A stretch of DNA of 64,000 nt, from assembly GCA_003574885.1 (NCBI GenBank), contig PJFC01000001.1:930001-994000 (forward strand), read 5' to 3'. Source of the DNA: Geobacter sp. (GTDB lineage: Bacteria; Desulfobacterota; Desulfuromonadia; Geobacterales; Geobacteraceae). Below the pieces are notes generated by a model that had not been told where the DNA came from, ran no database searches, and was given only the letters and a program-made list of their open reading frames with translations. Of this stretch, positions 1 to 64,000 are shown piece after piece; position 1 is the first letter of the stretch; each line of letters starts with the position of its first letter. The translations under genes and the position numbers were made by a program.

Positions 1-1605
1 TTTTTTGATTTCTGCAGGACAAAGTATGAAGGAATCGTCGGCCGTTCATTTGGCAAACCGCTGCGCTACCTGGTAGTGTACGGCGCTATCGTGGCGGCCA
101 TGGCGTTTTTCTTCCTGCGCCTTCCCACCGCATTCCTGCCGGATGAAGACCAGGGATTCATTATCTGTCAGGTTCAGTTACCGGCTGGTGCAACCCAGGA
201 ACGGACCATAAAGGTGATTGAGCAGCTTGAACACCATTTTCTGGAAGATGAGAAAAAGTCAGTAGAGACAATCATCACCGTCGCCGGCTTCAGTTTTGCC
301 GGGCGGGGCCAGAATATGGGACTTGCCTTTGTCAGGCTCAAGGATTGGAAACTGCGCCAAACACCTGATCTGAAGGCACCGGCTGTTGCCGGCCGGGCCA
401 TGGCGGCCTTTTCCAAATACAAAGACGGTCTGGCCTTCGCCTTTTCACCCCCGGCGGTGGTGGAGCTGGGACAGGCCAATGGCTTTGATCTCCAGTTGCA
501 GGACCGTGGTGGCCTGGGGCATGAAAAGCTGATGGAGGCGCGCAACCAGTTGCTGGGGATGGCCATGAAAAATACCAAACTGATTGCGGTCCGTCCCAAC
601 GGTCAGGATGATTCTCCCCAGTTCAAGCTGGATATCGATGATGTGCGTGCCGGCGCCCTGGGGGTCTCCCTGGCTGATGTTAACAACGTACTGGGTACTG
701 CCTGGGGGAGCTCCTACGTCAACGACTTCATCCAGAACGGCCGGGTAAAGAAGGTCTATCTCCAGGCCGATGCAAAATACCGGATGCTGCCAGACGATAT
801 CAACAGCTGGTATGTAAGCAACAAAACCGGCGAGATGGTTCCGTTTTCAGCCTTTGCCACCGCCCACTGGCAGTATGGTTCACCCCGCCTGGAGCGTTAT
901 AACGGCATCCCGTCGGTGGAGATCATGGGACAGGCGGCCCCTGGAGTGAGCACCGGCGAGGCGATGACCGAAATGGAGAAGATGGCTGCCCAACTGCCGG
1001 CCGGAATTGGTTATGAGTGGACCGGCCTCTCCTATGAGGAAAAAAATGCCGGCGCGCAGGCCCCGGCACTCTATGCCATCTCACTCCTGGTGGTTTTCCT
1101 CTCCGTAGCGGCACTGTATGAGAGCTGGACCATCCCCTTTGTCAACTTGCTGATGCTGCCTCTGGGTCTGGTGGGAGCGGTTACGGCGGTTACGCTGCGG
1201 GTTCTCCCGAACGACGTCTATCTCCAGATCGGCCTGCTCACTACCGTGGGACTTTCCACCAAGAATGCCATCCTGATCATCCAGTTCATCAAGGCCCAGT
1301 TACATGAGGGGCATGAGCTGGTCGATGCCACACTGACGGCGGTGAAGATCCGGCTTCGTCCGGTCATCATGACCTCGCTGGCCTTCTTCTTCGGCACCCT
1401 GCCTCTGGCCCTTACCAAAGGGGCCGGAGCTGCGGCACAGAATGCCATCGGCACCGCCGTAACCGGCGGGTTGCTCTCGGCCACCTTCATCGACCTGATC
1501 TTTATCCCGTTCTTCTTTGTGATGGTGTCGCGGATGTTCGGCCGAAAAAAATACAAGCAGCATGCCGGAGAACCTGCTGTTGCCAATGTTGGGGAGGATC
1601 AGTGA
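1..1605 (+). CDS. RND efflux pump inner-membrane transporter (AcrB/HAE1 type), 5' end outside window
   Basis: C-terminal half of a proton-driven RND exporter that expels drugs, solvents or detergents as part of a tripartite envelope pump. The frame is open from base 1, so the gene begins upstream; about 534 residues are present, roughly half of the usual 1,030-1,050. Family segments visible are FLPDEDQG and [27 protein letters not shown], and the last group of membrane helices with GLSTKNAIL and [12 protein letters not shown]. The stop lies one base before the ATG of the outer-membrane factor, so the two are translationally linked. The membrane-fusion partner should lie just upstream. Substrate cannot be told from the sequence. 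Confidence 0.96.
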
Positions 1606-1606
1606 T

Positions 1607-3073
1607 ATGAAAAGGCAAATTATCAGTGCCGGGACGCAGATGTGCAAGGAGAAGCAGCGTCTCGGGCTTCGTAGTGTAATTGTTGTTAGTGCGCTGCTTG
1701 CCCTCTCCGGCTGTACCATGGCACCAACCTACAGCCGTCCGGACGCACCTGTCCCCCAGGCATGGCCAAGTGGCCCGGCCTATAAGGAATCTACCGGCGA
1801 GGCGTCAAAGCCGGTTGCCGACATACCCTGGCAGGAGTTCTTTGTCGATGGCCAGCTGCGGAAACTGATCGCCCTGGCGCTGGAGAACAACCGCGATCTG
1901 CGAGTTGCCGCCCTCAATATCGAGCGCTCCCAGGCTCAGTACCAGATCCGGCGTGCCGATCTCGTGCCGCACGTTGATGCCAATGCAGCCGGTACCTTCC
2001 AGCGCCTGTCTCAAGACTTTTCGGGAACAGGTGTGCCGGTGAACGTCCATCAGTACACTGTCGGTCTCGGCGTCAGCTCCTATGAGCTCGACCTGTTCGG
2101 CCGGGTGCGCAGCCTCAAGGACCAGGCGCTGGAGCAGTACCTTGCCACCGAACAGGCACGGCGCAGTGTGCAGATCAGCCTGGTTTCCCAGGTTGCCGGC
2201 ACATGGCTCTCTCTGGCCGCAGACCGGGAGCGGCTGCAACTCGCCAAAGAGACCCTGACGAGCCAGCAATCCTCTCTGCAGCTGACTAAAAGTCGTTACG
2301 AGGCGGGTGTCTCTTCCGCCCTCGATCTCAATCAGGCCCAGACCAGCGTGGATACGGCGCGGGTGGATATCGCCCGTTACACAACTCTGGTGGCCCAGGA
2401 CGCGAACGCACTGAACCTGGTGGCCGGTTCACCGGTCCCGGCCGACCTCCTCCCTCCATCGCTCACTGAAACACTTACCGCCTTGAAGGACGTGTCCCCC
2501 GGCCTCCCCTCCGACGTCCTGCTCGGCCGTCCCGACATCCTCCAGGCCGAGAATCTCCTCAAGGGAGCCAATGCCAACATCGGCGCGGCGCGGGCGGCTT
2601 TTTTTCCGCGCATCACGCTCGTTTCTTCCGTAGGCTTCGGCAGCGAAGATCTGGGTGGACTCTTCACGTCAGATTCCTTTGTCTGGAAATTCGCACCCCA
2701 GATTTCCCTCCCCATCTTCGATGGCGGCAGTAACCGGGCCAATCTGAAGGTGTCGGAAGTTGACCGGGACATTGCCGTGGCGCAGTACGAAAAGGCGATC
2801 CAGACCGCCTTCCGGGAAGTGGCAGACGCCCTGGCCCAGCGCGGGACCATCGACGATCAGTTGGCAGCGCAGCAGTCCCTCACCGATGCCACCTTCGAGA
2901 GCTACAAGCTTTCCCAGGCACGCTACGAGAAGGGGGTCGACAGCTACCTGAATGTCCTCGACTCCCAACGCTCCCTCTACGGAGCCCAGCAGAACCTTAT
3001 CAGTGCCAGGTTGACGCGTCTCAACAATCTGGTGACTCTTTACAAGGTGCTGGGGGGGGGAGCCAACGAGTGA
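1607..3073 (+). CDS. RND efflux outer-membrane factor lipoprotein (NodT/OprM family)
   Basis: Trimeric outer-membrane channel that completes the RND pump. The 488-residue product has a hydrophobic stretch ending in LLALSGC, a lipobox with acylated Cys near residue 36, followed by TMAPTYSRP, typical of NodT-type factors. Two repeated OEP domains follow; the [16 protein letters not shown] stretch (about residue 165) and the [10 protein letters not shown] segment (about 310) are hallmarks. ATG 1607 is chosen because GGGGAGGA precedes it and it follows the pump stop by one base. The n-region before the lipobox is long, so initiation at a second Met (base 1640) is possible. A G-rich run precedes the stop. 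Confidence 0.95.
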
Positions 3074-3294
3074 CCCTGCACCACATGCCATACTCGTTGT
3101 CACTCTTCCCCTGCTGCCTGTAATGGGAGCTGGGCGAGATGTCTGTACCGAACAGATTAGCCCGCCCAGCTCCCTACCCGACTCAATCCTCTCCGAAGCA
3201 TAAAACAAGGCAAGGTTTATTCTGTCCCTGAACAATGTGTAAGGGGCTGCATCCCCTCGGTGGTGCCTGCCCGCGCCGGTAGTGTGGAAAAAAA

Positions 3295-3333
3295 TTGACA
3301 TTTAGTTGCCATGTCAAGTAATCTTAAGACATG
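3295..3333 (+). promoter_or_regulatory. promoter and putative autoregulatory operator of marR
   Basis: A -35 TTGACA (3295-3300) is followed 17-18 bases later by a weak -10 (around 3318-3324). Three related half-sites overlap it: TGACAT (3296-3301) and ATGTCA (3311-3316) form one inverted repeat, and CATGTC (3310-3315) with GACATG (3328-3333) forms another that covers the start codon. MarR proteins commonly repress their own promoters through such palindromes. The start codon lies only 6-7 bases after the -10, so the transcript may be leaderless. Confidence 0.5.
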
Positions 3334-3768
3334 AGGAAAGCCACTGAACTGAAATTGGACAATTCCCTTGACTTCAATCTGGTAAAAGTAGTCAACAAAT
3401 TCAGGTGCCAGGTTGGCAGGGAATTGAAGCATTTGGACATGACCAGTGAACAGTGGGTGGTACTGGCCCGTTTGTGGGAAGAGGACGGGCTCAGCCAGAA
3501 GGAATTGGCGGAAAAAACCCTCAAAGACCAGGCAAACACGACCCGTATCCTGGACAAGGTTGTGAAAAAGGGATGGGTCAAACGTCTGGACTCTATTGAT
3601 GATAGGCGTGCCTATCTCATCTATCTGACAGATGAAGGGAAGCATGTGGTCCAGACAACGTATCCGCTCGTTGCCCGGATAAAGGAAAAGCTGGCTCAGG
3701 GGTTGACAGACGAGGAAATTCAGACGCTCCTCGCATTGCTTGATAAATTATCACAAAATATGAGTTAA
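3331..3768 (+). CDS. MarR family transcriptional regulator
   Basis: A 145-residue winged helix-turn-helix regulator. The HTH covers about residues 30-75 (SEQWVVLARLWEEDGLSQKE and the following recognition helix), and the wing carries DDRRAYLIYLT, the conserved MarR wing signature. It lies 257 bases after the RND outer-membrane factor in the same direction but has its own promoter-like sequence, so it probably represses the pump and/or itself in response to a small ligand. No Shine-Dalgarno sequence is evident before ATG 3331, and an in-frame stop lies just upstream, so no earlier start exists. Confidence 0.92.
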   Translation: MRKATELKLDNSLDFNLVKVVNKFRCQVGRELKHLDMTSEQWVVLARLWEEDGLSQKELAEKTLKDQANTTRILDKVVKKGWVKRLDSIDDRRAYLIYLTDEGKHVVQTTYPLVARIKEKLAQGLTDEEIQTLLALLDKLSQNMS

Positions 3769-3879
3769 ATTTTTTTACCGTAATACTTGTTGTTACCATA
3801 ATATTAACAACAATTATATTCTCACTGCACTGCAGAATGCAAGTCCGCCGCAGCTTGATTTCTGCTTATCCCCCGCAAC

Positions 3880-4671
3880 ATGGAGGATACACGTCTGTTC
3901 AGCTTTCGAATAAAAATTGCACTATTCTCCCTTGCACTTACGCTTCATCTTGGAGGTTGTGCCAGTTTCTCCCGCAGCATTTCGCCCCATTCTCACCAAC
4001 TTGATCCCAATAAACTGAACACAGGCAGTGCACTCAAATCTGCAGCTCATCAATCGGTGCCCTGGCCATCCCAACAGTGGTGGAAAGCCTACGGTGATCC
4101 GCAGTTGGACCGGTTGGTGGCGGAGGCAACGTCAGGAAATCCATCCATACGTATTGCCCAAGCCAGGGTTGCGAAGGTCATGGCGTTCAGCGGTATAGCA
4201 AGGTCGGCCCTTTTTCGTCAGTTGAGGCCGATGCGAACTTTATCCGACAGCAGTTTACCGAGCATCAATTCATAAAAGCCCCCTATGCGGGGAATTGGGC
4301 ATGGAATAACGTGGCAACACTGGATTTCATGTATGATCTCGACCTCTGGGGGAAGAATCGAAGTGCCCTTGCCGCTGCCCTGGACTCCGTGCAGGTTTCA
4401 ACAGCCGAGGCACAGGAAGTTCAGCTCGCCCTCGAAACAAGGGTGGTCCGGGTGTATGTCCAGTTGTCACTCCAGTGCAGGTTGAAGGATATAGGGCAAA
4501 CAACACTGAAACAGCGGCAGGATATCCTCGATATAACCCAAAAACGGTTCAAGGCCGGGATTGCGGATCAGGATAGACCATCTGCCGGAAAACGCCCCCC
4601 TTGTCGCGGGCATGACCTGTACGATAGTCGCGCGACCGTCGGTACCGCAATCCAGCAAGCGGCCGTCGTAG
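3880..4671 (+). pseudogene. decayed outer-membrane factor (NodT family) gene with a possible membrane-fusion-protein tail
   Basis: Frame one (from 3880) reads a lipoprotein signal ending LHLGGCASF and then the family segment WWKAYGDPQLDRLV. It breaks near 4216, where a base seems to be missing after a run of five T; reading resumes one frame back as SVEADANFIRQQ and continues through FMYDLDLWGKNRSAL to KRFKAGIA. After about 4566 the outer-membrane factor homology stops. A third frame (4567-4671) reads RIDHLPENAPLVAGMT, which looks like the C-terminal end of an HlyD-type membrane fusion protein. The product cannot be functional. The tail assignment is my inference; the first frameshift is clear. 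Confidence 0.8.
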
Positions 4672-4734
4672 GTCGCCGCTACAAAAAATATATCAATCTG
4701 CCCTGAATACCTTTTGCCGAGAGGAGAGAACGCA

Positions 4735-5073
4735 ATGCCTTACCTGAGATTCAAGGGGTTTGACGAGGAGTTTTTGAAAAAGGAATGTCCCGTGTTCGTG
4801 GAGGAATTTTCCCGTGTCGCCGCAGTCCCCCGGGAAATTGTCAAGATCGAACTTTTGAATATTACACAGATAACAGCAACGCCACGTTCGCTGGAGATAT
4901 TAATGTTTCCGCGGACCCAGGAACGGCATAATGTCATTGCGTCAACCATGCATGACATCCTCACCCGTGAAGGGTACGGGGACGCACATATTTTCTTTAT
5001 ACTGCTCACTCCCTCCCTGTATTACAAACAGGGGGCGCCCTTGAGGAACATAAGCTGGCTGCCCGGCAGCTGA
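4735..5073 (+). CDS. DUF1904 family protein
   Basis: A 112-residue protein resembling the DUF1904 family, small proteins with a tautomerase-like fold and no established function. It begins MPYLRFKGFDEE and ends with the aromatic-rich YYKQGAP segment. ATG 4735 is preceded by GAGGAGA at 4721-4727; an earlier in-frame start at 4714 has no such site. It follows the decayed efflux gene by about 60 bases and is not obviously part of an operon. Function is not assignable. Confidence 0.7.
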   Translation: MPYLRFKGFDEEFLKKECPVFVEEFSRVAAVPREIVKIELLNITQITATPRSLEILMFPRTQERHNVIASTMHDILTREGYGDAHIFFILLTPSLYYKQGAPLRNISWLPGS

Positions 5074-5204
5074 AGGTCGTGGTTGTCAGGGTGGGGGCTG
5101 TGGTACCATAAGCAGACCAGTTCACTCCCTGCTGTTTCGTGCCGTTGTCGGGATATCTGCCCCATTCATGGGCAGGTCCCGAATTTATAAAAAAGGAGTC
5201 AAGA

Positions 5205-5939
5205 ATGGATCTTGAAGGGAAAAACGTAGTGGTGACCGGTGCCAATGGCGGTATCGGCAAGGCTCTGGTCAAAGGATTGCTGGACAGGGGGGCGGCAAAG
5301 GTATATGCCGCGGCGCGTACCGCTAACGCCGTGGAGGAATTGGCCCGACTCGATATCGATAGGGTTGTCGCCGTCCGGCTGGATGTTACCAATGCCGCAA
5401 GTGTGGCGGCAGTTTCGGAGTATTGCAAGGACGTGGATGTCCTGATCAACAACGCCGGTGTCAATCGTTGCATGTGGTTCATGGGGCCAACCGGCATGGA
5501 AAGCGCACGCGAGGAGATGGATGTTAACTTTTTCGGCACCCTGGCCATGTGTCGGGCATTCACGCCGATGATTTCCTCCCGCAGCGGCGCGATCGTGAAC
5601 GTCTGCTCCATCATCGGTCTGGTCAATTTGCCGGTAAACGGGACCTACTGTGCCTCAAAGGCCGCCGTCCACTCCCTGCTGCAAGGTGTGCGCGCCGAAC
5701 TTGCTCCCCAGGGGGTCCGGGTGATCGGGGTCTATCCCGGTCCTGTAGATACGAAAATGACGGCCGGCCAGGAGATGCCCAAGGCAACGCCTGACCAGAT
5801 CGCCACTGCAATACTGGCGGGAGTGGAGAACGACGTTGAGGATATCTTCCCCGATCCCATGTCTCAGGCTGTCCATGCCAAACTGCTGCAGGATCCGAAA
5901 CAGGTGGAAAAAGAATTTGCGACGATGATTCCGGCCTGA
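5205..5939 (+). CDS. SDR family NAD(P)-dependent oxidoreductase
   Basis: A 244-residue classical short-chain dehydrogenase/reductase. The Rossmann nucleotide-binding motif TGANGGIG is at residues 14-21, NNAG at about 84-87, and the catalytic YCASK (Tyr-x-x-x-Lys) at about 148-152, followed by PGPVDTKM. Substrate is unknown. ATG 5205 has AAGGAG seven bases upstream. The C-terminal part holds a PMSQAVHAKLLQDPK segment, common in SDRs that act on diverse carbonyl compounds. It appears monocistronic, with a terminator hairpin 135 bases downstream. Confidence 0.93.
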   Translation: MDLEGKNVVVTGANGGIGKALVKGLLDRGAAKVYAAARTANAVEELARLDIDRVVAVRLDVTNAASVAAVSEYCKDVDVLINNAGVNRCMWFMGPTGMESAREEMDVNFFGTLAMCRAFTPMISSRSGAIVNVCSIIGLVNLPVNGTYCASKAAVHSLLQGVRAELAPQGVRVIGVYPGPVDTKMTAGQEMPKATPDQIATAILAGVENDVEDIFPDPMSQAVHAKLLQDPKQVEKEFATMIPA

Positions 5940-6327
5940 ACGGATTTCCTCCGTATGTGTTGCTGTTTTTTCTGACCGGGACTGACGTGCGGCGGCTCGC
6001 TGCCAGGGAAAACAGGTGACAGTCATCGCCAGGAAACTGGCTGGGCAAACCGTATCGACTCAGTAACGAAAGGGATGGCAGGCGGATTATTTTGATCAGC
6101 CTGCCATTTTTTTATTTACCATGGCGATCGCCGCGGGGCGTTATCCCGGCGAACTGGGAACTGATTGCCCCGATGCCCTTTGGCAAACCTGTTGCCCAAC
6201 CTGGCAACAAAGAATTCCAGCCATTGACAGGCTAGGTAAAGCTGTTCAAGTAGTGGATTGAATTGCTGACTTACCGCGGTAGACTCTGATAGTCTGAATT
6301 AAATTTATTCAAGGCAGGTGGCACATC
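5940..6327. other. intergenic region with a terminator and small inverted repeats
   Basis: No coding region is supported here. It holds a Rho-independent terminator (6075-6113), a GTTGCC/GGCAAC inverted repeat (6191-6208), a TTGACA at 6224-6229 that could be a -35 element for the hydrolase gene, and an AGACT/AGTCT repeat at 6282-6296 just before it. The stretch 6010-6070 can fold but I could not match it to a known riboswitch. Confidence 0.5.
6075..6113 (+). terminator. Rho-independent terminator
   Basis: Arms ATGGCAGGC (6075-6083) and GCCTGCCAT (6099-6107) are perfectly complementary and are followed by a T run to 6113. It would end transcription from the SDR gene. Confidence 0.85.
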
Positions 6328-6981
6328 ATGAACTATACGGAACTGCTTAACCCCCAGAACTCGGCCCTTATCCTCATCGACTTCCAGCCCCAGATGGTCT
6401 TCGGGGTCGCCAGCATCGACCGGCAGACCCTCTTCAACAATGTCATGCTCCTGGCCAAGGCGGCAGAAATCTTCAACGTGCCGACCATTCTCACAACGGT
6501 TGAGTCGAAAGGCTTCTCCGGCAATATGTGGCCGCAGATCCTCGACGTCTTCCCCAACCAGGCCCCGGTGGAACGAAGCTCCATGAATTCGTGGGAGGAC
6601 GAGAAATTTGTTGCTGCAGTGAAGGCCACCGGGCGCAAGAAACTGGTCATGGCGGCTCTCTGGACCGAGGTCTGCCTGGCGTTCCCGGCCCTGGAGGCAC
6701 TCAGGGCCGGCTATGATGTCTATGCCGTGGAAGATGCCTCGGGAGGGACCAGCGTTACCGCCCACAATGCCGCCATGCGGCGCGTCGAACAGGCGGGCGC
6801 CGTGCCGATGACCGCCCTGCAGACCCTCCTTGAATACCAGCGTGACTGGGCGCGCAAGGATACCTATGATGCTGTCATCGAAGTAGTCAAGGAACACTGC
6901 GGTGCCTACGGCCAAGGGGTGGAGTACGCCTACACCATGGTGCACGGCGCACCTCCCAGTCGCAAAGTCACGGGGAAATGA
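6328..6981 (+). CDS. isochorismatase-family cysteine hydrolase (YcaC-like)
   Basis: A 217-residue alpha/beta cysteine hydrolase. The catalytic Asp is in LILIDFQPQ near residue 19 and the nucleophilic Cys in WTEVCLAF near 118, spacing as in YcaC-type enzymes; substrates of this subgroup are mostly unknown amides or thioesters. The start ATG has GGCAGGTGG shortly upstream. An amidohydrolase gene begins 36 bases downstream in the same direction, so the two probably act on related N-acyl or cyclic amide compounds. That link is inference from context. Confidence 0.9.
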   Translation: MNYTELLNPQNSALILIDFQPQMVFGVASIDRQTLFNNVMLLAKAAEIFNVPTILTTVESKGFSGNMWPQILDVFPNQAPVERSSMNSWEDEKFVAAVKATGRKKLVMAALWTEVCLAFPALEALRAGYDVYAVEDASGGTSVTAHNAAMRRVEQAGAVPMTALQTLLEYQRDWARKDTYDAVIEVVKEHCGAYGQGVEYAYTMVHGAPPSRKVTGK

Positions 6982-7017
6982 CCGGCAGGAGAGGTTTACC
7001 GAGCGGGAGGTAATGCT

Positions 7018-8889
7018 ATGAACGCACCCGACCTGATTCTGTCTAACGGAAAGATCACCACCCTCGATGGCGCTCAGCCCCAGGTCTCGGCGGTTGCCAT
7101 GAGCGGTGGGCGCATAACTGCCATTGGGGGGGATGAACTCCTCAGCACGGCAACTGACAAAACCCAGAGAATCGACCTCAAGGGGCGGAGGGTCATTCCC
7201 GGCCTCAACGATTCGCATATGCATGTGATCCGCGGCGGTCTCAGCTACAATCTGGAGCTGCGCTGGGACGGAGTTCCCTCTCTGGCCGACGGTTTGCGCA
7301 TGCTGAAGGAGCAGGCGCAACGCACGCCCCCGGGCCAGTGGGTACGGGTCATCGGCGGCTGGAGTGAATTCCAGTTTGCGGAAAAGCGCATGCCCACGCT
7401 CGATGAAATCAACGCCGTCGCCCCCGATACGCCGGTCTTCGTCCTGCACCTCTACTGTCGCGGCATGCTGAACCAGGCCGCGCTACGGGCTTGCGGCTAC
7501 ACGAAGGATACCCCGAATCCCCCTGCCGGGGAAATTCAGCGGGACGTCCATGGTAATCCCACCGGACTGCTCATCGCCCGTCCCAATGCCGGCATTCTCT
7601 ACGCCACCGTCGGCAAGCCGCCCAAACTCCCCCCCGAACATCAGATGAATTCCTCGCGTCATTTCATGCGTGAACTGAATCGCCTCGGCCTCACCAGCCT
7701 GGTGGACGCGGGGGGCGGATCGCAGATCTATCCGGATGACTACGCGATCATCGAGGAACTGCACAAGCGGGGTGAAATGACCGTGCGGATGGCCTACAAC
7801 ATCTTCACGCAAAAGCCCAAAGAGGAAAAAGAGGATTTCCTCCGCTGCATGAAGCTGACCGCACCCGGTGCGGGTGACGATTTCTATCGCTGCAACGGCG
7901 CCGGAGAGATGCTGGTGTACTCGGCGGCGGATTTCGAAGATTTCCTGGAACCCCGCCCCGACCTTCCGTCCAACCTGGAAAAGGACCTGAAAGAGGTCGT
8001 GTCGCTGCTGGCTGCCAAGAAATGGCCGTTCCGCATTCACGCCACCTATGACGAGAGCATCTCCCGCATGTTGACGGTGTTCGAAGAGGTGAACCGAGAC
8101 ATCCCCTTCGGAGATACAAGCTGGTTCTTCGATCACTGCGAAACCATCTCCGACAAGAGCATGGAGCGGGTCAAAGCGCTGGGAGGGGGCATTGCCATCC
8201 AGAACCGCATGGCCTTCCAGGGGGAGTATTTTCTCGACCGTTACGGGAAGCAGGCGGCGGAGCGGACCCCGCCGGTGAGAAAAATGCTCGATCTCGGCAT
8301 TCCTGTGGGGGCGGGGACCGATGCGACACGCGTCTCCAGCTATAACCCCTGGGTTTCCCTCTACTGGATGGTGGCCGGGAAGAGCGTCGGCGGCGCCCTG
8401 TTGTATTCCGAAGCGAACCGCCTCAGCCGGGAGGAGGCGCTGCGACTCTATACCCAGGGGAGCAGCTGGTTCTCGGGTGAAAACGGCAGGAAAGGGGCCA
8501 TTGCCGTCGGTCAGCTGGCGGATGTCACCGCGCTCACGGAAGATTATTTCTCCGTAGCGGAGGAGAACATCAAGGGGATCGAGTCGGTCCTGACCATCGT
8601 TGACGGGAAGGTTGTCTACGGCGCGGGGGAATTCGGGAACCTTGACCCGACCCCGCTGCCGGTGCTTCCGGAATGGTCGCCCGTGAAGGTTTATGGCGGC
8701 TACGGGGCGCCACTTGACATGCGTAAAGCCGCACGGCACGGTGTCCCGGTGCCTCAGCACCAGCACACCGTCGAGTGCCATTCTCACGGTTGCCTTCATG
8801 CCGCACACCAGCTCGAGGTCGGCTGTAAAGCCGGGGCACCCCGTTACAGTGACTTCTGGGGCCTGGGGTGCGACTGTTTCGCGTTCTGA
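7018..8889 (+). CDS. amidohydrolase family protein (YtcJ-like metal-dependent hydrolase)
   Basis: A 623-residue amidohydrolase of the YtcJ/Amidohydro_3 group. The first metal ligands are in DSHMHV near residue 67, later ligands are expected in FFDHCET (about 375) and GAGTDATR (about 436). An N-terminal beta-sandwich is suggested by LILSNGKITTLDG and a matching C-terminal segment. The last about 50 residues are unusual: rich in His and Cys (HQHTVECHSHGC), suggesting a metal-binding tail. RBS GGGAGG precedes ATG 7018. Substrate cannot be predicted; it probably shares an operon with the hydrolase upstream. Confidence 0.9.
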   Translation: MNAPDLILSNGKITTLDGAQPQVSAVAMSGGRITAIGGDELLSTATDKTQRIDLKGRRVIPGLNDSHMHVIRGGLSYNLELRWDGVPSLADGLRMLKEQAQRTPPGQWVRVIGGWSEFQFAEKRMPTLDEINAVAPDTPVFVLHLYCRGMLNQAALRACGYTKDTPNPPAGEIQRDVHGNPTGLLIARPNAGILYATVGKPPKLPPEHQMNSSRHFMRELNRLGLTSLVDAGGGSQIYPDDYAIIEELHKRGEMTVRMAYNIFTQKPKEEKEDFLRCMKLTAPGAGDDFYRCNGAGEMLVYSAADFEDFLEPRPDLPSNLEKDLKEVVSLLAAKKWPFRIHATYDESISRMLTVFEEVNRDIPFGDTSWFFDHCETISDKSMERVKALGGGIAIQNRMAFQGEYFLDRYGKQAAERTPPVRKMLDLGIPVGAGTDATRVSSYNPWVSLYWMVAGKSVGGALLYSEANRLSREEALRLYTQGSSWFSGENGRKGAIAVGQLADVTALTEDYFSVAEENIKGIESVLTIVDGKVVYGAGEFGNLDPTPLPVLPEWSPVKVYGGYGAPLDMRKAARHGVPVPQHQHTVECHSHGCLHAAHQLEVGCKAGAPRYSDFWGLGCDCFAF

Positions 8890-8934
8890 GCTAAGCCGGC
8901 TGCCCCATTTCCCGGCTTTTGAACACAACCATCA

Positions 8935-8952
8935 CCATGGATGCGAAACTGA
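8935..8952 (+). repeat. 18-bp direct repeat, copy 1 (copy 2 at 9962-9979)
   Basis: The 18-base sequence CCATGGATGCGAAACTGA occurs exactly twice, upstream of the pirin gene and again upstream of the dioxygenase gene. The following bases diverge. It may mark a past duplication of the pirin region or a shared regulatory site. Confidence 0.75.
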
Positions 8953-9009
8953 CAGCGTAAAATATAAGCTGACAGATGAAGAGATTGGCTGCAATCGAAA
9001 GGAGTTACC

Positions 9010-9921
9010 ATGGCGTCAGTCCGCAAGATCAAGAAAATATGGAAGGGGAGGCCTACCATCGAGGGGGCCGGTGTCCACCTCAAACGAGCCTTTGGCAATT
9101 CGCAGGTACCCCAGTTCGACCCGTTCCTGATGCTGGATGATTTTCATTCCAGCAACCCAGCCGATTACCTGCCCGGTTTCCCCTGGCACCCCCATCGCGG
9201 GATCGAGACTATCACCTACGTTCAGGAGGGACTGGTGGAGCATGGTGACAGCATGGGGCACAAGGGAGTGATCGGAGCCGGCGACGTGCAGTGGATGACC
9301 GCCGGCAGCGGCATCATCCATCAGGAGATGCCCAAGGAAAGTCCGACCGGCACCATGTGGGGATTCCAGTTCTGGGCCAACCTTCCGGCTGCTCAAAAGA
9401 TGATGCCGCCCCGCTACCGTGACGTGAAGGCGGCGGATATCCCCGAGGTAACACTGGAGGGGGGCGTATCGGTAAAGGTTATTGCCGGAACGGTTGAAAA
9501 CGTACAGGGGCCGGTGAAAGATATCGTCATCGATCCGGAGATGCTGGACATCATCGTACCTGCCGGCACCGTATTCCAGCGCCCTCTGCCGGCAGGGCAC
9601 ACTGCCTTTGCTTACATCCTGTCGGGGGAAGGGTATTTCGACGAGTGTCGCGACGCGTACGTCCACGAAACCACGAGCGCCGGCTGGTCCGATATGGATC
9701 GCCGCTGTGTCTGCCAGCCGGAAACGGTGGTACTGTTCGAACATGAGGGAGATGTCGTGCAGGTTTCTACGACTGAAAAGTCTGTACGCTTTATCCTCGT
9801 TTCAGGTAAGCCGATCGGCGAGCCCATCGCCTGGTACGGCCCCATCGTCATGAATACACAGGAAGAGTTGCGGATCGCATTCGAGGAGTATCAGCGAGGA
9901 ACTTTCATAAAACACAAATAG
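9010..9921 (+). CDS. pirin family protein
   Basis: A 303-residue bicupin of the pirin family; characterised members bind iron and some act as quercetin 2,3-dioxygenases, others as regulators. The N-terminal cupin shows the metal-binding HPHRGIE motif near residue 59 and IIHQEMPKE near 105, matching the usual His, His, His, Glu set. A second cupin occupies about 180-285. AAAGGAG lies just before ATG 9010. A short decayed copy of its C-terminal region lies at 10813-10868. Physiological role is not predictable. Confidence 0.92.
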   Translation: MASVRKIKKIWKGRPTIEGAGVHLKRAFGNSQVPQFDPFLMLDDFHSSNPADYLPGFPWHPHRGIETITYVQEGLVEHGDSMGHKGVIGAGDVQWMTAGSGIIHQEMPKESPTGTMWGFQFWANLPAAQKMMPPRYRDVKAADIPEVTLEGGVSVKVIAGTVENVQGPVKDIVIDPEMLDIIVPAGTVFQRPLPAGHTAFAYILSGEGYFDECRDAYVHETTSAGWSDMDRRCVCQPETVVLFEHEGDVVQVSTTEKSVRFILVSGKPIGEPIAWYGPIVMNTQEELRIAFEEYQRGTFIKHK

Positions 9922-9961
9922 CATCGGCCTCGCCCTGGGTTAAAAAACACGTAGACCTAAG

Positions 9962-9979
9962 CCATGGATGCGAAACTGA
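9962..9979 (+). repeat. 18-bp direct repeat, copy 2
   Basis: Exact second copy of the 18-base sequence at 8935-8952, ending 17 bases before the dioxygenase start codon. Confidence 0.75.
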
Positions 9980-9996
9980 AGACATAGAGGTTCTCA

Positions 9997-10776
9997 ATGA
10001 CCGATCTGATGCCAACCATCTTCATCGGCCACGGCAATCCGATGAATGCCATATCACAAAACACCTACACCGAGGGATGGCGTGCCATCGGCAGATCCAT
10101 TCCCCGTCCCCGGGCCGTACTTGCCGTCTCCGCCCACTGGTACATTCCGGGGTGCGGGGTGACGGCCAATGTAACCCCGTCCACCATCCACGATTTTGGC
10201 GGCTTCCCGCACGAACTGTACGAGGTCACCTATCCCGCCCCCGGCAGTCCGGAGCTTGCCCGGCGTGTAAGGGACATCCTTTCCCCGTTGTCGGTAGAGC
10301 TCGACGAAAGCTGGGGGATCGATCATGGCACCTGGTCGGTGCTGACCCACGTCTTTCCCGATGCCGATATCCCCGTCGTGCAACTTGCCATCGACGCGAG
10401 GCAGCCTCCCTCCTTTCACTATGAACTGGGGAAACGGCTCGCGCCGTTGCGGGAGGAGGGGGTTCTGGTCGTCGGCAGCGGCAATCTCGTGCACAATCTG
10501 CACTCCTACGCCTGGGGAAGGGATGGAGTCAATGCCTACGACTGGGCCGTGCGATTCGAGAAGCGGGTGCGGGATCTGCTGACCGCAGGGGACGATGCGC
10601 AGGTTGTCGCCTACGAGGGGCTCGGCCGTGACGCCATGCTCTCGGTTCCGACCCCTGACCACTACCTGCCGCTGCTCTACGTCCTTGGTCTGCGCAGGAA
10701 AGATGACCCGATCAGTTTCCCGGTCGAGGGGGTGGATGGGGGCTCGGTCTCCATGCTTTCCGTCCGGATAGGTTGA
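9997..10776 (+). CDS. ygiD: DODA-type extradiol aromatic ring-opening dioxygenase family protein (YgiD-like)
   Basis: A 259-residue member of the class III extradiol dioxygenase family that includes E. coli YgiD (4,5-DOPA extradiol dioxygenase). Metal-binding histidines are visible in FIGHGNPM, SAHWY and NLVHNLHSY, and the C-terminal TPDHYLPLLY is a family hallmark. It sits between a pirin gene and a pirin fragment, suggesting a small cluster for aromatic or flavonoid-like substrates. No good ribosome site stronger than AGAGG (9985-9989) is present. The true substrate is unknown. Confidence 0.88.
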   Translation: MTDLMPTIFIGHGNPMNAISQNTYTEGWRAIGRSIPRPRAVLAVSAHWYIPGCGVTANVTPSTIHDFGGFPHELYEVTYPAPGSPELARRVRDILSPLSVELDESWGIDHGTWSVLTHVFPDADIPVVQLAIDARQPPSFHYELGKRLAPLREEGVLVVGSGNLVHNLHSYAWGRDGVNAYDWAVRFEKRVRDLLTAGDDAQVVAYEGLGRDAMLSVPTPDHYLPLLYVLGLRRKDDPISFPVEGVDGGSVSMLSVRIG

Positions 10777-10812
10777 CAGACTGCCCGTAGTATTCCGGGT
10801 GGTGGGATACGA

Positions 10813-10868
10813 AGCGCCGCTGTGTCTGCGAGCAGGAAACAGTGGCGCTGTTCGAGTATCAAACAGAC
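10813..10868 (+). pseudogene. remnant of a pirin gene
   Basis: This stretch matches bases about 9698-9752 of the intact pirin gene with roughly 80 percent identity; GCCGCTGTGTCTGC is identical in both. In one frame it reads RCVCEQETVALFEY against RCVCQPETVVLFEH. It has no start or remaining gene, so it is a fragment left by duplication and deletion. Confidence 0.75.
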
Positions 10869-10910
10869 ATGAATCGGAAAGGGTAAAAGCCGGCAAACCG
10901 GGAGGATTCA

Positions 10911-11678
10911 ATGGGAGGAACGCTCTGGAAAGGAAGCATCCACTTCGGGGAGACGGAGGTGCCCGTGAAGCTGCATGCCGCGGTGAAGGAGGAGCGGATC
11001 CAGTTTCACCTCCTTCACCTGCGTGACCAGGTGAAACTGCACCAGCAGATGATCTGTGCGTATGAAAAAATACCCGTGCCGACGGAGGCTCAGATCAAGG
11101 GGTTCGAACTGGAGGAGGGGAAATACATCATCGTCGAGGCGACGGAACTCGACCAAACCACTCCGGAAAGCAGCCGGATGATCGACGTTCATGAATTTGT
11201 CAAGACCGGACAGATTGATCCTCTCTTCCTGGAGCGCGTCTACTACCTGGAGCCGGATCTGTATTCGGCTGGATATAACGAGCTTGTCGCGGCGTTGCGG
11301 GAAATGGACGTGGAAGGCATCTGCACCTGGACCATGAGAAAACGGTCCTATCTCGGGGCGCTGCAGGTGAGCGGCGGGATTCTTCGCCTGACTACCCTGC
11401 GGCATGCAGATGAAGTGATTCCGGTGAAATCTCTCGGGCTGGAGGAAATTCCCCTGTCCGAAAAGGAACTGAAAATAGGGAGCGATTTGATTGCCCAGTT
11501 GACCGGCCCGTTTCAGCCGCAGAAATTCGAGAACGAACATCAGAAAAAGCTGCAGGCGTTGATCGATAAAAAAGCCCGGGGCGAAAAAATCGCGGTCCTG
11601 CGCCCCCGGCGCTTGAAACCGACCACGGCGGACGAGCTGCTCCAGGCCCTTGAAGCGAGCCTTAAGAGAGTTGCATGA
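10911..11678 (+). CDS. ku: non-homologous end joining protein Ku (first copy)
   Basis: A 255-residue bacterial Ku, a homodimeric ring that binds double-strand break ends and recruits LigD. It begins MGGTLWKGSIHFG and carries the conserved core IIVEATELD and VYYLEPD, with a short basic C-terminus (LRPRRLKP). ATG 10911 follows GGGAGGATTC. A second Ku gene follows after 57 bases and LigD genes after that, so this is an NHEJ operon. The two Ku proteins are clearly different in sequence and may form a heterodimer or act under different conditions; that is inference. Confidence 0.95.
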   Translation: MGGTLWKGSIHFGETEVPVKLHAAVKEERIQFHLLHLRDQVKLHQQMICAYEKIPVPTEAQIKGFELEEGKYIIVEATELDQTTPESSRMIDVHEFVKTGQIDPLFLERVYYLEPDLYSAGYNELVAALREMDVEGICTWTMRKRSYLGALQVSGGILRLTTLRHADEVIPVKSLGLEEIPLSEKELKIGSDLIAQLTGPFQPQKFENEHQKKLQALIDKKARGEKIAVLRPRRLKPTTADELLQALEASLKRVA

Positions 11679-11735
11679 ACATCGTGCGCCCGATGCCGGG
11701 TAGCGTAGAAGTCATCTCCATCCAGGGGGAATGAA

Positions 11736-12521
11736 ATGGCGGTTCAGGGGATATGGAGCGGTACGATCAGTTTCAGCCTGGTGGCGATACCTGTTCAGCT
11801 GGTGAAGGCGGTCAGTCCGGGTCGGGTCTCGTTTCGCCTGCTTCACGACAAGGATTACTCTCCCCTCGCGCGAAGGATGTTCTGCCCGAAACAGGAAAAA
11901 ATGGTTCCCCCGGAGGAGATCGTCCGGGGATACGAAATCGCCCCCGACAGATACCTCCCCATAACCGACGAGGAGCTGGAATCCGTGTCCCCCGAACGGA
12001 GCCGCACCATCGAGATCGTCGGGTTCATCGATATGAATGAAGTGGACCCGGTCTATTACGATCACCCGTATTATCTCGTCCCCTTGAAGGGGGGCGAAAA
12101 ACCCTACCGGCTGCTGGTAGAGATCATGCACAGGACCAACAGGGCCGGGCTCGCAAAATTCGTGCTTGCCGAGCGCGAGTATCTCGTGGCGGTCAAGAGC
12201 ACGGACGGAGCCCTCGCCCTGACCACCCTGCATTACCATGACGAGATACTCTCCGATGAAGACATTTCTCCGAAAGAAGGGAAGGTCGAAGCGCTGGCAG
12301 TGGGCCGCATGAAAAAAAGCATCAAGACCATGATGGCGGACTTCAATCCGGGAAAATATGCGGACGAGCGGCGGGAAAAGGTCATGGCCATCCTGAAGAG
12401 AAAGGCCAGGGAAAAGGGGACAGTGGAAGCTCCAGCAGGAGAGAACGTGGAGGGAGAAGGCCCGCCCGATCTGATCGCCGCGCTGGAGGATATCATGCGC
12501 GAAGTGGAGAAGAACCGGTGA
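11736..12521 (+). CDS. ku: non-homologous end joining protein Ku (second copy)
   Basis: A 261-residue Ku, starting MAVQGIWSGTISFSLVAIPV, the commonest N-terminal form of the family, with FCPKQEKMVPPEEIVRGYE near residue 50 and DPVYYDHPYYLVP near 110. GGGGGAATGAA overlaps the start. Its C-terminus is a short acidic and basic tail rather than an extended Lys-rich one. The stop TGA overlaps the GTG of the next gene, so the second Ku and the LigD polymerase are translationally coupled. Confidence 0.95.
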   Translation: MAVQGIWSGTISFSLVAIPVQLVKAVSPGRVSFRLLHDKDYSPLARRMFCPKQEKMVPPEEIVRGYEIAPDRYLPITDEELESVSPERSRTIEIVGFIDMNEVDPVYYDHPYYLVPLKGGEKPYRLLVEIMHRTNRAGLAKFVLAEREYLVAVKSTDGALALTTLHYHDEILSDEDISPKEGKVEALAVGRMKKSIKTMMADFNPGKYADERREKVMAILKRKAREKGTVEAPAGENVEGEGPPDLIAALEDIMREVEKNR

Positions 12522-13423
12522 GCCAGAAAGTCGTCGAGATCGCCGGGAGAAGACTTTCCCTGTCTAACCTGGAAAAGGACCTCTACCCCTCCCATGGGTT
12601 CACGAAGGCCCACGTCCTGGAATACTACCGCCGGATTGCGCCGTGTATCCTGCCCCACCTGAAAGACCGGGCATTGACCCTGAAGCGCTATCCCGAAGGG
12701 GTGGAAAAGGATTTCTTTTTCGAGAAGCGTTGTCCTCCTCACCATCCGGTCTGGGTGGAAACGGCCGAAATCAGCCGGGATGACGGGGAGCGGATGACCA
12801 TCTGCCTGGTCAACAACCTGGAGACCCTGATCTGGGTGGAGAACCTTGCGTCCCTTGAACTCCATGTGCCCCTGGCAAGGGCCGGTTCCCCCGAAACGCC
12901 CGATTCTATGGTCTTCGACCTGGATCCCGGCGAGCAGGCGGACATCCTGGATTGTGCCCGGGTCGCATTGATACTGCGTGACCTGCTCTCCCGGCTGGGC
13001 CTGGAGTGCTACGTAAAAACCTCGGGACAGAAGGGACTCCATGTCTACGTCCCCTTGAACTGGACGGGAACGACCTTCGCGGATACCAAGACCTTTTCAA
13101 AAGCCATGGCAATTGTCATGCAGAAGAATTATCCGGACCTGGTGACCGAAAAAATGGCGAAGGAGCACCGGAAAGGGAAGGTGTTTATCAACTGGTCCCA
13201 AAACGACTCGTCAAAGACGATGGTCTGCGTGTATTCCCTGCGGGCCCGGGAGAGACCGATGGTTTCGTTTCCGCTCGAATGGAAGGAACTGGAGCGTCTG
13301 GCCGGCGAGGGTGACCCGGCCAGGCTGCAGGTCACTCATGGAGAAGCGGTGAGCAGGGTTGAACATATGGGGGACCTGTTTGGCGAGGTGTTGGTGAAAA
13401 AGCAGAGGCTTCCGCATCTATAA
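12518..13423 (+). CDS. ligD: LigD-type NHEJ polymerase/primase domain protein (stand-alone)
   Basis: A 301-residue archaeo-eukaryotic primase-like polymerase, equivalent to the POL domain of LigD, which fills and extends ends during NHEJ, preferring ribonucleotides. It begins with KDLYPSHGFTKAHVLEYYR and contains the metal-binding VFDLDPGE (two catalytic Asp) near residue 130, the SGQKGLHVYVPL strand near 168, and the third acidic region after about 225. The GTG start overlaps the Ku stop. No ligase domain is attached; that lies in the next gene. Confidence 0.94.
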   Translation: MSQKVVEIAGRRLSLSNLEKDLYPSHGFTKAHVLEYYRRIAPCILPHLKDRALTLKRYPEGVEKDFFFEKRCPPHHPVWVETAEISRDDGERMTICLVNNLETLIWVENLASLELHVPLARAGSPETPDSMVFDLDPGEQADILDCARVALILRDLLSRLGLECYVKTSGQKGLHVYVPLNWTGTTFADTKTFSKAMAIVMQKNYPDLVTEKMAKEHRKGKVFINWSQNDSSKTMVCVYSLRARERPMVSFPLEWKELERLAGEGDPARLQVTHGEAVSRVEHMGDLFGEVLVKKQRLPHL

Positions 13424-13467
13424 CCAGCTTCGCAATCCTTAAGATCGGAACCTGGACAAATCTTGTT

Positions 13468-13554
13468 TCACGCAACGACGCGACGACGCAACGAGAGGCT
13501 TTTATACAAATCTTTGTTCTTTGTTTTACGTTGCGTCGCTACGCCGTCGCGTGA
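13468..13554. repeat. imperfect inverted repeat between the two LigD genes
   Basis: Arms 13468-13493 and 13529-13554 match at 21 of 26 positions as inverted copies; the first ten bases of the right arm, CGTTGCGTCG, are fully complementary to the left arm. The AT-rich loop is 35 bases, and ACAAATCTT occurs both before the left arm and inside the loop. It resembles a palindromic intergenic repeat and separates the polymerase gene from the ligase gene. Confidence 0.7.
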
Positions 13555-13587
13555 GTGATGTTTTCAGGCTTTTGCCGGGACACCACG

Positions 13588-15183
13588 ATGGGATTGAAGG
13601 ATTACGCATCCAAACGAATATTCGAGAAAACCCCTGAGCCGAAACCGGCCGTTCTTCAAGGGGGGCACCGTCTTGTGTTCGTTGTGCATAAGCATGCGGC
13701 CCGCGCCCTTCATTATGATCTCAGGCTGGAACTGGAAGGGGTGCTCAAGAGCTGGGCCGTCCCGAAGGGCCCCTCACGGGATCCTTCCCTGAAACGGCTG
13801 GCAATCATGGTTGAAGACCACCCGCTTGAATACAAGAACTTCGAAGGCGTTATCCCGGAGGGGAATTACGGCGCGGGAAGCGTCATCATCTGGGACCGTG
13901 GCTTTTATCGTCACCCCTCAGCAGATGAAACCGGAAGCGAGAAACTTCTTCTGGAGGGATTGAAAAAAGGGGATATGAAGTTTGTTCTGGAAGGGGAAAA
14001 GCTCCAGGGTGAATTCGCTCTGGTCAAAACGGGAAAGGACGGAAAGTCGTGGCTGCTGTTGAAGAAAAAAGATCGGTATGCAAGCACAGGGGATGTTCTC
14101 AAGGAGAATCGCTCGGTCGAGTCCCATAAAACGTTGGAGGAGATGCTCGAAACCGGCGCGCAGAAATCGTTCAGGCAAAAGAAAACAAACCAGATCCGGC
14201 AGCACGAAGCACTGGAAAGCGAGGCCCTGAAGGATGCGCCGGTAACACCAATGCCGCATAACATAAAACCGATGCTTGCAACCCTGGCCAGAGAACCGTT
14301 TGACCATCCGGACTGGATCTTTGAAATGAAATGGGATGGCTATCGGGCCGTGGCCGAGATCCGGGACGGAGAGGTCGCTCTTTTATCCCGAAACCTGATC
14401 TCGTTGAACCGAAGGTTCTTCCCCATCGTGGAGTCGCTGCGCAAGTTCAGATTCGAGGCTGTTCTGGACGGCGAAATTGTTGTCGTGGACGATCGGGGTT
14501 ATCCCGATTTCCAGCTGTTACAGAATTACCAGAAATCCGGGAACGGCCACCTGCTCTACTATGTCTTCGATCTCCTGCATTTTCAGGGGCATGATCTGAC
14601 CAGCCTTCCCCTGATTGAAAGAAAGGAACTCCTGAAGAAAATTCTCCCGGCCACCCCGAATATTCGATTCAGCGATCATCACGGGAAAGAGGGGGTCCTG
14701 TTTTTTCATGTCGTCAAAGAGAAGGGCCTCGAGGGGATAATCGCCAAGCATTCCCAAAGCGTGTACCAGATGGGGAGAAGGAGCCGGCAGTGGCTGAAGG
14801 TGAAGACAACGCTCACACAGGAGGGGGTGATTGCGGGCTTCACGGAACCGAGGGGGGGGAGAAGGTATTTCGGCACCCTTGTCCTGGGGGTGTTCGACGG
14901 GGACGAGTTGATCTACATTGGCCATGCGGGGGGGGGATTCGGGGGGAAGGAGTTGCAGGACATCCGCGCAAAACTGGAGCTCCTGACCCAACAGGAATGC
15001 CCGTTCCGCGTGCAACCGGAGACCAATGCACCGGTTACCTGGGTGAAGCCGGAACTCGTCTGCGAGGTCACCCTGTCCGGCTGGACTGAGGACGCCGTCA
15101 TGAGGCATCCGGTCTTCCTGCGGTTGCGGGAGGATAAAGCCCCCCGCGAAGTGATACGCGACAGAGTCGGGGAAGGAGTGTAG
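13588..15183 (+). CDS. ligD: LigD-type protein: 3'-phosphoesterase plus ATP-dependent DNA ligase
   Basis: A 531-residue protein. The N-terminal phosphoesterase domain (about 30-150) shows HKHAARALHYDLRLE and ends GNYGAGSVIIWD. The ligase domain starts near 225; the AMP-linked Lys is in FEMKWDGYRAV near 248, and the OB-fold ends with the family pattern near 500. Together with the separate polymerase this makes a complete LigD split over two genes. I chose ATG 13588 because MGLKDYASKRIFEKTPEP is the usual LigD start; the open frame reaches back to 13555 but that part lies in the inverted repeat. The ribosome site is weak (GGGA). Confidence 0.94.
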   Translation: MGLKDYASKRIFEKTPEPKPAVLQGGHRLVFVVHKHAARALHYDLRLELEGVLKSWAVPKGPSRDPSLKRLAIMVEDHPLEYKNFEGVIPEGNYGAGSVIIWDRGFYRHPSADETGSEKLLLEGLKKGDMKFVLEGEKLQGEFALVKTGKDGKSWLLLKKKDRYASTGDVLKENRSVESHKTLEEMLETGAQKSFRQKKTNQIRQHEALESEALKDAPVTPMPHNIKPMLATLAREPFDHPDWIFEMKWDGYRAVAEIRDGEVALLSRNLISLNRRFFPIVESLRKFRFEAVLDGEIVVVDDRGYPDFQLLQNYQKSGNGHLLYYVFDLLHFQGHDLTSLPLIERKELLKKILPATPNIRFSDHHGKEGVLFFHVVKEKGLEGIIAKHSQSVYQMGRRSRQWLKVKTTLTQEGVIAGFTEPRGGRRYFGTLVLGVFDGDELIYIGHAGGGFGGKELQDIRAKLELLTQQECPFRVQPETNAPVTWVKPELVCEVTLSGWTEDAVMRHPVFLRLREDKAPREVIRDRVGEGV

Positions 15184-15185
15184 GG

Positions 15186-15908
15186 ATGGAAATCCATGTG
15201 GGGACGAGCGGGTATGGGTACAAGGAGTGGAAAGGCATATTCTACCCTGAAAAAATTTCACCCAAGGAAATGCTGCACTTCTACGGGGAGCGCTTCGACG
15301 CGGTGGAGATCAATTATACGTTTTATCATATGCCCACGGTGGCGGGTCTCGCGTCCTGGGCGGAGCAGGTTCCCGACGATTTTTCCTTCACGCTCAAGGC
15401 GCCCCAGGTCATAACTCATCTGAAGCTGTTGAAAAATGTCGGCGAGGAGACCAAATACTTCTTCAAGACGCTGTCGGTCCTGGAGAAGAAGCTGGGGCCG
15501 GCCCTGTTCCAGTTTCCCGGGAGTTTTCGCGCGAACCGCCCCGCGCTGGAGGAATTTCTTACCCTGATCCCCGGTAACATGTCCTGCGCGTTCGAGTTCC
15601 GGAGCAAGACCTGGCTGAAAGACGAAATCCTGGACCTGCTCCGGGAACGGGGCTACAGCCTGTGCACTGCGGATACCGACGAAAAGCCGGCAGCGGAGAT
15701 CATCAGTACGGCGCCCTGGGGGTATCTGCGACTGCGCCGTTCCGATTATACGGATGCCGATCTGTCCCAATGGCTGGAAAGAATACTTTTACAACAATGG
15801 GAGAGGGCTTTCGTATTTTTCAAGCACGAAGAAGAGGCCAGGGGGCCCGAAATTGCAGCACGTTTCCGTGCGCTTGCCGATTCACGGATAGGAAAATTCA
15901 AGAAATGA
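15186..15908 (+). CDS. DUF72 domain-containing protein
   Basis: A 240-residue DUF72 (YecE-like) TIM-barrel protein beginning EIHVGTSGYGYKEWKG, with the conserved FDAVEINYTFYHMP near residue 39 and FEFRSKTW near 137. Biochemical function is unknown. It starts two bases after the LigD stop, and GGAAGGAG lies in the end of that gene, so it is co-translated with the NHEJ genes. DUF72 genes are often found beside DNA-repair genes, which makes a repair-related role plausible but unproven. Confidence 0.9.
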   Translation: MEIHVGTSGYGYKEWKGIFYPEKISPKEMLHFYGERFDAVEINYTFYHMPTVAGLASWAEQVPDDFSFTLKAPQVITHLKLLKNVGEETKYFFKTLSVLEKKLGPALFQFPGSFRANRPALEEFLTLIPGNMSCAFEFRSKTWLKDEILDLLRERGYSLCTADTDEKPAAEIISTAPWGYLRLRRSDYTDADLSQWLERILLQQWERAFVFFKHEEEARGPEIAARFRALADSRIGKFKK

Positions 15909-15967
15909 AGGATACTTGAATGAAAAGGGTCGGCCCAAAACTCAAAAAAAAAAGGAGGAGTCTCATC

Positions 15968-16297
15968 ATGAAAAAGCAGATAATGGCAACCAGCTTGATT
16001 TTGACGGTAATGGCGAGTGGTTATGCCCTCGCAGTCGGGCCAGGAAAGACGCTGGAGTTCACGGGAAGCCCGATGGGAACGGTGCTGTTCGACGGGACAG
16101 CGCACAAGAACGCCGGACTGACCTGTTCCGACTGCCACAATCCGGAGATTTTCCCCAAGATGAAGCAGGGGACCGTAAAAATAACCATGAACGACCTGTA
16201 CGCTGGCAAGTATTGCGGGCGATGCCACGATGGCAAAAAAGCCTTCATGATCAAAGACAACTGTACGCGCTGTCACCATAAGCCCGCGAGCCAATAA
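15968..16297 (+). CDS. triheme c7-type cytochrome
   Basis: A 109-residue exported cytochrome. A signal peptide (about 1-22, ending GYALA) precedes three CXXCH haem sites: CSDCH, CGRCH and CTRCH. Together with the spaced histidines before each site this fits the triheme c7 domain common in Geobacter. ATG 15968 follows AAAGGAGGAG; an upstream in-frame start at 15920 would spoil the signal peptide. It probably transfers electrons in the periplasm. It differs from the PpcA-like protein encoded at 52858. Confidence 0.92.
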   Translation: MKKQIMATSLILTVMASGYALAVGPGKTLEFTGSPMGTVLFDGTAHKNAGLTCSDCHNPEIFPKMKQGTVKITMNDLYAGKYCGRCHDGKKAFMIKDNCTRCHHKPASQ

Positions 16298-16421
16298 CGA
16301 GTCATAAAAGTTTTTGGCAATTTCCCTCACTGCTGGTAAAATGGCGTCTGTGAAAACGCAACCAGCCCCGGCTCATTCTTCGGGTCCGGTCTTTGGTTCC
16401 AGCTGGGAGGAGATTGCGGTT

Positions 16422-16880
16422 ATGATGGAAGGAACAGCCAGCATCGAGTGCGAAGAGACTGTGGGAAAGGTTCCACGTATCCTTCTTGCCGAAGACGATC
16501 CTATGATCCGCGAAGTTCTCGGACTGATGCTGAATCGGATGAACTACGATCTCGATTTCGCTGAGGACGGCCTGAAGGCGGTTGAACTGTGGGAACGCGG
16601 GAAGTATGACCTCGTGCTTATGGATGTCAGGATGCCGCGGCTCGACGGCTTTGAGGCTACCCGGGTCATCCGGGAGAAGGAGGGTGAGCGCGGCGGTCAT
16701 ACACCCATTGTCGCCATGACGGCCCACGCCCGCAAAGAGGACGCGGAGATGTGTCTTGCCGCCGGCATGGATACCCATATCTCCAAGCCGATTGACTTCA
16801 AAAAGAGCCTGCAGGTGATAGGGGATATCATCACCCGGAAGGCCAGCTGTGGTGATGATGTCCCGGCTTCTTCAGTTTAA
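16422..16880 (+). CDS. single-domain response regulator
   Basis: A 152-residue CheY-like receiver. After a short N-terminal extension the domain runs from RILLAEDDPMIRE (acidic pair) through the phosphorylated Asp in LVLMDVRMPRLDG, the Thr in IVAMTAHARK and the Lys in HISKPIDF. There is no output domain. I chose ATG 16422 because GGGAGGAG is 8-9 bases upstream; the frame is open from 16314. A histidine kinase encoded 0.65 kb downstream could be its partner, though a riboswitch and terminator separate them. Confidence 0.93.
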   Translation: MMEGTASIECEETVGKVPRILLAEDDPMIREVLGLMLNRMNYDLDFAEDGLKAVELWERGKYDLVLMDVRMPRLDGFEATRVIREKEGERGGHTPIVAMTAHARKEDAEMCLAAGMDTHISKPIDFKKSLQVIGDIITRKASCGDDVPASSV

Positions 16881-16895
16881 TTAGAATAAACTTGA

Positions 16896-16925
16896 TTGAC
16901 AGTCCTCTCTAATCTTTGATATGAA
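16896..16925 (+). promoter_or_regulatory. putative promoter of the riboswitch transcript
   Basis: TTGACA (16896-16901) and TATGAA (16920-16925) are 18 bases apart, upstream of the riboswitch and downstream of the response regulator stop. Confidence 0.5.
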
Positions 16926-16963
16926 GTTCATTATATTCTCATTACCGGGAAACCATAGCAGTC

Positions 16964-17049
16964 GATAGACGATAATACTCAACCATCCGCGAGGATGGGG
17001 CGGAAAGCCTAAAGGGTCTCCATGAGACAGCCGGGTTGCCGAAATATCA
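16964..17049 (+). promoter_or_regulatory. GEMM-I riboswitch (cyclic dinucleotide; candidate cGAMP-type)
   Basis: The GEMM core is visible: a first hairpin with CCATCC-GCGA-GGATGG (16983-16998), the GGAAAGCC junction (17002-17009), a second hairpin GGGTCTC-CAT-GAGAC (17014-17028), and the closing GCCGGGTTGCCG. P1 can form between GATA (16971-16974) and TATC (17045-17048). An A (16977) aligns with the position that is G20 in the c-di-GMP-binding Vc2 aptamer; A at this site marks the GEMM-Ib group that prefers 3',3'-cGAMP and is common in Geobacter. Position 46 also differs (G instead of C). Ligand identity is inference. The 3' strand overlaps a terminator, so ligand binding would favour read-through. 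Confidence 0.85.
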
Positions 17050-17077
17050 TACGATATTCGGCAACCCGGCTTTTTTT
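17029..17077 (+). terminator. riboswitch expression-platform terminator
   Basis: Arms at 17029-17043 and 17057-17071 are complementary over 15 bases, starting AGCCGGGTTGCC, and are extended by ATATC/GATAT, followed by seven T. The 5' arm is also the 3' strand of the GEMM aptamer, so aptamer and terminator are mutually exclusive. Confidence 0.92.
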
Positions 17078-17174
17078 GTTGGAAAAATGTGAAGGGTAGT
17101 AATGACGTCGTAGCGGTGCTTAAAGAAAAGGTCTTCAGTCATAGGGGCGATTTTTTGCTCCTGGCGGGGAAAGC

Positions 17175-17402
17175 ATGCATTTCTATGATTACAGAGGATT
17201 TACGATTTGTCCCATACCTGCGCTATCTCTAGCGGATAATGTCTGGATGGTCAATTTATCGATAAGGCGAGGGGCACAGGTAAAATCATTCGAAACAGCC
17301 TATTCCTTCAGTACCAAAGGTGAGGCCGTCTTCCACTGTATCAGTTTAGGGAAAAAGATAATTGATGGGGACGTCGATGGTTTTACGGTAGACGATATCT
17401 GA
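17175..17402 (+). CDS. small hypothetical protein downstream of the GEMM riboswitch
   Basis: A 75-residue soluble protein starting MHFYDYRGFTICP, with a predicted mixed alpha/beta composition and no cysteine cluster or membrane segment. It faintly resembles small beta-rich domains with YRGYTI and a C-terminal GKKIIDG helix, but I cannot assign a family with confidence. GGCGGGGAAAGC precedes ATG 17175. It is the first gene after the riboswitch terminator, so its expression is probably controlled by the cyclic dinucleotide. The sensor kinase follows after 121 bases. Confidence 0.65.
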   Translation: MHFYDYRGFTICPIPALSLADNVWMVNLSIRRGAQVKSFETAYSFSTKGEAVFHCISLGKKIIDGDVDGFTVDDI

Positions 17403-17523
17403 GTGCAAAGAAGATAACGGCGGTGAGCATGTAATTCCTGATAGCAAGTATTTCCTGTTTTTGGGTCTGACAGATTTTGAATGACAATCGCGTGTACATC
17501 ACTGTTTTCAGGAAACCGTTTTC

Positions 17524-18828
17524 ATGGCAAGAAGAGAGACACTTCTGAAAAGCGATCAACGGCGCATACTTTTTATCGGTCTCGGCTTTGTGGCCATGGC
17601 CTACCTTCTCAACTGTATCATCGATGCGTCGGTGAACGGAGAGAACGTATACCGGAAGATATTCTTCCCCGGTTCCCGGGAAATCGCCGTAAACCTGGCA
17701 TCTTTGAGCGTACTGTTCCTTTTTAGCGCCTACGTGCTGAATTTATTGCTCAAGCGGAGACGCCTGGAAGAGGCTCTGGTGAAATACCAGGCCGGCATGG
17801 ATGTCTCCATTGACGGCATTGCCATTCTCAACAATGACGGTGAATGCGTCTATGTGAACAGTTCATGCGCCAGGCTTTATGGGTATGATTCTCACCGAGA
17901 ACTCACGGGCAGGTCGTGGCTTTCTTTCTATGGTGATGGTGAAGCCAAAAGATTCAACGGGGAAATATTCCCCTCTGTTTCCAGGAATGGCGAATGGCGG
18001 GGTGAAGCAGTCGGCATGAAACGCCAGGGAACGGTCTTCCCTCAGGAAATCTCGCTTTCCAGAATGGATGACAAACACACAATCTGCATCGTCAGGGACA
18101 TCACCCGCCGTAAAAATTTTGAGGAAGAGCTGGAACGCAAGGCCCGGGAGCTGTCGGCTACTAACAGGGACCTGGAGTCGTTCAGTTATTCGCTTACCCA
18201 CGATATGCGCAATTACCTTACGCGCAGTTCCTCGGCAGCCCAGCTCCTCCAGGAAAACTGTCAGGGGACGCTGGGTGAAAATGACCTCCATCTTGTCAGG
18301 GTGATCTGTGATGCGAATCAGGGGATGGAAGAGCTGATCAACGACATGCTTGTTCTGTCACGCCTTTCCCAGAGCGAAATTCGGCGTGAGATGGTAGACC
18401 TCAGCGGGATGGGCCGTAGCATCGCAGCCGAACTGTCGATGGCCGAGCCTGAGAGAATGGTGCAGTTTGTCGTCGCTCCCGAACTGGTTGCTGAAGGTGA
18501 CTCACACTTGTTAAAAATCGCTCTCGGGAACCTGCTCGGTAATGCGTGGAAATACACCCGCAAAGTTCCCGAAACCCGGGTAGAATTCGGGATGGTCGAT
18601 CGCAATGGCAAGAAAGAGTTTTTTGTCCGCGACAACGGGCTGGGTTTTGAAATGAAGGACGCCGACCGTTTGTTCGAACCCTTTCAACGACTGCAGAATG
18701 CCAAAGAGTTCCCCGGAACCGGTATCGGCCTGGCCACGGTGCAGCGCATTATCCAGCGTCATGGTGGAGAGGTGTGGGGAGAGGGCGATCCGGGCAAGGG
18801 AGCGGTTTTTTACTTCACCCTGCAGTGA
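17524..18828 (+). CDS. PAS-domain sensor histidine kinase
   Basis: A 434-residue membrane kinase. Two N-terminal helices (about 15-35 and 57-77) flank a short periplasmic loop of about 20 residues. A PAS domain covers about 85-200. The dimerisation helix has the phospho-accepting His in SYSLTHDMRNYL near 225. The ATPase domain shows the N box NLLGNAWKYTRK, the G1 box DNGLGF, FEPFQRL and GTGIGLATVQRI. With so small a periplasmic loop, sensing is probably by PAS. The start follows AGGAAACC. It may share the riboswitch-controlled transcript. Confidence 0.93.
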   Translation: MARRETLLKSDQRRILFIGLGFVAMAYLLNCIIDASVNGENVYRKIFFPGSREIAVNLASLSVLFLFSAYVLNLLLKRRRLEEALVKYQAGMDVSIDGIAILNNDGECVYVNSSCARLYGYDSHRELTGRSWLSFYGDGEAKRFNGEIFPSVSRNGEWRGEAVGMKRQGTVFPQEISLSRMDDKHTICIVRDITRRKNFEEELERKARELSATNRDLESFSYSLTHDMRNYLTRSSSAAQLLQENCQGTLGENDLHLVRVICDANQGMEELINDMLVLSRLSQSEIRREMVDLSGMGRSIAAELSMAEPERMVQFVVAPELVAEGDSHLLKIALGNLLGNAWKYTRKVPETRVEFGMVDRNGKKEFFVRDNGLGFEMKDADRLFEPFQRLQNAKEFPGTGIGLATVQRIIQRHGGEVWGEGDPGKGAVFYFTLQ

Positions 18829-18899
18829 TAGCCGGTCCGGTTTGTTAAGGCTTTCCCCTGCGGTCTCGCCGAAGGTGTTGAACCGGGGCTATTTTTTTT
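18828..18899 (+). terminator. terminator of the histidine kinase gene
   Basis: ATAGCC (18828-18833) pairs with GGCTAT (18887-18892) and CCGGTT (18837-18842) with AACCGG (18881-18886); eight T follow. The loop is long (38 bases). Confidence 0.6.
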
Positions 18900-18917
18900 C
18901 ACATGGCGGGATGTCAC

Positions 18918-18967
18918 GGGGGCAGGCCCACACAGTTCAGATGTAGAGAACGTGGGCCTGCCCCCTT
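18918..18967. terminator. bidirectional terminator between convergent genes
   Basis: A perfect 14-base inverted repeat, GGGGGCAGGCCCAC (18918-18931) and its complement (18952-18965), separated by 20 bases and followed by TTT. It lies between the histidine kinase and the protease, which converge. Confidence 0.65.
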
Positions 18968-18982
18968 TCGATTGTACGCGGT

Positions 18983-20992
18983 CTAGTGGATTCCCTCGTA
19001 AACTGTCACGCCTTCGGCAAATCTGTCGATCTCTTTCTCCATCTCTTTCTGCTCCACATTACCGTCTTTCAGGTGCACCACGTCGTACAGCACGTTGGCG
19101 GAATCCAGTTTTTTCAGGTCGACCCCCCTGGTGTAAGGCATTGCAATGGTCGTCATTTTGTCCTGGAAGAACGAAACCTTGTTGTACGGCATCCTGGCAT
19201 TCACCAGATTGTCCCAGTCGCTCCGGTAGGAATCACTCAACTCTTCGGGAGGTCTTCTGTTCCTGTTGACGAGAAAGCAGGTATTGGTGCTCTTGTCGTC
19301 GCCGGGGCAAACGCTCATGACATCCCAGACGGTTTTACCCTTCTCGGCAATGAATCCCAGATTCAGCTTCAGATCGCTCTTCTCCGTGATCTTCATGACA
19401 TCCGGCGTGTAGGAAAAAGAAATTCTCTTCGAAGTGTAGCGGAAGAATTTGTCGTAGGAGAAATCGATGTCGATGGTGGAGAAAAGTTCGGGGAGATACT
19501 CCCTGGCAGCCAGGAACTCGCGCCACTGCTTGAGGCTTCCGTAGTAGGAGACATAGATGAAGTCGGCGAGCACCTTCAGGTCGAGGACATGACCATCCTC
19601 AACATGCCCTGACTGCCCGCGCCGCATCATGCTGATACAGCCACCGGGGACGGGAAGGGAAAAGGCAACAATCCTTTCGTCGCTGTATTCAATCGGCCAG
19701 CTCCTCACCAGCCACTTCCTCCCGTAGGAGTCGCGATGGATGTATTCCGTATCAGCCTTCCCGAGAGAGGTTACCTTTACCTTTTCCGGTCCGATCTGCC
19801 TGGTTATGTTGACTCCCTTGAGAACGAGGTCCATATAGGCCTTTGAATCCTTGTAGAGGGACTCCAGGGGAAGGTCATCCGGTTTCTTGAGGTTCATGTA
19901 GAAAGAGTTTCCCATCGTACCGTAAACGAGATACCCGTTCGTGCCAAGATCGGAGCGGGAGGTCTCCTTCGGTGAATAAAGATCCCAGTTGCCGTCCTCC
20001 CCTTGAACGATCAGGTTGGGAAAGTGGGCGGTGGAGTTCTTCTGGAACAGAATGGCCGACCCCTTGCCGTTGGGGAATATGGTGTCACGGTTCTCGGCGA
20101 GGAGTGCCTGCAGGAGCTTGACGGAAAAGGGATTCACCGTATCGACCAGTTCCCGGTTCAGTTCCTGGTAGCTCTTGGGGAGGGTGAATGTCGCCTCAAG
20201 GGTATCCATCTTCGTCATGTCCATATTGTCGAGAAAATACTTCAGCTTCTTATGGACGGTCGCCAGGTTTTCCTTTGCATTGACGACCTCGGCGATGGGG
20301 AGGGCTATGTTGAGGTTTTCATTGGCAGATTTGCGCAGCACGATGCCGACGACCCGCCCCTCCTTGTCCAGAAGGGGGCCACCGCTGTTACCCGGTGATG
20401 CGGCGGCGGAAAAGCGCATCCATTTCCACTCTCCGTTCTCATCTTCCGGCGTGTCGGAGGTATAGAGGCCGTCGCGTATAACGATCCCCTCTCCGAGGGC
20501 GTTCCCGACGGCGTACACCGTTTCGTTCAGCTTCGGACTGGTGTTCACTTTCAGGAAGTCGGAGGCCATTCCCCCTTTGAGGGAGAAGACCACGAAATCC
20601 TTTCTGTCCGAGTATTTGTATATCTTGTCGATGGCGTAGACTTTCCCCTCCTTGTCCCGCAGGAAATACTCCTTGAAAAGGCTTTTCTGGCCGAGGCTCA
20701 TCACATGGTCAGCCGACACGAACCGGTCGGGAGCGATGGCAAAGGCAGTGCCGATTGAGTAGTACTTGTCATTCCTCTCGGTGAAGGGAAGGAGGTCCAG
20801 GGGAAGGGGCTTCTCGTAGCTCAGTGAATCCTTGGCAGGCTTGGGGACAACCACTTCGAATGTTGCCTTGTTGACGAGCGCTACGATCTTTCCGTCCAGC
20901 ACCTGTTCGGCCATGCCCATTGCCGGAAAGGCGGCGAGGGCTGCGGCCGTGAGGGCAAATGCCAGGGCTGACCGCAATGTAGTTCTGTTCAC
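18983..20992 (-). CDS. exported trypsin-like serine protease with a large C-terminal extension
   Basis: A 669-residue secreted or periplasmic protein. A signal peptide (about 1-29, ending PAMGMA) is followed by an S1/trypsin-like domain: His in VSADHVMS, Asp in RKDFVVFSL, and Ser in SPGNSGGPLL, the HtrA/trypsin pattern. There is no PDZ domain; the remaining about 420 residues are not recognised and contain few motifs. The GTG start (20992) has GGAGGTTT upstream; the open frame extends to 21097 but that start has no such site. It converges with the histidine kinase gene. Role may be envelope quality control. Confidence 0.85.
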   Translation of the reverse strand: MNRTTLRSALAFALTAAALAAFPAMGMAEQVLDGKIVALVNKATFEVVVPKPAKDSLSYEKPLPLDLLPFTERNDKYYSIGTAFAIAPDRFVSADHVMSLGQKSLFKEYFLRDKEGKVYAIDKIYKYSDRKDFVVFSLKGGMASDFLKVNTSPKLNETVYAVGNALGEGIVIRDGLYTSDTPEDENGEWKWMRFSAAASPGNSGGPLLDKEGRVVGIVLRKSANENLNIALPIAEVVNAKENLATVHKKLKYFLDNMDMTKMDTLEATFTLPKSYQELNRELVDTVNPFSVKLLQALLAENRDTIFPNGKGSAILFQKNSTAHFPNLIVQGEDGNWDLYSPKETSRSDLGTNGYLVYGTMGNSFYMNLKKPDDLPLESLYKDSKAYMDLVLKGVNITRQIGPEKVKVTSLGKADTEYIHRDSYGRKWLVRSWPIEYSDERIVAFSLPVPGGCISMMRRGQSGHVEDGHVLDLKVLADFIYVSYYGSLKQWREFLAAREYLPELFSTIDIDFSYDKFFRYTSKRISFSYTPDVMKITEKSDLKLNLGFIAEKGKTVWDVMSVCPGDDKSTNTCFLVNRNRRPPEELSDSYRSDWDNLVNARMPYNKVSFFQDKMTTIAMPYTRGVDLKKLDSANVLYDVVHLKDGNVEQKEMEKEIDRFAEGVTVYEGIH

Positions 20993-21348
20993 TGAAACCT
21001 CCTCTGATGTCGGCGGGCCATGTTCGGGACGTTGCTGGCCAACCGTAGATTTTACCTCGAATGGGGGAGATGGGGGCCACGACTGAACCGTTGCCATGGA
21101 CTGGATACAATAAAAGCCGCTCCATCAGCACCCACACTGACCAAGCGGCTCTATGAACCCGTAATCCGGTATCCCATAGCACCTCCCGGGCACTCAGCAT
21201 CTTATTACTCACGTACATACACCCGTAGAGGCTGTAGCGTCAAGGAGTTTAGCACAGGGTGAGAACCCCCTTCCCATTATTGACCTGCTATAGTAGTATG
21301 CTCCCCCCGGCACAGGCCGGGATGATACCCCCACAGACAGGAGCGGCA

Positions 21349-23649
21349 ATGAGCATCAGCGACGGGCAACTGGCCAGTATCATCACCTTCATCATCGACG
21401 AAACCGTGCTCAAGCCCTTCCAGGTAGAGCAGACTGTAGCTCTGCTGCGAGAGGGCTCCACGGTCCCTTTCATTGCCCGCTACCGCAAGGAGCAGACCGG
21501 CGAACTTGACGAGGTGCAGATCCGTGCCATCGAGGAGCGCTACGCATACTTCAGCGAGCTGGAGGAGAGAAAAACCACGATCATCACCACCATCGGGGAG
21601 CAGGGGAAACTGACACCCGAGTTGCGCGGCCGGATCGAGGCCACCCGCCTGAAGACCGAGCTGGAGGATCTGTACCTTCCGTACAAGCCTAAGCGTCGTA
21701 CCAAGGCAACTATTGCCCGCGAGCGGGGACTGGAGCCGCTGGCCGACCTGGTTGCCGCCCAGAAACTGACCGTCGGCACTCCTGAAGAGGCGGCCGCCCC
21801 CTTCGTGAACACTGAGCTGGAGGTACCCGATGCCGCGGCGGCACTGGAGGGGGCCGGGCATATCCTTGCCGAGCGGCTGTCGGACGATGCGGATGCCCGT
21901 GCCATGGTGCGGCGACTTACCTGGGAACAGGGGGTGTTCTCCTCCCGGGTGGCCGGCGACAAGCGTGACCAGGTGACCAAGTTCGAGATGTACTACGATT
22001 ACCAGGAGCAGCTGAAGAGCGTCCCTTCCCACCGGATGCTGGCCATGCGCCGGGGGGAGAAGGAAGAGGTGCTGTTCCTTTCCATCCTGGCGCCGGTTGA
22101 GGAGATTCTTGCCGGGCTGAAGGGGCGACTGGTGCGGGGGGAAAGCATCTTCAGGCCGCTGTTGGAGAAGGTGGCCGAGGACGCCTACAAGCGGCTGATC
22201 GCCGTCTCCATCGAGGGGGAGCTGCGGCTCCAGGCCAGGGATCTGGCCGACGAAGCCGCCATCGGGATCTTCGCCCGGAACCTGCGCAACCTGCTCCTGG
22301 CTCCGCCTGCGGGAGGGAAGCGGGTGCTGGGGATCGACCCCGGCCTGCGCACCGGCTCCAAGCTGGCGGCCGTGGACGCCACGGGCCGCTTCCTGGAGCA
22401 TGTGACCATCTATCCCCATACCGGCGAGGCGCGCGTGCCCCAGGCGAGAAAAGAGTTGTTGCGGCTTCTGGATGGCCACGCCGTCGAGATGATCGCCATA
22501 GGGAACGGAACGGCCGGCCGGGAGATGGAACTGTTCGCCAGGGAGACCCTGGCCGGGGCGGGGAAGAACGTACCGGTGGTTATGGTGAGCGAAGCCGGGG
22601 CCAGTGTCTATTCGGCCTCGGATATTGCCCGCGAGGAATTCCCCGATCTGGACCTGACTGTGCGCGGCGCGATCTCCATCGCCCGCCGGTTACAGGACCC
22701 TCTCGCCGAGCTGGTCAAGCTCGATCCCAAGAGCATTGGTGTCGGCCAGTACCAGCACGACGTCAACCAGACCATGCTGAAGAAGGCGCTGGACGACGTC
22801 GTGGAATCGTGCGTCAATTTCGTGGGGGTCGATCTCAATACCGCCTCGTGGGCGCTGCTGTCCTACGTTTCAGGCTTGGGGCAGTCCCTGGCCAAGTCCA
22901 TCGTCTCCTACCGCAACGAGAACGGCACTTTTCCCACTAGGAAATCGTTGCTCAAGGTGCCGCGCTTCGGGGCCAAGGCGTTCGAGCAGGCGGCCGGTTT
23001 TCTCCGTATCAGCGGCGGCAAGCACCCGCTGGACAACAGCGCCGTGCACCCCGAACGCTATGCTGTGGTAGAGGCCATGGCCGCCGACCTGGGGGTAACC
23101 CTGGAACAGCTGACCGGCGACCCGAAACTGGCGGCAAAAATCGACCTCAAGCGCTACGTCGCCGACCAGGTGGGGCTACCGACCCTGCGCGACATCATCG
23201 AGGAACTGAAGAAACCGGGGCGCGACCCGCGCAAGCAGTTCGAGACCGCCTCCTTCCGCGACGACATCCGCGAGATCGGCGATCTGAAGGAGGGGATGAT
23301 CCTCCCGGGGGTAGTGACCAATGTGACCGCGTTCGGGGCCTTCGTGGACATCGGGGTGCATCAGGACGGGCTGGTGCATGTCAGCCATCTGGCCAGCCGC
23401 TTCATCAAGGATCCCAACGATGCGGTGCGGGTGGGGGATCTGGTGAAGGTAAAGGTCCTTTCGGCCGATGTGCAGCGCAAGCGGATCGCCCTTTCCATCA
23501 AGGAGGCCGAACCGGGCGGGGCTGCACAGAAGGAACGTTCGTCGCGGCCGAAAGCGGCCGGAAAGCAGAAGGTACCGGCGGCGGATTCCAAAGGGGAATT
23601 GGACCTGGGTGCGCTGGAGCGGGCGGGATTCAGGGTGAAGCGGAAATAA
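21349..23649 (+). CDS. tex: Tex family RNA-binding transcription accessory protein
   Basis: A 766-residue Tex protein, a nucleic-acid-binding factor found in most bacteria. In order: the N-terminal Tex domain with PFIARYRKEQTG near residue 44, a YqgF/RNase H-like domain beginning VLGIDPGLRTGSKLA near 325, helix-hairpin-helix units with YVSGLGQSLAKSIV near 505, and a C-terminal S1 domain (GVVTNVTAFGAFVDIGVHQD) near 650. The start ATG 21349 follows CAGGAG; an in-frame codon at 21259 is further upstream without support. Function in transcription or transcription-repair coupling is inferred from homologues. Confidence 0.97.
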   Translation: MSISDGQLASIITFIIDETVLKPFQVEQTVALLREGSTVPFIARYRKEQTGELDEVQIRAIEERYAYFSELEERKTTIITTIGEQGKLTPELRGRIEATRLKTELEDLYLPYKPKRRTKATIARERGLEPLADLVAAQKLTVGTPEEAAAPFVNTELEVPDAAAALEGAGHILAERLSDDADARAMVRRLTWEQGVFSSRVAGDKRDQVTKFEMYYDYQEQLKSVPSHRMLAMRRGEKEEVLFLSILAPVEEILAGLKGRLVRGESIFRPLLEKVAEDAYKRLIAVSIEGELRLQARDLADEAAIGIFARNLRNLLLAPPAGGKRVLGIDPGLRTGSKLAAVDATGRFLEHVTIYPHTGEARVPQARKELLRLLDGHAVEMIAIGNGTAGREMELFARETLAGAGKNVPVVMVSEAGASVYSASDIAREEFPDLDLTVRGAISIARRLQDPLAELVKLDPKSIGVGQYQHDVNQTMLKKALDDVVESCVNFVGVDLNTASWALLSYVSGLGQSLAKSIVSYRNENGTFPTRKSLLKVPRFGAKAFEQAAGFLRISGGKHPLDNSAVHPERYAVVEAMAADLGVTLEQLTGDPKLAAKIDLKRYVADQVGLPTLRDIIEELKKPGRDPRKQFETASFRDDIREIGDLKEGMILPGVVTNVTAFGAFVDIGVHQDGLVHVSHLASRFIKDPNDAVRVGDLVKVKVLSADVQRKRIALSIKEAEPGGAAQKERSSRPKAAGKQKVPAADSKGELDLGALERAGFRVKRK

Positions 23650-23666
23650 TCGCAGTCCCTGAAGGG

Positions 23667-24467
23667 CTATGGTTTTCGGCAGACGAGTACAATCTTGTTG
23701 TGCGGCTGGAACAGTGAGGAATTAACGCTGATGACGGAGAAGCCGATGGTTTCCACGAGCTGGAGCAACTGTCGAAGAGTGAATATCTGCTTGTGGCGAA
23801 AGGGGAGGGGGGAATAGAGGGATTCGAGAAAGAGAGGGTTCGTACCGCCACTCACGCGATACGACCATTCACCGACACGGTAAAACAGCGCATCCCGGCG
23901 TGGTGTATCGAGAAACAGCCATCCACAATGCTTGGTGATGTTGTAGGCGTTCCGCAGGGTCTCTGCGGGGAAATTGACATGCTCGAGAACATCCCAGAGG
24001 GTGACGGCATCGAAAAAACCGGCGAAACCCTCCTGCCAGTGCCGGGCATCGATAGTGTCACCGTTCAATTTGATGCCGAATTTTAGCCGGGCGAACTCCC
24101 GGAAGACCGCTTGCGGTTCGATACCTTGGACTGAAGCCCCCGCTTCGGCAAGGAGATGGGCGAACATTCCGGCACCGGCACCGATGTCGAGGCAGTCCGC
24201 TCCCGACAACGAAAGGTGGCGCTGGACGAGGAGAAGGTTCTTTCGGAGCTGGTTCCCGTTGGCAGGGAGCTTTCCTTCAATATAGTCCCACGCCTTCCGG
24301 TCCAGGACCGACGCGGCGTCGTCCAGAGTCCCGGACGGCATGCTGTCCAGGTGATCAATGAAATGAAAACCGCACTCGGCACATACGTAGACTGTGGCCT
24401 TTTTCAGTTTGTATGCAGGTTTTGCGGCGCTTGTTGCGCACAGTTTGCAGCGGCTGAAATCGTACAT
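23667..24467 (-). CDS. class I SAM-dependent methyltransferase with N-terminal zinc-ribbon
   Basis: A 266-residue protein. Two CxxC pairs (CKLC and CAEC) in the first 40 residues form a likely zinc-binding knuckle, and the Rossmann-like domain has the SAM motif DCLDIGAGAGMFA near residue 107 with WDVLEHV near 170. This layout is typical of Methyltransf_23-type enzymes that act on sugars, lipids or quinone precursors; the substrate is unknown. ATG 24467 is chosen because GGAGAA precedes it at good spacing. It lies 50 bases downstream of the SDR gene on the same strand. Confidence 0.88.
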   Translation of the reverse strand: MYDFSRCKLCATSAAKPAYKLKKATVYVCAECGFHFIDHLDSMPSGTLDDAASVLDRKAWDYIEGKLPANGNQLRKNLLLVQRHLSLSGADCLDIGAGAGMFAHLLAEAGASVQGIEPQAVFREFARLKFGIKLNGDTIDARHWQEGFAGFFDAVTLWDVLEHVNFPAETLRNAYNITKHCGWLFLDTPRRDALFYRVGEWSYRVSGGTNPLFLESLYSPLPFRHKQIFTLRQLLQLVETIGFSVISVNSSLFQPHNKIVLVCRKP

Positions 24468-24517
24468 CACTTCCCGTTCTCCTGTGAATACTACTTGCAA
24501 TGGCGCTTGTGTGCGGT

Positions 24518-25285
24518 CTACCCGGCATAGATCATCTTGCGCGTCATCCCCCCGTCCACCACGAAATTCTGGCCGGTCACAAAGCCGGCCTGGGGGGAGA
24601 TCAGATAGGAGACCATGGCAGCGATATCATCGGGACATCCTACCCGTCCTACCGGATGCTGGGCGTGGTCAGCCGGACCAAGTGCCGGAGGTTTTCGCCT
24701 GGAGCTCTTTTGCCAGTCATCCACCGCGATCCAGCCGGGACTGACGCAGTTCACCCGGATGTCCGGCCCCAGGCTCACGGCAAGGGCGTGGGTAAGAGCG
24801 ACTATACCCCCCTTGCTGGCGGCATAGGCCTCGGTATGGGGCTCGGATTGCAATGCCCTGGTCGAAGCGATGTTGACGATCGCCCCCTTGCTGGTGCGAA
24901 GCAGGGGGACTGCATGTTTGCTGCAGAGGAATACGCCGGTGAGGTTGGTCGAAATGACCCTGTTCCAGTCGCTCAGTTCCAGCAGTTCCACCGGGGCCGC
25001 GTGGGGAGCGGCAATCCCCGCGTTGTTGATCAGGGCATCCAGGCGGCCGAACCGGGTGAGGACAAGTTTCATAACCCCTGCCACTGCATGTTCGTCGGCG
25101 ACGTCAGCCGCAACGCCGCTGCATGAAGCGCCGAGTTCAGCAGCCGTCTCCCCCGCGGCCTCCCCGTCGATGTCCGCGATGACCACCACCGTCCCTTCCT
25201 CAACCAGCCTCCTGGCGATCCCCTTGCCTATTCCCTGCCCGCCCCCTGTAACCAATGCGACCTTGCGAACGTTCCCCGTCGGCAT
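24518..25285 (-). CDS. SDR family oxidoreductase
   Basis: A 255-residue classical SDR: TGGGQGIG cofactor motif near residue 13, NNAG near 86, catalytic Ser in NIAS and YAASK near 150, and the usual C-terminal QNFVVDGGMTRKM. It probably reduces a carbonyl or oxidises an alcohol using NAD(P). ATG 25285 follows AGAGGAGG; a longer frame to 25330 lacks a ribosome site. The pattern WIAVDDWQKSSRRKPPALG in the substrate loop is unlike the fabG type. It is probably co-transcribed with the methyltransferase. Confidence 0.92.
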   Translation of the reverse strand: MPTGNVRKVALVTGGGQGIGKGIARRLVEEGTVVVIADIDGEAAGETAAELGASCSGVAADVADEHAVAGVMKLVLTRFGRLDALINNAGIAAPHAAPVELLELSDWNRVISTNLTGVFLCSKHAVPLLRTSKGAIVNIASTRALQSEPHTEAYAASKGGIVALTHALAVSLGPDIRVNCVSPGWIAVDDWQKSSRRKPPALGPADHAQHPVGRVGCPDDIAAMVSYLISPQAGFVTGQNFVVDGGMTRKMIYAG

Positions 25286-25380
25286 CTTCCGCCTCCTCTT
25301 CCGAATGCATATCCATCGTTGCCGAGACAATTCTGGAAAAGAGAAAGGGTTATGGCAATGCCATAACCCTTTGATATTAC

Positions 25381-25456
25381 TGGAGCCACCTGCCAGAATC
25401 GAACTGGCGACCTATTGATTACGAATCAATTGCTCTACCAACTGAGCTAAGATGGC
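25381..25456 (-). tRNA. tRNA-Thr(CGT)
   Basis: A full cloverleaf with the CCA end encoded. The anticodon loop reads TTCGTAA, giving anticodon CGT. The acceptor stem pairs GCCATCT with AGGTGGC and contains one T-G wobble pair. The D arm (GCTC/GAGC), anticodon stem (ATTGA/TCAAT) and T arm (GCCAG/CTGGC) are perfect. The 5' half (25431-25456) appears to have been supplied by the adjacent integrated element. Confidence 0.95.
25431..25456 (-). repeat. left attachment repeat (attL) inside tRNA-Thr
   Basis: This 26-base segment is repeated at 40034-40059 with two mismatches; TGCTCTACCA and CTGAGCTAAG are identical. Crossover most likely happened in the ten-base TGCTCTACCA part. It forms the 5' half of the intact tRNA. 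Confidence 0.8.
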
Positions 25457-25639
25457 CTGTAATAAACTTTACAACATTGCATTATTTAAAAACTATTTGC
25501 ATTTTTTGGCTACAAATTGCGCTGTAGATATGCATAAAACGGCTGTAGCGTCGTGGTGTTTTATGACACGAATTGCGTTGATGTGTCAAGGCTATTTCAG
25601 AGGATCAGGGCGTTGAAACTGGCAGGGGTAACTGGTGCT

Positions 25640-26134
25640 CCGATTTCAACGGACTAGGACGCTGAAGATGATACGGAATTAAATGTCAGTGACCTTCTCC
25701 GGCCAGGGCGCTGAAGGTGATACGGAATCAAATGTCAGTGACCTTCTCCGGCCAGGACGCTGAAGTGAATCGATCATGAACGCCGGCTTCAGTTCTCCGG
25801 CCAGGACGCTGAAGGTGATCGACATGAAACATCACCTTCACTTCTCCGGCCAGGGCGCAGAAGGTGATCGACATGAAACATCACCTTCAGTTCTCCGGCC
25901 AGGGCGCAGAAGGTGATCGACATGAAACATCACCTTCAGTTCTCCGGCCAGGACGCAGAAGGTGATCGACATGAAACATCACCTTCAGTTCTCCGGCCAG
26001 GACGCTGAAGGTGATCGACATGAAATGTTAGTGACCTTCTCCGGCCAGGACGCTGAAGGTGATCGACATGAAACATCACCTTCAGTTCTCCGGCCAGGAC
26101 CTGAAGGTGATCGATCATGAACGCTGGCTTAAGA
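25640..26134. repeat. tandem 49-bp hairpin repeat array
   Basis: Nine clear units start at 25695, 25744, 25793, 25842, 25891, 25940, 25989, 26037 and 26086, with period 49 (one of 48). One or two decayed units lie before them. Each unit has TTCTCCGGCCAGG, then an inverted repeat such as GAAGGTGAT with ATCACCTTC around an 11-13-base loop. Where one arm changes (25695, 25744 and 25989 units) part of the stem is still kept. Units at 25842 and 25891 are identical. No credible protein is encoded. Confidence 0.92.
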
Positions 26135-26341
26135 GTTTTTGTGCCGACGCAAAAAAACCGACAATCAAAAATTATCGGTCTAGTGTCTCAGTTAATAAGT
26201 AATGCTACTGCTATTTATTCCACCTCGACTGAGCGGCCTTTTTAGCAATCTCTTTACGCTGCTCAGACGTTTCATTTCTGCTCTTGTTGGTAGTTGCCCG
26301 GCATGTTACAGGCCGGGCAACCGTCTTGCCTATCGTGATTG
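26135..26341. other. non-coding stretch between the repeat array and the tape measure gene
   Basis: No gene is supported. It contains a perfect ten-base inverted repeat, GTTGCCCGGC (26293-26302) with GCCGGGCAAC (26312-26321), which could end the leftward tail transcript although no T run follows on that strand. Confidence 0.45.
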
Positions 26342-29026
26342 CTATTGCTGTCTTACAAGGGCCTCGCGTCTTAAAGCGGTTTTCAGCTCGTTAAGCACAT
26401 CAATCTTACCGGTGACAGGATAAGAACCGCCCCCAATATTGATAGTAATTGATCCCATATCAACAGGAGCGGTCACCGGTCCCCCGCCGGCAAAGGCCAT
26501 CTTTGCCACCGGCAGTTGCGGGGTCGACCTGACAAAACCGCCAAGCCGTGCCATAACATCTTTACCAGCGCCACCAAAGGGGTTATTAAACACGGACATC
26601 AACTCATCACCCCAGAAATGGGCGGCTTCATTGCGAATGAACCATTCACCAGGTCGAGCCATGACCGGGATGGAGTCAAAGGCGGAATCCCCGCCGGGAA
26701 GCTTGCCGCCGGTCGCCATACCGGTATAGCTCGGCGACGATCCGCCCCCCACCGTCTCAAGGATGATGGTTTTCTTCTCGGTTTTGGTCAGGTCATTCAT
26801 GGCGGCCTTGGTGCTGGCAAGCGCCGCCTCGTCCAGCTTAATCTCGATTGCTTTCGGATCAAACTTGGTGGCGGCGATCTCCTTCACCTTCTCCAGGGCA
26901 TCCACCGCCTCGGACTTCTGCTTCTTCATAATCATGACGCCGTTGTCCTGCACCTTCTGCAGGGCTTCGGTAGCCGCGGCAACACCGTCCACCCCTTCGG
27001 CCTGCGTATCTGACAGCCGGGACGCCAGCGCCTCGGCCTGCTTGTTGTACTTCAGCGCATTCTCGTAGTCCTGCGCGGAGTACGCCAGAAACGATTGTGA
27101 CAGCGCTTCATTGAACCGCTTCTGATTGTCGGCGTACTTCTGGTCTTCCGACATCCCCCTTTGCCGCAGGTCGCTGATCTTCTCCTGGATCGAGGCGCGG
27201 AAGTCGGCAATCCCTTTTTCGATCTCCTTCACCTTGTCGGCGTACTTCTTCTGCGCTGCCAAGTTGGCGTCCGTGTACGCCTTGAAACTTGCCTCCTGCT
27301 CTTTCAGCGCCTTCTTGTAATCTTCCGATCCCTGGCCGTAAATGGCGGAAATCCTGTCCGCCACCAGCTTGCGGGATTCGTACTGCTCTTTGGCAGCCGC
27401 CAGGGTGAGAATGGTAATGCTCTGCTCTGCCTGCTGTTCGGTGATGACACGATCCACAGCCTGTTGACGAATAGCAAGGATCTCCTGATTCAGCCCTTCT
27501 TTCCGAAGGTCCACCGCCCGCTGCACGGCGCGAGCCTGAATGATTTCACCGTCGCGGGCGTGCTGCTGCTCCAGGGCTTTGAGCGCATCATTCTTCACCC
27601 TCTCCCAGGCCAGCTCCTCCTTGTTGTCCTTAGCCATAGCCTTCTTCTGGTTATAGTAATTTTCTGCAGCCTTCATCCTGTCCCGGTATGCCTTCTCCAT
27701 TTCAGCCGATAGCGCCGCATCGGCATTGCCCGACTGTTTAGCGTATTCCTCGTTGATCTTTGCCAGCTCCTCGCCGGTTTTCTTTGCCTCATTACGGCGG
27801 CGCTGGCTGTTGCGGGCGTCTTCCGCTGCAGCTTTTGCGTTTGTGTTGTTGAGGTTGTCGTTTAAAATGCCATACTTCCTTTCCAGGTCTGCAAAAGCCC
27901 CCCCAGCGGCATCATTTATGACATCAAGGGATTTTTTGACGCGCTGTTTTCCTGCATCGGAAAAAAGATCACCGTTGAAAAAAGCCTTAGCATAAACGGC
28001 GGCCTTATCGAATGCTGCAGGAATACCGATTCCCATGATTTCCACATAGGAAATAAGGTTCTTGAACGCAAAGACCAGCTTTTCTGCACCCCCCATAACC
28101 ATGGCGATTGCCGGTTGAAGCGCACTGCCAAATGCGGACTTGGTTTTGAAGACTTCTGAATTGAAAGTATTCAAGGCCCCACGACCTTGTTTTGCGGCCT
28201 CTTCAGCAGAAACACCATAAGTAGCGTGAAGCTCTTTAGCCAGTGCGGGGAGCGCATCCGTTGCCATTACCTGTCCCTTTTGCATCTGGTTCATCAGTTC
28301 TGCCGTGGTGAGCCCTAAGCCTGTTGCCATTTTTTCGAGTAGGCCCGGGAAAGATTCAGAAGCGGTCTTCAGATCCTCCATATTTACTTTGCCCTTGGAG
28401 AGCATCTGTTGAAACTGATACAGCACTGCTGTGGATTTTTCGGCCGGAAGATGGATTGCGGAGGCGGCTTCAGATACAGCGCTAAACATTCTTCTGGCGG
28501 GTTCCCCCTCCATACTGGTGTTTTTTGACGCAACGGCAAAGGAGCTGTAAGCTTCGGCGGTCTGTTGCAGATCAAGCCCCAGGCGCTTTGCCTCTTCGCT
28601 GATGAACTTCCACTCCTCGCCCGCTCCCTGTGAAGAACCGGTTACCACTTTCAATTTGCTGTCAATGGCATCCATCTGCAGGGAAGCGTTAAAGGTTTCC
28701 TTTATGAATGACTTAATGGCATTTACACTAAATGCCGCTACTGCAAATTGAGCCATAGAACCAAGAGCGAGATTTAATCCTCCTACCGACTCACTACTTT
28801 TATTTGTAGCAGCACTGAAGTCTTTACCTACGGTAGTTATTCCTTCGCTGGTCTTCTTGACCGCCTTTTGCAGCTCCGCCATTTCCTTCTGGATGGCAGA
28901 CGGTCCGGCGGAAAAGGCGGTCCCCGCTTTAGCCTGCATATCCTTCAGCTCGTCCTGCAGCGTGATTAAGGTCTTACTGAAAGCGTCTTTTGCCGCAATT
29001 TCTATCGTTACTTTATTGTCTGCCAT
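26342..29026 (-). CDS. phage tail tape measure protein
   Basis: An 894-residue tape measure protein. The N-terminal part has the coiled coil and tape-measure domain (roughly 1-330) with TVGKDFSAATNKS, the LQQTAEAYSSFAVASKN region and QFQQMLSKGKVNMEDL near 220. A long Ala/Lys/Glu-rich coiled-coil stretch runs from about 380 to 760. A Gly-rich C-terminus follows with TGGKLPGGDSAFDSIPVMAR, a common phage tape-measure tail segment. Its length sets tail length in siphophages. ATG 29026 follows TGGAGA. Minor tail genes that normally follow are absent; the hairpin array and the element end come next. Confidence 0.93.
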   Translation of the reverse strand: MADNKVTIEIAAKDAFSKTLITLQDELKDMQAKAGTAFSAGPSAIQKEMAELQKAVKKTSEGITTVGKDFSAATNKSSESVGGLNLALGSMAQFAVAAFSVNAIKSFIKETFNASLQMDAIDSKLKVVTGSSQGAGEEWKFISEEAKRLGLDLQQTAEAYSSFAVASKNTSMEGEPARRMFSAVSEAASAIHLPAEKSTAVLYQFQQMLSKGKVNMEDLKTASESFPGLLEKMATGLGLTTAELMNQMQKGQVMATDALPALAKELHATYGVSAEEAAKQGRGALNTFNSEVFKTKSAFGSALQPAIAMVMGGAEKLVFAFKNLISYVEIMGIGIPAAFDKAAVYAKAFFNGDLFSDAGKQRVKKSLDVINDAAGGAFADLERKYGILNDNLNNTNAKAAAEDARNSQRRRNEAKKTGEELAKINEEYAKQSGNADAALSAEMEKAYRDRMKAAENYYNQKKAMAKDNKEELAWERVKNDALKALEQQHARDGEIIQARAVQRAVDLRKEGLNQEILAIRQQAVDRVITEQQAEQSITILTLAAAKEQYESRKLVADRISAIYGQGSEDYKKALKEQEASFKAYTDANLAAQKKYADKVKEIEKGIADFRASIQEKISDLRQRGMSEDQKYADNQKRFNEALSQSFLAYSAQDYENALKYNKQAEALASRLSDTQAEGVDGVAAATEALQKVQDNGVMIMKKQKSEAVDALEKVKEIAATKFDPKAIEIKLDEAALASTKAAMNDLTKTEKKTIILETVGGGSSPSYTGMATGGKLPGGDSAFDSIPVMARPGEWFIRNEAAHFWGDELMSVFNNPFGGAGKDVMARLGGFVRSTPQLPVAKMAFAGGGPVTAPVDMGSITINIGGGSYPVTGKIDVLNELKTALRREALVRQQ

Positions 29027-29041
29027 TCTGGTCTCCAGTTT

Positions 29042-29185
29042 TTATTGGTCGTCGGCACCCTCATGAATCTTGACATGAGCATCAATCATGTCTAAGAAGA
29101 AACCGTATCCCCACTGCCATAACTCGGACCCATGGCCGTATTCAGTGAGAAAAGCAGCCTGTTCGAGAAGCTCTGCAGCAGGGTT
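29042..29185 (-). CDS. -1 frame extension of the tail assembly chaperone
   Basis: In the frame one base behind the chaperone gene, an open stretch of 47 codons reads NPAAELLEQAAFLTEYG and ends IHEGADDQ, 15 bases before the tape measure start. It has no start codon of its own. It is the kind of segment that lambda-like phages join to the chaperone by programmed -1 frameshifting. The joining point that best preserves both frames is at the AAAA run 29184-29187; a canonical slippery heptamer TTTTTTC lies at 29236-29242. A one-base deletion in the A run would look the same. Confidence 0.6.
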   Translation of the reverse strand, partial: NPAAELLEQAAFLTEYGHGSELWQWGYGFFLDMIDAHVKIHEGADDQ

Positions 29186-29493
29186 TTCACAAATCCGGCC
29201 AGAGCCTCTGTGAGTTTTAACGCTCTGGCCATCTCGAAAAAAGCGGGGTTGGTCTCCTTAAATGCCTCGTAGACCGCCTGGAGATCATCATAGAAGAGAT
29301 CACCAGACAACAAAGCTTCAACATTGCCCTCAAAGGCCAGGGGAATGAGCGCTTTCACCCTTTCGGCGGCCTCGACAGCCGGAATGGTAGTAAGTGACTC
29401 TTCGCCACGGAATAGCCGGAATATAACAGAGACCGGTATTTCTGATATGGTGACTGCCTGACCTGCAACTTCGATTGATTTTGTACGTCTCAT
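29092..29493 (-). CDS. phage tail assembly chaperone
   Basis: A 133-residue acidic, helix-rich protein just upstream of the tape measure gene, the standard place for a siphophage tail assembly chaperone (lambda gpG equivalent). It starts MRRTKSIEVAGQAVTISEI and contains FRGEESLTTIPAVEAAERVK. ATG 29493 follows AAAGGAG; the longer frame to 29559 lacks a site. The last about 30 residues overlap the -1 frame extension. Family assignment is mainly positional and by composition. Confidence 0.7.
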   Translation of the reverse strand: MRRTKSIEVAGQAVTISEIPVSVIFRLFRGEESLTTIPAVEAAERVKALIPLAFEGNVEALLSGDLFYDDLQAVYEAFKETNPAFFEMARALKLTEALAGFVKTLLQSFSNRLLFSLNTAMGPSYGSGDTVSS

Positions 29494-29536
29494 GTTTAGC
29501 TCCTTTGTGAAATTAGTTGGCCTCCTGTCTGAGACC

Positions 29537-29644
29537 TCACAGACAGTGAAGCAGTACACGGGTTTCGACTGTGGCGTGAATTATCGCCCCATGAAGCTCC
29601 CAATCTGCTTTTTTGAATCCCGGTAAGGGTTCGCGGCGTTTCAT
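29537..29644 (-). CDS. possible tiny ORF (35 aa)
   Basis: ATG 29644 opens a 35-codon frame starting MKRREPLPGFKKADWELHG. It sits in the gap between two phage genes and has plausible composition, but there is no ribosome site and no recognised family. A seven-base inverted repeat, CTGTCTG/CAGACAG (29525-29546), overlaps its end. Confidence 0.25.
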   Translation of the reverse strand: MKRREPLPGFKKADWELHGAIIHATVETRVLLHCL

Positions 29645-29679
29645 TAAATGTACCTGTATCCTTGGAATTTTGTGGCGGA

Positions 29680-29838
29680 CTATATCTCCGCGTTTCGCTC
29701 GTCCTCGACCTGCTCGACCTGCTCATTGATCTTGAAACCTTGAGCTTCGAGTTTTTGGCAAGTAGCACTGACTGCAGCGCGGTAACCCTTTAGATAAGCC
29801 AGTTTTATTCCTGCCGGAGTTTCATTCAGGTTGGCCAT
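29680..29838 (-). CDS. small phage protein (52 aa)
   Basis: A 52-residue protein starting MANLNETPAGIKLAYLKGYR, with AAGGAGAT five bases before ATG 29838. It is charged and probably helical, with a repetitive EQVEQVEDE end. It lies in the leftward operon between the tail chaperone and a second small gene. No family is recognised. Its AYLKGYRAAV segment resembles the FTRGYIKSL part of the next small protein, hinting at a shared origin. Confidence 0.6.
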   Translation of the reverse strand: MANLNETPAGIKLAYLKGYRAAVSATCQKLEAQGFKINEQVEQVEDERNAEI

Positions 29839-29983
29839 TGTTATCTCCTTTCGAATCTAACTATATTTGCCTCATGACTGCTCTTTCGCTTCAATCAAGG
29901 CTTACACCTTACCGATAAACTTTAAAGGAGCTGAGCGCTTGATTTTGCCCTGCCATCTTAAGCAAGGAGTGCTTGAAGCGTCT

Positions 29984-30118
29984 TTAGGAATCAAGCTTTC
30001 CGGCTTCGTCGCTGCTCAACCATTTGTCAAGCACATCTGCCTGAGCTATTAACCCTACAGCTATATCCTTTAGCGACTTTATGTATCCTCTTGTAAAAGC
30101 TTCCTCTTCTGGTGTCAT
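29984..30118 (-). CDS. small phage protein (44 aa)
   Basis: A 44-residue acidic helical protein starting MTPEEEAFTRGYIKSLKDIA. ATG 30118 is preceded by GGGGGATAAGT, an acceptable ribosome site. It lies between the 52-aa gene and an unknown 153-aa gene in the same leftward run. Function unknown. Confidence 0.5.
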   Translation of the reverse strand: MTPEEEAFTRGYIKSLKDIAVGLIAQADVLDKWLSSDEAGKLDS

Positions 30119-30196
30119 ACTTATCCCCCATTTTTTTAGTTGCGAGACGTGGTGCCCGTGGTGGTTGAACTTTGGTTTTTCGTGGTGTCGGAAGCT

Positions 30197-30658
30197 TCAT
30201 AAACCTTTCTCCTTTCTGTTTTTTGTGTGAGGATCGCTTGGTTCGGTTACTCCAGCCGTTTCTGTGGTGGCCTGCCCCGCGCTAACCATATTCCCGCATT
30301 CACATAACTCCATGACCGACCCGGGGAACAAGTCGATCACGTCATTGAGGCCGGGGATTACTCGCGCCAGAATATCTGGTTTACGCTCCTCAAGAATCGT
30401 TATGGCCTCAGCGAAGGAACAGGCGCGGCCTTTCTCTGCCATGCGCTGCAACCAAAAATCAGTGCCGCAGAAAAACCACCTATGGGGCATGTCGTAGTCG
30501 TTAACGAGAAACTCAGCAACAACTTCACGCCCACTGTACCCGCTGAAAAGCTCCCGCACGGACCGCCCCCAAAGATCAGAGAGAGGGACAAAATCCCAAT
30601 GACCGTCAAGACGCTCCTTGATGCTGAACTGGATCATGGGATTATTCGTATGGATCAT
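30197..30658 (-). CDS. hypothetical phage protein
   Basis: A 153-residue protein with no recognised domain. It reads SIKERLDGHWDFVPLSDLWG, then FFCGTDFWLQRMAEKGRACS, and near the end a LCECGNM motif that could bind metal, followed by a Thr-rich tail. I chose ATG 30658 because it overlaps the end of the helicase gene by 17 bases, suggesting translational coupling; ATG 30637 is an alternative. The frame upstream of that is the shadow of the helicase gene. Confidence 0.6.
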   Translation of the reverse strand: MIHTNNPMIQFSIKERLDGHWDFVPLSDLWGRSVRELFSGYSGREVVAEFLVNDYDMPHRWFFCGTDFWLQRMAEKGRACSFAEAITILEERKPDILARVIPGLNDVIDLFPGSVMELCECGNMVSAGQATTETAGVTEPSDPHTKNRKEKGL

Positions 30659-32012
30659 AGTTTTCTGGATCACGCATATACCCCTTCCGCAGTCGGGACT
30701 TGCCGCGCTCGGCATTTTTGGCAGCCAATTGGTCGTATGGAGAGAGGCCGCGAATCTTGAGATGTGGTGCGTGCATATCGACAAGGAAAGAAAGGTTTTC
30801 CTCGCCATTGCGATTCTTGAGCAGTTTAAGGACAAGATTTTTCTGTTCGTCTTTCTGCAGGCCAATAAGATAGTCCGCGCTGGCCTCGATAGCGCCTGAT
30901 CCCTTGCCGCTGAATTTTTCAACCTGTCCGGCGGCGGCGCTGGTCCGGTTGATCTGAGTAAGCACAATCACCGGGAGATTGAGCCGCTTGGCGAGGTGTT
31001 TGCTGTTTTCGGCAACGTAGCTTATCCGCTCGTATTCGCTCTTTGCGTTATCGGCCCCCATGAGCCCCATGTAGTCAATTCCGATTGCACCAAGCTGGCC
31101 GTAACGCTGGCGGGCCAGGCGCGTGTAATGTTCAATGCGCTCGATGGTGAGCCCTGCCTGGTCGCAAACGATCAGCTTGTCAGCTTTGAGGTTGCGTAAC
31201 TCTTCAAGGGTTTTTTCCTTATAGCCAGCATGGTGATGAAAGCCGGATTCTACCCGGTAAGTCAGCGTTTCAAGGCCGATCTGAACGGTACGCTCAAACA
31301 CCCGTGTTCCGGGCATTTCCAGGGAGAAAAACAGATGATGCAGATCAGTACGATTGCAGGCATTGAGAAGCATGTTCTGCAGGACGGCGCTCTTATACAG
31401 CCCGGAATAAGCCTGGATAAACATAGTTTCACCAGGTGCACAACCCCGGATAATGCCGTCAAGGTCGGGAAAACCGGTTATAAACCGAGTTTTATCAAGG
31501 GTATTGACGTGCTTTTCGTAGAGATCAGCGAGGTGCTCAAGGGTGAGCAGGGCGTCGTCTTTCTGTCGGTGGGCGGTGCCTACCTTCTCTAGGGCGGCAA
31601 AAGCGATGGCAAGTAGCGCGTCGGGATCTTCAGTACTGGTTGCAGCTGTTGCGATCTGCCGGGCGGCGTCTATGACTTTACGGGCAATTGCCTTACTCTT
31701 GACAAGCCGGCAATGGTAATTGACATTGGAGCTGGTTACGACGCTGTCAAACAGGTCTCCCAGGTACGCAGGGCCGCCGACCTTTTCCAGTTCGCCGTTA
31801 GTCCTGAGCCGTGTAATTGTGGTTGTGAAGTCGATAGGCTCGCCCTGTAGCGCCTGAGCGAGCATGGTGCTGAAAATAATACGATGCCCCTGGTGATAGA
31901 AATCATCACGCTCCAGAGCTGCAGCAACGATATCAATTGCGCTGGGGTCAACCAGGACACTCCCGAGTACGGCCTGCTCTGCTTCGAGGTTATGCGGTGT
32001 TTCTTTCACCAT
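30642..32012 (-). CDS. replicative DNA helicase (DnaB family)
   Basis: A 456-residue hexameric helicase. The N-terminal DnaB domain starts TPHNLEAEQAVLGSVLVDPS, the usual opening of the family. The RecA-like domain begins near 185. The nucleotide-binding loop reads AYSGLYKSAV: Lys-Ser is kept, but the Gly normally just before Lys is Tyr. Later motifs IGIDYMGLM (Walker B type) and VLTQINRT (motif H3 type) are clear, and GSGAIEASADYLI matches the end of the motor. ATG 32012 follows GGGAGATA. It pairs with the initiator encoded upstream. Confidence 0.93.
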   Translation of the reverse strand: MVKETPHNLEAEQAVLGSVLVDPSAIDIVAAALERDDFYHQGHRIIFSTMLAQALQGEPIDFTTTITRLRTNGELEKVGGPAYLGDLFDSVVTSSNVNYHCRLVKSKAIARKVIDAARQIATAATSTEDPDALLAIAFAALEKVGTAHRQKDDALLTLEHLADLYEKHVNTLDKTRFITGFPDLDGIIRGCAPGETMFIQAYSGLYKSAVLQNMLLNACNRTDLHHLFFSLEMPGTRVFERTVQIGLETLTYRVESGFHHHAGYKEKTLEELRNLKADKLIVCDQAGLTIERIEHYTRLARQRYGQLGAIGIDYMGLMGADNAKSEYERISYVAENSKHLAKRLNLPVIVLTQINRTSAAAGQVEKFSGKGSGAIEASADYLIGLQKDEQKNLVLKLLKNRNGEENLSFLVDMHAPHLKIRGLSPYDQLAAKNAERGKSRLRKGYMRDPENYDPYE

Positions 32013-32054
32013 TGCCAGGTATCTCCCAAGTGTTTGCTTCAGCGTTCGCTCCCC

Positions 32055-32106
32055 AATAAAACCCCTTCAGCGCCTTGCATTTGTGGTGCAATCACGCTAA
32101 AGGGGT
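32055..32106 (-). terminator. Rho-independent terminator upstream of the helicase gene
   Basis: On the minus strand ACCCCTTTAGCG (32106-32095) pairs with CGCTGAAGGGGT (32072-32061) with one mismatch, followed by TTTTATT. It lies between the coiled-coil gene and dnaB, so leftward transcription can be reduced there. Confidence 0.7.
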
Positions 32107-32113
32107 ATTCGCC

Positions 32114-32719
32114 TTAAGATTGTAAGTATTCCCTCGTTAAGTCCTTTTCTGCCTTCTGTAAGACATCCTCGATATTTTTAATAAAAAGTACTTTCTTTTG
32201 CAGGCTTTCCATAAAATCATAACTGTTGTAGCCTCGCCCATAGGTACTACTACGACGATAAAGACCCTTATCTGCTGAAAACCAAGCCCGTTGTAAAATC
32301 GGCGTCAACTTCTCAAGCTCAAGCTCTGAAATACATTCCCAGCAAATTTCCTCTTTTTCTCCCAGAGTGGCCAAAAGGGCTCGATTCTCTTCTTCATACT
32401 TCTTTAAGTCTTCAGCCATCAATGTAAGAGCGGTTGAATTAGTTTTCTTTTTGCCTTTTGCAATAAGTAAATTCTGTTTCAAAGTATCAACCGCACTTTC
32501 CTGAATTTCACCCTTTGCATATTGCTCAACCGCTGCGCTGATCTCTTTTTCAAGCTTGTAAATGGTTATATCAAGATCATCAATAATCTTGTCAACCTTG
32601 TCATATCTCTGTTTTACTTCGACAATAGACTTATTAACCGCCTTGATATTGTCTTTAACCTGCAAGCATTCTTTTTTAACTGTTTTCAATAACGCTTTGT
32701 AATCCTTGTTTTCTTCCAT
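32114..32719 (-). CDS. hypothetical coiled-coil phage protein
   Basis: A 201-residue protein dominated by Lys/Glu/Asp-rich heptads: KSIVEVKQRYDKVDKIIDDL and the region around 110-140 suggest a long coiled coil from about residue 10 to 150. No family is recognised; it could be a structural or DNA-associated accessory protein. ATG 32719 follows AAGGAGAG; the open frame to 32773 lacks a site. The A+T content is higher than in the flanking chromosome. Confidence 0.7.
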   Translation of the reverse strand: MEENKDYKALLKTVKKECLQVKDNIKAVNKSIVEVKQRYDKVDKIIDDLDITIYKLEKEISAAVEQYAKGEIQESAVDTLKQNLLIAKGKKKTNSTALTLMAEDLKKYEEENRALLATLGEKEEICWECISELELEKLTPILQRAWFSADKGLYRRSSTYGRGYNSYDFMESLQKKVLFIKNIEDVLQKAEKDLTREYLQS

Positions 32720-32782
32720 ATTGACGCTCTCCTTATGAATAATTACTGGTGAAGAAAATGAGTTTGCTTTCAATCGGTGAAT

Positions 32783-33001
32783 CTAATCATTACATTTCTT
32801 CCAAGATTCAGCACCGGCAACAAGAGCTTCATCAATATTGTTCTCAACTCTTGTTGGTGCTGTCTGAGTAACTTTCTGCTGCTGAGGTGAACTGCGGTGA
32901 GCATAATTATCGGCTCCAGCAACAAGCGCTTCCGCTTCCAATTGCTCATCCCTGTTGCCTAATACAATTACGTCAAAGGCTGTTTTTCTTTCTTCACTCA
33001 T
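32783..33001 (-). CDS. small phage protein with internal repeat
   Basis: A 72-residue protein that holds two copies of the segment EALVAGA (followed by D or E), about 38 residues apart. It starts MSEERKTAFDVIVLG and ends WKKCND. ATG 33001 has AAAGGAGAATAA upstream, a sequence also found before the 62-aa gene at 33366. No known family. It may be secreted into the regulatory or replication network, but I cannot say how. Confidence 0.65.
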   Translation of the reverse strand: MSEERKTAFDVIVLGNRDEQLEAEALVAGADNYAHRSSPQQQKVTQTAPTRVENNIDEALVAGAESWKKCND

Positions 33002-33177
33002 GCTGTTATTCTCCTTTACTGTGAATTTGTCTTTCAGCCGTGGCGTTTTCGTGAACGTTGAAGGAGCCCACATGTATTCACGAAACGACGGGAGGCTTTT
33101 CTTTATTCCAGGGCGGGACAGCCGGAATAAACCCGTATTTTCTCCCCATAGTGACTAGGCTACAGAGAGAACCAATA

Positions 33178-33366
33178 TCATCCCTCTCCCCGCTCAGTTT
33201 TAGGTTGTTGAACCTCCTTTATTTCAGCCTCCAGCCGTTTAATCATGTCTTTAACCACTGTCGATTCCACCTCCAGTTTGCGGCACATTCTCTCGATGGC
33301 TACCTGTTGCCCCCTTAGATAAACAACCCTTACTTTTGGCGGTATATCGTCCCAATCTGTCACCAT
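33178..33366 (-). CDS. small phage protein (62 aa, helical)
   Basis: A 62-residue protein starting MVTDWDDIPPKVRVVYLRGQ; the second half is a charged helix (CRKLEVESTVVKDMIKRLEA) that could form a coiled coil. GAAAGGAGAATAA precedes ATG 33366, the same ribosome site as the next gene downstream. Function unknown. It sits between the initiator gene and the 72-aa gene. Confidence 0.6.
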   Translation of the reverse strand: MVTDWDDIPPKVRVVYLRGQQVAIERMCRKLEVESTVVKDMIKRLEAEIKEVQQPKTERGEG

Positions 33367-33424
33367 GTTCTTATTCTCCTTTCGTAGTGTTATGAAATCG
33401 ATTCAAGGCGCGGCGGGCGGTCCT

Positions 33425-33458
33425 GCCTGCTCTGCTTCGAAGTTATGCGGCGTTTCTT
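33425..33458 (-). repeat. duplicated dnaB 5' segment (scar)
   Basis: This 34-base sequence matches the dnaB gene start region at 31972-32005 with 32 identities, spanning codons that encode KETPHNLEAEQAG-like residues in dnaB. Here it forms the last codons and stop of the initiator gene and the following bases. It looks like the left-over start of an older dnaB copy. Confidence 0.8.
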
Positions 33459-34258
33459 GCTACCTCCCAGGGAGTGAATGAATGGAGCGGTACATCAAAG
33501 TCAGGGATTAAGCCTTTGTCAAAAAATCTATTCTCATCGTCTGGGCTGAATTTACCGGCCAGCAGGTTTATAGAACTGGTCAACCCTCCGAGAGTCGGAG
33601 CGCCTTGGGGGAATCTCTGAGCGGAAGGCATGTCAAGGTAGGCGCATGCGCGGGTTACCAGGTCTTCCAGGGAAAGACTCCCTGACAGTCGCTTGATGAT
33701 CGCGGCGTCCTTTGCGGTAATGACGTATTTTTCACCAGTGATGGTTGCAAAGGCAAAGCACCACCATTTTAAGAACCAGGTGTGATTCTGCTTTTTGATT
33801 TTATCGGCGGGAAGCGTCCCCGTGGTTTTCGGGGCGCATTCTTTTATGGTTAAATCTTTGGGTTCATATAAGAGGAGACATTTTGTCTCTACCCCTGGCG
33901 TCATTTTGTCTCTAGGGGTAGAGACATTTTGTCTACTTTTTGACTCTACCCCTGGCGTCATTTTGACTCTACCCCTGGCGTCATTTTGACTACTTTCTAG
34001 TAGAACTCGGTAAAGGCTTGAGGTCTTTGAACCGTTTGCTCTCTTTTCACCTTTTACTGAGATGTAGCCATGGTCAACGAGCCACCTGATTGACCGGTCA
34101 ATAGTCCGCAGGCTGTCTCCAGTCTTCATGGAGAGGTTGGCGCGGCTGGGCCAACAGTAACCATCATCATTGGCAGCATCGGCCAAGGCCAGTAGCAACA
34201 TTTTTACAGACTTGGAGAGCGGTGTTTTCCAGACGACAGACATCAAGGCTATGCTCAT
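33443..34258 (-). CDS. phage replication initiator with helix-turn-helix domain (O-like)
   Basis: A 271-residue protein. A winged HTH at about 15-75 (LLLALADAANDDGYCWPSRA, then the recognition helix with TIDRSIRWLVDHGYISV) resembles lambda O-type and other phage replication initiators. The middle (about 95-128) is encoded by iteron-like repeats, giving two copies of MTPGVE. The C-terminal part (about 150-265) has the AYLDMPSAQRF helix bundle. It overlaps the upstream gene by four bases (ATGA). Its last codons derive from a duplicated dnaB start. It should load the DnaB helicase at the internal origin; this is inference. Confidence 0.82.
   Translation of the reverse strand: MSIALMSVVWKTPLSKSVKMLLLALADAANDDGYCWPSRANLSMKTGDSLRTIDRSIRWLVDHGYISVKGEKRANGSKTSSLYRVLLESSQNDARGRVKMTPGVESKSRQNVSTPRDKMTPGVETKCLLLYEPKDLTIKECAPKTTGTLPADKIKKQNHTWFLKWWCFAFATITGEKYVITAKDAAIIKRLSGSLSLEDLVTRACAYLDMPSAQRFPQGAPTLGGLTSSINLLAGKFSPDDENRFFDKGLIPDFDVPLHSFTPWEVARNAA
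33879..33988. repeat. iterons inside the initiator gene (candidate origin)
   Basis: The core CATTTTG occurs five times on the plus strand, at 33879, 33902, 33925, 33959 and 33982 (spacing 23, 23, 34, 23). Between them lies CTCTACCCCTGGCGT in near-identical copies, one of them inverted (TAGGGGTAGAGA). An origin made of iterons inside the initiator gene is the lambda O arrangement. Confidence 0.75.
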
Positions 34259-34614
34259 ATGGTTACCAGCCGATCTGCACTCTCAATCTTTTTCTGCATG
34301 CTGCGAACGGTTGCGGAATCCACACCAAGGAAATTGGCTACACGGATTACATCGACGCCGTGCTTCAGCAAGACAAGCAGAAAGAGGAACTGTGACGAGC
34401 TCAGGTGTGATCCTTTTAGCATGGTGTCGCTTCTCCAGGTACCAACCCAGCTACAATGTTGACACCTGATACGATCCCCACGCCTCAGCGAGATTGCACA
34501 CTTCTCTGAAAATTTTGTTTTACAGGAAGGGCAAGAATCATTTACCCCGAGGGCATTCATGATTACCGTCTGGGATGAATTTTCTAAAACCTCAAAAATA
34601 TTTCTGTCGCTCAT
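34255..34614 (-). CDS. zinc-ribbon and helix-turn-helix protein
   Basis: A 119-residue protein. CPSC and CQHC pairs (about residues 28-54) form a zinc ribbon; a helical segment QFLFLLVLLKHGVDVIRVAN and the HTH FLGVDSATVRSMQKKIE follow. This order (zinc ribbon, GT-rich linker, HTH) is like the N-terminus of IS1595/ISXO2-type transposases, but no catalytic domain follows. It may be a domesticated DNA-binding regulator. The stop overlaps the initiator start (ATGA), so the two genes are coupled. Confidence 0.65.
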   Translation of the reverse strand: MSDRNIFEVLENSSQTVIMNALGVNDSCPSCKTKFSEKCAISLRRGDRIRCQHCSWVGTWRSDTMLKGSHLSSSQFLFLLVLLKHGVDVIRVANFLGVDSATVRSMQKKIESADRLVTI

Positions 34615-34905
34615 TTTTTTGACCTCAAAGCATCAAGAATCGAAGATCCTGACAACTATTCTTAAGCACCTTGCTTTTCAATCTGTGGAAAATCTGCAAC
34701 CCGAGAAAATTTCATTCGTAGCCAGAACCCGCGAGCTTAGCAGCCCGTGCGAATGTCAGGCGCCGGGAGGACCCGCTATTTTATGTGTGGCACAATCGAC
34801 ACACCGCAACTTATTTTAAGCGATCTGTTTGACTCACCGGCTGTTCTGTCGCGATCTGCGGAACACGCCCTTATTCCACAACCCAAAGTGTTTATCATTC
34901 GCTCT

Positions 34906-35103
34906 CTACGCCTCATGTTTGCAGCCGCGATTGACGCGGGCGTAATCCAGGGCCACGCCACAAGGTTGTGCTTCGAATGTAATCCCTTGCCTGCTTGCGA
35001 GACGAGACCGAGAAAGCGCCTTGAGTTGTCGCGTTCTACTGAAAAGACGTGACACGCTCAACCACTCTTCATCTGATAAGTCTTTGCGTGTAGGACCAAC
35101 CAT
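34906..35103 (-). CDS. small hypothetical protein
   Basis: A 65-residue frame starting MVGPTRKDLSDEEWLSVSRL, with GAAAGGTAG before ATG 35103. The opening resembles the first residues of some IS5-type transposases (DLSDEEW), but the rest does not. It could be a real small phage gene or the remains of an insertion sequence. The stretch 34615-34905 holds no supported gene; a downstream frame (34776-34961) has no ribosome site. Confidence 0.4.
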   Translation of the reverse strand: MVGPTRKDLSDEEWLSVSRLFSRTRQLKALSRSRLASRQGITFEAQPCGVALDYARVNRGCKHEA

Positions 35104-35139
35104 GGCAACTACCTTTCAATAAGAGAAGGAGAACGAAAA

Positions 35140-35223
35140 ATGGAAACGGGAGAAGCACGATTTACCACGCTTATGTCGGGTCGTCGGTTTTCACCGTCAC
35201 TTCACCTCGGGACGAGTGCGTAA
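35140..35223 (+). CDS. possible tiny ORF on the plus strand (27 aa)
   Basis: ATG 35140 is preceded by AGAAGGAGAACGAAAA, one of the best ribosome sites in the element, and opens 27 codons starting METGEARFTTLMSGRR. It runs opposite to the neighbouring genes and overlaps the end of the AlpA-like gene by 27 bases. It could be a leader peptide or chance. Confidence 0.25.
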   Translation: METGEARFTTLMSGRRFSPSLHLGTSA

Positions 35224-35385
35224 GTACTCAATAATCGAACTTTCCAACCATCCCACCAATCCGGGGCTTATCTGCCGGCGAGCCGGAAATAGCCCAGCCT
35301 TTTCGAGCCTCCATATCTGGGTTGAAGATATGCCAACCATTTCGGTCAACTCTTTGCGGCGAATTACTCTTTCACGAGCGTCCAT
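35197..35385 (-). CDS. AlpA family transcriptional regulator (excisionase-like)
   Basis: A 62-residue MerR-like HTH protein. RVIRRKELTEMVGISSTQIW and LEKAGLFPARRQI are the usual AlpA/phage-regulatory pattern, and LVGWLESSIIEYL closes the domain. AlpA proteins activate integrase or early genes of prophages and phage-inducible islands. ATG 35385 follows GGGAGG at seven bases; the frame to 35403 has no site. Here it is transcribed away from the recombinase gene. Confidence 0.85.
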   Translation of the reverse strand: MDARERVIRRKELTEMVGISSTQIWRLEKAGLFPARRQISPGLVGWLESSIIEYLRTRPEVK

Positions 35386-35520
35386 GGATAAACCTCCCTG
35401 CATTTGAACTGCTGTTGCATGGGATGAATAAGACCACAGATAAAAATGTGAGTAAAAGGCGGTTGCGTTTTTTTTATTTGAAATCGCTGTAAGGGGGGGG
35501 CTGCTTAAAAAGGGGTGGGG

Positions 35521-36360
35521 CTAAGGATGAAATTTCAGTTCAGGCCAGGGGCATAGCTTCATGCCTGTTTTGATTTTTTGTCGGAGGGTGTCTTTAACTT
35601 CTTGCGGAACCATTTCTTTGTTGAGTGAGTAGTCAATGGACTGAATTATTGCTTCAATACAATAAGTACTCGTATTTTCTAGCCCCACGGGTATATCTAC
35701 AGAACAACCCTGATGCAATAAAAACCATGAATTATTTGAATAGTTCAGGAGACCGTCAATATATGTAGCCAGTTGAATAGCAAGCATATTTTCGGTTAAT
35801 GGCGTATTTGTCGGTTTTCTGGAAGAGGGGTATACAAGACAGCCAACGGAATAGCCGTGTGCAGGGTTCTTTGTGGGGATTTTTTTCAATACAGCCTGGT
35901 ATTTTTTAAGGAGGGCTTTAAGAGCCTGCAGCTCTTTTTTCCAGTCTAATCCTATTGGGTCTTCAGTACATCTACCAGCTGCAAGCAAAATCGGACCGGG
36001 GCGTTCAAGTTTTGCCAGGGTCCGCCTGACGGCATTGAGTTGTGTTTTAATTCCCTTAATGGTGTCTTGATCTGCAAGGTAACAAATGTCATTCCGGTCG
36101 GTATTTTTCTGGTAGCGTGAAGCACAAAAACAGGCCAACTTGACAGCTTCTTTGAACTCATCGAAACCGTTGACGATGTACCCTTTTGGTGTTCCGTCAT
36201 TATAGCGGATATCCCAAAGCATTTTGGGCTCTAACGAGTTGAAAGCAGCATCAGGAAAGTCTTTCTTCCATGACTCGAATGAGGTATGAAACTCTTGCTT
36301 ATGCTGGATATTGCGTTGATGTGATTCATTTACATATTCTTCGAGTTCCGCCTTATCCAT
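35521..36360 (-). CDS. hypothetical protein of the integrated element
   Basis: A 279-residue soluble protein without recognised domain. It begins MDKAELEEYVNESHQRNIQH and has the Lys-rich WKKELQALKALLKKYQAVLK near residue 148 and an Asn-rich LLNYSNNSWFLLHQG segment near 210. The composition suggests a globular alpha/beta protein; Cys are few. ATG 36360 follows GAGAGGAG; the frame to 36378 lacks a site. It may act in immunity or regulation, as genes in this position often do; nothing in the sequence proves that. Confidence 0.7.
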   Translation of the reverse strand: MDKAELEEYVNESHQRNIQHKQEFHTSFESWKKDFPDAAFNSLEPKMLWDIRYNDGTPKGYIVNGFDEFKEAVKLACFCASRYQKNTDRNDICYLADQDTIKGIKTQLNAVRRTLAKLERPGPILLAAGRCTEDPIGLDWKKELQALKALLKKYQAVLKKIPTKNPAHGYSVGCLVYPSSRKPTNTPLTENMLAIQLATYIDGLLNYSNNSWFLLHQGCSVDIPVGLENTSTYCIEAIIQSIDYSLNKEMVPQEVKDTLRQKIKTGMKLCPWPELKFHP

Positions 36361-36518
36361 TGTTGCCGCTCCTCTCAATAGCGGGATGATCTCTCGAAGG
36401 TATCAGGGGAAAGCGGTGAGAGTACCGCCTTGTCGTCTGGCCGGACTATCCCCTGAAGCAGAATCAATAATTATTAGCCGGGTACATCAGAAGAACCGGC
36501 TTCTCTTCGACTGCAAAA

Positions 36519-36734
36519 CTACTTAACCTGCTCCTCCAGCTTAACGATCCGCTCTTCCATTGCCTGAAGGATCAATTTTGTCATAACAGGACGGACACCA
36601 TGCACCTGCTCGAATTTGTCCATATAAGCCTTGTACCGCAACGAAAGCGACTCAGGCACTTGTAAATTGAATGCATATTTCTTTTCGGGTTTCTTCTTCT
36701 CCTGTGCTTTTGATATTTTTGTTTTATTCACCAT
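36519..36734 (-). CDS. small basic protein, possible ribbon-helix-helix regulator
   Basis: A 71-residue protein with a Lys-rich start (KISKAQEKKKPEKKYAFN) and a segment NLQVPESLSLRYKAYMDKFE that fits a ribbon-helix-helix strand and first helix. ATG 36734 lies ten bases after AAGGAGG; the GTG at 36743 is only one base from it and cannot be used. It is divergent from the plus-strand genes at 36889, so it may regulate the shared intergenic region. Confidence 0.55.
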   Translation of the reverse strand: MVNKTKISKAQEKKKPEKKYAFNLQVPESLSLRYKAYMDKFEQVHGVRPVMTKLILQAMEERIVKLEEQVK

Positions 36735-36888
36735 GGATGGCACACCTCCTTAAATTACTTCATAAAGTCTGTATGCCAATATACTACGGAATACAATTTT
36801 ATACAAAACATTTGACATGCATAAACTAATACATTAATGTACATGCAAGTGCAATAAAAATCTACTCGCGAAATACAAGGAGGGGAAC
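36735..36888. promoter_or_regulatory. divergent regulatory region of the element
   Basis: AT-rich and rich in symmetry: TTGACA at 36812-36817, a perfect palindrome TACATTAATGTA at 36830-36841, and ACATGCA twice (36815-36821 and 36841-36847). A TATAAAAT-like -10 faces left. It separates the leftward regulator from the rightward recombinase-side genes and is the best candidate for the element's switch. Confidence 0.55.
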
Positions 36889-37077
36889 ATGAACAGAGTT
36901 TACGACTATGACGAAATGAGGGCCGTTTGTTACAAGATTGATGCTTTAGAAATGGCAATGTATGGCCTCATTCCATTTTCAACCGGCATATCACAGTCGG
37001 CCGTTGAGGGTATGGTTTGCATATTAAGGGATATAAAGAAAGCAGTTGAACCTGAAAACCGGGACGTAAAGGCATGA
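36889..37077 (+). CDS. small hypothetical protein
   Basis: A 62-residue acidic helical protein starting MNRVYDYDEMRAVCYKIDAL, with AAGGAGGGG eight bases before ATG 36889. No known family. It is the first rightward gene after the divergent regulatory region and is followed directly by another small gene. Confidence 0.6.
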   Translation: MNRVYDYDEMRAVCYKIDALEMAMYGLIPFSTGISQSAVEGMVCILRDIKKAVEPENRDVKA

Positions 37078-37121
37078 TAGCAAACTACGCGCTTCGGTAT
37101 GGCGGCATAAGGAGGGAGACC

Positions 37122-37337
37122 ATGTTAACTCAAGATGAACAACGCTTGTTATTCGCGTTTCGGACTATGGGCAGAGTAAGTAAAAGACTTCAAGAACACT
37201 GGTTAATGCTTACGGAAACAACGGCTCAAAGCAATGAAGTAAGACGAGCATTCCAGGGTGAATCTTTAAGTAAACAGATAGACCCAAACGACAGCCCTAT
37301 AAAGCTAGTGCGGTCCCATGGATGCCGGACAACCTAG
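37122..37337 (+). CDS. small hypothetical protein
   Basis: A 71-residue protein starting MLTQDEQRLLFAFRTMGRVS, with ATAAGGAGGGAG just before ATG 37122. The frame is open from 37074, where an ATG overlaps the previous stop, but the strong ribosome site favours 37122. Mostly helical, charged. Its function is unknown; it lies just upstream of the recombinase. Confidence 0.6.
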   Translation: MLTQDEQRLLFAFRTMGRVSKRLQEHWLMLTETTAQSNEVRRAFQGESLSKQIDPNDSPIKLVRSHGCRTT

Positions 37338-37399
37338 ATTTGACCTGGTTGCACTGATATGGTAAACATGAGCGGCGATAAATGGGGACATACATAAAA

Positions 37400-38911
37400 A
37401 TGATTGCTGCCATATACATTAGAAAAAGTCGTGAAGATAAAGCCAGGCCGGGATTCCGTCTCACAGCGCAACGTGAGCAGCTCCCGGCCTTTGCTCGTTC
37501 TCAGGGCTGGCAGATAGAAGTCTACGACGATGGCCATGCTTCTGCAGCCAGGGGCAAGACTGAGGATCTGAAAGAACGCGGCAGACTTGAAACCGATATT
37601 CGCGCTGGCAAGATAAACATTATTCTGGTGATCGAGCTGTCGCGTCTGTCTCGTGATGATTCGATGCAGGACTATGTGGCCTGGTTACATCTCTGTGGCC
37701 AGCATGGCGTAAAGCTCGCCACCACGTCACGCATTCTTGACCCTGCCATGCCAAGTGATTGGATGCTGCTCTTGATGGAGGGTGGTTTCTCCAGTGTGGA
37801 AATGAAGGTTCTTCAGGGGCGAATGAAAGAGGGTAGGGATCAGGCATTTAAAGGCGGTAAATTCCTTGGCGGAAAATGCCCTCCGCCTTATGTGCATGAT
37901 AAGGCCAAAGGTCAACCGGTCATAGACCCCCAGGCCCTGACCGATATTCGCAAGGTATGGGAGTTGGCTGAAACAATGAGCGCTAAGGCCGTGGCACAAC
38001 AAACCGGCTGGCCTCACATTGCCGTGCGGCGTGCAATATCGGATGAAAGGCTGTTGTTTTATCAGGCGCTCCGCCTGGACCCTCAGACCGGCGAACACAT
38101 ACCGTGTGAATGGCCACCATGCATGGAAGCGGACCAGGCGGCGCGGATCATGGCGAACAGGAAGAACAGACTGAGCGGTTACAACCGCGCCATTGCTGCA
38201 GGGCTGCTGTCTAACCTTGGCTTATTTACCTGCGGCTACTGCGGCCGATCTGTCCGTGCCTGGAAAAATGGACGAGTCCGCAAAGATGGAACCCGTCTTG
38301 ACTATTATGGCTGTAAAGCCAACGAGACGCAGCGGCTCTGCGCCAAGTCTCGCATGGTCCCCCAGCACATCATTGATGAACGGGTAACAACCAACCTCCT
38401 CGGCACTATGGACAATATCGCGGAACTGCAGGCCGCCTGGCTGGCCACCCAGGGCGATGATAATACATCTGGCCAGTTGACTGAATTGGACCGGAAAGAA
38501 GCGGATCAGCAGGCGCGGAAGAAACGCCTTGTTGCTGCCGTCGCAGAGGGTATCATTGATTTTGCCGACGCCAAAACCACCCGCTCAGACATCGAGGCGG
38601 CCATTCTCGCAATCCAAAAACAGCGAACTGGACTACAGGCCACGGTGACAACAACGCCTGACTGGGATTCATTGTCATTTACCGGTGAAGAATTCGCCGT
38701 TCTGACCAGAGACGAACAGCGTGAGGTTATCGGTCTGGCCATCGCCAACATTCGCCTCTATAGCACGTACCTGATCATTGAATATCGCTTCCCGCGAACC
38801 ATGACCGGCGATCGAACCGCCCGGGTTCACCTGCCATTCAGGAAGCCAGCAACCACCGCCGGATCTCGCCAGTATTACAAACTGAAACCGACTGAACCAA
38901 AGAAACCTTAA
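37400..38911 (+). CDS. serine recombinase (large serine integrase type)
   Basis: A 503-residue recombinase. The N-terminal resolvase domain (about 1-150) has the catalytic Ser in AIYIRKSRED near residue 9 and the conserved ELSRLSRD near 78. A recombinase domain follows (KGGKFLGGKCPPPYV and on). A zinc ribbon CGYCGRSVRAWKN near 280 is paired with further Cys residues. A coiled-coil and C-terminal part follows. It is the only integrase candidate in the element and lies near its right end. I prefer ATG 37400 (MIAAIYIRK is the usual start) over 37382; the ribosome site GGGGA fits 37400. Confidence 0.93.
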   Translation: MIAAIYIRKSREDKARPGFRLTAQREQLPAFARSQGWQIEVYDDGHASAARGKTEDLKERGRLETDIRAGKINIILVIELSRLSRDDSMQDYVAWLHLCGQHGVKLATTSRILDPAMPSDWMLLLMEGGFSSVEMKVLQGRMKEGRDQAFKGGKFLGGKCPPPYVHDKAKGQPVIDPQALTDIRKVWELAETMSAKAVAQQTGWPHIAVRRAISDERLLFYQALRLDPQTGEHIPCEWPPCMEADQAARIMANRKNRLSGYNRAIAAGLLSNLGLFTCGYCGRSVRAWKNGRVRKDGTRLDYYGCKANETQRLCAKSRMVPQHIIDERVTTNLLGTMDNIAELQAAWLATQGDDNTSGQLTELDRKEADQQARKKRLVAAVAEGIIDFADAKTTRSDIEAAILAIQKQRTGLQATVTTTPDWDSLSFTGEEFAVLTRDEQREVIGLAIANIRLYSTYLIIEYRFPRTMTGDRTARVHLPFRKPATTAGSRQYYKLKPTEPKKP

Positions 38912-39118
38912 AAACAGTGCGTTTATAGTCACGGGCTCCAAATTTGACCGCTGAGGCCTTTCAATTGGAAATGCCTGTAACTACCTTTGCCGGTGATGGC
39001 CTTTAGTGTCATGGCGACACAAAACGCAACCATTTTGCCATTACAACCCCACCCATTACCGCACAATCATTATGACCCGGGGGGGAGTAGTCATGACGAG
39101 GAATGCAATTTAAATTAA

Positions 39119-39147
39119 TTGTAAAGTGTACGCTTAAAGGGTATAGT
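39119..39147 (+). promoter_or_regulatory. promoter of the toxin-antitoxin pair
   Basis: TTGTAA (39119-39124), a 17-base spacer and TATAGT (39142-39147) form a good sigma-70-type promoter ending six bases before the toxin ATG; the transcript may be leaderless. Confidence 0.6.
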
Positions 39148-39153
39148 GTGAAC

Positions 39154-39465
39154 ATGATATTTGTGGAAGCAAAACCATTCACTCGTAGGAGACCGGACTA
39201 CCTCACTGAAGACGAATTCCGGGAACTTCAGAATTATCTTTTGGAGACGCCGGCAGCGGGGGACTTGGTAAAGGACACCGGTGGTATCAGAAAAATACGG
39301 TGGAAGTCAAAAGGAGGCGGCAAACGTGGCGGCCTTCGGATCCTCTACTATTGGCATGTTCCAGACAGCCACATCTATCTGTTGTTTATTTATCGAAAGA
39401 ACGAATTTGAAGACCTCACGAAAGACGAATACGCACAACTCAGAAACATAGTAGAAAGGTGGTAA
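39154..39465 (+). CDS. higB: HigB/RelE-like toxin
   Basis: A 103-residue RelE-fold toxin. It begins MIFVEAKPFTRRRPDYLTED and has the family run KGGGKRGGLRILYYWHVPD and LLFIYRKNEFEDLT. Toxins of this group cleave mRNA on the ribosome. The toxin gene comes first, as in higBA modules. Start ATG 39154 matches homologues; no ribosome site is seen, in keeping with a leaderless message. The antitoxin follows after five bases. Confidence 0.88.
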   Translation: MIFVEAKPFTRRRPDYLTEDEFRELQNYLLETPAAGDLVKDTGGIRKIRWKSKGGGKRGGLRILYYWHVPDSHIYLLFIYRKNEFEDLTKDEYAQLRNIVERW

Positions 39466-39470
39466 CAACC

Positions 39471-39800
39471 ATGGCAAAGACAGCAAAGGGACGGCTCTTT
39501 GATGAACTGAAGGAAGCTGTTGAAGAAATTGACCAGTGGCGTACTGGTAAGATCACCCTCAAAAACTATTCCGTGGAGGTCAAGAGGATCCCAGAAGTTA
39601 CGCCAGAGATTATCAGGGACACACGGGAAAAATTGAACCTTTCCCGGCCGGTCTTCGCTCACGAGTTGCATGTTTCCCCGCGAACCCTGGAAAAATGGGA
39701 GCAAGGGTTAACCAAGCCAAACGAGCAGGCTGCAGCCCTGATTATGCTTGTCAGGAAATTCCCGGATACATTACAGCGGTTGAAGCAGTTGGCGGCATAA
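39471..39800 (+). CDS. higA: HigA-like antitoxin with HTH domain
   Basis: A 109-residue antitoxin. The C-terminal Xre-type HTH runs from about 50 to 100 (TREKLNLSRPVFAHELHVSP, then TLEKWEQG). The N-terminal part with LFDELKEAVEEIDQW neutralises the toxin in homologues. AAAGGTGGTAAC precedes ATG 39471. The pair can stabilise the element in the chromosome. It also probably represses its own promoter. Confidence 0.88.
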   Translation: MAKTAKGRLFDELKEAVEEIDQWRTGKITLKNYSVEVKRIPEVTPEIIRDTREKLNLSRPVFAHELHVSPRTLEKWEQGLTKPNEQAAALIMLVRKFPDTLQRLKQLAA

Positions 39801-39980
39801 AGTCTTTCCGATAACAACTAGAAAGGTGGTCCTCGAAGATATCAATCGGGAAGCCCACCACCTCCCCCAGCAATCCTTTACTCACCTATGCCCCTACAAA
39901 ACGTAACATACCGAAATAACAGAAATAAAAATCAAAATATACGGACTTGTAAAAGCTGTGTTGTAGTCTAAAAACTCAAA

Positions 39981-40012
39981 AATGGCCGCAAGGTCAAAAC
40001 CTTACGGCCATT
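39981..40012 (-). terminator. hairpin near the right end of the element
   Basis: AATGGCCG with CGGCCATT, extended by AAGG/CCTT with one mismatch, around a six-base loop. On the minus strand it is followed by TTTTTGAGTTTT, so it could terminate thiC-side transcripts before they enter the element. Confidence 0.6.
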
Positions 40013-40033
40013 ATAACTATAAATGCGCTCTAC

Positions 40034-40059
40034 TGCTCTACCATCTGAGCTAAGGTGGC
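40034..40059 (-). repeat. right attachment repeat (attR): displaced 5' half of the original tRNA-Thr
   Basis: Matches 25431-25456 with two differences. On the minus strand it starts GCCACCTTAGCTCAGATGG. If joined to the 3' half at 25381-25430 it gives a tRNA-Thr whose acceptor stem GCCACCT/AGGTGGC is fully paired, without the T-G wobble of the present tRNA. So this is the host-derived part. Confidence 0.82.
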
Positions 40060-40145
40060 ATGACATTCGGTGCCGAAAAACCGGCCGTTATTTTCTAGCG
40101 TATTTTTGCCGGTGAGTCAACTTATAAAGCCATTGTTACCGGTTT

Positions 40146-41453
40146 TCACCCCTTGGCCGCCTGCTTTCCCATGGCGTCGTCCATCAATTTGTAGGCGCAG
40201 AACTCGCCACACATGGTGCAGGCGCCGTGGTCGGCGACACCCGATTCGGCCCGGAGCCGCCGTGCCTTCTCCGGATCCATGGCCATGTCGAACTGTCCCT
40301 CCCAGTCGAGCTTTTTCCGGCACTTTGCCATCCGGATGTCCTTCTCCATCGCCCCCTTGACCCCCTTGGCGATGTCGGCGGCGTGGGCGGCGATGCGGGA
40401 GGCGATAACCCCCTCGCGAACGTCTTCTACGCTCGGGAGCTTCAGGTGCTCACTCGGCGTTACATAGCAGAGGAAGTCGGCGCCGGCCGCGGCGGCTATG
40501 GCTCCGCCGATGGCGCAGGTTATATGGTCGTAGCCGGGAGCGATGTCGGTGACCAGCGGTCCCAGGACGTAAAAGGGAGCTCCGTGGCAGAGCCGCTTCT
40601 GAAGCAGGATGTTGGCCTCGATCTGGTTGAGGGGGACGTGTCCCGGCCCTTCGATCATCACCTGCACCCCTGCCTCCTGGGCACGCTGGGTAAGCTCGCC
40701 GAGGATGATGAGCTCGTGGATCTGGGCCCGGTCGGTGGCATCGGCCAGGCAGCCGGGACGGAAACCGTCACCCAGCGACAGGGTCATGTCGTACTCCCGG
40801 ACGATCTCCAGCAGCCGGTCGAAGTGCTCGAACAAAGGGTTTTCCATGTTGTTGTAAGCCATCCATTCCACGGTGAACGCGCCACCGCGGGAGACCACGT
40901 CCATGATCCGTCCTTCGTTCTTCATCCGCTCCACGGTGCTCCGGGTAACGCCACAGTGGACGGTGATGAAGTCTACCCCGTCCTCGGCGTGCTTGATGAC
41001 CCCGGCGAAGATGTCGTCCACGCTCATGTCGACGATTGCCTTGTTCTTGGTCCGGACGGCATCGAGGGCCGCCTGGTAGAGGGGGACGGTGCCGATGCAG
41101 GCGTTGGTCTCGGCGATAATGGCGCGGCGGATTTCGTCAACCGGGCCACCGGTTGAGAGGTCCATGATGGCGTCGGCGCCGTGGTGTACCGCGGTGCGCG
41201 CCTTTTCCAGCTCCTTGCTGATGTCCAGGTCGTCGGCTGAGGTGCCGATGTTGGCGTTCACCTTGGTGCGGAGCCCCTTTCCAACGGCAAGGGGACGGCC
41301 ATTGCCATGTCTCACGTTCTGGCAGATGATGATGTTGCCGGCGGTGATGCCGTCGCGAATGAACTCGGCGGATACCCCCTCTGCCAGCGCCGCCTCCTTC
41401 ATCTTGTCGGTTATGATGCCCTTCCGGGCGTAATCAAGCTGCGTTTTCAGCAT
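40146..41453 (-). CDS. thiC: phosphomethylpyrimidine synthase ThiC
   Basis: A 435-residue radical SAM enzyme that makes HMP-P from AIR in thiamine synthesis. The C-terminal [11 protein letters not shown] holds the CxxCx4C ligands for the iron-sulfur cluster; [17 protein letters not shown] and [14 protein letters not shown] are family hallmarks. It matches the shorter ThiC form without the N-terminal extension seen in E. coli. ATG 41453 follows AAGGAG. It lies downstream of the fused thiED gene on the same TPP-controlled transcript; the 74-base gap contains simple CCTAGT-type repeats. Confidence 0.97.
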
Positions 41454-41527
41454 AGTCAAAACTCCTTCTCAATTCATATCGAATAAGGGGGCTAGGGGCT
41501 AGTAAAAACTTTCCCAGTCCCTGGTTC

Positions 41528-43006
41528 CTAGTCCCTAGTTCCTAGTCCCTGCTGTGCAGCCAGATAATGATTCACCGGTCCGTGCCCCTTACCCAGGGGC
41601 TGGGCGAGTTTTATGGCGGCGGTGATGAACTCCTTTGCCAGGCCGACGGCCAGGGGGAGAGGTTCCCCCTGGGCCAGGAAGGTGGCGATGGCGGAGGCGA
41701 GGGTGCAGCCAGTGCCGTGGGTGTTCCTGGTCAGAATACGGGGGGCCGGGTAGCGGGTAAAGGCACTGCCGTCGTAGAGGATGTCCACCGCCGTTCCGTC
41801 GGGGAGGTGCCCCCCCTTGATCAGCACATTGCGGACCCCCAGCTTGTGGATGCGTCGGGCCGCTTCTTCCATCCCCGCTTCGTCCATGATGGAAAGTCCC
41901 GACAGATTTTCCGCCTCCGGCACGTTGGGGGTGAGGAGATAGGTGAGGGGGAGAAGCCGTGCTTTCAAAGTGTTAACGGCGGTGGCGTCGATAAGGCTGG
42001 CTCCCCCCTTGGCGATCATTACCGGATCGACAACCACGACGCGCCGGCCGAATTCCTGGAGCCGGTCCGCAACCTCTTCGACAATTCCCGCACTATGAAG
42101 CATGCCGGTCTTGACCACATCCACCGGGATGTCGCTCAGGACGGCAGTGAGCTGCTCTCCCACGAATCCGGCCGGAATGCCGTGGATGCCGGACACCCCC
42201 CGGGTATTCTGGGCGGTGAGGGCGGTAATGACCGAGGAACCGTAACTGCCGAGGAGGGTGATGGTTTTCAGGTCGGCCTGGATGCCGGCGCCCCCCCCCG
42301 AATCGCTGCCGGCTATGGTCAGCACCGACCCGCGCGGCATGGGAGCCTTCCGGTTGAAGAGGAGGGCAAGCTCGGCAGCGGCCAGGGCCGGTTCCTTCTG
42401 TCCGAGTACTCCGGAAATGACGGCAACAGCGTCCGCGCCGCTGTCGACAACCTTCCCTCCATTGTCCCGGTTGATGCCGCCGATGGCAACGATGGGAATG
42501 CCGATGTGCGGTCTGACGGCTGCCAGGGTTTCCGGGCCGACCAGGTGTTCGATATCCTTGCTTCCGGTCTGATACATGGCGCCGAAACCGATGTAGTCAG
42601 CGCCGGTCGCTTCCGCACGTTGCGCTTCCTCCAGGTTGTGGGTGGAGACGCCGATAAGTTTTCTGGGTCCCAGAATGCGCCGGGCCTCCGCAGGGTCGCC
42701 GTCCTCCTGTCCAAGATGTACGCCGTCAGCGTCAAGCTCTTTTGCCAGCTGCACGTCGTCGTTGATGATGAAGGTGACACCTGCCGCTTCGCAGATATCG
42801 CGCAATTCTCTTCCCATGGCGGCTTTGGCCGCCGGGTCCCGCTCCTTGTCCCGGTACTGGAGCACGGAGATGCCGCCGCCGACGGCTTCCCGTACCCTTT
42901 CGGGCAGGCAGTTCCCGTGGTCGGTGACAAGGTAGACCCCCGTGATCCGGGTTTCAGTAGCCTCACGATCCACCACGAGCTTGAGAAAATCCTGGTTGCG
43001 CTTCAT
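41528..43006 (-). CDS. thiED: bifunctional thiamine-phosphate synthase / HMP(-P) kinase (ThiE-ThiD fusion)
   Basis: A 492-residue fusion. The N-terminal ThiE domain (about 20-215) shows GVYLVTDHG, QYRDKERD and DGVHLGQEDGDP; the C-terminal ThiD domain (about 225-490) starts VLTIAGSDSGGGAGIQAD and has NTHGTGCTLASAIA. Together they phosphorylate HMP-P and join it to the thiazole. I place the start at ATG 43006. The upstream in-frame GTG (43063) lies inside a terminator hairpin of the riboswitch, so it cannot be the normal start. The ribosome site before 43006 is weak (CGAG); ATG 43012 is an alternative. Confidence 0.93.
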   Translation of the reverse strand: MKRNQDFLKLVVDREATETRITGVYLVTDHGNCLPERVREAVGGGISVLQYRDKERDPAAKAAMGRELRDICEAAGVTFIINDDVQLAKELDADGVHLGQEDGDPAEARRILGPRKLIGVSTHNLEEAQRAEATGADYIGFGAMYQTGSKDIEHLVGPETLAAVRPHIGIPIVAIGGINRDNGGKVVDSGADAVAVISGVLGQKEPALAAAELALLFNRKAPMPRGSVLTIAGSDSGGGAGIQADLKTITLLGSYGSSVITALTAQNTRGVSGIHGIPAGFVGEQLTAVLSDIPVDVVKTGMLHSAGIVEEVADRLQEFGRRVVVVDPVMIAKGGASLIDATAVNTLKARLLPLTYLLTPNVPEAENLSGLSIMDEAGMEEAARRIHKLGVRNVLIKGGHLPDGTAVDILYDGSAFTRYPAPRILTRNTHGTGCTLASAIATFLAQGEPLPLAVGLAKEFITAAIKLAQPLGKGHGPVNHYLAAQQGLGTRD

Positions 43007-43030
43007 ATGCATCTCGAAAAAAGCGGGCTC

Positions 43031-43069
43031 AAAAAACGAAAAAGCCGCGACAGTAATGTTCACGGCTTT
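43031..43069 (-). terminator. TPP riboswitch expression-platform terminator
   Basis: On the minus strand AAAGCCG pairs with CGGCTTT around a 15-base loop, followed by TTTTCGTTTTTT. It lies between the TPP aptamer and the thiED start and would end transcription when TPP is bound. Confidence 0.8.
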
Positions 43070-43099
43070 CCACTGCCAATAGTCAGTGAATAGGGGCCG

Positions 43100-43318
43100 C
43101 TTTCCTACGCCGGTGTAAACCGGATCAGGTTCAAAGGGTTTCCACTTCGTGGGGAAATGCCATTTTTCCGCAATCTCTGCGTTGATCTGCGGGATCGCTT
43201 GTGCGGCGTACCTCTCAGTACGCCTCCGCGCAATCCCTTGATCGCCTTGACCTTACGAAAAACTGACATTTCCTGGGATTTCTGTGGATCTCAGTTCTTG
43301 CGAACTCCCCCAGCTGGC
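43100..43318 (-). promoter_or_regulatory. TPP riboswitch (THI element) with a large insertion
   Basis: The 3' half is textbook: CCCTTTGAACCTGATCCGG, then ACACCGGCGTAGGAAA (43140-43101). The 5' half is also clear: GGGGGAGTTCGCAAGAACTG followed by AGA (P3 hairpin and the CTGAGA motif, about 43313-43288). They are normally about 20 bases apart; here about 145 bases separate them, most of it one long palindrome (43153-43273). It controls the thiED-thiC operon. Whether the insertion leaves binding intact cannot be judged by eye. Confidence 0.88.
43153..43273. repeat. 121-bp palindromic element inside the TPP aptamer
   Basis: Ends are GGAAATG and CATTTCC. Further inside, TTTTTC/GAAAAA, GCGGGATCGC/GCGCAATCCC-type arms and the central GGCGTAC-CTCTCA-GTACGCC pair. 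The whole piece can fold into one long hairpin. A related sequence lies upstream of selD (44622-44741). Confidence 0.7.
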
Positions 43319-43484
43319 TGTTCGATTGTGACCACGCAGACTACGGGATTTTTCCCCATAAGTCAATGGATTTTCCGGTTTTTGGCTTTACAGGGGAGGG
43401 GTTAAGTGGTAGAAAAAAGCCGGGACTCAGGACTCGGCACCTGGAACTCATAATTCAAAATTTATAATTCAAAATTGGATTCCT

Positions 43485-44624
43485 ATGGACAGTCGTCCCA
43501 CGTTGGCAGAAATCGACCTGGCGGCACTTCGGCACAACTTTGGCCAGGTCCGCAACGCAATCCCCCCTGACCGTGGCATTCTGGCAATTGTAAAGGCGGA
43601 TGCCTATGGCCATGGTTTCATGGACATTTCCCTCGAACTGGAATCCCTCGGGGTGACCGCCTTCGGCGTGGCTTTCCTGGCCGAAGGAATCCAGTTGCGC
43701 AAAAGCGGCATCGACCGGCCGATTCTCCTCCTTGGTGGTATCTATCCGGGGCAGGAGAAGAAGTGTGTCGGGTTCAACCTGTCCACGTCCCTCTTCAGTA
43801 TCGAGCAGGCCCGGACCCTTAACGACACCGCTGGCCGGCTCTACCGCAAGGCACGGGTCCATGTGAAGATCGACACCGGCATGGGAAGGCTCGGAATCCC
43901 CGCTGCCGAGGCAGGCTCCTTTTTCCGGGAACTAAAGGAGCTTCCCCACCTCGACCTGGAGGGGATCATTTCCCACTTTGCCTCTGCCGACGAACTGGAC
44001 GAAACCGGCTGCGATTACACCGGCAGGCAGGCAGGGCTGTTCGCGGCTGCCCTTGCGGAGGCCCATGGTCAGGGCTTTACCCCCCGCTACGTGCACATCG
44101 CCAACAGTGCCGCCATTTTCAGCCAGAAGCTTCCCTTCTGCAACCTTGTTCGCCCCGGCATCGTCCTCTATGGCGCGCTCCCTTCCGCCGATTTTGCCGG
44201 CAAACTGGATCTCAAGCCGGTGCTCCGCCTGAAAAGCCGGGTCGCCATGCTCAAGTGGGTCGATCCGGGAACTAGCATCAGCTATGCCCGCCGCTATACC
44301 GCTACCGATCGTCGGCTCATCGCCAGCGTGCCGGTGGGGTATGCCGACGGATACAACCGTGCTCTCACCAACCGGGGGGAAGCCCTCATCCGCGGTCAGC
44401 GGGCACCGGTAGTAGGAACGGTCTGCATGGACTGGATCATGTTCGACGTGACTCACGTTCCAGGTGTGGCGGTAGGAGACGAGGTGACCCTTCTCGGCTG
44501 CGACGGCAACGGCAACTGCATCCACGCCGAAGAGCTGGCGGAGAAAGCAGGAACCATCCCCTACGAGATTTTCTGCGGAATCAGCAAGAGGGTGCCGCGC
44601 ATCTATCTTAACAGCTCGCGCTGA
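43485..44624 (+). CDS. alr: alanine racemase
   Basis: A 379-residue PLP enzyme that converts L- to D-alanine for peptidoglycan. The PLP Lys is in [11 protein letters not shown] near residue 38 and the catalytic Tyr in [12 protein letters not shown] near 272; the barrel segments [12 protein letters not shown] and the C-terminal [12 protein letters not shown] are standard. ATG 43485 comes after a repeated ATAATTCAAAATT and lacks a good ribosome site (only GGATTCCT). The gene is divergent from the thiamine operon; about 160 bases of AT-rich sequence separate it from the riboswitch. Confidence 0.96.
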
Positions 44625-44741
44625 AAAACGCCCATCTGCGTTGTTCCGCTTCTGTCCGCGTCGCTGCGACATAGCGCTGTTTATGTCCGATGTTTGGGTA
44701 CTACGCCTCACTCCTCGGCCTTGCGCGCCTAGCATCTGGAC
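44622..44741. repeat. palindromic intergenic element upstream of selD
   Basis: Begins AAAAACGCCCATCTGC (44627 on) and ends with an inverted relative, GCATCTGGACATTTTT. The inner part TACGCCTC and CTGCGTTG are shared with the insertion in the TPP riboswitch. It seems a second, less regular member of the same family. Confidence 0.5.
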
Positions 44742-44773
44742 ATTTTTGAGCACGAGAGGGAATACACTCGTAT

Positions 44774-45814
44774 ATGACAAGAAACAAGATCAAACTCACT
44801 GCCATGGTGAAAGCGGCCGGTTGAGCGGCTAAACTGGGCCCGGCGGGTCTGGAAGACGCTTTGCGCGGGTTGGAACGGGTTGCCGATCCGGCCCTGCTGG
44901 TTGGGATGGAGACTGCCGACGACGCCGGGGTCTACCGGCTGGGGGAGAGGCTTGCCCTGGTAGAGACCACCGATATCATTACTCCCCTGGTGGACGATCC
45001 GTTTACCTTCGGCCGAATCGCTGCCACCAATGCCCTGTCGGACGTCTATGCCATGGGGGGGAGGCCGGTTACCGCCATGAACCTGGCCTTTTTCCCCGCC
45101 TGTGCCCTCCCGCTGGAGGTGCTTGCGGAGATCCTTGCCGGCGGCCAGGCGGCGATGCGGGAGGCGGGGGTCTGCCTCGTGGGAGGGCATACGGTGGAGG
45201 ACGATGAGCTCAAATACGGGCTGGCCGTCACCGGCATCATTGATCCGGTCCGGATCGTGCGCAACTCCACGGCCCGCCCCGGCGACCGGCTGATTCTCAC
45301 CAAACCCCTCGGAACCGGCATCGTCACCACCGCCATCAAGGGGGATATGGTCTCCGGGAAGGTGGAGGCCGAAGCGGTCCGCTGGATGACGACACTTAAT
45401 GCCGTCGCTGCGGAGATCATGCTGGAATGCGGAGCGAGCGCCGCCACCGACGTTACCGGCTTCGGTCTCATCGGTCATGCCGCCGAGATGGCCCGTGGCG
45501 CCGGTGTCACCATCCGGTTGGAACGCCGGCAGGTGCCGGTCATGGCCGGTGTGGGGGAGCTGGTAGCCGACGGACTTGTCCCTGCCGGCTGCTACCGTAA
45601 CCGGGACCATTACGGGGTGATGGTGGCAGGGGAGGGGAGTACGGGGGATGAGTTTCTGCCGTTGTTTGACCCCCAGACCTCGGGGGGGCTCCTCATCTCC
45701 CTCGATCCCGCAGCCGCTGAACGCTTTCTGTCCATCGCTGCCGAACGGGGCTGCTTTGCCGTCGCTGTCGGCGATGTGTTGTCCCGTGGGGAACACCCAA
45801 TTGTCATCGCCTAG
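44774..45814 (+). CDS. selD: selenide, water dikinase SelD, selenocysteine-containing
   Basis: A 346-residue enzyme that makes selenophosphate from selenide and ATP, the selenium donor for Sec and modified tRNAs. The catalytic position is an in-frame TGA at 44822-44824: the protein reads [11 protein letters not shown], Sec, AAKLGP, where other SelD have Cys or Sec. Reading through TGA joins this N-terminus to the open frame that follows, with [34 protein letters not shown] and [11 protein letters not shown]. Just downstream GGCCC-GGC-GGGTC may act as the SECIS stem. ATG 44774 is 13 bases after GAGAGGG. The cell must hold SelA/B/C. Confidence 0.93.
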
Positions 45815-47072
45815 ACGCCTTGCCGTCGCCATCGATCTCGGTACCACCACCATCGCTGCATCCCTCCTGGATACGGCCACCGGCGAACGGCTTGCCATGG
45901 CTGGCGGACTCAACCCTCAGCGGCTTTACGGCGCCGACGTCGTTACCCGCCTTGAGGCCGCCCATGTCTCTGCCGATAATCGACGGAAGATGGCCGACCT
46001 TGCCAACGGGGCTCTGGCCGATCTGGTCGAGAAGCTGCTCGGCGAGGCCGGCGCCAGCACTGATGACCTGACCGGCGTCGCCATCGCCGGCAATCCGGCC
46101 ATGGAACATCTCCTTCTTGAATTGCCGGTGGAATCCCTCGCCTTCCCTCCCTACCGGCCGCTCTTTATCTCCGGCCGGACAATCATGACTGACGAGCTCG
46201 GGTGGAGCGTGACCTTGCCGGCAATGATCTTCCCCCTACCGGGTGGTTTCGTCGGCGGCGATCTGGTTGCTTTTCTCTACGGGCAGTTGCCAACCAGCCC
46301 CCAGTTGCCAGCCCCTAGCCCCTTCCTTTTCCTCGACCTGGGTACCAACGGCGAACTGGCTCTCCAGGTGGGAGAAAAGATATTCGCCACCTCGGCCGCC
46401 GCCGGCCCCGCCTTCGAGGGGGGGAACCTGGCCTGCGGCATGGCTGCACTGGCGGGAGCGATCCATCGGGTGACCATAACCGGCGACCGGCTGGAACTGT
46501 CCGTCATTGGTGGTGGCACCCCTTCAGGGATTTGTGGTTCCGGGGTAATCGAGGCCATTGCCGGACTTCTTCAGGCAGGTGTCATCGATTCAAGCGGCCG
46601 GCTCCTCACCCCTGCGGAAATTCCTTCCAACCTAGCTAACCGGGTGGAGGATGTAGCCGGTCAGCCCGCCTTCGTCCTCTACCGGGATGCCCGGACCACG
46701 GTCCACCTCTCCCAGGAGGACATCCGCCAGGTGCAGCTTGCCAAGGGCGCCATCCGGGCCGGCATGGAGGTCCTCTGCGAACGGGCCGGTATACGGTGCG
46801 ATGCCATCAGGGACGTGGTCCTGACCGGTTCCTTCGGTGCCGAGCTCTCCCTCCGCAGCCTAAAAAACCTTGGAATTTTCACCGAGAACATGGTAGAAAT
46901 TGCTAGTTTCGTCCGGGAGGGAGCTCTCCGGGGGGTAGAGCGAACACTCTCTTCTCCAGACGGTTTCGAACAGGTAGCACGCCTTGCCGAGATCATCCGA
47001 GTGATCCCCCTCTCCGGCACTCCTGCCTTTGAAAAGCACTTTCTTGACCAGCTGAATTTTCCCCGCGACTGA
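45801..47072 (+). CDS. ASKHA-domain protein (RACo C-terminal-like, DUF4445)
   Basis: A 423-residue ATPase-fold protein: [18 protein letters not shown] at the start is the phosphate-1 motif of the ASKHA superfamily, with [13 protein letters not shown] and [13 protein letters not shown] later. It resembles the C-terminal part of reductive activators of corrinoid proteins (RACo, RamA) but has no N-terminal ferredoxin domain. It overlaps the end of selD. Start is uncertain: TTG 45801 has GGGGAAC in place, while ATG 45774 and GTG 45786 are alternatives. Target unknown. Confidence 0.85.
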
Positions 47073-47130
47073 ATTCACGGCGGCACACCCCATATATCAG
47101 AATCCTATTTCACTTCAAAAGGAGTAGACC

Positions 47131-48696
47131 ATGGCAAAAATTACCCGTGCACTTATCAGCGTTTCCGACAAGACCGGCATCGTAGAATTCTCCCGGGAGT
47201 TGTCTTCTTACGGCGTGGAGATCCTTTCCACTGGCGGTACCGCAAAAATGCTTCGCGAGGCGGGGCTGGCGGTGAAGGACGTTTCGGAATTCACCGGTTT
47301 TCCCGAGATGCTGGATGGCCGGGTCAAGACTCTCCATCCCAAGGTCCATGGCGGTCTCCTCGGCATGCGTGGCAACCCCGAGCACGTGGCGACCATGAAG
47401 GCCCACGGCATCGAGCCGATCGACATGGTGGTGGTGAACCTCTATCCCTTCGAGGCGACGGTGGCCAAGCCCGGCTGTACCCTGGAGGATGCCATCGAGA
47501 ATATCGACATCGGCGGCCCGACCATGCTCCGTTCGGCGGCCAAGAACAACGCCGACGTGACCGTCGTTGTGGACCACAACGACTACCGGACGGTACTGGA
47601 CGAAATGAAGGCCTCCGGGGGTGCAGTGGCACCCGCAACCAATTTCCGTCTGGCGGTGAAGGTCTATCAGCACACCGCCGCCTACGACGGAGCCATCTCC
47701 AACTGGCTGGGTAAAAAGCTCGGTGAGGAGGATGCCACGTTCCCGCCGACCCTTACCTTTCAGTTCAAAAAGGCCCAGGGAATGCGCTACGGCGAGAATC
47801 CTCACCAGTCGGCGGCCTTCTATGTGGAGCGGGACGTGAAAGAAGCATCGGTGGCCACCGCCCGGCAGCTTCAGGGGAAGGAGCTTTCCTACAACAACAT
47901 CGGCGACACCGATGCTGCCCTTGAGTGTGTCAAGCAGTTCAACGAGGGGCCGGCCTGTGTCATAGTCAAACATGCCAACCCCTGCGGTGTCGCCATCGGT
48001 TCGTCACTTCTGGAAGCCTACGACCGTGCCCACAAGACCGATCCCGAATCGGCCTTCGGTGGTATCATCGCCTTCAACGGCGAACTGGACGAGGCAACGG
48101 CACAGGCCATCGTGGATCGGCAGTTCGTGGAGGTGATCATCGCCCCGAAGGTTTCCGCCGCGGCCAGCGCGGTGGTGGCGGCCAAGAAAAACGTGCGGCT
48201 CCTGGAGTGTGGCCAGTGGTCGGCCGAACCAGGACAGCGCCTCGACATGAAGCGGGTCAACGGCGGACTGCTGGTCCAGGATACCGATCTTTCCCTCCAC
48301 GGTGAACTGAAGGTCGTGACCAAGCGGCAGCCGACGGAGAAGGAGATGATAGACCTCCTCTTCACCTGGCGGGTGGCCAAGTTCGTCAAGTCCAACGCCA
48401 TCGTCTACGGCCGGGACGGCATGACCATCGGCGTCGGTGCCGGTCAGATGAGCCGGGTCAACTCGGCCCGCATCGCTGCTATCAAGGCGGAGAATGCCGG
48501 ACTTGAGGTAAAGGGGGCGGTTATGGCTTCGGACGCCTTCTTCCCGTTCCGGGACGGCCTGGACAATGCGGCCGAGGCAGGTATCAGGGCGGTTATCCAG
48601 CCGGGGGGAAGCATGCGGGACGCGGAGGTCATCGCCGCAGCCGACGAGCATGATATTGCCATGGTCTTCACGGCCATGCGTCATTTCCGGCATTGA
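47131..48696 (+). CDS. purH: bifunctional AICAR transformylase / IMP cyclohydrolase
   Basis: A 521-residue enzyme for the last two steps of IMP synthesis. The N-terminal MGS-like cyclohydrolase (about 1-195) opens [18 protein letters not shown] and has [13 protein letters not shown]; the transformylase part shows [12 protein letters not shown] near 222 and [11 protein letters not shown] near 280, with the [18 protein letters not shown] segment near 430. AAAAGGAG precedes the ATG. It lies in a region with purD and purE, though a membrane-protein gene separates it from purD. Confidence 0.97.
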
Positions 48697-48739
48697 CGGA
48701 TGCTCATTCCTTATGGGACAGTCTTACACCGGTTCATAA

Positions 48740-50608
48740 ATGAAATTCCGGGCGTTTGACAGAATCAAACCGCATCTAGTGCCGCTCCTCATCCTTGTTC
48801 TGGTCGGTTGGGGTGTTTATGGTGCGAGTCTTGGGCATCAGTTCCTTTCCAATTGGGACGATAACAAGTACGTGACTGCCAACGAGGCGGCCCATGGATT
48901 TACACTTGCCCATGTCAAGGAAGTTTTCAGTACGTTTTACGTCGGTAATTATGCTCCGGTGCAGATGTTGTCCTACATGCTCGATTACAGTGTGTGGGGG
49001 CTTAGGCCCAGCGGCTTTATCTTCTGCAATATTCTTCTGCATCTACTCAACGCCCTGCTTTTATATGGCGTGATGTTTGCGGTTACCGGCCGACGATTGG
49101 GATCTTTTTTTGCGGCGGCGTTGTTCACGCTCCATCCCGTCCAGGTTGAGTCGGTGGCCTGGATATCCCAACGCAAGAATCTCTTGGCAATGTTCCTTTT
49201 CCTTCTTTCCTGGGGAGGATACATACGTTACCGTCATGCATCCTCCACCAGGATGGTGACATATGTTTGGTCGGTAGTCGCTTTTGCCCTGGCTCTGCTT
49301 GCGAAGTCGGTTGTTGTGGTTGCTCCGCTGATCTATCTGCTCTATGATTTCTGTTGCCTCGATCGGGACGGTCGTCAGCACTGGATTGCCAACAAGATCC
49401 CCTACCTGGTGGCTGCGGCGGCTGTGGCCGGAATCGCGCTGGTGAGTCAGCGACCTGAATATGGTGGCGGCATGACCAGTTATCATGGGGGGTCCCCTTG
49501 GGCGACACTCTTTACCATGCTGCCGGTGTTCGTCACGTACCTGCGGTTCCTGGTCTGGCCGGTCGGCCTGAGTGCTGTCTACGCGCCTTCCATTACGACC
49601 TCTCCTGACGGAGGGGTAATCCTGTCCTTACTTATTCTTCTTGCACTGGTTGTCGTTTGCTGGAAGCTCAGCCGTAGGGACCGGTTGTTTCTGCTCGGGA
49701 TGGGGGTTTTTTTTGTGGCACTGTTGCCGGTATCTCAGGTCGTGCCACTGGTTACCCTGATGAATGATCGCTACCTTTACTTCCCTCTCGTGGGGGCCGG
49801 AATCGTGTTTGGTCTGCTGGTTGACCGATGCGATGCTGCTTTTGCCGGTTACGGCAAGGCCGTGCTCCGTGGCGGCCTTTGTCTCCTCATGATGGTTCTG
49901 GCTGTGATTTCAGTCGAGCGTTCAAAGGTATGGTACGATGCCGTAACACTCTGGACGGATGCAGTGGAGAAAACTCCCCAGAGTAAAATTGCCTGGTTCG
50001 GTCTTGGCAATGCACTGCAAAATACCGCCCAACCTGATCGGGAGGGTCAGGCCCTGGCTGCCTATGAAAAGGCCTTGAGTCTTGATCGTACGTATCGGGA
50101 AGCTTTGGATAATATCAGTTACCTTCACCTTATGCGTGGCGAATTTGCCAAAGCCCGTGGTTATTTGGAGTGGGAAGTGACGGTGTATCCCGACAATGCT
50201 GACGCTTGGACAAATCTAGGGATATGTGCTTACTTGCAGAGGGATTTCAAAAGAGCGGAGTCAGCGTTCGTTCGTGTAAATAATCTTCGACCGGGATTGC
50301 CTGAAAATTTGATTACTATGGCGAATGTCAACCTGCATCTCGGTCGGACAGCAACGGCAGATGAATATTATCGCCGGGCGATTACTGCCGACAAATCATC
50401 AGCGGAGGTCCTTTACGGGCGAGGAGCGTATGCGGCTCTCAAGGGAGAGAATGCAACTGCTCTCGAATACGTGGGACGAGCTGTTGCAGCAGGGTATCGG
50501 GATTGTGTCTATATGCGGAATGACCCTGATATTGATGGGTTACGGCAGTTGCAAGAATTTCAGCGACTGCTTGAGTCCTGTTGTCGATCTGCCAGCAGTG
50601 GACTATGA
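48740..50608 (+). CDS. polytopic membrane protein with TPR repeats (TMTC-like, GT-C fold)
   Basis: A 622-residue membrane protein. The first about 400 residues hold ten or more hydrophobic helices, with a large extracytoplasmic first loop (FLSNWDDNKYVTANE, acidic pair typical of GT-C mannosyltransferases) and HPVQVESVAWISQRKNLLA, the signature of TMTC-type proteins. The C-terminal 200 residues are TPR repeats, for example AYEKALSLDRTYREALDNIS. It may transfer a sugar to exported proteins, or serve as an export factor; no experimental counterpart known to me. Start ATG 48740 has no strong ribosome site. Confidence 0.82.
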   Translation: MKFRAFDRIKPHLVPLLILVLVGWGVYGASLGHQFLSNWDDNKYVTANEAAHGFTLAHVKEVFSTFYVGNYAPVQMLSYMLDYSVWGLRPSGFIFCNILLHLLNALLLYGVMFAVTGRRLGSFFAAALFTLHPVQVESVAWISQRKNLLAMFLFLLSWGGYIRYRHASSTRMVTYVWSVVAFALALLAKSVVVVAPLIYLLYDFCCLDRDGRQHWIANKIPYLVAAAAVAGIALVSQRPEYGGGMTSYHGGSPWATLFTMLPVFVTYLRFLVWPVGLSAVYAPSITTSPDGGVILSLLILLALVVVCWKLSRRDRLFLLGMGVFFVALLPVSQVVPLVTLMNDRYLYFPLVGAGIVFGLLVDRCDAAFAGYGKAVLRGGLCLLMMVLAVISVERSKVWYDAVTLWTDAVEKTPQSKIAWFGLGNALQNTAQPDREGQALAAYEKALSLDRTYREALDNISYLHLMRGEFAKARGYLEWEVTVYPDNADAWTNLGICAYLQRDFKRAESAFVRVNNLRPGLPENLITMANVNLHLGRTATADEYYRRAITADKSSAEVLYGRGAYAALKGENATALEYVGRAVAAGYRDCVYMRNDPDIDGLRQLQEFQRLLESCCRSASSGL

Positions 50609-50738
50609 CTGTATTGAGTATCAGGCTGGCATGCCTTGACTGTTTGCGAGGTTGTGGAGCTGTTCGGGTGTAGTAATACACGGTTGCACTTTTTTGTAGT
50701 ATGACAGAACATTATTGTATAGCCTGAGAGGAGCGGTT

Positions 50739-52010
50739 ATGAAAATACTGGTTATCGGCAGCGGCGGGCGGGAGCACGCCCTGGTCTGGAAAATAGCCCA
50801 GTCTCCCCTGGTGGAGAAGGTCTACTGCGCGCCGGGAAACCCCGGCATTGGCCTGCTGGCGGAGAATGTCGCCATTGGGGTGGATGACCTGCCGGGACTT
50901 CTGGCCTTTGCCCGACGGAAAAACATCGACCTGACGGTCGTCGGGCCGGAAATACCCCTTTCTCTCGGGATAGTGGACCTGTTCGAGGAGTACGGGTTGA
51001 AGATATTCGGCGCCCGGCGCAATGCGGCGCTGATCGAGGCGAGCAAGGCCTTTTCCAAGGACCTGATGAAGAAATACAACGTGCCGACCGCTGCCTACGA
51101 TGTGTTCACTGAAGTCGAGCCTGCAATTGCCTTCATCGACCGGCTCGGTGTTCCCATCGTAATCAAGGCCGACGGACTGGCTGCGGGAAAGGGCGTTATC
51201 ATCGCACAGACCAGGGACGAGGCGGTCGCGGCTGTCACCGACATGCTGTCGGGGAATTCCTTCGGCGAAGCCGGTTCCCGGGTGGTGGTCGAGGAGTTTT
51301 TGAGGGGTGAAGAGGCGTCATTCCTTGCCTTCACCGACGGGAAGAACATCATCCCCCTGGCGAGCGCCCAGGACCACAAGGCGGTCTTCGATGGGGACAC
51401 CGGACCCAATACCGGCGGCATGGGGGCCTATTCGCCGGCGCCGGTAGTGACCCCGGCCATTCACGAGAAGGCGATGGCCGAAGTCATGCGCCGCACCGTG
51501 GACGGCATGGCGGCAGAAGGGCGTCCCTACCGGGGGGTCCTCTACGCCGGCCTGATGATCGACGGTGACCGGGTGAAGACTCTGGAGTTCAATGCCCGGT
51601 TTGGCGACCCGGAATGCCAGCCCCTCCTGATGCGGATGAAATCGGACATCGTGCCGATCCTCCTGGCCGTTGCTGAGGGGGACATCAGTCGGGTAACGAT
51701 CGAATGGCACGATCGGGCGGCGGTCTGTGTCGTCATGGCGAGCGGTGGGTATCCTGGAGAATGCCGCAAAGGGGATGTAATTCGTGGGCTGGATGCTGCT
51801 GCGCAAATTCCCGATGTGGTGGTGTTCCATGCAGGGACGGCGCTCAAGGAAGGGGAAACGGTCACCAGCGGCGGGCGGGTCCTCGGTGTAACCGCCCTGG
51901 GAGGAACGGTCCGGGAGGCGATCGACCTCGCCTACCAGGGTGTTGCCGCCATCAGCTGGGAAGGTGTCCATTATCGAAGGGATATCGGGGGGAAGGCTTT
52001 AAACAGGTAA
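50739..52010 (+). CDS. purD: phosphoribosylamine-glycine ligase
   Basis: A 423-residue ATP-grasp ligase, step two of purine synthesis. It begins MKILVIGSGGREHALVWK, with the ATP-grasp region around VIKADGLAAGKGVIIAQ near residue 145 and QDHKAVFDGDTGPNTGGMGA near 215; EFNARFGDPECQ near 285 is also diagnostic. AGAGGAG precedes ATG 50739; the frame to 50715 is not supported. purE follows after 69 bases with a long inverted repeat in the gap. Confidence 0.97.
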   Translation: MKILVIGSGGREHALVWKIAQSPLVEKVYCAPGNPGIGLLAENVAIGVDDLPGLLAFARRKNIDLTVVGPEIPLSLGIVDLFEEYGLKIFGARRNAALIEASKAFSKDLMKKYNVPTAAYDVFTEVEPAIAFIDRLGVPIVIKADGLAAGKGVIIAQTRDEAVAAVTDMLSGNSFGEAGSRVVVEEFLRGEEASFLAFTDGKNIIPLASAQDHKAVFDGDTGPNTGGMGAYSPAPVVTPAIHEKAMAEVMRRTVDGMAAEGRPYRGVLYAGLMIDGDRVKTLEFNARFGDPECQPLLMRMKSDIVPILLAVAEGDISRVTIEWHDRAAVCVVMASGGYPGECRKGDVIRGLDAAAQIPDVVVFHAGTALKEGETVTSGGRVLGVTALGGTVREAIDLAYQGVAAISWEGVHYRRDIGGKALNR

Positions 52011-52060
52011 AGGTAAAGATGCGGCTTGGCTTTCTCTACCTCAACCTTTACCTTTACCTG
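52004..52060. repeat. perfect 15-bp inverted repeat between purD and purE
   Basis: CAGGTAAAGGTAAAG (52004-52018) and CTTTACCTTTACCTG (52046-52060) are exact complements around a 27-base loop. The first arm includes the purD stop codon. No T run follows, and purE starts 20 bases later, so it is more likely an mRNA structure than a terminator. Confidence 0.85.
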
Positions 52061-52079
52061 ACTTTAACGGAGGCATCAG

Positions 52080-52580
52080 ATGGCAAATCCACTGGTATTA
52101 ATAGTAATGGGAAGCGACTCCGATTTGCCGGTCATGGAGGAAGGGGCAAAAGTCCTGGCTGAATTCGGAGTTCCCTATGAGATGAGAATATCGTCTGCCC
52201 ACCGCTGCCCCCGCAAGACGGCGGCACTCGCTTCAGGTGCGGCCGGGAGGGGGATCAGGGTGATCATTGCCGGCGCCGGTATGGCGGCACATCTGGCGGG
52301 GGTCATCGCGGCGGAAACTACCCTTCCCATAATCGGCGTCCCCATTGGCGGCGGGTCGCTCAACGGAGTCGACGCCCTCTATGCCATGGTGCAGATGCCG
52401 GCGGGGATACCGGTGGCGACCATGGCCATCGGTAAGGCGGGAGCCAAGAATGCCGCCCTGTTCGCCATCCAGATGCTGGCGCTTCACGATGCCGACCTGG
52501 CCGCAGCCCTCGTCAGCCACCGGGAAAAGATGGCTCAGGAAGTGGAAGCCAAGGACCGGGCTCTGCAAGCTTCCCGGTAG
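52080..52580 (+). CDS. purE: 5-(carboxyamino)imidazole ribonucleotide mutase
   Basis: A 166-residue class I PurE. The active-site motifs are [10 protein letters not shown] near residue 10, ISSAHRCP near 38 and [13 protein letters not shown] near 64, followed by [16 protein letters not shown]. It isomerises N5-CAIR to CAIR. AACGGAGG precedes ATG 52080. PurK is not in this window. It is downstream of purD and probably in the same transcript. Confidence 0.97.
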
Positions 52581-52857
52581 TTCCCGGCGAAATTGAAGTC
52601 CCCCCCTCCGATATTGTGACAGAAAACTCTCCTCCACTTAACTTAAGGGGAGGTCGGGAGGGGTTGGTCTTCCCGATACATCGTAACTCCCCTTCCCCTC
52701 TTTCCCTAAGAGGGGGTGTCACTGGTTACTACCGTTCGGGGTTAACCTATGTTAACGTGCACTGGGAGAGGCGGCACGGGGCATTTTTTCTTGACAACGG
52801 CACTGTTGTGTATTAGTTTTGCCGCGGTTTACATTACTGATAGAGGAGGTGAAATCA
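52581..52857. promoter_or_regulatory. intergenic region with GC-rich repeats and the promoter of the PpcA-like gene
   Basis: TTAACTTAAGGGGAGGTC and CCCCTCTTTCCCTAAGAGG (52640-52715) belong to a degenerate repeat family seen again at 55570, 59040 and 63280. GTTAAC occurs twice around CTAT (52741-52756). TTGACA (52791-52796) with TAGTTT (52814-52819) at 17 bases is a likely promoter for the cytochrome. Confidence 0.6.
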
Positions 52858-53130
52858 ATGAAGAAGATTTTTGTTGCGATGGCGCTTACGCTCATCTGCG
52901 CAGTGGCCGCCATGGCTGCTGACACGATCTCCCTGCCGGCCAAAAACGGCAACGTGACCTTCAACCACAAGAAGCATCAGGAGACGCTGAAGGATTGCAA
53001 GGCGTGCCACGAGAAAGGCCCCGGCAAGATCGAGGGTTTTGGCAAAGACGCCGCTCACAAACTCTGCAAAGGCTGCCACGAAGTGAAGAAGGCCGGCCCG
53101 ACCAAGTGCGGTGAGTGTCACAAGAAGTAA
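52858..53130 (+). CDS. ppcA: periplasmic triheme cytochrome c7 (PpcA family)
   Basis: A 90-residue exported cytochrome that matches G. sulfurreducens PpcA as I recall it: signal peptide about 1-20 (ending AAMA), then DTISLPAKNGNVTFNHKKHQ and EKGPGKIEGFGKDAAHK, and ends GPTKCGECHKK. Three haem sites are CKACH, CKGCH and CGECH. PpcA shuttles electrons from the inner membrane to the outer surface during metal reduction. AGAGGAGGTGAAA precedes ATG 52858. A terminator follows at 53158-53187, so most messages carry only this gene. Which paralogue (A-E) it is cannot be certain. Confidence 0.93.
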   Translation: MKKIFVAMALTLICAVAAMAADTISLPAKNGNVTFNHKKHQETLKDCKACHEKGPGKIEGFGKDAAHKLCKGCHEVKKAGPTKCGECHKK

Positions 53131-53157
53131 TCCGGTACAAGCTTTCAGAAACAACGG

Positions 53158-53187
53158 AAAAGGGGTAACAGGATTCTTGTTATCCCT
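53158..53187 (+). terminator. terminator after the PpcA-like gene
   Basis: AAAGGGGTAACA and TGTTATCCCTTT are complementary apart from one G-T pair; TTTTTC follows. Confidence 0.85.
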
Positions 53188-53302
53188 TTTTCTTACTCAT
53201 AAAATGTATTAGTAAAATTAAATTATCCTTTTTGCGCCGTTTTGAATATAATGCGTTGATGCTGTATGCAGCATCAGACCATTACTGATTCAGGAGAACA
53301 AC

Positions 53303-54664
53303 TTGACGACCAAAGAACGCGGTTTTCTGCAAGCCCTCTGGGATTTTTTCTGTTCCCTCAAGCTCTCGATTTCACTCCTCATCCTGTTGGCACTAACCTC
53401 GATTATCGGCACGGTCATCCCCCAGGTTCCCAACATACCCGAGGAGTACATCCAGTCCCTGAGCCAGACCAAGGTACAACTGTACGACAAGATCGGCTTC
53501 TTCGACATGTACCACTCCTGGTGGTTCATTCTGCTCCTCTACCTGCTGACGGTCAATCTGATCGCCTGCTCCATCAAGCGTCTGCCGAGGGTCTGGAAGA
53601 TTGTCTCCGAGCCGACCCTGGTGATGGACGAATCCTTCGAGAAATCCCTCTCCCTTACCCATGAGATCAAGCTGAAAGGGGATGGCGCTAATGTGAAGGA
53701 GAAGATGGTTTCCTTCCTCACGAGCGAGTTCGCGAAGCCGGTCATTACGGAAGTCGACGGGACCTGCCATCTTTTCGCCCAGAAAACCCCCTACAGCAGG
53801 CTGGGGGTGTACGTTGTCCACTTGAGCATCATCATTATCTTCATCGGTGCCATCATCGGCTCTTATTTCGGCTACAAGGGATTCGTAACCATCGTGGAGG
53901 GGCAGAGCGTGGACAGCCTGACGAGCCGCTCGGGGAAAACCATCCCTCTCGGTTTCGCCCTCAAGTGCGAGAAATTTACCGTATCGTTCTATGACACCGG
54001 TGCCCCCAAAGAGTTCAAGAGCATCCTGACTGTTCTGGAGAACGGCCAACCGGTTCCCGGTTATATAAATATCCCGACTATCGTCAACAGCCCCCTTACC
54101 TACAAAGGGATCACCTTCTACCAGTCCAGTTACGGCTCCGCCAGCGAGGGAGGTACATTCCACTTCACCGTCCGCAGCCGAAAGGGGGGAGCGCCGGTCA
54201 AACTGACGGCCCGCCAGGGTGACAAGGTCCAGCTTCCCGGTGGCGGCACCATGCAGGTCCTGGAGTCGACGGATGAGGTGCGTAACTTCCTTCCCCAGTT
54301 TTCCGGGCCAGCAGCCCGTATAGAGGTCACAACCGGTAGCGGTGCGCCCCAGGCATTCATTGTTATGCGTAACTACCCGGAACTTGATGAACAACGGGGG
54401 GGCGACTTGATCTTCTCCTATGACGGTTCGGACCAGAAATTCTACACCGGACTCCAGGTGGCCAGGGATCCCGGCGTCTGGGTCGTATGGCTGGGATGCG
54501 CCCTCATGGTTGGCGGCATCTGCATGGCATTCTTCATGTCCCACAAGCGGATCTGGATACGGATCGCCAATGGCCGCGTAGTAATGGGGGGTAGCGCCAG
54601 CAAAAACCCGGCCGGCTTCCAGCTCCAGTTCGACGCCCTCGTGGATAAACTCTCTAAACTGTAA
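53303..54664 (+). CDS. resB: cytochrome c biogenesis protein ResB
   Basis: A 453-residue ResB/Ccs1 protein, partner of ResC/CcsA in system II haem attachment to apocytochromes. Three hydrophobic helices lie in the N-terminal part (LSISLLILLALTSIIGTVIP, then WWFILLLYLLTVNLIA, then near 170) and one near residue 395, around a large periplasmic domain. The TTG start (53303) is indicated by CAGGAGAAC six bases upstream; no ATG lies nearby. It is followed by resC after 20 bases. Confidence 0.93.
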   Translation: MTTKERGFLQALWDFFCSLKLSISLLILLALTSIIGTVIPQVPNIPEEYIQSLSQTKVQLYDKIGFFDMYHSWWFILLLYLLTVNLIACSIKRLPRVWKIVSEPTLVMDESFEKSLSLTHEIKLKGDGANVKEKMVSFLTSEFAKPVITEVDGTCHLFAQKTPYSRLGVYVVHLSIIIIFIGAIIGSYFGYKGFVTIVEGQSVDSLTSRSGKTIPLGFALKCEKFTVSFYDTGAPKEFKSILTVLENGQPVPGYINIPTIVNSPLTYKGITFYQSSYGSASEGGTFHFTVRSRKGGAPVKLTARQGDKVQLPGGGTMQVLESTDEVRNFLPQFSGPAARIEVTTGSGAPQAFIVMRNYPELDEQRGGDLIFSYDGSDQKFYTGLQVARDPGVWVVWLGCALMVGGICMAFFMSHKRIWIRIANGRVVMGGSASKNPAGFQLQFDALVDKLSKL

Positions 54665-54684
54665 CCCTTCGGAGGATATAACCG

Positions 54685-55536
54685 ATGTCCAGTTCGCTGT
54701 TGTTTAACGTCACTACCATTGCCTATCTGGCGTCTACCGTCGCTTTCTTTGCCTTTCTGGCAAGCAGGAACAAGGCCCTCGGGCTTGCCGGCAGCGGCAT
54801 CGCCTATGCAGGTTTTGTTGTTCAGACGGTCGCCATCGGCCTCCGCTGGCAGGAATCCTACGCCATGGGGCACGGCCATGCTCCCCTCTCCAATCTGTAC
54901 GAATCAGTGGTCTTCTTTTCCTGGACCATCATCCTGATCTTCGGGATTATCGACCTGAAGTACAAGTACCGCGTGGTGGGGGCTTTCGTCGTTCCTTTTG
55001 CCCTCCTCGGCATGTCATGGGCACAGCTCGGCATGGAGAGCGGGATAGAGCCCCTCGTGCCGGCCCTCCAGAGTAACTGGCTGCTCTACCATGTCGTCAC
55101 CTGCTTCCTCGGCTATGCAGCATTCGCGGTCGCCTGCGGCATCTCCATCATGTACCTGATCAAGGAGAAGCGGGAGACGCCTGACAGCAGCTCCCAGGCC
55201 GGGGGAATCATCGCCATGTTCCCCTCCATAAAGATACTGGACGACCTGAACTACAAGGCGATCATGATCGGTTTCCCGCTCCTGACCCTCGGCATCATAA
55301 CCGGCGCGGCCTGGGCCAATTATGCCTGGGGGACCTACTGGAGCTGGGACCCGAAGGAAACCTGGTCGCTCATCGTCTGGTTTGTCTACGCAGCCTTTCT
55401 CCATGCCCGCATTACCCGGGGATGGGTCGGGAGACGGGCAGCTATCCTCTCCATCGTCGGCTTTGCCGCAACCATTTTCTGCTATCTTGGAGTCAACCTG
55501 TTCCTTTCCGGTCTGCACAGTTACGGCGGACGGTAA
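54685..55536 (+). CDS. resC: cytochrome c biogenesis protein ResC/CcsA (CcsB-type)
   Basis: A 283-residue polytopic membrane protein with about eight helices. The WWD haem-handling motif is WGTYWSWDPKETWSL near residue 217, and a conserved His lies in MGHGHAPLSNLYES near 57. With ResB it moves haem across the membrane and attaches it to CXXCH sites. TTCGGAGGATATAACC precedes ATG 54685. Its location next to many cytochrome genes fits. Confidence 0.95.
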   Translation: MSSSLLFNVTTIAYLASTVAFFAFLASRNKALGLAGSGIAYAGFVVQTVAIGLRWQESYAMGHGHAPLSNLYESVVFFSWTIILIFGIIDLKYKYRVVGAFVVPFALLGMSWAQLGMESGIEPLVPALQSNWLLYHVVTCFLGYAAFAVACGISIMYLIKEKRETPDSSSQAGGIIAMFPSIKILDDLNYKAIMIGFPLLTLGIITGAAWANYAWGTYWSWDPKETWSLIVWFVYAAFLHARITRGWVGRRAAILSIVGFAATIFCYLGVNLFLSGLHSYGGR

Positions 55537-55629
55537 GGAGGGTGGTTCCGCAATATTATCTGCTATTCCCCGCATAATCTCTCCCCTGTAGGGGGAGGTC
55601 GGGAGGGGGGATGAACCGGGGGAGAGTGT

Positions 55630-56634
55630 ATGAGTGCATGGAAGCAGTTGTCTGTTCCTGCCCTGTTAGGCGCGCTGCTGGCTGTTGTCGCGCCGGCGGG
55701 GGAAAGCGAGGCTGCCTCCCCGCTCAGGTGTACCGGCTGCCACCCCGCCATCGTGCGCGACAGCGTGGTGCACAAGCCGGTCGGTGACGGGGAATGTCTT
55801 TCGTGTCACCAGATGGTGGAAGGGAAGATGCACCCTTCGGAAAAGGGGTCAGTCACCCTTCAGGAAAAAGGTGAAAAGCTCTGCTACATGTGCCATGACA
55901 ACCTGGCTGCGAAGAAGTTCGTCCATGGGCCGGTTGCAAGCGGCGAATGCCTGTCGTGCCACGATGTGCACAAGTCCCCCAATCGCAAATTGCTGAAGGG
56001 TGGAACCGGCGCCGATTTCTGCTTCATGTGCCATGAGAACAAATTTCAGTTCAAATACGGCCACGCACCGGTGATGCAGGGCGACTGCCTTGCCTGCCAT
56101 GATCCCCACCAGTCCGATAACAAGATGATGGTCAAAAAGCCCGGTTCAAAGCTCTGCTTCGACTGCCACGACGCCGCCATCGCCAAGGGGAAATCCGTTC
56201 ACAAGCCGGTGGCGACCGGTGACTGTCTTGGCTGCCACAAGGTGCACGGCTCGCCGTATCCCCATATGCTCACCCGTGACAATCCTGATATCTATTACAT
56301 GCCCTACAATCCGTCCCATTATGCGTTCTGTTTCGATTGCCACAACCGAGAGCTGGCAAAGGACAAGCGGACCGATACCCTTACCGGGTTCCGCAACGGA
56401 GACCGCAATCTCCATGCGCTGCATGTCAACAAGCCTGACAAAGGACGGACCTGCAAGACCTGTCACGAGCCCCATGCCGCCGCCCAGGAGCGCCTGCTCA
56501 AGAAGAGCATCCCGGGGTTCGGGAACTGGAACATCCCCATGCTCTTCACCGGGACATCCACCGGAGGAACGTGCGTCGTCGGTTGCCACAAGCCAAAATC
56601 CTATGACAGGCTGAAGCCCGTGATCTATAAATAA
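55630..56634 (+). CDS. multiheme c-type cytochrome (10 CXXCH plus one CX3CH)
   Basis: A 334-residue exported cytochrome with a signal peptide (about 1-29, ending SEAAS). Ten CXXCH motifs: CTGCH, CLSCH, CYMCH, CLSCH, CFMCH, CLACH, CFDCH, CLGCH, CFDCH, CKTCH. A further CVVGCH (CX3CH) near the C-terminus may bind another haem. The repeated HGPV or HKPV plus GECLSCH-type spacing shows internal doublecytochrome repeats. GGGGGAGAG precedes ATG 55630. It lies directly upstream of an eight-haem cytochrome. Confidence 0.93.
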   Translation: MSAWKQLSVPALLGALLAVVAPAGESEAASPLRCTGCHPAIVRDSVVHKPVGDGECLSCHQMVEGKMHPSEKGSVTLQEKGEKLCYMCHDNLAAKKFVHGPVASGECLSCHDVHKSPNRKLLKGGTGADFCFMCHENKFQFKYGHAPVMQGDCLACHDPHQSDNKMMVKKPGSKLCFDCHDAAIAKGKSVHKPVATGDCLGCHKVHGSPYPHMLTRDNPDIYYMPYNPSHYAFCFDCHNRELAKDKRTDTLTGFRNGDRNLHALHVNKPDKGRTCKTCHEPHAAAQERLLKKSIPGFGNWNIPMLFTGTSTGGTCVVGCHKPKSYDRLKPVIYK

Positions 56635-56747
56635 TTGCTGTCAGGCACCGGCAGACTGCCATCTAGAACCATAGGGGCGGGCCTTGCTTCGTCCAATTCG
56701 GGCGGGGGAACTCCGCCCCTACGGTATGCCATACAAATGGAGGGGAA

Positions 56748-57734
56748 ATGTTGCGCAAGATCGTTCCGACCCTTATCATCCTGCTAACGACGGGAGTGGT
56801 TGCCGCCAACGCTGCAATTACCTTCGTCTACCCGGCACCCAAAAGCTGGGTGAAGCGGGCGGACTACCTCATCCTGAAGCTGAACGATCCCGCCATTACC
56901 GGCGTCCAGATCACCCTGAACGGCGAGGCGAGCGGGATCATGCCGATCGGTACGCCCGAATACCGGAAGGCATTCAGGGATTTCATCATACTCCAGGCTC
57001 TTTGGGACAAAGGCAAGAACGACGTCTCCGTTGAGACGTTCAGCGGTGACAAACGGGTCGAGACGGCGGTTAATGACGTGTGGTACAACCCGGGGGGTAA
57101 GGAGCCGGTTTCCCCCGACTACAAGCCCAATAGTCTCCATACCGCCGAAAACGAGAGGCTCTGCGCTCCCTGCCACCCCATGAACCCGACCCCTGCCCAG
57201 CTTGCTGCCGGCCCGGGGAAAGGCAATCCCTGTTTCGGCTGCCACAAGAAGATGATGAACAGTACCTTCGTCCACGGTCCAGCCGGGACCTATTCCTGTG
57301 CCTACTGCCATACCGGTGACGGGAAGTCCAAGTACGCCGTTCCCAAGCGTGACGCCGTCCTCTGCAACGAATGCCATTCCGACAAGGGGGACGAATTCAC
57401 CAAGCGCAAGTTCATCCATGGCCCCATAGCAGCAGGGTTGTGCGAGGTCTGCCACGATTCCCACGGCTCGCCCTATCCCGCCCAGTTGCTGATGCCGATC
57501 AACGATCTCTGTCTCTCCTGCCACGAGGATGTGGGGAAGGGGTATCACGTGGTCCGGACCACATCCGGCGGCGGGCATCCCCTCAAGTGGAAGACCGACC
57601 TGTCACGGCCGGAGACGGGGAGGGAGATGTCGTGCGTTTCCTGTCACAATCCCCACAGCGGCGACGTGCGGTATTTCTTCGTCAACAATGCGGAGGATCG
57701 CATGCTCCTCTGCCAGATGTGCCATAATAAGTAA
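56748..57734 (+). CDS. multiheme c-type cytochrome (8 CXXCH) with N-terminal Ig-like domain
   Basis: A 328-residue exported cytochrome. After a signal peptide (about 1-22) comes a beta-rich domain of about 100 residues without haem motifs (FVYPAPKSWVKRADYLILKL, Ig-like in appearance). Then eight haem sites: CAPCH, CFGCH, CAYCH, CNECH, CEVCH, CLSCH, CVSCH, CQMCH. GGAGGGGAA lies before ATG 56748. The haem half resembles the previous protein, suggesting duplication. Confidence 0.93.
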   Translation: MLRKIVPTLIILLTTGVVAANAAITFVYPAPKSWVKRADYLILKLNDPAITGVQITLNGEASGIMPIGTPEYRKAFRDFIILQALWDKGKNDVSVETFSGDKRVETAVNDVWYNPGGKEPVSPDYKPNSLHTAENERLCAPCHPMNPTPAQLAAGPGKGNPCFGCHKKMMNSTFVHGPAGTYSCAYCHTGDGKSKYAVPKRDAVLCNECHSDKGDEFTKRKFIHGPIAAGLCEVCHDSHGSPYPAQLLMPINDLCLSCHEDVGKGYHVVRTTSGGGHPLKWKTDLSRPETGREMSCVSCHNPHSGDVRYFFVNNAEDRMLLCQMCHNK

Positions 57735-57892
57735 CGCTATTAGTACCGGCATCCTGCCACCCCAGACCCCTCCTGGTTCAGGAGGGGGATTTTGAATTCC
57801 CAAGGGTTGGTTGAACAGTTGCAGAGAGTTCGTAGCCGTTGGAGGCATCTGAACGACAGAATCAATTAACCCGTCATGAAAAGAGGAACGGC

Positions 57893-58984
57893 ATGAAAAA
57901 CATGAAACTGACAATGGTTAAACTTGCGGGAATACTCTTCGGCCTCGGGCTTATGGCGGGATGCGCTGCCGAACAGCAGGAGGTCAGGCATTTCTATTGG
58001 CCTCAGCTGCCTGAACGTCCCCGCATCGAGTGGAAGAAAGCGTATAGCAGTCAGCTCGATTTCCCCAAAACCGGCTTCCAGTCTTTTGTTGCCGCTGTTG
58101 CCGGCTCCGATGAGCCGATCCGCTTCGAGAAACCGGTCGATATAAAATCAAACGGCGAAGGCAAGGTGTACATTTCGGATCCCGGTGCGGGTATTGTCTA
58201 TGTGTATGACCTTCTAGGCAGAGAGGTTCACCTGTTGGGAGGAGAAGACGCAATTGGCCAGTTCAAAAACCCTATAGGGCTGACCGTCGACGACAATTTG
58301 AACATCTATGTCAGCGACCAGGAGAAACTGATGGTCCTGGTGTTCGACCGGAATGAAAAACCGATTCGCGCCATTCCCCTGCAAGGGCTTGTCGGGCGTC
58401 CCACCGGCATGGCCTTTGACAAGCAGCGCAAACGGCTTTTCGTGGTGGACATCAAGGGCCATAAAGTCTCTGTTTTCTCTCCCGACGGGAACCTGATAAG
58501 CACCATCGGCAAGCCGGGGGATGGAGATGGCGAATTCAATTTTCCCACATCGGTGGCAATCAACAGCAAAGGGGAGATAATCGTGGCCGATTCCATGAAC
58601 GCCCGGATCCAGGTTTTCGACCCGGATGGCAAATTCCTGCGTAAATTCGGTCGCCGGGGTGATGGAGTCGGCGAATTCCAGATTCTGAAGGCTGTTGCAG
58701 TCGATTCCGATGACAACATCTACGTAACCGAGGGGAAGGGGCACAAGATGCTTGTCTTCGACACCAACGGCCAGCTTCTTTTAAGCGTCGGCGGCCTCTA
58801 TTCGGTCCTTGGCACGGGGAAGGATGCTCCCGGCGGTTTCCTCATTCCTCAGGGTATCGATATCGACAAGAACGACACGATCTACATCGTGGACCAGTTG
58901 AACAAGCGGTTTCAGGTATTTCAGTATATCTCCGACAGCTACCTGAAGGCCAACCCCATCCCGGAGTATATGGCGCCGAAATAA
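57893..58984 (+). CDS. NHL-repeat lipoprotein
   Basis: A 363-residue lipoprotein with lipobox LMAGC near residue 25. NHL beta-propeller blades are repeated from about 85 on (KVYISDPGAGIVYVYDLLG, DNLNIYVSDQEKLMVLVFDR, NSKGEIIVADSMNARIQVFD, DDNIYVTEGKGHKMLVFDTN, NDTIYIVDQLNKRFQVF), about six blades. NHL lipoproteins accompany multiheme cytochrome clusters in Geobacter and may help assembly. ATG 57893 has AGAGGAACGG; an open frame from 57839 would spoil the lipoprotein signal. Confidence 0.92.
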   Translation: MKNMKLTMVKLAGILFGLGLMAGCAAEQQEVRHFYWPQLPERPRIEWKKAYSSQLDFPKTGFQSFVAAVAGSDEPIRFEKPVDIKSNGEGKVYISDPGAGIVYVYDLLGREVHLLGGEDAIGQFKNPIGLTVDDNLNIYVSDQEKLMVLVFDRNEKPIRAIPLQGLVGRPTGMAFDKQRKRLFVVDIKGHKVSVFSPDGNLISTIGKPGDGDGEFNFPTSVAINSKGEIIVADSMNARIQVFDPDGKFLRKFGRRGDGVGEFQILKAVAVDSDDNIYVTEGKGHKMLVFDTNGQLLLSVGGLYSVLGTGKDAPGGFLIPQGIDIDKNDTIYIVDQLNKRFQVFQYISDSYLKANPIPEYMAPK

Positions 58985-58997
58985 TTTCTGTAGGGTG

Positions 58998-59026
58998 ACT
59001 CCCCCCGGTTCTGCCGGGGGAGTTTT
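58998..59026 (+). terminator. terminator after the NHL gene
   Basis: ACTCCCCCCGG and CCGGGGGAGT flank a short TTCTG loop, followed by TTTT. Confidence 0.8.
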
Positions 59027-59753
59027 CTGTGTTTGATAGTTTTCCCCTCTCCCTGAGTGATAGAGTGAGGGGGCTCTGGCTGACAAAACAGGGATGCTAT
59101 CCCCTCATCCGGCCTTCGGCCACCTTCTCCCCAAGGGAGAAGGGTCCAGCGGAAGATTAGTTCTTAGCAGATAAGGTTTTGCTGTTCCGATTGCGAACAG
59201 GCCTTCTTCTGTATCCTGCCTTGCTGTCCGTTTTGCTCATTACCCTGCAACCCTACCCAGATGTCCCCTCCATTTGTAATTTCTCGGCGACCTCTGTGCA
59301 TTCTGTGGCAAAAGCTTCATTATGCATAATTTATGTCATAATGAATCCAGGGACCTTCACTCTGCGATTCAGCCGGACGGTGATATAACTCGTCTGTCGC
59401 CATTTGCCGGAACAGTAACGTTAAATGTCATGCGAAACAGTCGTGATAAAGCAGTCGAAGAACCGGAATTTGGCGGAAGCCCGCGGCAATTTCACCATTA
59501 TTCACTATTTTGGGAGTATAAGTTTTAGTGGCATTACAGCGGGTTAGTGTTATTTGGTAAGAATGGTCTTAAACTTGCAGATAATTAGCTAAACCCCGCA
59601 TTGGATGAGGGTGAGTTTGTGGGCATGGGTTTTGCTAGGTTAGCAGAACGCGTTGAATAAAGTGTCATTAACAAATGCAACAACACAACTCAATTAATGC
59701 ATGGGTAATCCCAAGGTCTCAATGGCCACACACCAACAGAAAGGAGTAGCGCA
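59027..59753. other. intergenic region upstream of the OmcE-like gene
   Basis: About 730 bases without a supported gene. 59040-59152 holds degenerate GC-rich repeats (CCCTCATCCGGCCTTCGGCC and a CTTCTCC/GGAGAAG pair) of the family also found at 52640 and 63280. 59320-59345 has AT-rich inverted repeats. The last about 200 bases are AT-rich, contain sigma-54-like sites (59564-59579 and 59621-59635), and end in AAAGGAG. Confidence 0.6.
59621..59635 (+). promoter_or_regulatory. candidate sigma-54 promoter of the OmcE-like gene
   Basis: GGGCATG, four bases, TTGC fits the -24/-12 consensus (TGGCACG-N4-TTGC) at nine of eleven fixed positions, with exact spacing. A second weaker site, TGG-N8-TTGC, lies at 59564-59578. 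A start near 59647 would give a leader of about 107 bases. Confidence 0.4.
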
Positions 59754-60470
59754 ATGAAAAAAGTATTGGCAACAATTGCGGTCGTCAGTCTTATGGCCGC
59801 AGCAACAACAGTATCGGCAATGTCCATCGTGGGGACCAAGCACGACCTGAGTTCGACAACGGGTGGCGGTACCTACAAAGGCAGCACCACTCAGATCTGC
59901 GTTTTCTGCCACACGCCACACAACGCTGTCGGAGTTAACGGCAGCTTCTACCCCCTCTGGAACAGAAGCAACCCTGCAGCCAGCGGCTTCAAGCTCTATT
60001 CATCGGGCGGCATGCAAAACGGCTACCTGACTAACGGCCAGGGTGGAGCTTCTACTGGCTTTACTGCCGACAGCGTCTCCCTCTACTGCATGAGCTGCCA
60101 TGACGGTGCCACCACTCTTGGCGCCGTGAAGAATCCGCCGCTTGACTCTCCTGCTAGTATCACCACAATATCTGGGACTAACACGATTACCAGCTCAGCA
60201 AATCTTAATGATGCGTCGAACAGCCTGATGAACGACCATCCGGTCAACTTTAACCTGACTAACGGCGCTGATCCTGCCATTGGAACGGTTACCACCAATA
60301 CGGTAGGGACTGCTTCGATCACCAATAAGCTGCCGCTCTATAAGTCTCAGCGCGGTAACACCTCCCTTGAGTGCGCAAGCTGCCATGCTGTGCATGACAA
60401 TGCTGAAGGGATGTTCCTGCGTACCACCATGAATGGCAGCCTTCTCTGTCTCGGTTGTCACATTAAGTAA
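59754..60470 (+). CDS. omcE: tetrahaem cytochrome, OmcE-like (extracellular nanowire type)
   Basis: A 238-residue exported cytochrome. A signal peptide (about 1-22, ending TVSA) precedes MSIVGTKHDLSS, and four haem sites are CVFCH, CMSCH, CASCH and CLGCH, with long Ser/Thr/Gly/Asn-rich stretches between, as in OmcE of G. sulfurreducens, which polymerises into extracellular filaments. The neighbourhood (PpcA, ResB, ResC, two cytochromes, NHL protein) is the same order I recall for that locus. AAAGGAGTAGCGC precedes ATG 59754 and a strong terminator follows. Filament formation is inference. Confidence 0.87.
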   Translation: MKKVLATIAVVSLMAAATTVSAMSIVGTKHDLSSTTGGGTYKGSTTQICVFCHTPHNAVGVNGSFYPLWNRSNPAASGFKLYSSGGMQNGYLTNGQGGASTGFTADSVSLYCMSCHDGATTLGAVKNPPLDSPASITTISGTNTITSSANLNDASNSLMNDHPVNFNLTNGADPAIGTVTTNTVGTASITNKLPLYKSQRGNTSLECASCHAVHDNAEGMFLRTTMNGSLLCLGCHIK

Positions 60471-60829
60471 TGAATTTTTTACTGTAATTCTCTCGGGGGA
60501 TGGGAAACCATCCCCCTTTTTTTGTCGTGATTCTCCCCGGCGGAGGCAGTTGGCAGTGCTGGGATGCTTATGTCGTTGCATGTGCGTGATTGCGCTATTT
60601 CGCCTGTGGTGTCGAGCCATATCACCGATTATCGAGGATGGAAAACCTCGATTATTCCCATCTCGCAATTACACTCAAAAAAACGGTATGTTATGTCGTG
60701 TCTTAAGGTGATGTTTTGTTGGTGCAGAAGGTATGGTATTTGCATTACAAGGCTGTTTATCTCCAATTAACGATGGTTCAAGCCTTCGGAAATATTGCGA
60801 AAGTCTCACAACAGGTTCAAGGTCACTTG
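60471..60829. other. intergenic region between omcE and the beta-barrel gene
   Basis: Starts with a terminator (60495-60523). A seven-base inverted repeat ATCGAGG/CCTCGAT lies at 60631-60652. The rest is AT-rich with no supported gene; possible promoter but no clear consensus. An in-frame extension of the downstream gene to 60716 has no signal-peptide or ribosome support. Confidence 0.5.
60495..60523 (+). terminator. Rho-independent terminator of omcE
   Basis: GGGGGATGG (60495-60503) and CCATCCCCC (60508-60516) around GAAA, followed by seven T. Confidence 0.95.
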
Positions 60830-63136
60830 ATGCGGATAAAGCACAACATATTTCTACAACTGCTGACGATGCTGCTCTGTCTGACCTCATTGCAGTTCCT
60901 GTCCCGTTCAGCCTATGCGAGGCTTTCCGGTGAGGCGGAGCTTGGCTACGAGACGTACGATGCGAAAATCGACGGAGTCAAGGTAGTCAAAGCCGACTCT
61001 TTCATGCATCGCTATTCTCTCCTCTATTCCGATTCGAGGGCATTGGCCGGCGGACGCCTCGGTGGTTACGAGTACTCCCTCGGCTACGAGTGGGGCGCCT
61101 TCGATACTAACGTAAAAACCTCCCTTCCTGCCGGCAATACCGACATCTCCCAGACTCGCGGTCACATCCTCTTTAACGGCGAGATACTCTTCGACCCCAA
61201 AGAACTTCCGCTCACTTTCCACGCCTATAGCCATGATATGAACAGGATGCAGTTCCAGCGAAATTTGAATACTTTCAGCGCGGCCAGCATCATCGGTTCG
61301 GGTGACCAGATCCTTTCCACTACGATGCCCTACGATATCATCGACGGCCAGCGGATCAGCAGCGGGGCTACCCTTGTTTTCGGCGTGCGCAATGGAATGA
61401 CCAACGGTTACAATGCCATTTTCCGGCATATTCCGATGCTCTGGCTTGATTACCAGGATGAGATCGTCCACGATACCAAGGGCCTGACCCCTATGGATAC
61501 CCGCCTGAGCCGTTTTGCCTTCGTCAGTCTCAACAAGAAGGACAACTGGTTCCATTTTCGCTCAAGCCGTTACAACGACTACATCAACCCCAATAATGAC
61601 TGGAAGGAAAAAGCCTTCCAGATCGGCACGGTCGATCAGACTATGCAACGCAGGTGGATCGACTTCACCAACTGGATCAAGATCTCTGTCGACGGGAGTT
61701 GGACCAAGCGCGATGCTCCGGATATTATTAACGCGACAGAGCGCTATGACCTGAACCTTTTCTCCATTGCTACCCGCAGTGCGTGGGACGCACGGACCTT
61801 TGCCACCTTCAGCCGGTATACCGACGACAACAGGTTGCATTATGACGCGAACCTGCCTCTGTATGTTGCCGGAACATGGGGAACCGACACTGATTGGCGG
61901 TTCAGGGTCAGCGATCGCGAGCAGAAAATGTTGAATACGCTCAGGGACTGGGAAAATACCTCCGACATGCTATCGACGATGCAGGTAACAGCCTTCAAAC
62001 GCTCTTCCTTTACGCTTACTCCAACCGCTTCGATTGAATACACTGACGCCACGACTACCGGCAAGACCCTTGCCCTTGAAGGTGCCGTGGAGACCTCAAG
62101 TACCCGGCGTTTTTCTTCCCGGTACACCCTGTTCGGCCGTTATGACGTGAAATATTTCACTGCCGAGCGTTCTGCGCAGGCCTCGACCAACTATCTGACC
62201 CAGGAACTCGAGGGACGTTTTGCCTATACGCCTTCAGCGACATGGAACGTCCAGTTGGAGCAGAAGTTCCAGACCGCATCCGGAACCAACCCCGGAACGA
62301 GCGGAGAGGCTATTACGGTCAACAGCGATTTCAATACAAATACAAGTAGCAGCACCTACTGGCGTGGCAACGGATTGTCTATTGGGGATTATACCCGTTC
62401 CGTGACCAGGCTGTCGGGCTCCTGGCGGCCGCTGCCACGCCTGACGGTTTCCCTTGCGGCGTCAGAGGATATGCTGTTTGCCTCGGGTCAGAGCGCCAGC
62501 TATATCACAACCATTAATAATTCCATCTCCTATGATGTTACCTCACTCCACTTTAACGTCCAGAACCAGTATTCGATGCAGAAAAATGCCAACGGATCGG
62601 ATACCAGCATATCGAGTAACGGCTATGCCAGCTATACGCCGAATCGTAACGTGGACGGTTCGCTCAACTACAATATTCAGCGCCGCACGTTCAACGATAA
62701 TAACTCTTCCACCTATGCAACGCTGACACAGAAATTCAATTACTACATTTTTCGCGTCAATGGAGTCAGTCGCAGGCTTCTGGAATTCAATGAGCAGATA
62801 GAGTATAACGAAAACAGCAGTGTTAACGCGAACTCGGTGCTTCTCATTGGGCCGATGTCGTCATTTAACACAAATGTTTCGACCACTTCCACTGCATCCA
62901 TCACACGTTTTACACTCGGTGGGCGCTACTATCCACTTAAACACCTCTACGTCGGGGTATCCGGCCAGTACTACCTGATTGACCCGGGCGGGATAAAAGG
63001 GCAGATATACACGGGCTCTCTCGGGTTAAATGCCAGCAAGCTCTCCTTTAGCCTTGATTACAGCTATGGCACCCAGCAGAATGGCGCCAAACGAGTTGAA
63101 CAGCGGTTTGCTGCCAACATGAAGAAGGCATTTTAG
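60830..63136 (+). CDS. outer-membrane beta-barrel protein of the cytochrome locus
   Basis: A 768-residue exported protein. Signal peptide about 1-30 (MRIKHNIFLQLLTMLLCLTS... ending SAYA). The rest is made of alternating aromatic and polar beta strands, with many Tyr, Ser, Thr and Asn, long loops, no Cys in the mature part, and a C-terminal Phe (NMKKAF), as in porin-like barrels. I estimate more than 20 strands. It could be the outer-membrane conduit for the OmcE-like filament or for an electron-transfer complex. ATG 60830 has CAAGGTCAC upstream; Met at other sites gives no signal peptide. Confidence 0.83.
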   Translation: MRIKHNIFLQLLTMLLCLTSLQFLSRSAYARLSGEAELGYETYDAKIDGVKVVKADSFMHRYSLLYSDSRALAGGRLGGYEYSLGYEWGAFDTNVKTSLPAGNTDISQTRGHILFNGEILFDPKELPLTFHAYSHDMNRMQFQRNLNTFSAASIIGSGDQILSTTMPYDIIDGQRISSGATLVFGVRNGMTNGYNAIFRHIPMLWLDYQDEIVHDTKGLTPMDTRLSRFAFVSLNKKDNWFHFRSSRYNDYINPNNDWKEKAFQIGTVDQTMQRRWIDFTNWIKISVDGSWTKRDAPDIINATERYDLNLFSIATRSAWDARTFATFSRYTDDNRLHYDANLPLYVAGTWGTDTDWRFRVSDREQKMLNTLRDWENTSDMLSTMQVTAFKRSSFTLTPTASIEYTDATTTGKTLALEGAVETSSTRRFSSRYTLFGRYDVKYFTAERSAQASTNYLTQELEGRFAYTPSATWNVQLEQKFQTASGTNPGTSGEAITVNSDFNTNTSSSTYWRGNGLSIGDYTRSVTRLSGSWRPLPRLTVSLAASEDMLFASGQSASYITTINNSISYDVTSLHFNVQNQYSMQKNANGSDTSISSNGYASYTPNRNVDGSLNYNIQRRTFNDNNSSTYATLTQKFNYYIFRVNGVSRRLLEFNEQIEYNENSSVNANSVLLIGPMSSFNTNVSTTSTASITRFTLGGRYYPLKHLYVGVSGQYYLIDPGGIKGQIYTGSLGLNASKLSFSLDYSYGTQQNGAKRVEQRFAANMKKAF

Positions 63137-63371
63137 AAGTTATCGCTGTAAGCCGGTCGTTTGCCGGCTGTCAACTTGTATCATCACATACCGGGGCTTC
63201 CCGGTATTTCTTTTTTCCGGGAGTGCTGGCGTGGATCCGCTTGTACCGTCCCGGGAGTTACTGTTAATTCATCGACAAGCCCCCCCTCCTTCCTCCCCCC
63301 TCCGGGGGAAGGACTCTTTGCCCTCCCCCAGCGGGGAGGTTGGGTGGGGAAAAATTTGGGAGGAGGGTTTT
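63137..63371. repeat. GC-rich intergenic repeat before the glycosyltransferase
   Basis: CCCCTCCGGGGGAAGG and CCCCAGCGGGGAGGTTGGG (63297-63345) are inverted and repeated stretches of the same family as at 52640, 55570 and 59040. No coding region. Confidence 0.6.
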
Positions 63372-64000
63372 ATCCTCACGGTTTCCATCATCATACCGGT
63401 AAAACCCGGCGGGGAAGTGAAGGCACTGAAGGGGCTGACAGGTCTTGACTATCCACCTGACAAGCTGGAGATAATCATCGCCGAGGGGATGCAGCCGAGC
63501 GTGCAGCGGAACAAGGCCGCACGTGAGGCCCATGGCGATATCCTCTATTTCCTCGACGACGATTCCCTTACGGCCCCCGACTTTCTTCTCCGGACCGTAT
63601 CCCATTATGACAATCCGACTGTAGCTGCGGTAGGGGGGCCGTCTCTCACGCCGGACACAGATTCTCTGCTGCAGCGGAGTATCGGGGTTGCCCTGGCGTC
63701 ATCTTTGGGTGGCGGCGGGATGCGTAACCGCTATCGCCGGACCGGCAATGTGCGGGCCACCGGTGATCAGGAATTGATTCTGTGCAACCTCAGTTTCCGC
63801 CGTAACCTGTTTCTTGAACTGGGGGGGCTGGACAAGCGTCTCTATCCCAACGAAGAAAATGAACTCATGGACCGATTGCGTGGACGGGGGAGTATGCTCA
63901 TTCACGATCCCGATCTGGCGATTTACCGGAGTCAGCGATCGAGCTACCGGGCATTCCTGCGGCAATTCCTCAATTATGGCCGGGGGCGGGCGGAACAGAC
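63372..64000 (+). CDS. family 2 glycosyltransferase, 3' end outside window
   Basis: An open frame runs to the window edge, about 210 residues: VSIIIPVKPGG at the start is the GT-A nucleotide-binding strand, AARE near 59, the metal-binding FLDDDS near 67, then AVGGPS and a GGLDKRLYPNEENEL acceptor-side motif near 170. This is typical of GT2 enzymes that add sugars to lipids or polysaccharides. No ATG, GTG or strong TTG start is present close to the motif; GGAGGAGGG stands just before ATC 63372 (ATC CTC ACG GTT). TTG 63318 is the other in-frame choice. Start is therefore unresolved. Confidence 0.85.
   Translation, partial: MLTVSIIIPVKPGGEVKALKGLTGLDYPPDKLEIIIAEGMQPSVQRNKAAREAHGDILYFLDDDSLTAPDFLLRTVSHYDNPTVAAVGGPSLTPDTDSLLQRSIGVALASSLGGGGMRNRYRRTGNVRATGDQELILCNLSFRRNLFLELGGLDKRLYPNEENELMDRLRGRGSMLIHDPDLAIYRSQRSSYRAFLRQFLNYGRGRAEQ

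Follow-up and report, generated by a model that had tools for sequence, protein, structure and literature searches.

Bacterial minisatellites (VNTR) are built from head-to-tail units of tens of base pairs, and variation of copy number at the strain level is their hallmark. The tandem array described here, located in a window of 64,000 nucleotides (64 kb) from a Geobacter sp. genome, resembles them in its homogenised centre, degenerate edges, near-constant unit length and single locus, while it differs from them in possessing inverted-repeat arms and 3' halves that appear to have been exchanged as blocks. Palindromic units, regular spacing and a non-coding array are also features of REP/BIME elements (PMC2817692, PMC3733652). 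However, REPs are dispersed at high copy, whereas this array occupies one locus in its genome with no dispersed copies, and a REP/BIME assignment was rejected for this reason. The RNA arrays of type III toxin-antitoxin systems (ToxI; PMC8860590) are likewise tandem repeats, and the array here is followed by a T-run; unlike them, it comes without a convincing promoter by scan, a recognised downstream toxin or an Rfam match. As for the CsrB/RsmZ sponges, a CAGGACG linker resembling the CsrB motif (PMC5027483) is present in 5 of the 11 units and CAGGA is over-represented. In contrast to the sponges, GGA is not enriched here, AGGG is found in 4 of the 11 units and no CsrA was detected in the host.

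The array occupies a non-coding stretch, with attL on one side and, on the other, the terminator that follows the tape-measure gene. It comprises 11 units of 48–49 bp (nine clear and two degenerate, the last one truncated) at 25606–26141:

25606–25654, unit U0, degenerate
25655, start of U1
25704, start of U2
25753, start of U3
25802, start of U4
25851, start of U5
25900, start of U6
25949, start of U7
25998, start of U8 (48 nt)
26046, start of U9
26095–26141, U10, degenerate and truncated

The only strong call of Tandem Repeats Finder is at the array (25694–26121, period 49, 8.8 copies, score 568); the same array is also called at period 147, and the repeats called elsewhere in the window are weaker and shorter. 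Between 25699 and 26090 there are nine exact CCGGCCAGG anchors, with spacings of 49, 49, 49, 49, 49, 49, 48 and 49, and identity at a lag of 49 reaches 0.71 in the array versus at most 0.315 in any of 1,247 other windows of equal length, which overlap one another, across the 64 kb. The array is not a chance pattern. A 49-position sequence profile made from the units detected 11 units, which span 25606 to 26134 of the window, adding one degenerate unit at each array end (starts 25606 and 26095), and the array therefore reaches past the nine clear units on both sides. An initial annotation, made from the letters of this DNA, had described a tandem array of period 49 with nine clear units beside the left end of an integrated element, and the repeat finder, the anchor spacings and the lag-49 identity bear this out, with the array placed inside a 14.6-kb element near attL. 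Its wording of an exact period holds for most spacings and fails for the 48-nt U8 and for U10, which carries a 1-nt deletion.

Head-to-tail copies of a unit in the range of about 10–100 bp are what defines a minisatellite, and this is what is found. We give a probability of roughly one half to the reading that the array is a VNTR-like minisatellite that expanded locally on a mobile element and was homogenised in part by recombination, without demonstrated function.

The surroundings of the array identify the mobile element. The array sits inside a 14.6-kb prophage-like element integrated in tRNA-Thr, whose ends are 14,603 bp apart, and the following features were placed in and beside it:

25381–25456, minus strand, tRNA-Thr (CGT), with its 5' part and upstream region from the element
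25426–25459, no strand assigned, attL-like copy of 34 nt, 85% identical to attR
25539–25554, plus strand, terminator-like hairpin ahead of the array
25564–25588, no strand assigned, dyad TGACAC-N13-GTGTCA, overlapping the next site
25589 (start of the first hexamer), minus strand, promoter-like TTGACA-18-CATAAA, a 10/12 match to the consensus only
26155–26181, minus strand, intrinsic terminator-like hairpin with T-run from a site scan, closing the minus-strand gene block before the array
26342–29026, minus strand, tape measure protein of 894 aa by family match, the first gene with a family assignment on the right side of the array
29092–29559, minus strand, relative of a protein encoded beside the tape-measure gene in another genome of the family (L013), possibly a tail assembly chaperone
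30642–32012, minus strand, DnaB-like helicase by family match
33443–34258, minus strand, O-like replication initiation protein, whose gene contains 23-bp iteron-like repeats at 33875–33991
35197–35403, minus strand, excisionase-like protein by family match
37382–38911, plus strand, large serine integrase by family match
39103–39800, plus strand, toxin-antitoxin-like pair of a RelE-like protein (just under the Pfam cut-off) and an HTH protein, at the far end of the element
40029–40062, no strand assigned, attR-like copy with the displaced tRNA-Thr 5' fragment

In a sister genome an intact tRNA-Thr is directly followed by the counterpart of the window gene at 40146, which we take to be thiC. This represents an empty site; in the window, the 5' part of the tRNA and the DNA upstream of it thus come from the element. 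Another sister genome (G002, locus L033) has about 2.5 kb of extra DNA at the same tRNA-Thr junction, including a 748-aa ORF with the look of a membrane protein by eye, indicating that the tRNA-Thr site varies within the genus. Neither capsid nor terminase gave a family match among the element proteins scanned, and the element is therefore a prophage remnant or possibly a satellite. Direct repeats of 23 bp and 57 bp were seen within the O-like gene at 33855–34014, and its iteron-like repeats are likely to be the replication origin. On the host side, a c-di-GMP-I riboswitch was noted at 16967–17043.

The array adjoins an att site, and the element around it derives from a phage and encodes replication proteins, which raises the possibility of a phage maintenance site (for packaging, partition or a second replication origin) left from a larger prophage. 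However, the element proteins scanned contain no terminase, capsid, ParA or ParB family match, so the packaging or partition site suggested in the initial annotation found no support. The likely origin would be the iteron-like block in the O-like gene, and no array of this kind occurs in five stretches with related integrases. We regard a maintenance site as very improbable.

Within the units, conservation is uneven. Read from the linker, a typical unit (U9) has the order CAGGACGC-TGAAGGTGAT-CGACATGAAAC-ATCACCTTCA-GTTCTCCGGC, and 5 of the 11 units contain a perfect 9-bp inverted repeat, GAAGGTGAT-N11-ATCACCTTC, at the following places (overall span 25811–26083, no strand assigned):

25811, perfect 9-bp inverted repeat
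25860, perfect 9-bp inverted repeat
25909, perfect 9-bp inverted repeat
25958, perfect 9-bp inverted repeat
26055, perfect 9-bp inverted repeat

Other units have shorter stems, namely a 6-bp GAAGGT/ACCTTC pairing in U2 and U8, an imperfect version of it in U1, and 8 pairs in U0. The left half is mostly common to the units, while the 3' halves are of three kinds, with an ending GTGACCTTCTCC in U1 and U2 and GCYGGCTTMAG in U3 and U10; in U8 a left half of the common type is joined to a right half resembling that of U1 and U2. In an identity matrix U5 and U6 are identical, U4–U7 and U9 are at least 94% identical, and U0 and U10 diverge most. The variable segments thus recur (U4–U7, U9) and there are no constant repeats with unique spacers, so a CRISPR was rejected; on this anatomy we agree with the initial annotation, and no cas genes were found among the element proteins scanned. 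Conservation is concentrated in a 21-bp core, TCTCCGGCCAGGRCGCWGAAG, which covers the linker and the start of the 5' arm and occurs exactly eight times as TCTCCGGCCAGG[AG]CGC[TA]GAAG between 25696 and 26058:

25696, plus strand, core
25745, plus strand, core
25794, plus strand, core
25843, plus strand, core
25892, plus strand, core
25941, plus strand, core
25990, plus strand, core
26038, plus strand, core

Across the 11 units the mean pairwise difference is 0.13 and 0.19 for the linker parts, 0.18 for the 5' arm, 0.37 for the loop and 0.50 for the 3' arm, the most variable segment of the unit, although part of this last value arises because the ACCTTC arm is shifted by four bases in U1, U2 and U8. 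Linker columns of U1–U9 were less diverse than random choices of columns (fraction 0.0006), yet 2 of 50 contiguous blocks were equally low. Such uneven conservation could signal selection on a core site. As it could mean selection, it counts against the minisatellite reading, and the conserved core favours, a little, the idea of a protein-binding array in the initial annotation.

We reasoned how such binding might look. A dimeric protein of the host or the element would bind the core, centred on GGCC within a 34-bp quasi-palindrome at the unit boundaries, and 8–10 sites at a 49-bp spacing would form a nucleoprotein patch, which might regulate the adjacent minus-strand promoter-like site (which would feed the rebuilt tRNA-Thr) or titrate the protein. 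The exact core at eight places in the 11 units, in their least variable part, is consistent with such a patch, and so is one boundary sequence that is symmetric at 24 of 34 positions. Just outside the array, the TTGACA-18-CATAAA site and the dyad (one in the window versus 0.04 expected) point away from it, towards tRNA-Thr, and a TTGACT-17-TAGAAA match, now at the opposite (attR) end, may be the native tRNA-Thr promoter. However, a stricter promoter scan does not list the TTGACA-18-CATAAA site, and a 49-bp spacing does not correspond to an integral number of helical turns. The core is absent elsewhere in the element and so does not behave as an element-wide binding site: outside the array there are eight matches with 1–3 mismatches, where chance predicts 6.07 for the window, and none of them falls within the element. 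Moreover, no candidate binding protein was identified, and no relatives carrying the sites turned up in the collections searched. We therefore hold a DNA-binding array, the main rival of the minisatellite reading, to be possible but rather unlikely. Quite improbable, on our estimate, is a specific version in which the element would swap the promoter and 5' half of the host tRNA-Thr and the array would act as an upstream multi-site control region, bound at the GGCC-centred core and setting the tRNA level or blocking late-gene read-through. If the core were shown to bind protein, this would be an unusual mobile element with its own long control array beside a rebuilt tRNA.

The initial annotation had put an inverted repeat in every unit and taken the partial stems of differing units as a sign that structure is kept. 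Part of a stem is indeed retained in several differing units (6 bp in U2 and U8, 8 pairs in U0), while the perfect 9-bp hairpin is confined to five of the 11 units. Within the units of this single array, the summed pairing energy of arms from the same unit was −131.3 kcal/mol versus a mean of −130.8 when arms were permuted, and 47% of 20,000 permutations were at least as good; in a linker-centred frame, where the 3' arm pairs with the 5' arm of the next unit, 71% of permutations were equally good. The covariation score was 0.188 versus a shuffled mean of 0.204 (369 of 500 shuffles at least as high), and 74.5% of cells were paired versus 74.0% after shuffling, in a register that fits the common unit type; in U1, U2 and U8 the ACCTTC arm is displaced onward by about four bases, so that their 6-bp stem was scored as unpaired in this count, whereas the permutation tests are unaffected by register. 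Slid registers paired 24.5 to 56.9% of cells, and this drop is expected since the structure was taken from these same sequences. Thus, no compensatory stem changes were detected in the two folding frames by permutation or in the covariation counts, tests whose power is limited because many units have the same arms. Conserved RNA hairpins were rejected on this absence of signal. By the same tests the claim of a kept hairpin structure was not confirmed: within the limited power, pairing within units equals pairing between units and covariation is not above that of shuffles. If the stem mattered, the 3' arm should track the 5' arm, yet variation is concentrated in the 3' arm. The sole hint of compensation is U0, which retains its 8-bp stem with a partly different sequence and counts against a neutral reading. 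The hairpin-bearing repeat looks functional by eye, yet it shows no covariation.

Folding scores nevertheless appear to speak for a non-coding RNA of repeated stem-loops, which would run rightward, end at the T5 run after U10 and either sequester an RNA-binding protein in the manner of a sponge or work like the antitoxin RNA of a type III system. When single units were folded, at most 8 of 300 shuffles folded as well as the native sequence for 6 of the 11 units (2, 8, 8, 7, 5 and 0 for U4 to U9), while the counts were 78, 105, 44, 73 and 245 for U0, U1, U2, U3 and U10. On each strand the fold of the whole array surpassed all of 100 shuffles (z of about −7.6 for plus and −7.5 for minus). However, the whole-array fold is strong, and equally so on both strands, because complementary arms alternate. 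A rightward transcript also meets difficulties at its start: between attL and the array the stricter scan lists no plus-strand promoter-like site, the best loose match being 8/12, and its one plus-strand promoter site farther left (25371–25399) overlaps the tRNA gene outside the element, while the terminator-like hairpin at 25539–25554 precedes the array. No Rfam family reached its gathering score in the array; at a loose threshold the sub-threshold matches were freshwater-1 RNA (18.3 bits versus a gathering score of 72) and mir-2008.

For a CsrA sponge, the CAGGACG linkers are joined by an over-representation of CAGGA, with 6 occurrences, whereas 134 windows of the element average 1.0 and reach 5 at most. 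By contrast, GGA itself (11 versus a mean of 10.2) and ANGGA (3 versus 3.3) are not enriched against the same windows, and GGA is predicted to lie in a short stem in several boundary folds. CsrA (PF02599) gave no match in the host genome at E 0.001, in a search for which the control was positive in 3 of 14 genomes. Despite the CAGGACG linkers and over-represented CAGGA, a CsrA sponge was judged unlikely, with GGA not enriched and no CsrA found. The nearest plus-strand ORF to the right encodes 73 aa (26202–26423), runs antisense to part of the minus-strand block and matched nothing in Pfam or PADLOC. With this ORF on the right and tRNA-Thr on the left, there is no recognised toxin directly downstream, and a type III toxin-antitoxin system was rejected. 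The argument for stem-loop RNA in the initial annotation also loses ground to a stem without covariation between units and to related-integrase elements without the array. Overall, we consider a stem-loop RNA improbable.

Relatives of the array were sought at several distances. A homologous array was not detected by blastn in the genus (3 other genomes) or the family (47 genomes), and the one outside match (G014, 75% over 65 bases), in a stretch that is coding by eye, was taken as chance. A profile search of 141 genomes of the order, with stricter filters that lose weak matches, detected no homologous array in the other 140; seven of these gave one weak match each (E up to 0.01), none of them tandem. 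With blastn set for distant similarity, 50,697 phage and 72,556 plasmid records gave no match. An exact two-centre pattern scan of 84,980 genomes yielded 6 matches, and all were read in context and none fits the unit profile. In a pattern scan of IMG/VR that gave at least 120 stretches, no profile match was present in the 80 searched, nor in 8 other loci, and 23 hairpin-pattern matches, not profile-scored, had a single place each.

The element itself was followed through its integrase, its tape measure and one unknown protein, and no close relative of it as a whole emerged. Five other loci with integrases 53–67% identical contained no array of this kind and shared no further gene with the element in the stretches compared, and over all loci compared the common genes were integrase, tape measure and, in one locus, the gene beside tape measure. 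G049 has a sixth relative of the integrase, matched in part (47%) at the end of a contig and outside this comparison. Other tandem repeats in the compared stretches had units of 10 bp (L035, L036), 282 bp (L183), and 31 bp, 105 bp and shorter (L185). The initial annotation had held that homologous elements without the array would speak against its proposal, and the related-integrase elements examined indeed lack it. The failure to find relatives could also reflect close relatives missing from the collections, some of which omit records near the genome of the window. No title in the literature described the array, which is weak evidence as coverage was partial. The array sequence was thus not found in the collections searched, while a tandem repeat with inverted arms is, as an object, of a known kind.

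We prefer the minisatellite reading because the array is a single locus with no relatives found, its centre is homogenised with degenerate edges, and its arms show no coevolution. The array would have grown by tandem duplication inside a small prophage-like element, without a dedicated function. Slipped-strand replication or unequal recombination between copies would hold the unit length near 49 and homogenise the core, while the hairpin-prone arms may promote slippage as well as the exchange of 3' halves as blocks; U8 resembles a mosaic of two unit types. Any effect on transcription or DNA topology would then be incidental. Counting against the minisatellite reading, the unit length stays at 48–49 despite a rearranged 3' half. 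In addition, arrays of period 25–120 with at least 4 copies numbered 0 in 400 kb of the same genome (one block, about 11.5%), so expansion of this kind is not routine in the host. A survey of 103 viral loci gave 11 Tandem Repeats Finder rows of period 25–120 and at least 4 copies in 9 loci, which is not an unbiased rate, as these loci were picked by repeat or hairpin patterns.

Arrays of similar appearance were observed elsewhere. IMGVR_UViG_3300033149_003004 (82.7 kb) carries 49-bp tandem arrays in at least two places, their arms AGACTTTT/AAAAGTCT enclosing CCTGGCCRGAAG:

L115, 1–147, tandem array
L115, 7341–7726, tandem array
L176, 5232–5365, tandem array
L231, about 1036–1094, tandem array

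The array at the end of L176 and that at the start of L115 could be one array split between records. The other L115 array (7.9 copies) comes after an ORF and is overlapped only by open frames running through the repeat; in its 8 units the 5' arm varies and the 3' arm is nearly invariant, again without compensation. These arrays and that of L053 resemble the window array in period (49–52), a CCGGCCAGG-like centre and inverted arms, but the common centre and period were preselected because the search patterns required two such centres at such spacing, and L115 and L053 do not match the profile of the window array. L053, from a Propionibacteriaceae MAG, has 52-bp tandem repeats at 1602–1727 and 2752–2860 (2.4 and 2.1 copies), one of which is centred on CTCCGGCCAGG.
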